Shown here in pieces: positions 1 through 23,554 of a stretch of 23,554 nt of DNA. The notes beneath the pieces were generated by a model, which worked only from the letters and a program-made list of their open reading frames with translations, did not search any database and was not told the origin of the DNA. Each line of letters begins with the position of its first letter. The first letter of the stretch is position 1. The stretch is from a virus. The stretch spans positions 1 to 23,554 of the IMG/VR virus record IMGVR_UViG_3300027800_000179, one strand, 5' to 3'. The translations under genes and the position numbers were made by a program.

Positions 1-384
1 GGCAAGGTCGTTATAGGTCTCGCCTTGCAGGCGGGCGAGCTGTCGCGGGTAAATGCGGGCGTTTTCTTCGCGATACAGGTCGGCGATGGCCTCACCGATA
101 CGAGCGAGGCGTTCCAGGTTCAGTGCTGATGGAGTGCTTTTATCGGTGGGGGCAGCGGTATCAGGACGCATTGGGCCTTCACCGGTAGCCAGCCATTCGA
201 TCCGGACGCCAGCACCGCGGGCAATAGCGATAACTTTATCTACGCCTGGTACCGAACCATTCAGATATTGCCTAAGAGATCCCTCAGGGATATCCCATTT
301 TAATGCGCACCCACGAATGCTTTCAGAGCCTATGAGCACTCTAATGCGCGACGCTAAATCATTATTGTGCGCGTCACTGTTCAT
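1..384 (-). CDS. c: Mu/CI-type phage repressor, N-terminal part (runs off left edge)
   Basis: Leftward gene with ATG at 384-382, open for 128 codons to the window edge. Residues 1-75 form a CI-like helix-turn-helix domain: the segment with LKWDIPEGSLRQYLNG is the recognition-helix region, and WLATGEGPM is the typical end of the Bac_CI_repr N-terminal domain. The part beyond residue 85 (LNLERLARIGEAIADLY) looks like a helical oligomerisation tail, not an S24 peptidase, but the C-terminus is outside the window. ATG 384 is the first possible start, since an in-frame TAA lies nine codons upstream. The gene diverges from ner, as in Mu, where the repressor is transcribed toward the left end. Expected role: lysogeny repressor acting on the 385-606 control region. 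The base composition is more AT-rich than the rest of the window. Confidence 0.85.
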   Translation of the reverse strand, partial: MNSDAHNNDLASRIRVLIGSESIRGCALKWDIPEGSLRQYLNGSVPGVDKVIAIARGAGVRIEWLATGEGPMRPDTAAPTDKSTPSALNLERLARIGEAIADLYREENARIYPRQLARLQGETYNDLA

Positions 385-535
385 AGCACGGACCCTGACT
401 TAGCGGTCGCCACCATGAAATACTCGTCAGAGTTATTTATTTTCAACGAACTAGATGCAAGCAAGGCTGAGCGACTCACAGCGTAAACACTGACGCGCAT
501 TTTGATGTTGACGATGCGTATAATGCCGCGCATTA
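302..535. promoter_or_regulatory. Candidate repressor operator array (AATGCGC repeats)
   Basis: The 7-mer AATGCGC occurs at 303-309 and 344-350, and in inverted orientation (GCGCATT) at 495-501 and 528-534. The last copy is one arm of a perfect dyad, TAATGC-CGC-GCATTA (521-535), which overlaps the -10 region of the rightward promoter. The first two copies lie in the 5' part of the repressor gene. A longer inverted pair, TGCGCGTCA (368-376) and TGACGCGCA (491-499), brackets the intergenic region. Multiple operators around the c-ner divergence are known in Mu; assigning these repeats to the repressor or Ner is inference. Confidence 0.45.
417..446 (-). promoter_or_regulatory. Candidate leftward repressor promoter
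   Basis: Read on the minus strand, TTGAAA (446-441) is followed after 18 bases by TATTTC (422-417), about 32 bases before the repressor ATG. The -35 is good and the -10 is weak (3/6). It is placed correctly for a repressor promoter but has no support beyond position and consensus. Confidence 0.3.
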
Positions 536-536
536 T
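508..536 (+). promoter_or_regulatory. Candidate early rightward promoter (Pe-like)
   Basis: TTGACG (508-513), 17 bases, then CATTAT (531-536) gives a 5/6 match at -35 and 4/6 at -10. The perfect dyad at 521-535 lies between and over the -10, so a bound repressor would block RNA polymerase. A TATAAT at 519-524 is also present but lacks a -35 at normal spacing. Transcription would start near 543, leaving a leader of about 60 bases before ner. Confidence 0.5.
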
Positions 537-565
537 CTGTCTCGTTCGTACCAATTGACCATCAG

Positions 566-589
566 AAAAACCGGCCTGGCGGGGCCGGT
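566..589 (-). terminator. Hairpin with U-tract on the minus strand, between ner and the repressor
   Basis: ACCGGCC (570-576), loop TGGCGG, GGCCGGT (583-589). On the plus strand the A-run (566-570) precedes the stem, so on the minus strand the 7-bp GC stem is followed by a run of T. It reads as a short intrinsic terminator for leftward transcription arriving from the early operon before it reaches the repressor gene. On the plus strand it is just a hairpin in the ner leader. Confidence 0.4.
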
Positions 590-606
590 GGCGAGAAGGA
601 AGCGAG

Positions 607-915
607 ATGACCAAAGGCTGGCATCGGGCCGATATCAAGGCGGCAATCTCCAAGAAGGGCAAGACGCTTGCGCAGCTATCCCTTGAGAATGGCCTTGAGA
701 ACTGGGCCTGTCGTCATGCCCTTGCGAAACGTCACATCCCCGGAGAAAAGGCGATAGCCGCATGTATCGGCGTGCCTGTCTGGGATCTGTGGCCGCATCG
801 CTGGCAGGAACCCCACCATAACGGTGGCGAGCCGGTGCGGATTGATCACCGCTTCCGCACCAAATATCGCCGACCTGCCCCGCCGAGTCACGGTTTAAAA
901 GTGGAGGCAGCCTAG
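607..915 (+). CDS. ner: Ner/Nlp-family winged helix-turn-helix regulator
   Basis: A 102-residue protein whose first 65 residues match the Ner/Nlp (HTH_35) pattern: WHRADIKAAISKKGKTLAQL, then the recognition region around NWACRHAL, then PGEKAIAACIGVPVWDLWPHRW. In Mu, Ner is a small DNA-binding protein that turns down early and repressor transcription to favour lytic growth. It is the first gene rightward of the repressor, as in Mu. The start has an AAGGAAG Shine-Dalgarno. Mu Ner is about 75 residues; this one carries a basic, Pro/Arg-rich tail of about 30 residues. The family call is firm; the regulatory role is taken from Mu. Confidence 0.85.
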   Translation: MTKGWHRADIKAAISKKGKTLAQLSLENGLENWACRHALAKRHIPGEKAIAACIGVPVWDLWPHRWQEPHHNGGEPVRIDHRFRTKYRRPAPPSHGLKVEAA

Positions 916-917
916 AC

Positions 918-1781
918 ATGGCGATGGAACATGTTGGATCGGCCACGTTGCCCGTGGCTGACATTATCCTGAGTGATCGTTTGCGGCAGGTCGATGAGGC
1001 GCATGCCGCCTTGCTGGCCGAGAACATGCGGCAGACCGGATGCCTGCGGACCCCGATTGAGGTCCGTCAGATCAAAACCAAAACATCCCTTACCCATACC
1101 CTGATTGCCGGAGCACACCGTATCCGGGCGGCGCAACTGCTTGGCTGGGTCGAGATCGAGGCGGAAATCTACCAAGGGTCTGACGATGAGGCCCGGCTGT
1201 GGGAGATCGACGAAAACCTGATCCGTCATGAACTGAACCCGTTGGACCGGGCGGTCTTCCTTGCCGAGCGGAAGCAGGTTTACGAGCGGATGCACCCCGA
1301 TACGGCTGGTGGTGTGGCGGGTGGGAAAGCCCGGCAAGGATCAGCAACGGACATCATGTCCTTTGCTAAGGACACGGCAGAGCGGGTTGGCCTGACCGAT
1401 CGCAGCATCCGGCGCGCGGTATTCATTGCGCAGAAATTGTCCCCCGATGTCCGGGCATTGCTGCCGGGAATGGCATGCGCACAGAAGCAATCGGAATTGC
1501 TGGCGCTGGCCAAACTGGGACACAGCGACCAGCGGCAAGTGCTGGACCTGTTGCGTGACCCTGAGGCGAAGGTCAAAGGGGTTGGGGCGGCGCTTGATTT
1601 GCTGAAGGGCGTCAAGGACGACGCAGGACAGGTGGACAAGGGCTTTACCGATCTGGTCACCAAATGGGGGCGGGCGACGCCTCAGGATCGGGCGGCATTC
1701 CTGCGTCATCTGTGGGCGCATCAGAGCGATGACACCCTGCGCCGGTTTGTCATGGGGTTAGGGCAAGAGGAGGCCGCGTGA
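918..1781 (+). CDS. ParB/Srx-fold DNA-binding protein of the early operon
   Basis: A 287-residue protein. Residues about 10-100 form a ParB N-terminal domain: LPVADIILSDRLRQ, then the GAHRIRAAQLLGW box (the ParB GxxRxxA motif, here GAHRIRA), then DENLIRHELNPLDRA. A helix-turn-helix around GLTDRSIRRAVFIAQKL follows. The C-terminus is helical and not recognised. ParB-domain proteins bind DNA and some bind or hydrolyse CTP; no parA is adjacent, so plasmid-style partition is unlikely. The gene sits in the early operon two codons after ner, with GGAGG ten bases before the ATG. Mu lacks it; similar genes occur at this place in alphaproteobacterial Mu-like phages, where the role is unknown to me. 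Confidence 0.8.
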   Translation: MAMEHVGSATLPVADIILSDRLRQVDEAHAALLAENMRQTGCLRTPIEVRQIKTKTSLTHTLIAGAHRIRAAQLLGWVEIEAEIYQGSDDEARLWEIDENLIRHELNPLDRAVFLAERKQVYERMHPDTAGGVAGGKARQGSATDIMSFAKDTAERVGLTDRSIRRAVFIAQKLSPDVRALLPGMACAQKQSELLALAKLGHSDQRQVLDLLRDPEAKVKGVGAALDLLKGVKDDAGQVDKGFTDLVTKWGRATPQDRAAFLRHLWAHQSDDTLRRFVMGLGQEEAA

Positions 1782-1796
1782 TGATGCTGTCTCTTG

Positions 1797-1827
1797 AAAA
1801 AAGTTTCCCCCGCCGAAACGGGGGAAA
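1797..1827 (-). terminator. Intrinsic terminator read on the minus strand
   Basis: A perfect 9-bp stem, TTTCCCCCG (1804-1812) and CGGGGGAAA (1819-1827), with a 6-base loop. Six A residues (1797-1802) precede it on the plus strand, so the minus strand has the stem followed by C-TTTTTT, a textbook intrinsic terminator. On the plus strand the stem is followed by GCTGG, with no U-tract. It would stop leftward transcription and let the early operon pass. Confidence 0.55.
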
Positions 1828-1830
1828 GCT

Positions 1831-1876
1831 GGCCGACCGTCACTGTCACCGCCATGTCGGTGATGGTCGGTCGGCC
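1831..1876 (+). other. Long near-perfect hairpin in the leader of the next gene
   Basis: GGCCGACCG (1831-1839) pairs with CGGTCGGCC (1868-1876). After a 2-base bulge the stem continues with A-C, two G-U pairs and TCACCG/CGGTGA (1846-1851 and 1858-1863), leaving a 6-base loop. It ends eight bases before the AGGAGGT of the following gene and does not mask that site. Its function is unknown: RNA processing or stability element, protein-binding site, or part of a divided terminator with the preceding hairpin. Confidence 0.5.
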
Positions 1877-1896
1877 CCGGGGCAGGAGGTGGGATG

Positions 1897-2349
1897 ATGG
1901 CGCGTAGGCGTGACACTCAAACCTATGACCTGCTGGCGTGGGAGCCGCCGCAACCGGCAAAGGCATTTGCGCCGGAAAAGGTGCGGGCGGCATCGTTGCG
2001 GTCGATGGTTTGCCGGGCACTGGCTGCGGCCATGAAGGAATGCGGCAAGGATCGCGAGCGGGTGGCGACGGATATCACCGACTTTCTGGGGGAGCCGTGC
2101 GCCAAGTCGATGCTGGATGCCTATGCATCCGAAGCCCGCGAAGAGCACAGCATTCCTCTGGTGCGGTTCCTTGGGGTGGTTCATGCGACCGGCGATATCC
2201 GGCTATTGCAGGTGCTGGCGAACCAGTTCGGCTGGGCTGTGGTCCCGGCCAAGTACCTGCCTGCGATTGAGGAGGCGATCATTGCCGACAAGATCGAGGA
2301 ACTGCAACAGCGCCGCGTGATGGCCCGCAAGACGTGGAAAGGGGCTTGA
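1897..2349 (+). CDS. Early-operon protein of alphaproteobacterial Mu-like phages, unknown function
   Basis: About 150 residues, mostly helical. The central segment (VATDITDFLGEP, then SMLDAYASEAREEHSI, then RFLGVVHATGD) loosely resembles CII/CP76-type phage regulators, but I cannot confirm this. The C-terminus is charged (ADKIEELQQRR). Two ATGs are possible: 1894 lies only three bases after AGGAGGT (1884-1890), whereas 1897 has six-base spacing, so I prefer 1897. It ends two bases before the transposase ATG at 2352. The place between ParB and MuA suggests a role in transposition or early regulation. No catalytic motif is visible. Confidence 0.7.
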   Translation: MARRRDTQTYDLLAWEPPQPAKAFAPEKVRAASLRSMVCRALAAAMKECGKDRERVATDITDFLGEPCAKSMLDAYASEAREEHSIPLVRFLGVVHATGDIRLLQVLANQFGWAVVPAKYLPAIEEAIIADKIEELQQRRVMARKTWKGA

Positions 2350-2351
2350 GC

Positions 2352-4328
2352 ATGGATGGTGTGAAGGAATGGTTCTCGGCGGCTGAGATTGCCGTGTTGC
2401 AGATATCGGGGTGGCCAGAAACGGAAAGCGGTCTTATCCGGCATGCCAAAAGAAACGGGTGGCAGAGACCAGATCGTGAGTGGAAAGACACAAGCAATCC
2501 CGGCGGAATTTGGCGAAAACGGCAGGGCAACGGCGGTGGGGTGGAATACCACTATTCCCTGCTGCCCTCGACGGTGCAGGCAAAGATGCTGCTGGACGCC
2601 ACACCGGCACCGCCTGAGCAGTCGAAAGATGCGGCCAAACGCAGCCTGGGGGCGGCGGATATGTGGTCGTGGTTTGATCGCCAGACCGGCAAGACCAAGG
2701 ACAAGGCTCAGGAACGCCTGACCATTTTGTCTCTGGTCGAGGCTCTGGTCATCAATGGCCGAACCAAAGAGGTGGCGGTTGCCCTGATCGCCGCTGAAAA
2801 GGGGGTCGCCAAGTCGTCAATCTGGGGCTGGTACAAGAAAGTCGCCGGGCAGGACCGCTGTGACTGGTTGCCGTTTCTGGCCGACCAGTATGCCGGGCGG
2901 CAGGCCTCTGCCGAATTTACCGACGAGGCATGGGAGGCGTTCAAGGCCGACTATCTGCGCCCGTCCGAACGGCCCTTAAGCGCCTGTTACAGGGACCTCA
3001 AGCTGATGGCAAAGACAAACGGCTGGAGCATCCCCAGCGAGAAATCTGTGGCGCGGCGGATCGAAAAAGAGATCCACCCGGCGGTCCTGACGCTGGCCCG
3101 CAAGGGACCGGATGCCCTGAAGCGGATGTACCCGGCCCAGGAGCGTGACCGCAGTTGTTTCCATGCGCTGGAAGCAATCAACGGTGACGGCCATGTGTGG
3201 GATGTGCGGGTGCAGTGGGACGACGGAACCATCGGCCGCCCGATGATGGTCGGGTTCCAGGATTTGTATTCCAACAAGCTGCTGTCGTGGCGGGTGGACA
3301 AGACAGAGAACCGGGAGGTGATCCGCCTTGCTTTGGGGGATGTGGTCGAACAGTTCGGCATCCCTGACATGGTGTGGTTCGATAACACTCGGGCGTTTGC
3401 CAACAAGATGATTACCGGTGGGGCATCGCATCGGCACCGCTGGAAGGTGCGGGATGATGACCCGATGGGGATTTGCGAGACGCTGGGGATGCAGGTGCGG
3501 TTTACCCTGCCGTATAGCGGCCAGTCGAAACCAATCGAGCGTGCCTGGCGTGATCTGGCGCAGGATATCGCCAGGATCGCTGCCTTTGACGGTGCCTATA
3601 CCGGCAATAGTACGACCAACAAGCCATCGAACTATGGCGAGCGGGCGATCCCGATTGATGAGTTCCTGGCTGTGATCTCGGTTGAAATCACCAAGTGGAA
3701 CGCCCGCCAGGGGCGACGGACCAAAATCGCGCAGGGGCGGTCGTTCGATCAGGTGTTTAACGAGAGTTATGCCAAGGCTGACAGCGAAGGCCTGATCCGT
3801 CGGGCAACGCCAGAGCAGGCGCAACTGTGGTTGCTGACCGCTGAAGGGGTCACGGCATCCAGCAAGGACGGCTCGCTGTCGATCCTGAACAACCGGTTCT
3901 GGTCAGAATTCCTCGTCGCCCATCGTGGCGAAAAGGTGGTGGTGCGCTATGACCCGCAAAATGTGTGGTCCGGGCTGCACGTCTATGCTCTGGCGGGGCC
4001 GTATCTGGGCTTTGCCGAGGTCTGGGACGCGGCAGGCTTTGCCGATGCCGAGAAGGCCCGCACCCATGCCCGGGCGCGCCGCGAATGGCTGAAGGCGGTA
4101 GCCGCTCAGGAAAAAGCCCAGAAGACGATGACAGCGGCACAGCTTGCCACATTGGCCCCAGAGGTTACGCCGGACCCCTTGCCGACACAGACCGTGGTTC
4201 ACCGGGCGGTCTTTGGCAATGCGGCGCTGAAGCCGCAGGTGCGCGAAGAGGTGGAGATGATGGACGATGATGCCTTTGGCGCAGCTCTGGCGTCGGGGGT
4301 GCAAGCCCTGAGGCTGGTCAAAGAATAA
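2352..4328 (+). CDS. A: MuA-type DDE transposase
   Basis: A 658-residue protein (Mu A is 663). The N-terminal winged-helix end-binding domain begins KEWFSAAEIAVLQISGWP and contains LIRHAKRNGW. The catalytic core has the three acidic residues in the expected contexts: D279 in NGDGHVWDV, D344 in WFDNTRAFANK and E396 in SKPIERAW; Mu A uses D269, D336 and E392. MuA-like markers such as ITGGASHRHRWKVRDDDPMG are also present. The C-terminal domain that contacts MuB is long and charged. An ATG at 2334 gives six more residues, but it overlaps the previous gene and the family start fits 2352. The protein catalyses strand transfer for integration and replicative transposition. It appears intact. Confidence 0.97.
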   Translation: MDGVKEWFSAAEIAVLQISGWPETESGLIRHAKRNGWQRPDREWKDTSNPGGIWRKRQGNGGGVEYHYSLLPSTVQAKMLLDATPAPPEQSKDAAKRSLGAADMWSWFDRQTGKTKDKAQERLTILSLVEALVINGRTKEVAVALIAAEKGVAKSSIWGWYKKVAGQDRCDWLPFLADQYAGRQASAEFTDEAWEAFKADYLRPSERPLSACYRDLKLMAKTNGWSIPSEKSVARRIEKEIHPAVLTLARKGPDALKRMYPAQERDRSCFHALEAINGDGHVWDVRVQWDDGTIGRPMMVGFQDLYSNKLLSWRVDKTENREVIRLALGDVVEQFGIPDMVWFDNTRAFANKMITGGASHRHRWKVRDDDPMGICETLGMQVRFTLPYSGQSKPIERAWRDLAQDIARIAAFDGAYTGNSTTNKPSNYGERAIPIDEFLAVISVEITKWNARQGRRTKIAQGRSFDQVFNESYAKADSEGLIRRATPEQAQLWLLTAEGVTASSKDGSLSILNNRFWSEFLVAHRGEKVVVRYDPQNVWSGLHVYALAGPYLGFAEVWDAAGFADAEKARTHARARREWLKAVAAQEKAQKTMTAAQLATLAPEVTPDPLPTQTVVHRAVFGNAALKPQVREEVEMMDDDAFGAALASGVQALRLVKE

Positions 4329-4356
4329 GGGCATGACGGAGGTGACCATCATGCCC
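4320..4356 (-). terminator. Hairpin after the transposase gene with U-rich minus-strand side
   Basis: GGGCATGA (4329-4336) and TCATGCCC (4349-4356) form a perfect 8-bp stem with a 12-base loop, directly after the transposase stop. On the minus strand the stem is followed by TTATTCTTT, a moderate U-tract. On the plus strand it is followed by TTCGGG, so it is unlikely to end the early transcript before B. Confidence 0.35.
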
Positions 4357-4406
4357 TTCGGGCGCTCGAGGCGCTCAGCTCAACCTAATGAGTAAGGAGA
4401 CTGTAC

Positions 4407-5372
4407 ATGAACGCAGACACCATGCAAACGACTTTTTCCGGCGAAGATCAGGAAATCTTGCGCGCCGAAGCCCGGCAGGTGATGGGCGAGCGGGAATTGT
4501 CCATCGCCGCCGCCAGCAAGGAGGCCGGAATTGGCTATTCAACGCTGAGCGCCTGGATGAATGGCAGCTATGGCGGGAGCAACGACCGGGTGGCGGCAGA
4601 TGTGCAGCGCTGGCTGCGCAGTCTGGCTGAAAAGAAGAAGGCGGCAGCAAAGATTGCCAGCTCGCCCGGATTTCAGGAAACGCCGACCGCTGTCGAATTC
4701 CTGAGTGCATTTCAGTACGCCCAGATCGCGGTGGATTTCACGGTGGTCGTCGGCGGGCCGGGGGTGGGCAAGACCACGGCCCTGCATCGCTATCAACAGA
4801 CCACGCCGAATGTGTGGATGGTAACGATGGAGCCGACAACGGCGAGGCCGAATCCGATGCTGCAGGAAATCTGCGCGGTGATGGAGGTCGAAGAGCGCGG
4901 CGCGGCCAAGCTGTCGCGGGCGATCGGCAAGTTCGTGGCGGGCAAGAACGGTCTGCTGGCCATTGACGAGGGACAGCATCTGACCTCCGAGGCGCTCGAC
5001 CAGTTGCGGTCGCTGCATGATCGCTATGGGCTGGGCATTGTGGTGTGCGGTAACGAAAAGATCATCGCCCGCCTGGAAGGCCAGAAGGCCAGCTTTGCGC
5101 AGCTTTACAGCCGCGTCGGGGTGCGGATGAAGCGACCCAAGCCGCGCCTGGGGGATATCTCGACCCTGATCGAGGCCTGGGGGGTGACTGCTCCGGACGA
5201 GGTCAAGTTGCTGAAAGGCATCGGCAGCAAACCGGGCGGTCTGCGCAGCTTGGACAAGTGCATGCGGCTGGCCTCGACACTGGCGAGCGGGGCGAGGGAA
5301 GAGCGTGGCATGGCCCACATCCGCACCGCTTGGGATCGCCTCGCGCCGGAAGGAGGCAACCATGCTGAGTAA
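4407..5372 (+). CDS. B: MuB-type AAA+ ATPase, target-DNA activator of transposition
   Basis: A 321-residue protein (Mu B is 312). Residues about 15-70 form a Cro-like helix-turn-helix (LSIAAASKEAGIGYSTLSAW). The AAA+ ATPase follows: Walker A GGPGVGKT with K122, and Walker B LLAIDEGQ with D187-E188. A sensor-like VVCGNEKI strand comes after, then a C-terminal domain with GSKPGGLRSLDKCMRLA. MuB binds DNA cooperatively with ATP, selects targets and stimulates MuA, and gives target immunity. The start has AAGGAG eight bases upstream. It lies immediately downstream of A, as in Mu. Confidence 0.96.
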   Translation: MNADTMQTTFSGEDQEILRAEARQVMGERELSIAAASKEAGIGYSTLSAWMNGSYGGSNDRVAADVQRWLRSLAEKKKAAAKIASSPGFQETPTAVEFLSAFQYAQIAVDFTVVVGGPGVGKTTALHRYQQTTPNVWMVTMEPTTARPNPMLQEICAVMEVEERGAAKLSRAIGKFVAGKNGLLAIDEGQHLTSEALDQLRSLHDRYGLGIVVCGNEKIIARLEGQKASFAQLYSRVGVRMKRPKPRLGDISTLIEAWGVTAPDEVKLLKGIGSKPGGLRSLDKCMRLASTLASGAREERGMAHIRTAWDRLAPEGGNHAE

Positions 5373-5607
5373 CGATCTGCGCGATTTCGCCGCCTGCATG
5401 GAAGGATGGGAAGACAGCGGCGTTGAACTGGGCCCGGTGGCGGTGCGTGTCCTGCGGGCGCAGATCACGGCCTATGCGGCGGCGGCCGAATGTCTGGAGC
5501 AACAGGCTATCCCCCAGCACCAGCGGGGCGATCTGCCCCCCGAGGTGGCTCGGCTGGACGTGGAGCGGGCCAGCCGTCGCCGGGGTCGGCCCGGCGGTGC
5601 CCCATGA
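5362..5607 (+). CDS. Small protein after MuB, unknown function
   Basis: An 81-residue protein overlapping the end of B by 11 bases and preceded by AGGAGG, so translation is probably coupled to B. The N-terminal half is acidic and helical (NDLRDFAACMEGWEDSGVEL); the C-terminus is Arg/Pro-rich and probably disordered. Similar small proteins occur after MuB in alphaproteobacterial Mu-like phages, but I know no function. The start is set by the Shine-Dalgarno; an upstream in-frame extension inside B is rejected. Confidence 0.65.
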   Translation: MLSNDLRDFAACMEGWEDSGVELGPVAVRVLRAQITAYAAAAECLEQQAIPQHQRGDLPPEVARLDVERASRRRGRPGGAP

Positions 5608-5738
5608 GGTGGCTGCTCTGGCTGTGGCGGCTGTGGCCACGTCCCCACCACCCCCGGCACCACGCGATATCACCGGCAGCCTTCGGGCTGGCATCGACCC
5701 TTTCCCAACCGAAAAAACCGAGGATAGACCATGACTGA
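5604..5738 (+). CDS. Possible 44-residue Trp/Leu-rich peptide
   Basis: An ATGA overlap couples this frame to the preceding gene, and its stop overlaps the next start by eight bases, a spacing typical of phage operons. The N-terminus MRWLLWLWRLWP is strongly hydrophobic and aromatic, long enough for a short membrane-associated helix, followed by a His/Pro/Arg stretch. There is no clear Shine-Dalgarno beyond GGCGGTG. It fills a 120-base space that would otherwise be non-coding. It may be a real leader or membrane peptide or a chance frame in GC-rich DNA. Confidence 0.3.
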   Translation: MRWLLWLWRLWPRPHHPRHHAISPAAFGLASTLSQPKKPRIDHD

Positions 5739-6339
5739 CCAACAGATGTACATGACCGATACCAAGGGCCGTCTGGTCCCCATCGCAGCGGTCAAGCCGC
5801 TCGACAAGCTGCGGGATGGTCTGGTTGCCGGGATGATGGGACGGGCACAGGGCCTGCGCGATGACCTTGCGGCGTTCAAGGCCGACGTGATGGCCGAGAT
5901 CACCGCCTTCGTCCAGCTTGCTGCCGGGGAATACGAGGTCCAGCTGGGCGGGATCAAAGGCAACCTGACCCTGCGCAGCTATGACGGCCTGCGGGAAATC
6001 CGCGTGCAGGTGGCGGACCGGCTGGTGTTCGACGAGCGACTGAAGGTGGCCGAGCAACTGGTCGGTCAGTGCCTGGCGGACTGGTCTGCCGATGCCCGTC
6101 CCGAGCTGAAGGTGATCGTGGACCGGGCCTTCAAGACCGACAAGGACGGCAACGTGAACACGGCCGCCGTGCTGGACCTGCGCCGACTGGAGATCAACGA
6201 CGCCCGCTGGAAAAAGGCGATGGAGGCCATTGCCGACGCGCTGACCGTGACCGGTACCAAAAGCTATGTGCGGTTTTACGAGCGCACGGCCCCCGATGCT
6301 CCGATGAAGGCGGTCAGCCTTGATCTGGCTGCGCTGTAG
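5731..6339 (+). CDS. DUF3164 family phage protein
   Basis: A 202-residue protein with the DUF3164 layout: TDTKGRLVPIAAVKPLDKLRD near the start, a helical middle (AFKADVMAEITAFVQLA), the strand GGIKGNLTLRSYDGLREI, then INDARWKKAMEAIADAL and a C-terminal strand KSYVRFYER. The family is common in the early region of Mu-like phages and is sometimes mislabelled a sulfate transporter; no membrane segment is present here. Function is unknown, presumably in replication or early regulation. GAGGA precedes the ATG. Confidence 0.85.
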   Translation: MTDQQMYMTDTKGRLVPIAAVKPLDKLRDGLVAGMMGRAQGLRDDLAAFKADVMAEITAFVQLAAGEYEVQLGGIKGNLTLRSYDGLREIRVQVADRLVFDERLKVAEQLVGQCLADWSADARPELKVIVDRAFKTDKDGNVNTAAVLDLRRLEINDARWKKAMEAIADALTVTGTKSYVRFYERTAPDAPMKAVSLDLAAL

Positions 6340-6352
6340 GGAGGGGAGTGAA

Positions 6353-6613
6353 ATGTATACCTCCAACGACCTTGCACGGGGTTTTATGCGCAGCAAGCCC
6401 CAGCCCACACGCGCAGAAGCCCTGCAGTTCTCCTGCCAAGTGATGACGAATCGCGAGCACAGACTTTTTTATGGGGTCGCTGACACCCTCGACTGTGAAA
6501 GCGCCCTTGCCGCCTTGAAGGATCGGGCGATGGACCTGTCCGAATACATGGCGATAGCGATGCTGGAATACGCCATGGAAGGAGATGCAATCGGGAGTGC
6601 GGGTAATGAGTGA
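6353..6613 (+). CDS. Small early-region protein, unknown
   Basis: An 86-residue soluble protein with no family I recognise. It starts after a strong GGGAGGGGAG and overlaps the next gene by eight bases. It is helical and acidic toward the C-terminus (ALKDRAMDLSEYMAIAMLEYAMEGD). The less GC-biased codon use suggests a recently acquired cargo gene. Mu carries a block of non-essential early genes at the equivalent place. Confidence 0.6.
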   Translation: MYTSNDLARGFMRSKPQPTRAEALQFSCQVMTNREHRLFYGVADTLDCESALAALKDRAMDLSEYMAIAMLEYAMEGDAIGSAGNE

Positions 6614-6866
6614 ACCAGTGACCCACGAGGAACAGGACGTCCGCCTTGCCATGGGCCTGCTGTATCGCGCTGTGCGAGCCATGGCTGAAGCCTACCCGTA
6701 TCTACCCCCCACCGCGATCAGCGTTGCCCTGATCAATGTCGGCGCCCAGCACAGTATCAGTCACCAGCAATCGACAATCGTGGCGGACTATCTCCACCGC
6801 GTAGCGAAACAGGTAACACGCGGGCGGGTCACGCACTTTACCGGGGGTGATGATGTCCGACACTGA
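6606..6866 (+). CDS. Small early-region protein, unknown
   Basis: An 86-residue protein beginning MSEPVTHEEQDVRLAMGLLY. The start lies inside the end of the previous gene (eight-base overlap), and the end overlaps the possible starts of the next. It has two predicted helices and the segment SISHQQSTIVADYLHRVAKQV. I recognise no domain. It belongs to the early accessory block. Confidence 0.55.
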   Translation: MSEPVTHEEQDVRLAMGLLYRAVRAMAEAYPYLPPTAISVALINVGAQHSISHQQSTIVADYLHRVAKQVTRGRVTHFTGGDDVRH

Positions 6867-7338
6867 CACCCCCATTGATCCGGCCCATCCCGACGCGACG
6901 CCCCGGTCCAAACCGGTTATTGATCTCGGAGAATGGCGGATTGCCTATGGCCATCCGCGCTACCCGGAAAAGATCTGCAAGCACCGAAGCCTGGTGTACA
7001 GCACCGAAGAACGGCGGGTGTGGTGCGAAGACTGTCAGCGCACGGTGGATAACTTCGACGCCTTCATGGTGCTGGCGAATGTCCATCATGACATGGTGAA
7101 CACGCTGAAGCGGAAGATGCAGAAGGCTGACGAAATCCAAAAAGCCTGGCTCCACCGCAAAGCCGCCAAGGAGCTGGATCAGACATGGGGGCGAAAGATG
7201 GCTGTCGCCTGTCCCCATTGCGGGCGGGGCTTGCTGGCAGAGGATTTTGCCGGTGGTGGTGGTACCCGAACCTCCCGCGACATTGAGCTGGCCCGGCGTA
7301 AAAGAGAGAAAGGGGAGAAACATGATGGCAAGTTCTGA
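6853..7338 (+). CDS. Putative zinc-binding early protein
   Basis: A 161-residue protein from ATG 6853; GTG 6847 and ATG 6850 are alternatives. The N-terminal half holds C42-x-H44, then C58-x2-C61 (ICKHRSLVYSTEERRVWCEDC region), a CxH/CxxC arrangement likely to hold one zinc, followed by NFDAFMVLANVHHDM. A second CPHC lies near the C-terminus without an obvious partner pair. The last residues are Lys/Arg-rich. Phage proteins with this CxH...CxxC unit are common but mostly uncharacterised. Nucleic-acid binding is a guess. Confidence 0.6.
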   Translation: MSDTDTPIDPAHPDATPRSKPVIDLGEWRIAYGHPRYPEKICKHRSLVYSTEERRVWCEDCQRTVDNFDAFMVLANVHHDMVNTLKRKMQKADEIQKAWLHRKAAKELDQTWGRKMAVACPHCGRGLLAEDFAGGGGTRTSRDIELARRKREKGEKHDGKF

Positions 7339-7693
7339 CATTGACCTGCAAGACCTCTCGAAGGCTGAACTGATTGCGCTGATCCAGCGCAACATCCCCT
7401 TTTTCAGAGCGACGCATGTGCTAGAGGTCCGGATCAATACGCTCGATAGGAAGGCCACGGCAGCGTTTGATGCGTATGTCTGTGCATCCCAACGCAGTCG
7501 CGATGCTGCACAGCCGTTCCAGCAGGCATTGGCTGCATTTCTCTCTGAAAGATCTCCGGCTGCACTCGAAACTGTAACGAAAAAAGAGCTCGAATGGGAT
7601 GCCGCCCGCACTGAGGCGAACAAACACTATGCCCGGTACGAGCGACTGGAAAATGCCGCCCACCAGTTGCGGACCAAACTCAGCACCCTCTGA
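7322..7693 (+). CDS. Small coiled-coil protein, unknown
   Basis: A 123-residue protein overlapping the previous gene by 17 bases, with GGGGAG four bases before ATG 7322 (seven before ATG 7325). The sequence is almost entirely helical and charged, with the heptad-like stretches LSKAELIALIQRNI and YERLENAAHQLRTKLSTL. I recognise no family. It is the last gene of the unknown block before gemA. Confidence 0.55.
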   Translation: MMASSDIDLQDLSKAELIALIQRNIPFFRATHVLEVRINTLDRKATAAFDAYVCASQRSRDAAQPFQQALAAFLSERSPAALETVTKKELEWDAARTEANKHYARYERLENAAHQLRTKLSTL

Positions 7694-7709
7694 CAGAAGG
7701 TTTATCCCG

Positions 7710-8135
7710 ATGACACCTGACCGACGCGCCATGCTGGCAAAGGTCCACATCGCCAAGAAAGCCCTGTCTCTGGACGAGGAAACCTACCGGGCGGTGATCA
7801 GTCGCATGAGCAAGGGGAAGGCCACCAGCGCCAGTACTCTGTCTGACACCGGCTTGAACGACCTTTTACAGGAGTTCAAGCGGCTGGGCTGGCAAGCCCA
7901 AAAAGCCGCCCCCCGCACGGCGGCGAAAGACCCGCTGGCGGGCAAGGTCCGTGCCCTGTGGATTGCGCTGGCCGAGGCGGGGGTGGTGCGGGATCGGTCC
8001 GAGGCCGCCTTGCGCGGATATGTCCAGCGGATGACCGGCACCAGCGATCTGCGCTTTTGCGACGCCGGTCAAAAAGGCCGACTGATTGAAAGCCTGAAGC
8101 AATGGGCCGCCCGTGCAGGGGGTGGCACGCCATGA
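7710..8135 (+). CDS. gemA: GemA / Mu gp16 family protein (DUF1018)
   Basis: A 141-residue protein with the gp16/GemA signature: MTPDRRAMLAKVHIAKKALSL, then DEETYRAVISRMS, the linker LNDLLQEFKRLGW, and after a Pro/Ala spacer the C-terminal repeat-like domain VRALWIALAEAGVVRDRSEAALRGYVQRMTG. In Mu, GemA is linked to modulation of host gene expression and supercoiling. The start at 7710 begins with the family N-terminus; a longer frame from 7599 would overlap the previous gene. The stop overlaps the next ATG (ATGA). Confidence 0.85.
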   Translation: MTPDRRAMLAKVHIAKKALSLDEETYRAVISRMSKGKATSASTLSDTGLNDLLQEFKRLGWQAQKAAPRTAAKDPLAGKVRALWIALAEAGVVRDRSEAALRGYVQRMTGTSDLRFCDAGQKGRLIESLKQWAARAGGGTP

Positions 8136-8515
8136 CCCTGCTCCCCGGCATATTGGCAGAGATTGCCGAGTGCGTCGGCACCGACGCCGCGCTGGCTCTG
8201 GCCCGTATCGCCGGGGGGCGGGCTGTCTACATCCCTGCGCCTCACAACTTGACAAGCAGGCACTGGCTGGTCAAGGCTCTGGGGATGGCGCAAGCCGTTG
8301 CCGTCGCGACCATCTTCGGCGGCGGTGAAATCCGGGTACCGCTGGGGCCGACCGGCTCGCAGGCCAGCCAGCGGGCGATGATCGACAGCCTGATTGCTCA
8401 GGGGCTGTCGACCTCGCAGGTTGCCAGCCGGGCCGGGGTGACCGAGCGCACCGTCGAGCGCCGCCGGGCGGCCTTGCGCGATGCCGCCAATGACAATCAG
8501 CTGAGCCTGTTCTGA
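8132..8515 (+). CDS. Mor/C-family transcription activator
   Basis: A 127-residue protein with the Mor/C layout: an N-terminal helical part, the GGRAVYIP strand (28-35) that forms the dimer in Mor, then a C-terminal helix-turn-helix (about 83-115: SLIAQGLSTSQVASRAGVTE and following arginines). In Mu, Mor activates the middle promoter and C the four late promoters, binding a dyad about 44 bp upstream of the start. This gene lies directly before the lysis genes, the position of Mu C, and just before the dyad at 8523-8538, which recurs at 15544-15559. I infer that it is the late activator. Translation is coupled to gemA by ATGA. Confidence 0.75.
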   Translation: MTLLPGILAEIAECVGTDAALALARIAGGRAVYIPAPHNLTSRHWLVKALGMAQAVAVATIFGGGEIRVPLGPTGSQASQRAMIDSLIAQGLSTSQVASRAGVTERTVERRRAALRDAANDNQLSLF

Positions 8516-8520
8516 TCCTG

Positions 8521-8568
8521 CCCCCGACAGGTGTCGGGTTTATGGAAAAAAGCCTCCGTTGCTACCGT
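8521..8568 (+). promoter_or_regulatory. Late promoter with activator dyad, copy 1 (Plys-like)
   Basis: CCCGACA-GG-TGTCGGG (8523-8538) is followed one base later by TTATGG (8540-8545), and a -10-like TACCGT lies at 8563-8568, 32.5 bp from the dyad centre. The 25 bases 8521-8545 match 15542-15566 at 22 positions, and the -10-like element has the same offset there. No -35 hexamer is evident, as expected for an activator-dependent promoter. The predicted start near 8575 gives a leader of about 19 bases with GGAG before the endolysin ATG. Confidence 0.7.
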
Positions 8569-8587
8569 CACGGAAACGGTAACGGAG
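8546..8587 (-). terminator. Bulged hairpin with U-tract on the minus strand
   Basis: CTCCGTT-gct-ACCGT (8554-8568) pairs with ACGGT-AACGGAG (8576-8587): 12 bp with a 3-base bulge. On the plus strand six A (8546-8551) precede it, so the minus strand shows the stem, then GC, then TTTTTT. It reads as an intrinsic terminator for leftward transcription. It overlaps the late promoter -10, so the inverted repeat may alternatively be a DNA-level element. Confidence 0.45.
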
Positions 8588-8593
8588 CGCCCG

Positions 8594-9193
8594 ATGACCC
8601 TCATCGCCCCCCCTGATTCTCTTTTCCGGCAAGCCCATGACTTTTTGCTGGCCCACGAAGGCGGCTATGTCGCCGATCCCCGCGACCCCGGCGGCGCGAC
8701 CAATCATGGCGTCTCGCTGGCGTGGTTGCGCAAGGCGGGCCTGCTGGATATCGACCATGATGGCCATCCCGATGGCGATATCGATCTGGATGGCGACATT
8801 GACCCCGACGACATCCGCGTCCTGCAGCGCGACGATACGGCCCGGCTGTACCGCCATCACTGGTGGGACCGCTACAGCTATGGGGTGTTGCCGCCGGTGA
8901 TCGCGATCAAGGTGTTTGATCTGGCGGTCAACATGGGGGCACCGCAGGCACACCGCCTGTTGCAGCGCGCCTGCACCGCCTGTGGTCAGCCGGTCAACGA
9001 GGACGGGGTGCTGGGCCCCCAGACCCGCACTGCCGTGTGGGCGGTGCGCGATGATCGGCTGCTGACCGCCCTGTGTGAGCAGGCCGAATCGTTCTACCGC
9101 CGTCTGGTCGAAGCCTCCCCGGCGCGCGAGGTGTTCCTGAAGGGCTGGCTTCGGCGGGCCAAGGCTCGTCCGGTTGTGGTGGAGGGTCGGTGA
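8594..9193 (+). CDS. GH108-family endolysin with EF-hand-like insert
   Basis: A 199-residue protein of the glycosyl hydrolase 108 / phage lysozyme group. The catalytic Glu is E22 in AHEGGYVADPRDPGGATNHG. The C-terminal part carries the peptidoglycan-binding-like fold with IKVFDLAVNMGAPQAHRLLQ and DGVLGPQTRTAV. Between them, residues 52-74 hold a DxDxDG-rich insert; 62-73 fits a calcium EF-hand loop (D62, D64, D66, G67, I69, D73). No signal peptide is visible, so it would need the adjacent holin for release. A GTG start at 8531 is rejected because it would place the late operator dyad and promoter in the coding region; ATG 8594 has GGAG six bases upstream. Confidence 0.88.
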   Translation: MTLIAPPDSLFRQAHDFLLAHEGGYVADPRDPGGATNHGVSLAWLRKAGLLDIDHDGHPDGDIDLDGDIDPDDIRVLQRDDTARLYRHHWWDRYSYGVLPPVIAIKVFDLAVNMGAPQAHRLLQRACTACGQPVNEDGVLGPQTRTAVWAVRDDRLLTALCEQAESFYRRLVEASPAREVFLKGWLRRAKARPVVVEGR

Positions 9194-9726
9194 TGGACCC
9201 GATTTCTGCCGCCCTTGGCGTGGCCTCGCTGGCCGCCCCCTACATTGGCAAGTGGCTGTTCGGGGATGACGGCGAAAAGGTCGCCCAGCAGGTGGTGGCG
9301 GTCGCGCAAAAGGTGACCGCCACCGACAGCCCCGCCGCCGCCCAGCAGGCGCTGCAAGCCAATCCGGAGCTGGTGGCCCAGCTGCAAATGCAGCTTGCCA
9401 CCCTGAATGCCGACCTCGAACGGGCATACCTGCAGGATCGCCAAAGCGCCCGCCAACGGGATGTCGAGCTGGCCAGATCGGGGCGCAGCAACGTCCGCGC
9501 TGACCTGATGGTGGCGGGGGTGACGCTCGGGCTGATCGCCTGCATCGGGGTGCTGGCGTTCTACCGGTCTCAAGTCCCCGGCGAGGTGGTCGGTATTCTC
9601 TCCACCGTGGCGGGGATTTTCGGGGCCTGCCTGAAAGACGCCTTTGCCTTCGAGTTCGGCAGTAGCCGGTCCTCAAAGGAAAAGGACGCCCTGATTGCCC
9701 AGAGCATCGGGGGTGGCCGTGGCTGA
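9193..9726 (+). CDS. Three-TM phage holin (GTA-holin-like)
   Basis: A 177-residue membrane protein. A short hydrophobic N-terminus (ALGVASLAAPYIGKWLF), an amphipathic helical middle (residues 40-95, Ala/Gln-rich, ending RDVELARSGRSNVRAD), then two transmembrane segments at about 105-123 and 131-147. This resembles the 'holin of 3TMs' family known from gene transfer agents and alphaproteobacterial phages. Placed immediately after the endolysin, it probably forms the membrane lesion that releases it. GGAGGG lies six bases before ATG 9193; GTG 9190 is an alternative. Confidence 0.75.
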   Translation: MDPISAALGVASLAAPYIGKWLFGDDGEKVAQQVVAVAQKVTATDSPAAAQQALQANPELVAQLQMQLATLNADLERAYLQDRQSARQRDVELARSGRSNVRADLMVAGVTLGLIACIGVLAFYRSQVPGEVVGILSTVAGIFGACLKDAFAFEFGSSRSSKEKDALIAQSIGGGRG

Positions 9727-9943
9727 CAGCATCGACAGCGCCCAGATGGCCGACCAGACCCACCGCGAGGCTCTGCTGTCCCGCCGCAAGCGCAGGCGCT
9801 CGCTGGCAGGGAGCAGCCCGGCCCGCTGCACCGGCTGCGGTGATGCCATCCCGCCAGAGCGGCGGCAGGCGGTCCCCGGCACGCCCCTGTGCGCCGACTG
9901 TGCCACCGACCACGAGCGCCGGGCACGCCAGCAGCGGCGATAG
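9719..9943 (+). CDS. TraR/DksA-type C4 zinc finger protein
   Basis: A 74-residue basic protein beginning VADSIDSAQ, the usual N-terminus of phage TraR/DksA homologues, with a C4 finger C37-x2-C40-x17-C58-x2-C61 (CTGCGDAIPPERR). Such proteins bind the RNA polymerase secondary channel or DNA; the short length means it lacks the DksA coiled coil. GTG 9719 overlaps the holin stop and gives the family start; no better ATG exists upstream. It is common near the lysis genes of Mu-like phages. Confidence 0.8.
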   Translation: MADSIDSAQMADQTHREALLSRRKRRRSLAGSSPARCTGCGDAIPPERRQAVPGTPLCADCATDHERRARQQRR

Positions 9944-9952
9944 GGGGGGACC

Positions 9953-10309
9953 ATGGATTTCGCACTGAGCGACATCACGGATGCGGCTGGCCCGCTGACC
10001 GCACTGGCCGGTCTGGTGGCAACGGCCATCCTGTGGCGTCTCAAGGGCGAGTTTGCCAGCAAGGCCGACTTGCAGGAGACGCGGGATCGCCTGGATACGG
10101 TGGAGGCCGAACTTGAACGGGTCTGTACGCGCCTCGAAATGCTGCCCGACCACGAAGACCTGTCGGACGTGCGCGAGCGGCTGGCGTCGATGGAAGGCGC
10201 GATCAAGGTCGCCTCGGAACAGGTCGAGGGCTTGCGGCAGGTGATGGTCCGCCTTGAACGCCCGTTGAACCAGTTGATTGACCACCACATGAACCGGGGG
10301 CGGGGATGA
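9953..10309 (+). CDS. DUF2730 protein, Mu gp25-like membrane-anchored coiled coil
   Basis: A 118-residue protein with one N-terminal hydrophobic segment (about 12-30, GPLTALAGLVATAILWRL) followed by a long charged coiled coil (ADLQETRDRLDTVEAELERV to the C-terminus). This is the layout of the DUF2730 family, which includes Mu gp25, found between the lysis genes and terminase. A spanin-like or membrane role has been guessed for such proteins; none is demonstrated here. Its stop overlaps the next start by four bases (ATGA). Confidence 0.75.
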   Translation: MDFALSDITDAAGPLTALAGLVATAILWRLKGEFASKADLQETRDRLDTVEAELERVCTRLEMLPDHEDLSDVRERLASMEGAIKVASEQVEGLRQVMVRLERPLNQLIDHHMNRGRG

Positions 10310-10605
10310 GCTTTGAAAAGGATTGGGTTGCCTCGCGTCGCCTGTTCATTTTGCGCCTGCTGGTCGAGGTCGGTTTCGAGGCCAACGAAGGGGTGATCTA
10401 CAGGGCCACCGAACGCGGCGGTTTTGCGCGGGATACCCGCGATGACCTGCGGCAGGATCTGGACCATCTGGTCAGGACCGGCTGCCTGACCCAGACGTGG
10501 CTGAATGGCTCGCTGCGGGTGGTGAAACTGACCGAACGCGGCGAAGACGCCGCCCATGGGCGGGTGGCTGTTGAGGGGGTCGAGCGTACCCGCTGGGACC
10601 GTTAA
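10306..10605 (+). CDS. Winged-helix phage protein, Mu gp26-like (VpaChn25_0724 family)
   Basis: A 99-residue protein with an ArsR-like winged-helix pattern: SRRLFILRLLVEVGFEANEG (helix), RDTRDDLRQDLDHLVRTG (recognition region), LNGSLRVVKLTERGEDAAHG (wing). Members of this family always sit just upstream of the Mu-like small terminase. DNA binding is likely; the role is unknown. Translation is coupled to the preceding gene by ATGA. Confidence 0.75.
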   Translation: MSFEKDWVASRRLFILRLLVEVGFEANEGVIYRATERGGFARDTRDDLRQDLDHLVRTGCLTQTWLNGSLRVVKLTERGEDAAHGRVAVEGVERTRWDR

Positions 10606-10606
10606 G

Positions 10607-11164
10607 ATGGCCCGCCCGTCGAAAATCGACCGCCTGCCGCCTGCGGTGCGGGAAGAAATTGGCCGCCTGCGCCGGGATGGCCTGACCATTGACGACATCC
10701 TCGCCCGTTTGCGCGGGATGGTGCCGGACAGCCAGCAGCCCTCACGGGCCGGGCTGGGGCGGCACATCCAGAAGGTCGATGTGCTGGCCGGGCGGATCAA
10801 GGCCGCCGAAGCGATGGCCGACCGTTTGATGGGCGATATGGGCAATGGTACCGAAGTAAAACTGGCACGGATGAACGCGCTCATGCTCAGCAACGCTCTC
10901 TTTGACCTGCAATCGGCGGTCGAAGAGGGCGAGGCCGTGGCCTTGGAACCAAAGGACGCGAAGGTCCTTTCCGAGGTCCTGCGCAACGTGGCAATGGCGC
11001 AAAAGGCCAACGCCGACTACGTGCAAAAGGCCAATGAAATCCGTGCAGAAGAACGCCTTGTCCTGGAGGCCGAGATGAAAGCGAAGCTGGACGCCATGCC
11101 CACCAGGAAAGGCGTCACGCCCGAAACCCTGGCCGAAATCCGCGCCGCCCTCGGCATCATTTAA
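10607..11164 (+). CDS. Terminase small subunit, Mu gp27 / DUF3486 family
   Basis: A 185-residue protein. The N-terminal MARPSKIDRLPPAVREEIGR is the DUF3486 hallmark, followed by a helix-turn-helix (DGLTIDDILARLRG, SRAGLGRHIQK) that would recognise phage DNA, a central helical region and a C-terminal coiled coil. In Mu-like phages it is the small terminase partner that directs packaging of the transposed genome. It lies directly upstream of the large subunit. ATG 10607 gives the family N-terminus; the longer frame from 10556 is inside the previous gene. Confidence 0.88.
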   Translation: MARPSKIDRLPPAVREEIGRLRRDGLTIDDILARLRGMVPDSQQPSRAGLGRHIQKVDVLAGRIKAAEAMADRLMGDMGNGTEVKLARMNALMLSNALFDLQSAVEEGEAVALEPKDAKVLSEVLRNVAMAQKANADYVQKANEIRAEERLVLEAEMKAKLDAMPTRKGVTPETLAEIRAALGII

Positions 11165-11175
11165 AGGGGGCATGA

Positions 11176-12612
11176 ATGGGCAATGCCAGGATCATCCCCG
11201 CCGACCCGGACGCCATTTTCCTGCCCTTTCAGGGCCGCTGGATCAAGGACAGAAGCCGCCTTAAGGCAATGGAAAAGAGCCGTCAGATTGGCCTGTCGTG
11301 GTCAACCGCCTATGCCTGCGTCGAGCGGACGGCACAGGCGGGGCAGAAATGGGACCAGTGGGTATCCTCGCGTGACGAGATGCAGGCCCGGCTGTTCATT
11401 GAGGATTGCAAGCTGTGGGCCGGGGTGATGAACCTTGCCGCGCAGGATCTGGGCGAGGTGGTACTGGATCAAAAGACCGGCCAGACCGCGCATGTCCTGA
11501 AGTTCGCCAACGGACGGCGCATCCATTCGATGTCGTCGAACCCTGATGCGCAGGCAGGCAAGCGCGGTGGCCGCGTGCTCGATGAGTTCGCCCTACACCC
11601 TGACCCGCGCAAGCTGTGGGCCATCGCCTATCCGGGGATCACCTGGGGCGGGTCGATGGAAATCATCTCCACCCATCGCGGCAGCGGCAACTTCTTCAAC
11701 GAGCTGATCCGCGAATGCCGCGAAAACGGCAACCCCAAGGGGATCAGCCTGCACCGGGTGACGTTGCAGGATGCCCTTGATCAAGGCTTCCTGTTCAAGC
11801 TGCAACAGATGTTGCCCGCCGACGACGAGCGACAGGCGATGGACGAAGCCGCCTATTACGACTTCATCCGCGCCGGGTGTGCCGACGAGGAAAGCTTTCA
11901 GCAGGAATACGAGTGCAACCCTGCCGACGATAATGCCGCCTTTCTGGAATACGACCTGATCGCCTCGGCGGAATATGCCGCTGCCGACCGCTGGCAAGAG
12001 CCGCAAGGAGGCCGTCTGTTTGCCGGGGTGGACATTGGCCGCAAGAAAGACCTGACTGTCCTGTGGGTGGTCGAACTGCTGGGCGACGTCCTTTATACCC
12101 GTCATGTCGAGTGCATGGAAAAAATGCGCAAATCGGCGCAAGAGGCACTCCTTTACCCGTGGTTTGAGCGCTGCGAGCGGGTGGCCATCGACGCCACCGG
12201 GCTGGGCATTGGCTGGGTTGATGATGCCCAGGACAAATACGGCGGGCACCGCGTGGAAGGGGTGACCTTTACCCCGGTGACCAAGCAGGCGCTGGCCTAT
12301 CCGGTGCGGTCGAAAATGGAAGACCGCCGCATCCGCATCCCCCATGACAAACACATCCGGGCTGACCTGCGGCAGGTGCAAAAACAGACCACGGCGGCAG
12401 GCACGGTGCGCTTCACCGCCGAGCGCACCCCCGACGGTCACGCTGACCGCTTCTGGGCGCTGGCGCTGGCGATCCACGCCGCCAGCCAGCCGGTCCAGGA
12501 CTACGACTACACCAGTGCCAGGGCTGAAGCCCGGCAGGATAACCCCCATTACAACGACGATCCCGACGCCGACACCAGCGGCGGACGGGGCTGGCAGCGC
12601 GGAGCATGGTAA
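11176..12612 (+). CDS. Terminase large subunit, Mu gp28-like
   Basis: A 478-residue packaging motor. ATPase half: Walker A variant SRQIGLSWS (R36 to S41) and Walker B GGRVLDEF with D136-E137. Nuclease half, RNase H fold: VDIGRKKDLTVLWVVE (D286), VAIDATGLG (D339) and DGHADRFWALALA (D424) supply the metal-binding acids. The protein cuts host DNA next to the integrated phage and drives headful packaging. GGGGG precedes the start; the stop overlaps the portal start (TAATG). Confidence 0.93.
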   Translation: MGNARIIPADPDAIFLPFQGRWIKDRSRLKAMEKSRQIGLSWSTAYACVERTAQAGQKWDQWVSSRDEMQARLFIEDCKLWAGVMNLAAQDLGEVVLDQKTGQTAHVLKFANGRRIHSMSSNPDAQAGKRGGRVLDEFALHPDPRKLWAIAYPGITWGGSMEIISTHRGSGNFFNELIRECRENGNPKGISLHRVTLQDALDQGFLFKLQQMLPADDERQAMDEAAYYDFIRAGCADEESFQQEYECNPADDNAAFLEYDLIASAEYAAADRWQEPQGGRLFAGVDIGRKKDLTVLWVVELLGDVLYTRHVECMEKMRKSAQEALLYPWFERCERVAIDATGLGIGWVDDAQDKYGGHRVEGVTFTPVTKQALAYPVRSKMEDRRIRIPHDKHIRADLRQVQKQTTAAGTVRFTAERTPDGHADRFWALALAIHAASQPVQDYDYTSARAEARQDNPHYNDDPDADTSGGRGWQRGAW

Positions 12613-14141
12613 TGGCCCTCCTCGATCAATACGGCAATCCCATCCGGCGCGAGGCGTTGCGCGGGGAGCACGGCGGCCCGACCGTGACCGGCGTGCGGTC
12701 GATCCTGTCCGATCACCCGGCGCAGGGGCTGACCCCGCACCGGCTGGCCCGGTTGCTGCGGGCGGCCGAGAGCGGCGATGCGGTGGCCTATCTGGAACTG
12801 GCCGAGGAGATGGAGGAAAAAGACCTCCATTACCGCTCGGTGCTGTCCACCCGCAAGATGCAGGTGGCCTGTTTGCCGGTGACGGTCGAGGCGGCGGGGG
12901 ATGATGCCCAGTCGGTGGCCGATGCCGATCTGATCCGCACCTGGCTGGCCCGCGATACCTTGGCGCTGGAGCTGTATGATATCCTTGATGCGGTCGGCAA
13001 AGGCTTCTCGGCAACCGAAATCCTGTGGGACACCGCCGATGGTCTGTGGCTGCCCGCCCGGCTGGAATGGCGCGATCCTCGGTGGTTTGAATTCGACCGC
13101 GTTGACGGGCGCACCCTGCGCCTGCGCGGGCTGGGGGCAGGCGAAGACCTCGCCCCGTGGAAATGGATCCTGCACAACCATCAAACCAAGTCCGGCCTGC
13201 CGATTCGCGGCGGTCTGGCCCGTGCTGTGGCGTGGAGCTACCTGTTCAAAAACTACGACATCAAAAGCTGGGTCTCGTTCCTGGATGGCTTTGGCCAGCC
13301 GCTGCGCGTGGGCCGCTTTGGCCCCGGTGCCACCGCAGAGCAAAAGGACATCCTGCTGACGGCGGTGCGCAATATTGCCGCCGATGCCGCCGCCATCATC
13401 CCGGAAGGGATGGCCATTGACTTCATTGAGGCCAGGATCAGCGGCAACCTCGACCTGTTCGAGCGCATGGCGGCATGGCTGGATCGGCAAACCTCGAAAG
13501 CGGTGCTGGGCCAGACCGGCACCACCGACACCGGCCAGCATGTCGGCACCGCCAATGCCCACGAGAACGTCCGTGACGACATCGAAGCCTGGGACGCCAT
13601 GCAACTGGCGGCAACGCTGAACCGCGATTTGATCAGGCCGGTCATCGACCTGAACCGGGGCCCACGCAAAAAGTATCCCCGGCTGGTGATCCGGCGAGCG
13701 GACAGCGAAGACACCGCCGGACTGGTGACGATGGTGGCAACGCTGGTGGATCGCGGCTTGCAGGTCGAACAATCGGTGCTGCGCGACCGGCTGGGGCTGC
13801 CGGACCCGGACAAAGGCGCGATGCTGCTGCATCCGCTGGGGGCTGCGCCGATGGCCCAAAAGGCGGCGCAGACATCGTTGGTCGCTGCCCACGCCCAGCA
13901 GGACCAGCAGGCACCCGACCCCATCGACACACTGATTGCCGACGAACTGGCCGAGTGGGAACCGCTGGTCGATCCCTTGCTGGCCCCGCTGCGGGCGTTG
14001 CTGGAGGACTGCGCCACGCTGGAAGAATTCCAGCGCCGCCTGCCCGAGCTGGTCGCCCGGCAAGATGCCACCGCGCTGGCCGAACCGCTGGCACAGGCCC
14101 TGTTCGCCGCCCGCCTGAGTGGGGAAACCGCCGATGGCTGA
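12612..14141 (+). CDS. Portal protein, Mu gp29-like (DUF935)
   Basis: A 509-residue protein. Family marks include LLDQYGNPI at the start, EEMEEKDLHYRSVLSTRKMQV, the AVGKGFSATEILWD core, PRWFEFD, LPIRGGLARAVAWSYLFKNY, WVSFLDGFGQPLRVGRF and the C-terminal DLNRGPRKKYPRL. It forms the dodecameric portal at one capsid vertex that binds terminase and the head-tail connector. ATG 12612 has GGAG seven bases upstream; ATG 12606 is too close to that site. Its end overlaps the next gene by eight bases. Confidence 0.93.
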   Translation: MALLDQYGNPIRREALRGEHGGPTVTGVRSILSDHPAQGLTPHRLARLLRAAESGDAVAYLELAEEMEEKDLHYRSVLSTRKMQVACLPVTVEAAGDDAQSVADADLIRTWLARDTLALELYDILDAVGKGFSATEILWDTADGLWLPARLEWRDPRWFEFDRVDGRTLRLRGLGAGEDLAPWKWILHNHQTKSGLPIRGGLARAVAWSYLFKNYDIKSWVSFLDGFGQPLRVGRFGPGATAEQKDILLTAVRNIAADAAAIIPEGMAIDFIEARISGNLDLFERMAAWLDRQTSKAVLGQTGTTDTGQHVGTANAHENVRDDIEAWDAMQLAATLNRDLIRPVIDLNRGPRKKYPRLVIRRADSEDTAGLVTMVATLVDRGLQVEQSVLRDRLGLPDPDKGAMLLHPLGAAPMAQKAAQTSLVAAHAQQDQQAPDPIDTLIADELAEWEPLVDPLLAPLRALLEDCATLEEFQRRLPELVARQDATALAEPLAQALFAARLSGETADG

Positions 14142-14985
14142 GATTGACGCGCTCAAGGCCGTGCCGCCCGAGGACGCGCTGGCCTATTTCAAGGCCAAGG
14201 GCTTTGCCCTCACTCCCTCAGTAGCGTGGCAGGACCTGTGGCAGGAGGCCCACGCCACCGCCTTTACCGTTGCCCGCTCGGCGGGCTTTGACATTCTGGC
14301 CGATGTGCATGGAGCCTTGCAAAAGGCACTGGCCGAGGGCCAGACCCTGGCGCAGTTCAAGCAAGCCCTGACCCCGCTGCTGCAAGCGAAAGGTTGGTGG
14401 GGGCAGGATGCCGATGGCGCGCAGCTTGGATCACCGCGTCGGCTGAAGACCATCTATGACACTAACCTGCGCATCGCCCGCGCCGCTGGCCGCTGGTCGC
14501 AAATCCAGCGCCACAAGGCCCGGCGACCATGGTTGCGCTATGTGGCGATTGCCGATGGCCGCACCCGCCCCGATCACCTGCGCTGGCACGGGCTGGTGCT
14601 GCCGGTCGATGATCCGTTCTGGCAGACCCATTACCCGCCCAACGGCTGGGGCTGCCGGTGCTCGACCACGCAACTGAGCGACCGCGACCTTGCCCGCTAT
14701 GGCTATCAGGTCAGCCCCTCGCCGGAGATCGAGACGCGTCCATGGACCAATCCGCGCACCGGCGAAGTAGTCGATGTGCCCAAGGGCATCGACCCCGGCT
14801 GGGGCTATAACGTCGGAACGGCGTCACTGGATGGTCATGCCGCCCGCGCGCTGAACATCAAGCTGAGTGCCGCCCCGTCTGATCTGGCGGCGGCAGCCAG
14901 TGCCGAATTCGTGGTGCCCGCCACCGAAAAGCAGGTGGGCGACACGTCTTCCCGCCGCCAGACCCTGATCGGAAGGGTAAAGTGA
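14134..14985 (+). CDS. Phage head morphogenesis protein, Mu gp30 (F) / SPP1 gp7 family
   Basis: A 283-residue minor head protein. The N-terminal helical part (PEDALAYFKAKGF) is followed by the Phage_Mu_F domain with TIYDTNLRIARAAGRW, IADGRTRPDHLRWHG, PFWQTHYPPNGWGCRC and the short tail SDRDLARYGY. The His/Cys-rich motif is characteristic. Members associate with the portal and enter the head during assembly. ATG 14134 matches the family start; an upstream GTG at 14119 adds five residues. In Mu the next gene is G, but here a gene-poor gap follows. Confidence 0.9.
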   Translation: MAEIDALKAVPPEDALAYFKAKGFALTPSVAWQDLWQEAHATAFTVARSAGFDILADVHGALQKALAEGQTLAQFKQALTPLLQAKGWWGQDADGAQLGSPRRLKTIYDTNLRIARAAGRWSQIQRHKARRPWLRYVAIADGRTRPDHLRWHGLVLPVDDPFWQTHYPPNGWGCRCSTTQLSDRDLARYGYQVSPSPEIETRPWTNPRTGEVVDVPKGIDPGWGYNVGTASLDGHAARALNIKLSAAPSDLAAAASAEFVVPATEKQVGDTSSRRQTLIGRVK

Positions 14986-15056
14986 TCGTGGAGTTCAATC
15001 GCTCTGTGAAGGTTGCCAGTCAGGGCGTCTACGAACTCATTGATGGTCGTTTGTGA
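14982..15056 (+). CDS. Possible 24-residue ORF or gene remnant
   Basis: GTG 14982 overlaps the stop of the previous gene (GTGA) and is preceded by GGAAGGG at good spacing. It reads VIVEFNRSVKVASQGVYELI and ends at TGA 15054-15056. The sequence looks protein-like, and the frame continues open after the TGA for about 35 codons (IDGRASLPRPTLL), so it may be the start of a decayed gene. It is too short to assign. Confidence 0.3.
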   Translation: MIVEFNRSVKVASQGVYELIDGRL

Positions 15057-15288
15057 TGGGGAATGGTGATTGATGGGAGGGCGTCACTTCCTCGTCCGAC
15101 GCTGCTTGCGCAACCCCGTGCCGGCAAAACGTCATTTCCGGTCGTCTCACCGATCACCTGAGATCAATCCTATCCCCCTTTTTGCTCGCCCTCAAGTCCG
15201 GGCCTCGCCTGCGGGCCTCGCATTGGGTTTAAGAGGCCGGTAAAAGGCGCTAAAAGGGGGCTGTGTGCGTCGCTCGACCGATCCTGAC

Positions 15289-15335
15289 CGTGAGGGCGTT
15301 TCCGTTCTCTCTCGATCACTCCAAACGCCCTCACG
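15289..15335 (+). repeat. 13-bp perfect inverted repeat in the gap
   Basis: CGTGAGGGCGTTT (15289-15301) and AAACGCCCTCACG (15323-15335) with a 21-base spacer. The downstream side (TCTTGTGTTT) is only mildly U-rich, so it could be a weak terminator for the preceding transcript, or a protein-binding site. It is the longest perfect stem I noticed in the window. Confidence 0.6.
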
Positions 15336-15361
15336 TCTTGTGTTTCAGCAAATACGTCGTC

Positions 15362-15453
15362 GCAGATGTGTCCATCTGCTCGGGATTTGCTCTGGCGCCG
15401 CCGTTAAAGGGGCTTTAAACGGGGGCCGGTCTGCGGGATGCTGGTCCGGCCCC
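15362..15453 (+). other. Three consecutive hairpins
   Basis: GCAGATG-TGTC-CATCTGC (15362-15379, perfect). CGTTAAAG-GGG-CTTTAAACG (15402-15421, one base unpaired). GGGGCCGG (15422-15429) with CCGGCCCC (15446-15453, 16-base loop). With the inverted repeat at 15289 they make about 165 bases of densely paired sequence upstream of the late promoter. Structured RNA or remnant; no known RNA family is recognised. Confidence 0.45.
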
Positions 15454-15541
15454 ATCCGCCCCGCCGGGTTCGGCCCGCCGCATGGGTGCCCTGATTTCCG
15501 CGATATCCGCCCCCTCGCCCCTTCGCCCCTTCGCCACCATC

Positions 15542-15589
15542 CCCCCGACCGGGGTCGGGCTTATGGGACCGCTCCGTGCCGCTTACAGT
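15542..15589 (+). promoter_or_regulatory. Late promoter with activator dyad, copy 2 (PI-like)
   Basis: CCCGACC-GG-GGTCGGG (15544-15559), one base, then TTATGG (15561-15566), and a -10-like TACAGT (15584-15589, 4/6) at 32.5 bp from the dyad centre, exactly as in the copy at 8521. The predicted start near 15596 gives a leader of about 21 bases with GGAGAGG before GTG 15617. Mu has a late promoter in front of gene I; this one is at the same place. Confidence 0.7.
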
Positions 15590-15616
15590 GCCCTCATCAC
15601 GACGGAGAGGGACGCA

Positions 15617-16702
15617 GTGAGCACCACCCCCACCACACAGCAGACATCCTGCCACACCATCGACCTGACCCCAGAGCAGGGGCGCGCCCCGGAGTGGGTG
15701 CATCTGCTGCCGCTGGGGGTTTTCCGGGGCCGTGATGGCCGGGGCCCGTACCGGGTTGCCGACACGGCTGCCGCGACGGCGGTGCTGACCGCCACGCAAG
15801 CCCACCTTGCCGGGGCCGCGATGGTGCTGGACTACAACCATCAGGCCTGGCTGGCGGCCCGCACTGGCGGCCCGGCCCCGGCGGCGGGGTGGGTGCGCGA
15901 GCTTGCCGTCCGTGACGATGGCCTGTGGGGCCGTATCGACTGGCTACCCGAGGCCGATCAGGCCATCGCCAAAAAAGAATATCGCTATCTCTCCCCGGTC
16001 TTTGATCACACCCCGCAAGGCGACGTGATCCGCCTGCGCTGTGCCGCCCTGACCAATCTGCCGAACCTTGAACTGACCGCGCTGGCCTCGCAACAGGCCA
16101 GCCCTCTGGAGGTGCCCGCGATGCCTGCTGACCCTGTTCCGCCCCCCGCGCCCCCCGCGCCCCCCGCCGTCACCGGAGGCAACGCCGATCCGCTGGCCGC
16201 CGTGCGGACGGCCTTTGGCCTGCCTGCCGATGCTGACGGTGCGGCGATTGCCGCACACGCCCAGTCTGTGGCCCAGCTTTTGGCCCAAAAACAGACCCCG
16301 CCCCCGGTGACCCCCGACCCGGCGCAGTACGTGCCGATGGCCGCCTTCACCGCCCTCCAGAATCAGGTCGCCGGTGTGCTGGCGCAGACTGCCGCCCACG
16401 CTGCCCAGACGGCAATCACCGAGGCCACCGCCGCAGGCAAGTTGCCGCCCGCCCTGACCGGCTGGGCCGCCGACTATGCCGCCAAGGATCTGGCAGGCTT
16501 TCAGGCGTGGGTGGCCGCAGCTCCGGTACTGGTGGCGGCCCATGCCCAGAGTGCGGGTGCGGGTGGGTCATCTGCCGCGCCGCCTGCCGGTGCGCCGGTG
16601 CTGACCCCGGTGCTGACCGCTGAACAGACCGCCGTCTGTGCCCAGCTGGGCCTGTCTGCCGAAGCCTTCAGCCAGCACATCCAGCAGGAGACCGGCAAGT
16701 GA
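15617..16702 (+). CDS. I: Prohead protease, Mu gpI-like, with nested scaffold
   Basis: A 361-residue protein, the same length I recall for Mu I. The protease part has the Mu_I pattern: WVHLLPLGVFRGRDGRGPY, AAMVLDYNHQAWLA, GPAPAAGWVRELAVRDDGLW, KKEYRYLSPVF and RCAALTNLPNLELTAL. After a Pro/Ala linker (about 170-185) comes a Gln/Ala-rich helical scaffold part. The protease matures the prohead and removes the scaffold. GTG 15617 has GGAGAGG upstream. The longer frame from 15482 is rejected because it would translate through the late promoter. Its end overlaps the next gene by four bases. Confidence 0.9.
   Translation: MSTTPTTQQTSCHTIDLTPEQGRAPEWVHLLPLGVFRGRDGRGPYRVADTAAATAVLTATQAHLAGAAMVLDYNHQAWLAARTGGPAPAAGWVRELAVRDDGLWGRIDWLPEADQAIAKKEYRYLSPVFDHTPQGDVIRLRCAALTNLPNLELTALASQQASPLEVPAMPADPVPPPAPPAPPAVTGGNADPLAAVRTAFGLPADADGAAIAAHAQSVAQLLAQKQTPPPVTPDPAQYVPMAAFTALQNQVAGVLAQTAAHAAQTAITEATAAGKLPPALTGWAADYAAKDLAGFQAWVAAAPVLVAAHAQSAGAGGSSAAPPAGAPVLTPVLTAEQTAVCAQLGLSAEAFSQHIQQETGK
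16121..16702 (+). CDS. Z: Internal-start scaffold protein, Mu gpZ-like (nested in I)
   Basis: An in-frame ATG at 16121 is preceded by GGAGGTG (16108-16114) at six-base spacing, the best ribosome-binding site in this gene and better than that of the full-length start. It would give a 193-residue protein beginning MPADPVPPP and containing the Ala/Gln-rich helical region (AHAQSVAQLLAQKQ, ALQNQVAGVLAQTAAHAAQ). In Mu the scaffold Z is made from an internal start in I and shares its C-terminus. The site is seen in sequence; its use is inference. Confidence 0.65.
   Translation: MPADPVPPPAPPAPPAVTGGNADPLAAVRTAFGLPADADGAAIAAHAQSVAQLLAQKQTPPPVTPDPAQYVPMAAFTALQNQVAGVLAQTAAHAAQTAITEATAAGKLPPALTGWAADYAAKDLAGFQAWVAAAPVLVAAHAQSAGAGGSSAAPPAGAPVLTPVLTAEQTAVCAQLGLSAEAFSQHIQQETGK
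16141..16167 (+). repeat. Three tandem 9-bp repeats coding a Pro/Ala linker
   Basis: GCCCCCCGC is repeated three times without interruption, coding PPA units (PPAPPAPPA) between the protease and scaffold parts. Slippage here would change linker length in steps of three residues without breaking the frame. Confidence 0.8.
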
Positions 16703-17097
16703 CCGCACTGACCTCTGACCGCGACACCCGCGAACGCGACGGCAAAACCTTTCAACACCCGGTCGCCGCCGGGGTGGTGATCTTTGCCGGGGCAGTGGTG
16801 GTGCTGACCGCCAGCGGCTTTGCGGCCCCGGCCACCACCGCGACCGGCCTGCGCGGTCTGGGGCGGGCCGGGCGGATGGTTGACAACCGCACCGGGGCCG
16901 ATGGAGCGGCATCGGTCCTCGTCGAGCGTGGCTGCTTTGGCTGGGCCAACGCCGGGGATGTGACCCGCCAGCACATCGGCAGCCCGGCCCATGCGGTCGA
17001 TGACCAGACCGTTGCCGCCAGCGACGGCGGCGGCACCCGCTCGGCCATTGGCACCATCGTTGATCTGGACGCCACCGGCGTCTGGGTCGAGTTGTAA
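16699..17097 (+). CDS. Putative head decoration / capsid cement protein
   Basis: A 132-residue, Gly/Ala/Val-rich beta protein between protease and major head genes, the usual site of small capsid decoration proteins (DUF2190-like). Features: VAAGVVIFAGAVVVLTASGFAAPA, LGRAGRMVDN, VERGCFGWANAG, and a final beta segment (IGTIVDLDATGVWVEL) typical of these proteins. It would stabilise the capsid lattice. GTG 16699 overlaps the protease stop, with GGAG eight bases upstream. Confidence 0.65.
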   Translation: MTALTSDRDTRERDGKTFQHPVAAGVVIFAGAVVVLTASGFAAPATTATGLRGLGRAGRMVDNRTGADGAASVLVERGCFGWANAGDVTRQHIGSPAHAVDDQTVAASDGGGTRSAIGTIVDLDATGVWVEL

Positions 17098-17107
17098 GGA
17101 TACCGCC

Positions 17108-18004
17108 ATGCTCCTCAATCGCGCCAATCTGGACGCCCTGTTCACCGGGTTCAACACCGCTTTCAAGACCGCTTTTGCCGGTGTGGCCAATGCCACCGAC
17201 TGGCAGCGCGTGGCAATGGATGTGCCATCCACCACCAGCCAGAACCAGTACGGCTGGCTTGGCTCGAATTTCTCGATCCGTGAATGGATCGGCGACCGCC
17301 AGATCCAGAATCTGGAAACCCACGATTTCACCATCAAGAACCGGCCGTTTGAAGGAACGGTAGGGGTCAATCGTGACGACATCGAAGACGACACCTACGG
17401 GGTGTATGGCCCGTTGATCAGCCTGATGGGCGAAGGTGCCGCCGCGCATCCGAACCTGTTGGTCTTCGAGCTGTTGCGCAAAGGCGAAAGCCAGTCCTGT
17501 TTCGATGGCCAGTATTTCTTCGATACCGACCATGCGGGCTACGCCGAAGACGGTTCCGCCGTTTCGGTTTCCAACCATATGGGCGGGACGGGGACACCCT
17601 GGTTCGTGCTGTGTACCAAACGGGCGGTGAAACCCGTCGTCTTCCAGCGTCGCCGCGCCTACACCTTCACCCGCATGGATGCCGACACCGATGAGGTCGT
17701 CTTTTCCCGCAAGCAAATCCGCTATGGCGTCGATGCCCGCGTCAACGCCGGGTACGGCCTGTGGCAAATGGCGGTCATCTCGCGCCAGCCGCTGACGGCA
17801 GACACCTTCGCTGCCGCCCGCGCCGCCATGATCGGCATCCGCAAACCGGACGGCCAACCGGCGGGCTTTGTCCCCGATACCCTGCTGGTTCCGGCGACGC
17901 TGGAAGGCAGTGGCCGCAAGGTGGTGATGAGTGACACCAAGCCCAACGGCGAATCGAACGAATGGCGCGGCAGTGCCGAGCTGATGATGTCCCCCTGGCT
18001 GTAA
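17108..18004 (+). CDS. T: Major head subunit, Mu gpT-like
   Basis: A 298-residue protein with the Mu gpT pattern: NRANLDALFTGFNTAFKTAF, DVPSTTSQNQYGWLG, IREWIGDRQIQNL, DFTIKNRPFEGTVGVNRDDI, SCFDGQYFFDTDHAG, TKRAVKPVVFQRR, RYGVDARVNAGYGLWQMA and a C-terminal MSPWL. This is the HK97-fold coat protein family member of Mu-like phages. AAGGA lies seven bases before ATG 17108; a longer frame from 16991 lies within the decoration gene and is rejected. Confidence 0.95.
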   Translation: MLLNRANLDALFTGFNTAFKTAFAGVANATDWQRVAMDVPSTTSQNQYGWLGSNFSIREWIGDRQIQNLETHDFTIKNRPFEGTVGVNRDDIEDDTYGVYGPLISLMGEGAAAHPNLLVFELLRKGESQSCFDGQYFFDTDHAGYAEDGSAVSVSNHMGGTGTPWFVLCTKRAVKPVVFQRRRAYTFTRMDADTDEVVFSRKQIRYGVDARVNAGYGLWQMAVISRQPLTADTFAAARAAMIGIRKPDGQPAGFVPDTLLVPATLEGSGRKVVMSDTKPNGESNEWRGSAELMMSPWL

Positions 18005-18015
18005 GGATCGAACAC

Positions 18016-18210
18016 ATGGATGGCATTCGCATCATTGCCAAAAAGGACGGCTTCCGCCGCGCTGGTATCGCCCATCACGGTACACGGGACTATCCGGCCA
18101 GCCAGTTCAGCGCGGAACAGCTCGAACAGTTGCGGAGCGAACCGCTGCTGGTGGTCCAGGCCATCGACCTGCCCGAGGATAAACCCGCCGCCGGAAAGAC
18201 CAACAAATGA
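18016..18210 (+). CDS. HI1506-related small head-region protein (gp35-like)
   Basis: A 64-residue protein: IRIIAKKDGFRRAGIAHHGT, then YPASQFSAEQLEQLRSEPLL and a Lys-rich tail. It matches the short 'HI1506-related' proteins, which have a GFRRAG-x-H motif and lie between gpT and gp36 in Mu-like phages. Function is unknown, perhaps head-tail joining. AAGGATCG precedes the ATG; the stop overlaps the next start (ATGA). Confidence 0.75.
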   Translation: MDGIRIIAKKDGFRRAGIAHHGTRDYPASQFSAEQLEQLRSEPLLVVQAIDLPEDKPAAGKTNK

Positions 18211-18638
18211 CCTATGCCAGCACCGCCGACCTGATCCGCCGCTTTGGCGAGGCCGAGATCATCCAGTTGAGCGACCACGAGGTGACCGGTGAAGTCAACG
18301 AAGCGGTGGTGGCGGCGGCGCTGGCCGACACCGACGAGCTGATCAACGGCTATGTCGGCGGGCGTTATGCCATCCCGCTGGCACCGGTGCCGCCGCTGGT
18401 GGTGATGCTGGCCTGTGATCTGGCGCGCTGGCGCCTGACCCGTGACACGCCGACCGCGACGGTCGAGGCGGGCCACAAGCACGCGATGGCGCTGCTGGAG
18501 GACATTTCTCGCGGCAAGGTCACCCTGCACGCCGCTGGCGTCACACCCCCCGAGGCTCCGGCGGCCACAGACAGCGACAGCCCCCGGCTGGTGGGGCCGG
18601 GACGGCAGTTCCTTAACGGTGGCTTGAAGGGGTTCTAG
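18207..18638 (+). CDS. gp36 family protein (DUF1320), head-tail joining
   Basis: A 143-residue protein starting TYASTADLIRRFGEAEIIQL, with INGYVGGRYAIPLAPVPPLV and ACDLARWRL, the hallmarks of DUF1320 (Mu gp36). These are adaptor-like helical proteins of the head-tail interface. The C-terminal 35 residues are Pro/Ser-rich and end GGLKGF. Confidence 0.88.
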   Translation: MTYASTADLIRRFGEAEIIQLSDHEVTGEVNEAVVAAALADTDELINGYVGGRYAIPLAPVPPLVVMLACDLARWRLTRDTPTATVEAGHKHAMALLEDISRGKVTLHAAGVTPPEAPAATDSDSPRLVGPGRQFLNGGLKGF

Positions 18639-18641
18639 AGC

Positions 18642-19067
18642 ATGGTTGCGCTCATCATTGATGCCGAAGATCTCGCCGCCATTGAACAGCGCCTGCGGAC
18701 GCTGGCGGCGCTGGATGGGCAGCTCTCGCCGTTGATGGAGGAGATTGCCCAGTCGCTGCTGGCCTCGACCGAGCGGCGGTTTGAAGACGAGGTGGCCCCC
18801 GACGGCACGCCCTGGGCCGCGACCGAACGGGGCGGCAGCATCCTGCGTGATCAGGGGCACCTCTATCAGTCGCTGACCACCACAGCCGATGGGCATTCCG
18901 CGTCAGTAGACAGCAACCTTGCCTATGCCCGCATCCATCAACTCGGCGGCGGAGGGATTGGGGCCAATGGCGACATGCCCGCCCGCCCGTACCTTGGGAT
19001 CGACAGCGAGGACGAGCGCGAAATCCACGCCCTGATCCGCGATACCATGCTGGGGTTGATCCAATGA
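18642..19067 (+). CDS. G: Virion morphogenesis protein, Mu gpG / P2 gpS family
   Basis: A 141-residue protein: an N-terminal helical segment, LLASTERRFEDEVAPDGTPW, LRDQGHLYQSLT, LAYARIHQLGGGG, MPARPYLGIDSEDE and the final helix ALIRDTMLGLIQ. This is the Phage_tail_S / tail completion family. In Mu, G follows gp30, ahead of the protease; here it lies between gp36 and gp37. The ATG follows the gp36 stop by three bases and the stop overlaps the next start by four. Confidence 0.88.
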   Translation: MVALIIDAEDLAAIEQRLRTLAALDGQLSPLMEEIAQSLLASTERRFEDEVAPDGTPWAATERGGSILRDQGHLYQSLTTTADGHSASVDSNLAYARIHQLGGGGIGANGDMPARPYLGIDSEDEREIHALIRDTMLGLIQ

Positions 19068-19675
19068 TTGGGGGAATCGAGCAGGCCATTATCGACCGTC
19101 TGCGCAGTGCCTTGCCGCTGCTGGGCTATCCGCTCAAGACGGTGGCGTCTTACGAAAACCAGTTTGACGGCAAGGACGATCTTGCCCGCGCCATTGGTGG
19201 TTTGCCAGGGGCATGGGTGGTGTTCACTGGTAGCCAGCGTCCCCAGCCCAAAGGTCAAACGAGTTGGGAGCTTGAGGCTCGCTTTGCGGTGCTGGTCGGG
19301 GCGATGAACAAGCGCACCCACGGCGCAGCACGGCGAGGGGATGGGCATACGGTCGGGGCCTATCAAATCGCCGAAGACATCGAACGGTTGCTGATCGGCC
19401 AGTCCCTCGGGCTGGAAATCCGCGCCCTGACCCCCTTGGGGATCAAGCCGCTGGCGGCTACCAAGGCGGCCGCAGGACCGGTCTCCATCCTCTCGGTCGA
19501 ACTGCAAACCGCCTTTGCTTTAACGGCCCTGCCCGATGGTCTGACGGCACCGCTGCCCGGCGGGCCGACCCTGCCGGAGGTGATGGCGCAAGCGGCCGGA
19601 CTGGGCGACTTCGCCAGCTTTTCCGCCACTTGGGATCCCCCCGTCACCGACCTGATCGAACTGGAGACCGCATGA
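19064..19675 (+). CDS. gp37 family protein (DUF1834), tail terminator-like
   Basis: A 203-residue protein. IEQAIIDRLRSALPLLGYPLKTVASYENQF is the DUF1834 start region, followed by LPGAWVVFTGSQ, FAVLVGAMNKRTHGAARRGD, GAYQIAEDIERLLIGQSL and a beta C-terminus. Mu gp37 belongs here and is placed at the head-tail joining step by synteny. Overlaps on both sides (ATGA) indicate coupled translation with G and gp38. Confidence 0.88.
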   Translation: MIGGIEQAIIDRLRSALPLLGYPLKTVASYENQFDGKDDLARAIGGLPGAWVVFTGSQRPQPKGQTSWELEARFAVLVGAMNKRTHGAARRGDGHTVGAYQIAEDIERLLIGQSLGLEIRALTPLGIKPLAATKAAAGPVSILSVELQTAFALTALPDGLTAPLPGGPTLPEVMAQAAGLGDFASFSATWDPPVTDLIELETA

Positions 19676-19854
19676 ACACCGACAGCCACATTTTCATCAA
19701 GCCTGCCCGTGCTGACCTGATCATCCGCGATCCGGCCAGCGCCAGGCCCCTGCCGGTGGCCGGAGCCTGGAAGCCGCGTTCGGCATGGTGGCTGCGCCGC
19801 CTGCGGGACGGGGCGGTGATCGAGGCGACGCCCCCCAAGGCCGCAAAGGAGTAA
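19672..19854 (+). CDS. DUF2635 small protein (Mu gp38-like)
   Basis: A 60-residue protein: IFIKPARADLIIRDPASARP, LPVAGAWKPRSAWWLRRLRD and DGAVIEATPP match DUF2635, a small protein always found directly before the sheath gene of Mu-like phages. Function is unknown. Its start overlaps the gp37 stop; the sheath ATG follows six bases after its end. Confidence 0.85.
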   Translation: MNTDSHIFIKPARADLIIRDPASARPLPVAGAWKPRSAWWLRRLRDGAVIEATPPKAAKE

Positions 19855-19860
19855 GCGACG

Positions 19861-21327
19861 ATGGCGATTTCCTTTAACCAGATCAGCGCCTCGCTGCGCA
19901 CGCCGGGCAGCTATGTCGAGTTCGACAACTCGAAGGCCATTCAGGGCCTCGCGCTGGACATCACCCGCCCGCTGATGCTGGGCCAGATGCTGGCCTCGGG
20001 CTCGGCCAGTGCGCTGGTGCCGGTGCGGGTGACCAGTACCCGGCAGGCCGTCAGCCTGTTCGGGCGCGGGTCGATGCTGGCCCAAATGGTCGAGGCGTGG
20101 AAGGGGGCCAATGCCGACAGTGACCTGTGGGTGATGCCACTGGCTGACGACAGCGCCGGAGCCAAAGCCAGCGGCACCATCACCGTCAGCGGTACCGCGC
20201 AACAGGCGGGAACACTGACGGTGTATATCGGCGGCACCCGCGTACAGGTCGCCGTGGCCGCTGGCGACGGAGCGACCACGGTGGCCGGTGCCATCAGCGA
20301 GGCCATCGGCGATGCCCCCGACCTGATCGTGACCGCCAGCGCCAGCGCCGGAGTGGTGACGCTGACCTGCCGCCATGCCGGGCAGGCGTTCAACGATCTG
20401 GACCTGCGGCTGAATTTCTACGCGGGCGACAGCGCCCCCGCCGGGCTGTCCATCGCCTTCGCCGCCATGGCCGGGGGCACCGCCAACCCTGACCTGGCTG
20501 CCGCGATGGCGGCTTTGGGTGACGTGCAGTATCACCAGATTGTCTGCCCCTATGGCGATGCCGCCAGTCTGGCGCAGGTGGTGGCCGAGATCGCCGACCG
20601 CTGGGACGGCATGCGCCAGATCGAAGGTCAGGTGTGGGGCTGTGTGGCAGGCAGTCACAGCAGCCTGTCAACCCTCGGCGCGGGGATGAATTCCGAGGTG
20701 ATCAGCCTGCTGGGGGTGCAGGGCAGCCCGACCCCGCCATGGGTGATTGCCGCCATCTATGCCGCCACCGCGACGGCGGCGCTGGACAACGACCCGGCCC
20801 GCCCGCTGCAAACGCTGGTGCTGGACGGCATGCTGGCCCCCGGCGAGGCCGCCCGCTGGCGGCGGGAAGAGCGCAACCTGTTGCTGTATGACGGCATCAG
20901 CACCTTTACCGTTGCCGCCGATGGCAGTTGTGCCATCGAACGCGCCATCACCACGTATCAGGTCAATGGCTCGGGCCTGCCGGATGCGTCGTATCTTGAC
21001 GTCGAGACGCTGGCCACGCTGGCCGTCCTGCGCCGCACCCTGCGGGCCCGGCTGGCGCAGAAATTCCCCCGCCACAAGCTGGCCAATGACGGCACCAATT
21101 TCGGGGCCGGGCAGGCAATTGTCACCCCGTCGATCCTGCGGGCAGAGCTGATTGCGCTGGCCCGCGAGTGGGAAACCCGTGGCTGGGTCGAAAACATCGA
21201 CGACTTCAAGGCGCAACTGATCGTCGAGCGCAACGCCGATGATCCGAACCGGGTCGATGCGCTGATCCCGCCGGACATCATCAACCAGTTGCGGGTGTTC
21301 GCCGGGCAGATCCAGTTTCGTCTTTAA
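19861..21327 (+). CDS. L: Contractile tail sheath protein, Mu gpL-like
   Basis: A 488-residue protein (Mu L is 495). It starts AISFNQISASLRTPGSYVEFDN, the conserved sheath N-terminal arm, followed by RQAVSLFGRGSMLAQMVEAW, domain insertions with Ig-like beta strands (GTITVSGTAQQAGTLTVYIG), and the conserved C-terminal core: LVLDGMLAP, RNLLLYDGISTFTV, TTYQVNGSGLPDASYLDVET and the final PPDIINQLRVFAGQIQFRL. It contracts to drive the tube into the host envelope. Confidence 0.95.
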   Translation: MAISFNQISASLRTPGSYVEFDNSKAIQGLALDITRPLMLGQMLASGSASALVPVRVTSTRQAVSLFGRGSMLAQMVEAWKGANADSDLWVMPLADDSAGAKASGTITVSGTAQQAGTLTVYIGGTRVQVAVAAGDGATTVAGAISEAIGDAPDLIVTASASAGVVTLTCRHAGQAFNDLDLRLNFYAGDSAPAGLSIAFAAMAGGTANPDLAAAMAALGDVQYHQIVCPYGDAASLAQVVAEIADRWDGMRQIEGQVWGCVAGSHSSLSTLGAGMNSEVISLLGVQGSPTPPWVIAAIYAATATAALDNDPARPLQTLVLDGMLAPGEAARWRREERNLLLYDGISTFTVAADGSCAIERAITTYQVNGSGLPDASYLDVETLATLAVLRRTLRARLAQKFPRHKLANDGTNFGAGQAIVTPSILRAELIALAREWETRGWVENIDDFKAQLIVERNADDPNRVDALIPPDIINQLRVFAGQIQFRL

Positions 21328-21351
21328 GGCAAACGAACGAAGGAGGCCCTG

Positions 21352-21708
21352 ATGGCCCAGTATTTAGGCCGTGCCACCATCACCTACGACGGCCAGACGC
21401 TCGATACCATGCCGGGGGCGAAGATCGCTCTGGGCGGCGTCAAGCGCAAGCCGGTCACCGGCATGTACAAGATCGGATACTCGGAGGAAACGGTGGCCGC
21501 CACCGTGGAATGCGAAATCATGGTCGCGGCGGCCACCCCGCTGGAAGACATCCGCCAGATTGCCGGGGCGACGGTGGTGTTCCGCTCGGACGTCGGCAAG
21601 GCGTGGATGGTGGCCGATGCCTTCATCGAAGACCCGCTGGATGTCAGTTCCGGCGATGGCGGCAAGGTGAAGGTCAAGCTCACCGGCAACCCCGCCGAAC
21701 CTGTGTAA
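21352..21708 (+). CDS. M: Tail tube protein, Mu gpM-like
   Basis: A 118-residue protein, the length of Mu M. YLGRATITYDGQTLDTMPGA, IALGGVKRKPVTGMYK, GYSEETVAATVECEI, LEDIRQIAGATVVFRSD and the closing GGKVKVKLTGNPAEPV match the Mu tail-tube family. It polymerises inside the sheath. AGGAGG lies six bases before the ATG. Confidence 0.93.
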   Translation: MAQYLGRATITYDGQTLDTMPGAKIALGGVKRKPVTGMYKIGYSEETVAATVECEIMVAAATPLEDIRQIAGATVVFRSDVGKAWMVADAFIEDPLDVSSGDGGKVKVKLTGNPAEPV

Positions 21709-21736
21709 TCCCTGTGTGATGAAAGGAGCCAGCACC

Positions 21737-22027
21737 ATGGCCGCCCGTCCAACCTGTACCGTCGAGCTGAAGCACCCCTTTGAGCACAACGGGGCCACCC
21801 ATACCAGCCTGACCCTGCGGTTCCCCACTGTCGGCGACCAGCTTGACGCCATCCGCCCCGACATGACAGCGGCTCAGGCCGAAGTGGCGATGCTGGCCCA
21901 CCTTGCCGGGGTGTCGCTTGAGGTGCTGCGCGAGGTGTCGTTCGAGGATTACCGCACCCTGCAAACCGTGCTGATAAATTTTCCCCTACCGGGCAATCAG
22001 ACGGCGGCGGCACCGCTGAACCGCTGA
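21737..22027 (+). CDS. Tail assembly chaperone, Mu gp41-like (short product)
   Basis: A 96-residue protein: CTVELKHPFEHNGATHTSLTL, FPTVGDQLDAIRPD, AAQAEVAMLAHLAGV, EVLREVSFEDYRTLQTVL. This is the Phage_TAC_7 / Mu gp41 family, which assists tape measure and tube assembly. AAAGGAG lies about nine bases before ATG 21737; a frame from GTG 21716 would include that site. The gene ends 142 bases before the tape measure start, but its product is probably extended by a frameshift (next entry). Confidence 0.9.
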   Translation: MAARPTCTVELKHPFEHNGATHTSLTLRFPTVGDQLDAIRPDMTAAQAEVAMLAHLAGVSLEVLREVSFEDYRTLQTVLINFPLPGNQTAAAPLNR

Positions 22028-22173
22028 CCCCGCACAGCCTGCGCCGGGCGGTGGTCGGGCTGGCCCATCACACCGGCTGGTCGCTGGGTGACCTTCGTGC
22101 GCTGACGCTGGCCGAGCTGTTCGACTGGTGCGCCGCCGTCTCCACCCTCCTGTCTGAAGGAGCCGATAGATGA
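21737..22173 (+). CDS. Frameshifted tail assembly chaperone (long product, -1 shift)
   Basis: At 21976-21982 the heptamer A AAT TTT is in the X XXY YYZ register of the gp41-like frame. A -1 slip there continues as SPTGQSDGGGTAEPLTPHSL to a stop at 22171-22173, which overlaps the tape measure ATG (22170). The join would be 82 residues from frame 0 plus 63 from the -1 frame, 145 in all. The extension (GWSLGDLRALTLAELFDWCAA) is protein-like and resembles the T-type extensions of other tail chaperones. A small stem at 22002-22018 lies about 19 bases beyond. Frameshifting at this gene is known in tailed phages, including Mu. Confidence 0.75.
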
Positions 22174-23554
22174 GCCTGAATCTGGTCCTGCGCATCGGGG
22201 CAGTGCTCGGTGCGGGCTTTCAGGGGGTGATCGGGGCGGCGATGCGCTCGGTGCAGGGGGTCGAGGCCGCCACCCAGCGCTTGCAAGCCGGGTGGGCCGG
22301 GCTGGCCGCCGGGGCGGGGTCGCTGGCCGGGATCGGCAAGACGGTGGTGATGGCCGCCGACCTTGAAAGCCTGCTGAATGATATCCGCATTACCGGCGAC
22401 ATGTCGCAGGCGTCGATGGCCAGCATGGGGGCGACCCTGCGCGACCTGTCCGTGCCGGCTGAAACCAACCAGTCGGTCACCGATCTGGCGCATGCGGTGC
22501 AGGATCTGGTGGCGGGCGGGATGGCCCCGGACAAGGCGCTGGCCTCGGTGCGGACCATTGGCCGCACCGCCACCGCCACCAAGGCCGATATCGTCGACCT
22601 GTCGAAGACCACCGGGGTGCTGATCGATACGCTGGGCATCACCCCGGACGGCCTGCCCCGGGCGATGGACATGCTGGCCACCGCTGGCAAGCAGGGCAAG
22701 TTCGAGCTGAAAGACATGGCGTCCTATTTCCCGGTGCTGGGGGCGCAGGCGCGGACCATGGGATTGCAGGGCACCGAGGCCATCGCCTCGATGGGGGCCG
22801 CGTTGCAGATCGCCATGAAGGGGGCCGGGACACAGGGCGAAGCGGCCAACAACTTCAATAATTTCATGGCAAAAATCCAGTCTCCCGAAGTGTTGAAGAA
22901 CTTTCGGGAGCGGGGGGTCGACCTGACCAGGGTGATGGCCGACGCCATGGCCAGCGGGCAGAACCCGATGGAAGTGGTGCTGGCAAAGATCGACAGCCTG
23001 CTGGGCAGCGATCAGGCCAAGCGCGGGGCGCGGATGGGGGCGCTGTTCGGCGACATGCAGGTGCAAAACTTCTTGCGCCCGATGCTGGCCAACATGCCGG
23101 AGTATTACCGGATTAAAGAGGCCGCCCTACAGGCTGCGGGCACGGTCGAGGCTGACTATGCCTCCCGCATGGGCGAAGCCAATGAAAAGATGAACGCCGC
23201 CAGCCATGCGGCGCAAAACCTCGCCACTGCGGTGGGGGGCGTGCTGGCCCGCGCGTGGGCGGCGGTGGTCGAACCGGTCACTCCGGTGTTGACCTTCCTC
23301 GCCGAGGTGGCCAGCAAAAGCCCGGTCACCACCATGGCAATCCTCGCTCTGGGCAGTGCGCTGGTGCTGTTGCCGCCCGCCTTTACCCTGGTGGCGGTGG
23401 CATGGCAGGTGATGTCGGCCAGCATGATGGCCACCGGCATCGGGGCCGCCATTGCCGTGCTGGCCATCGGCGCCGCCCTGATCATCGACAACTGGGCTGC
23501 CGTAACCGGGTTCTTTCAGAAATATGGCCGGGTGATTCTGGCTTTCTTTGGTCC
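22170..23554 (+). CDS. Tail tape measure protein, Mu gp42-like (runs off right edge)
   Basis: The first 461 residues of a tape measure protein. The N-terminal region is Gly/Ala-rich; the PhageMin_Tail domain covers about 65-320, with TGDMSQASMASMGATLRDL, VQDLVAGGMAPDKAL, SKTTGVLIDTLGI, KGAGTQGEAANNFNNFMAKI and LFGDMQVQNFLRPML. Two hydrophobic segments follow at about 388-412 and 421-440. It sets tail length and probably takes part in DNA entry. GAAGGAG precedes the ATG, which overlaps the stop of the -1 chaperone extension. Confidence 0.95.
   Translation, partial: MSLNLVLRIGAVLGAGFQGVIGAAMRSVQGVEAATQRLQAGWAGLAAGAGSLAGIGKTVVMAADLESLLNDIRITGDMSQASMASMGATLRDLSVPAETNQSVTDLAHAVQDLVAGGMAPDKALASVRTIGRTATATKADIVDLSKTTGVLIDTLGITPDGLPRAMDMLATAGKQGKFELKDMASYFPVLGAQARTMGLQGTEAIASMGAALQIAMKGAGTQGEAANNFNNFMAKIQSPEVLKNFRERGVDLTRVMADAMASGQNPMEVVLAKIDSLLGSDQAKRGARMGALFGDMQVQNFLRPMLANMPEYYRIKEAALQAAGTVEADYASRMGEANEKMNAASHAAQNLATAVGGVLARAWAAVVEPVTPVLTFLAEVASKSPVTTMAILALGSALVLLPPAFTLVAVAWQVMSASMMATGIGAAIAVLAIGAALIIDNWAAVTGFFQKYGRVILAFFG

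What the first reader, a model, noticed from the sequence alone, without database searches (positions are those of the whole stretch)
8521..15589. Two matching late promoters with a shared GC-rich activator dyad
Bases 8521-8545 and 15542-15566 agree at 22 of 25 positions, although they lie 7021 bases apart in unrelated surroundings. Each holds a CCCGAC.GG.GTCGGG-type dyad, one base, and TTATGG. At exactly the same offset (32.5 bp from the dyad centre) each has TAC(C/A)GT as a -10-like hexamer, followed by a leader of about 20 bases with a GGAG site and a start codon. The two genes are the endolysin and the protease, the genes served by Plys and PI in Mu. A dyad about 44 bp upstream of the start is the Mor/C binding geometry. 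The Mu sites are AT-rich, so this would be a different recognition sequence and a separate late regulon code.
Basis: partly seen in the sequence, partly recalled or inferred. Interest (0 to 1): 0.85.

Follow-up and report, generated by a model that had tools for sequence, protein, structure and literature searches.

The report
Late-gene switches of a Mu-like prophage
The two matching DNA blocks are very probably the on-switches for the lysis and head genes of a Mu-like bacterial virus, bound by the activator protein encoded just upstream; relatives carry the same layout with other letters, and those letters follow one amino acid of the activator.

Summary
The interpretation largely holds. Both sites look like late promoters activated by the Mor/C-family protein encoded at 8132-8515. 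A diverged relative (L003 contig, activator 63% identical) keeps the block at both places although its endolysin gene is non-homologous. In 38 Mu-like phages with both genes, the region after mor and the region before the protease shared a phage-specific element in 23; most are dyads with core GACA-nn-TGTC. Aligned on the dyad alone, 31/40 sites have A and T of a -10 hexamer at the window's offset (shuffle maximum 9); held-out sites 19/30 (about 1 expected). The half-site base at -5.5 tracks one recognition-helix residue: Glu with C 9/9 (others 1/40), aromatic or His with T 14/14, Arg with G 14/16; written down as a prediction before new genomes were fetched. The window (RTVER, CCCGACA) fits. 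Some relatives carry three or four copies, reaching tail genes. No binding or transcript was measured. Verdict: a real Mor/C-type late regulon with a GC-rich operator unlike Mu's, shared by a phage family.

The parts
8132..8515 (+). Mor/C-family late activator gene (127 aa); recognition-helix motif TERTVERRR with E109
   Evidence: PF08765 above cut-off, phrog_836; hhalign to Mu C E=5e-7; predicted HTH helices 94-101 and 105-121, mean pLDDT 88.9
8523..8538 (+). Operator dyad 1, CCCGACAGGTGTCGGG (Plys-like site)
   Evidence: 0 mismatches to consensus; counterpart after mor in L003 contig
8540..8545 (+). TTATGG, -35-region flank; its first T is the family-conserved T at +9.5; 17 bp from the -10
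   Evidence: (T in 29/40 sites at that offset)
8563..8568 (+). -10-like hexamer TACCGT
   Evidence: fixed offset 32.5 bp from dyad centre, shared across the family
8575..8575 (+). predicted transcription start (inferred; not mapped)
   Evidence: 7 nt after the -10; in relatives the ATG of apparently leaderless genes sits at this offset
8584..8587 (+). Shine-Dalgarno GGAG for endolysin
   Evidence: leader ACGGAGnnGCCCGATG also in L003 contig
8594..9193 (+). endolysin (glycosyl hydrolase 108)
   Evidence: PF05838, phrog_315
15544..15559 (+). Operator dyad 2, CCCGACCGGGGTCGGG (PI-like site)
   Evidence: identical block in L003
15561..15566 (+). TTATGG, -35-region flank
15584..15589 (+). -10-like hexamer TACAGT
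15596..15598 (+). predicted +1 (inferred); in-frame ATC where many relatives have the ATG of an apparently leaderless protease mRNA
   Evidence: sequence
15604..15607 (+). Shine-Dalgarno-like GGAG before GTG 15617
15617..16702 (+). head maturation protease (Mu gene I homologue)
   Evidence: PF10123, phrog_328

Best explanation
Both blocks are activator-dependent late promoters of a Mu-like prophage. A dimer of the Mor/C-family protein encoded at 8132-8515 binds the CCCGAC-nnnn-GTCGGG dyad, centred about 44 bp upstream of the start, takes the place of a good -35 element, and recruits or activates host RNA polymerase at a poor -10 (TACCGT, TACAGT). This switches on the lysis/packaging operon and the head operon together. 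Operator specificity is set largely by the recognition helix; E109 probably reads the cytosine at -5.5 in each half-site. Shown from sequence: anatomy, conservation, fixed geometry, residue-base covariation. Inferred: binding, activation, start sites, the direct E109-C contact.
For: Unique 22/25 repeat. Block kept at both sites in the diverged L003 contig, where the endolysin is swapped for an unrelated M15-type peptidase. Shared phage-specific element after mor and before the protease: 23 of 38 phages beat at least 97% of random windows in the same phage, 19 beat all. A at +33.5 and T at +37.5 in 31/40 dyad-aligned sites, shuffle maximum 9; held-out sites 19/30. Recognition residue vs base: E-C 9/9 vs 1/40 otherwise, Fisher 4.9e-9; prediction written before the new genomes were fetched, held-out 5/5 vs 1/20, p=1.1e-4. 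Operator nearly confined to the prophages: two sites each in G127, G015, G1241; three per prophage in G550 and three in one G489 prophage. Four exact or near-exact copies in RR1-B and three in POA1180, before lysis, head, tail or baseplate genes. In Mu, Mor binds a 16-bp dyad centred at -43.5 and C binds related dyads at four late promoters (PMC4390567; PMC4287176).
Against: No experiment. Fifteen of 38 phages gave no significant shared element in the regions compared, and four E-type activators had no recognisable dyad after mor (L184, L223, L227, L230). The training dyads were delimited by eye; L226 and L231 in the test set have only one intact half-site and were read by eye. The tree is poorly resolved: only 2 well-supported independent E/non-E contrasts (5 on the best tree), the supported ones in the expected direction. 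Two R-type proteins (L148, L163) go with T, not G.
Confidence: 0.9

Rival explanations
1. The GC-rich dyads are intrinsic terminators that end the mor and upstream head operons, next to promoters that do not depend on them.
For: GC-rich hairpin followed by TTTAT at the first site, right after the mor stop; dyad 1 RNA folds better than shuffles (z -2.1). In RR1-B the shared dyad is followed by ATTTTCTTTTT at two sites.
Against: Neither window site passes the terminator scan for lack of a T-run. A fixed 32.5-bp spacing to the -10 is not expected of a terminator. In RR1-B the 21-bp dyad is exact at 26072 while the T-tract is lost. Some family sites are poor hairpins (L169, z +0.4). Covariation with the activator helix is unexplained.
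Confidence: 0.05
2. The dyads are operators of another protein (the repressor or the CII-like regulator), not of the Mor-like protein.
For: No binding experiment; other regulators are encoded at 607-915 and 1894-2349.
Against: The half-site base tracks the Mor recognition-helix residue across 49 phages; sites lie at late-type genes; geometry matches Mor/C at Mu promoters.
Confidence: 0.04
3. A chance or recently duplicated repeat without function.
For: Only two copies in the window.
Against: Absent from 30 shuffles; flanks unrelated; both copies kept in a diverged relative; same layout in many phages.
Confidence: 0.01

Closest known systems
Phage Mu late promoters Plys, PI, PP, Pmom activated by C
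   Same: Mor/C-family activator, dyad upstream of a poor -10, the same two genes (endolysin, protease I); some relatives carry three or four copies, as Mu does
   Different: GC-rich CCCGAC-nnnn-GTCGGG dyad instead of Mu's AT-rich element; dyad-to-minus-10 spacing fixed at 32.5 bp; no separate middle activator seen in the window
Phage Mu middle promoter Pm activated by Mor
   Same: 16-bp dyad; centre at -43.5 in Mu, about -44.5 inferred here
   Different: Mu: 5-bp repeats with a 6-bp spacer, drives the middle operon; here 6-bp arms with a 4-bp spacer, drives late genes directly
Ochrobactrum phage POA1180 gp51 and Rhizobium phage RR1-B RHYG_00019 (annotated late transcriptional activators)
   Same: activator 34-36% identical to the window's; shared dyads after mor, before the protease and before tail genes
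   Different: half-sites CCTGACA and CCGGAAC; no promoter or operator is mentioned in the POA1180 paper (PMC5492332)

Membership tests
[quoted passage not shown]
   PF08765 28.3 vs 24.9 bits; phrog_836 E=2.6e-22; hhalign to Mu C E=5e-7
[quoted passage not shown]
   predicted monomer has a C-terminal HTH; Foldseek lists Mu C (9l0x) and Mor (1rr7, 9l0y) but with E above 1
Mor/C-activated promoter | dyad centred near -43.5 in place of a -35 hexamer | tested here: met
   centre 32.5 bp before the -10, about -44.5 from the inferred start; no sigma-70 consensus promoter found
Mor/C-activated promoter | bound by the activator and dependent on it | not testable with these tools
   needs DNase I footprint or EMSA and run-off transcription
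Mu late regulon | several copies serving lysis, head and tail/mom genes | tested here: met
   lysis and head sites in the window; three or four copies including tail genes in some relatives; a third site in the window was not found, and it ends in the tape measure
Mu late regulon | Mu's own AT-rich C operator sequence | tested here: not met
   sequence differs: CCCGAC-nnnn-GTCGGG against the Mu Plys and PI regions
Intrinsic terminator | GC stem followed by a T-run | tested here: not met
   neither dyad is listed by the terminator scan

The most novel reading that the evidence does not exclude
Mor/C activators of alphaproteobacterial transposable phages follow a readable recognition code: one residue of the recognition helix (R-T/S-V-X-R) sets the third base of the half-site CCnGACA (Glu-C, Arg-G, aromatic or His-T), so the late regulon of an unstudied phage can be read from its activator sequence.
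Probability: 0.6. Interest if true: 0.72.

Novelty: new variant of a known kind. Interest (0 to 1): 0.62.

Why it matters
Late transcription in Mu-like phages is worked out almost only in Mu. A common operator class with fixed geometry and a residue-to-base rule would let late promoters be annotated in many transposable prophages from sequence alone, and gives single-substitution tests of how Mor/C proteins read DNA. It may also explain why such phages would not trigger each other's late genes: operators diverge in step with activators.

Tried and rejected
Searching viral contigs with the window activator alone found no relatives, and its 8-member alignment was too diverse for that search; its use in the genome search worked. 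A third site in the window: none better than shuffles. Terminator and sigma-70 promoter scans found neither at the two sites. PDB sequence search with the activator profile gave only a repeat protein, and Foldseek gave no significant match, so the fold was left inconclusive. Plasmid records hold no relative of the activator. Papers: no description of operators outside Mu was found in the held library; that library lacks most subscription papers.

Full report
WHAT IS THERE. The window is a 23.5-kb virus record holding the left and middle part of a Mu-like prophage: repressor-like gene, ParB-like protein, Mu-type transposase A and B, GemA, a Mor/C-family activator (8132-8515), endolysin (8594), terminase, portal, protein F, protease I (15617), major head protein, tail sheath and tube, ending inside a tape-measure gene. 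The two blocks are as reported: 22/25 identical, the only direct pair that good, not reached in 30 shuffles. The -10-like hexamers lie at the same offset.

CONSERVATION IN A DIVERGED RELATIVE. An exact pattern scan of public virus contigs gave one other record, L003, whose protease is about 65% identical. It has CCCCCGACCGGGGTCGGGCTTATGG before its protease with TAAAGT at the same offset. Asking for the rest of that contig gave a second copy, CCCGACAGGGGTCGGGCTTATTG, right after its activator gene, with CAAACT at +32.5. Its activator is 63% identical to the window's and has the same recognition helix VTERTVERRRAAL. The gene downstream is an M15-type peptidase with no similarity to the window's endolysin: the switch was kept while the gene was replaced.

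FAMILY-WIDE LAYOUT. I built an HMM of Mor/C proteins and one of the protease over viral and bacterial loci. In 38 phages with both genes, the best ungapped match between the region after mor and the region before the protease was compared with random windows of the same phage: 23 beat at least 97% and 19 beat all. Most shared elements are dyads with core GACA-nn-TGTC but with phage-specific outer bases, for example CCCTGACAGCTGTCAGGG (L095), CCCGGACACCTGTCCGGG (L094), CATGGTGACAGGTGTCACCATG (L157). L149, L150 and L151 have the window's half-site CCCGACA.

FIXED GEOMETRY. Forty sites were aligned on the dyad centre alone. Conserved columns appear at +9.5 (T), +33.5 (A) and +37.5 (T); A and T together in 31/40, against at most 9 in 2000 shuffles searched over 40 positions. 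Most of the rest are shifted by one base. In 30 further sites located by the dyad only, 19 have both letters (about 1.2 expected from base composition). This is the -10 of a promoter at one spacing from the dyad, as for Mor (16-bp element centred at -43.5, PMC4390567) and C (related dyads at four late promoters, PMC4287176) in Mu. Related sequences are counted in these figures, so they are not independent trials.

RECOGNITION RESIDUE AND BASE. In the first 24 phages, the fourth residue of the motif R-T/S-V/A/I-X-R was Glu only where the half-site reads CC[C]GACA. I wrote the prediction down and then fetched about 70 new activator loci. Result: Glu with C in 5/5 new cases (three with a full dyad, two with one intact half-site read by eye), C otherwise in 1/20 (Gln, L205). 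Over all 49: Glu-C 9/9 against 1/40 others, aromatic or His with T 14/14, Arg with G 14/16. On a tree that leaves the helix out, the Glu-C state falls in about four separate places, but support is low and only two contrasts are on well-supported branches. AlphaFold puts E109 in helix 105-121, the second helix of the HTH. Glu-C and Arg-G are common direct contacts in protein-DNA recognition (general knowledge), so direct readout is plausible; it is not shown.

REGULON SIZE. Genome-wide, CCCGACAnnTGTCGGG with at most one mismatch is found almost only at the prophages: exactly the two expected sites in G127, G015 and G1241, two plus one stray in G149, three per prophage in G550. The G550 third site, about 23 kb downstream of mor, precedes a tail sheath gene. 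POA1180 has three exact copies and RR1-B four (lysis, protease, tape measure, baseplate; the last with one loop change). The window has only the two, and it ends in the tape measure.

ALTERNATIVES. Terminators: no T-run, fixed -10 spacing, and loss of the T-tract with an exact dyad at one RR1-B site argue against. Another regulator: covariation with the Mor helix argues against. Chance: refuted by conservation.

WHAT IT IS. A Mor/C-activated late regulon with a GC-rich operator. It works like Mu's C-dependent late promoters and belongs to that kind by activator family, gene targets and geometry; it differs in operator sequence and, as far as the window shows, in having one activator instead of the Mor-then-C cascade. 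The 'separate code' is a family of related codes. No measurement of transcription or binding exists here.

Noticed in passing
L154, L157, L169, L185, L198, L200, L201, L206, L207, L237 and others, pre-protease sites; L148 and L154 post-mor sites: In 16 of 70 dyad sites an ATG (ORF of 60 codons or more) sits 43-46 bases from the dyad centre, the predicted +1, with no room for a Shine-Dalgarno: late mRNAs look leaderless.
   Followed up: partly
window 15596-15616; L003:5414-5440: At that same position the window and L003 have an in-frame ATC followed by a few open codons before the GTG start of the protease; possibly a relic of a leaderless start or a non-standard start codon.
   Followed up: no
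L189, L191, L193: These prophages carry two Mor-like genes in tandem, possibly a middle/late pair as in Mu, but without the GACA-nn-TGTC dyad directly after either.
   Followed up: no
L055, L029, L041, L064, L046, L023, L028 upstream of the protease: Phages of another type show AT-rich dyads of the form TTAAA-n4-TTTAA or AAAACGTTTT before the protease, in some repeated elsewhere; possibly Mu-like Mor/C operators.
   Followed up: no
L005, L012 just before the protease ATG: Perfect palindrome GGCGCCGATCATCGGCGCC abutting the ATG and overlapping the likely -10.
   Followed up: no
window 1343-1367: Near-perfect 25-bp palindrome AGCAACGGACATCATGTCCTTTGCT inside the ParB-like gene.
   Followed up: no
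window 1-23554: Only one Mor/C-family gene is found, so the two-step Mor-then-C cascade of Mu seems reduced to one activator.
   Followed up: partly
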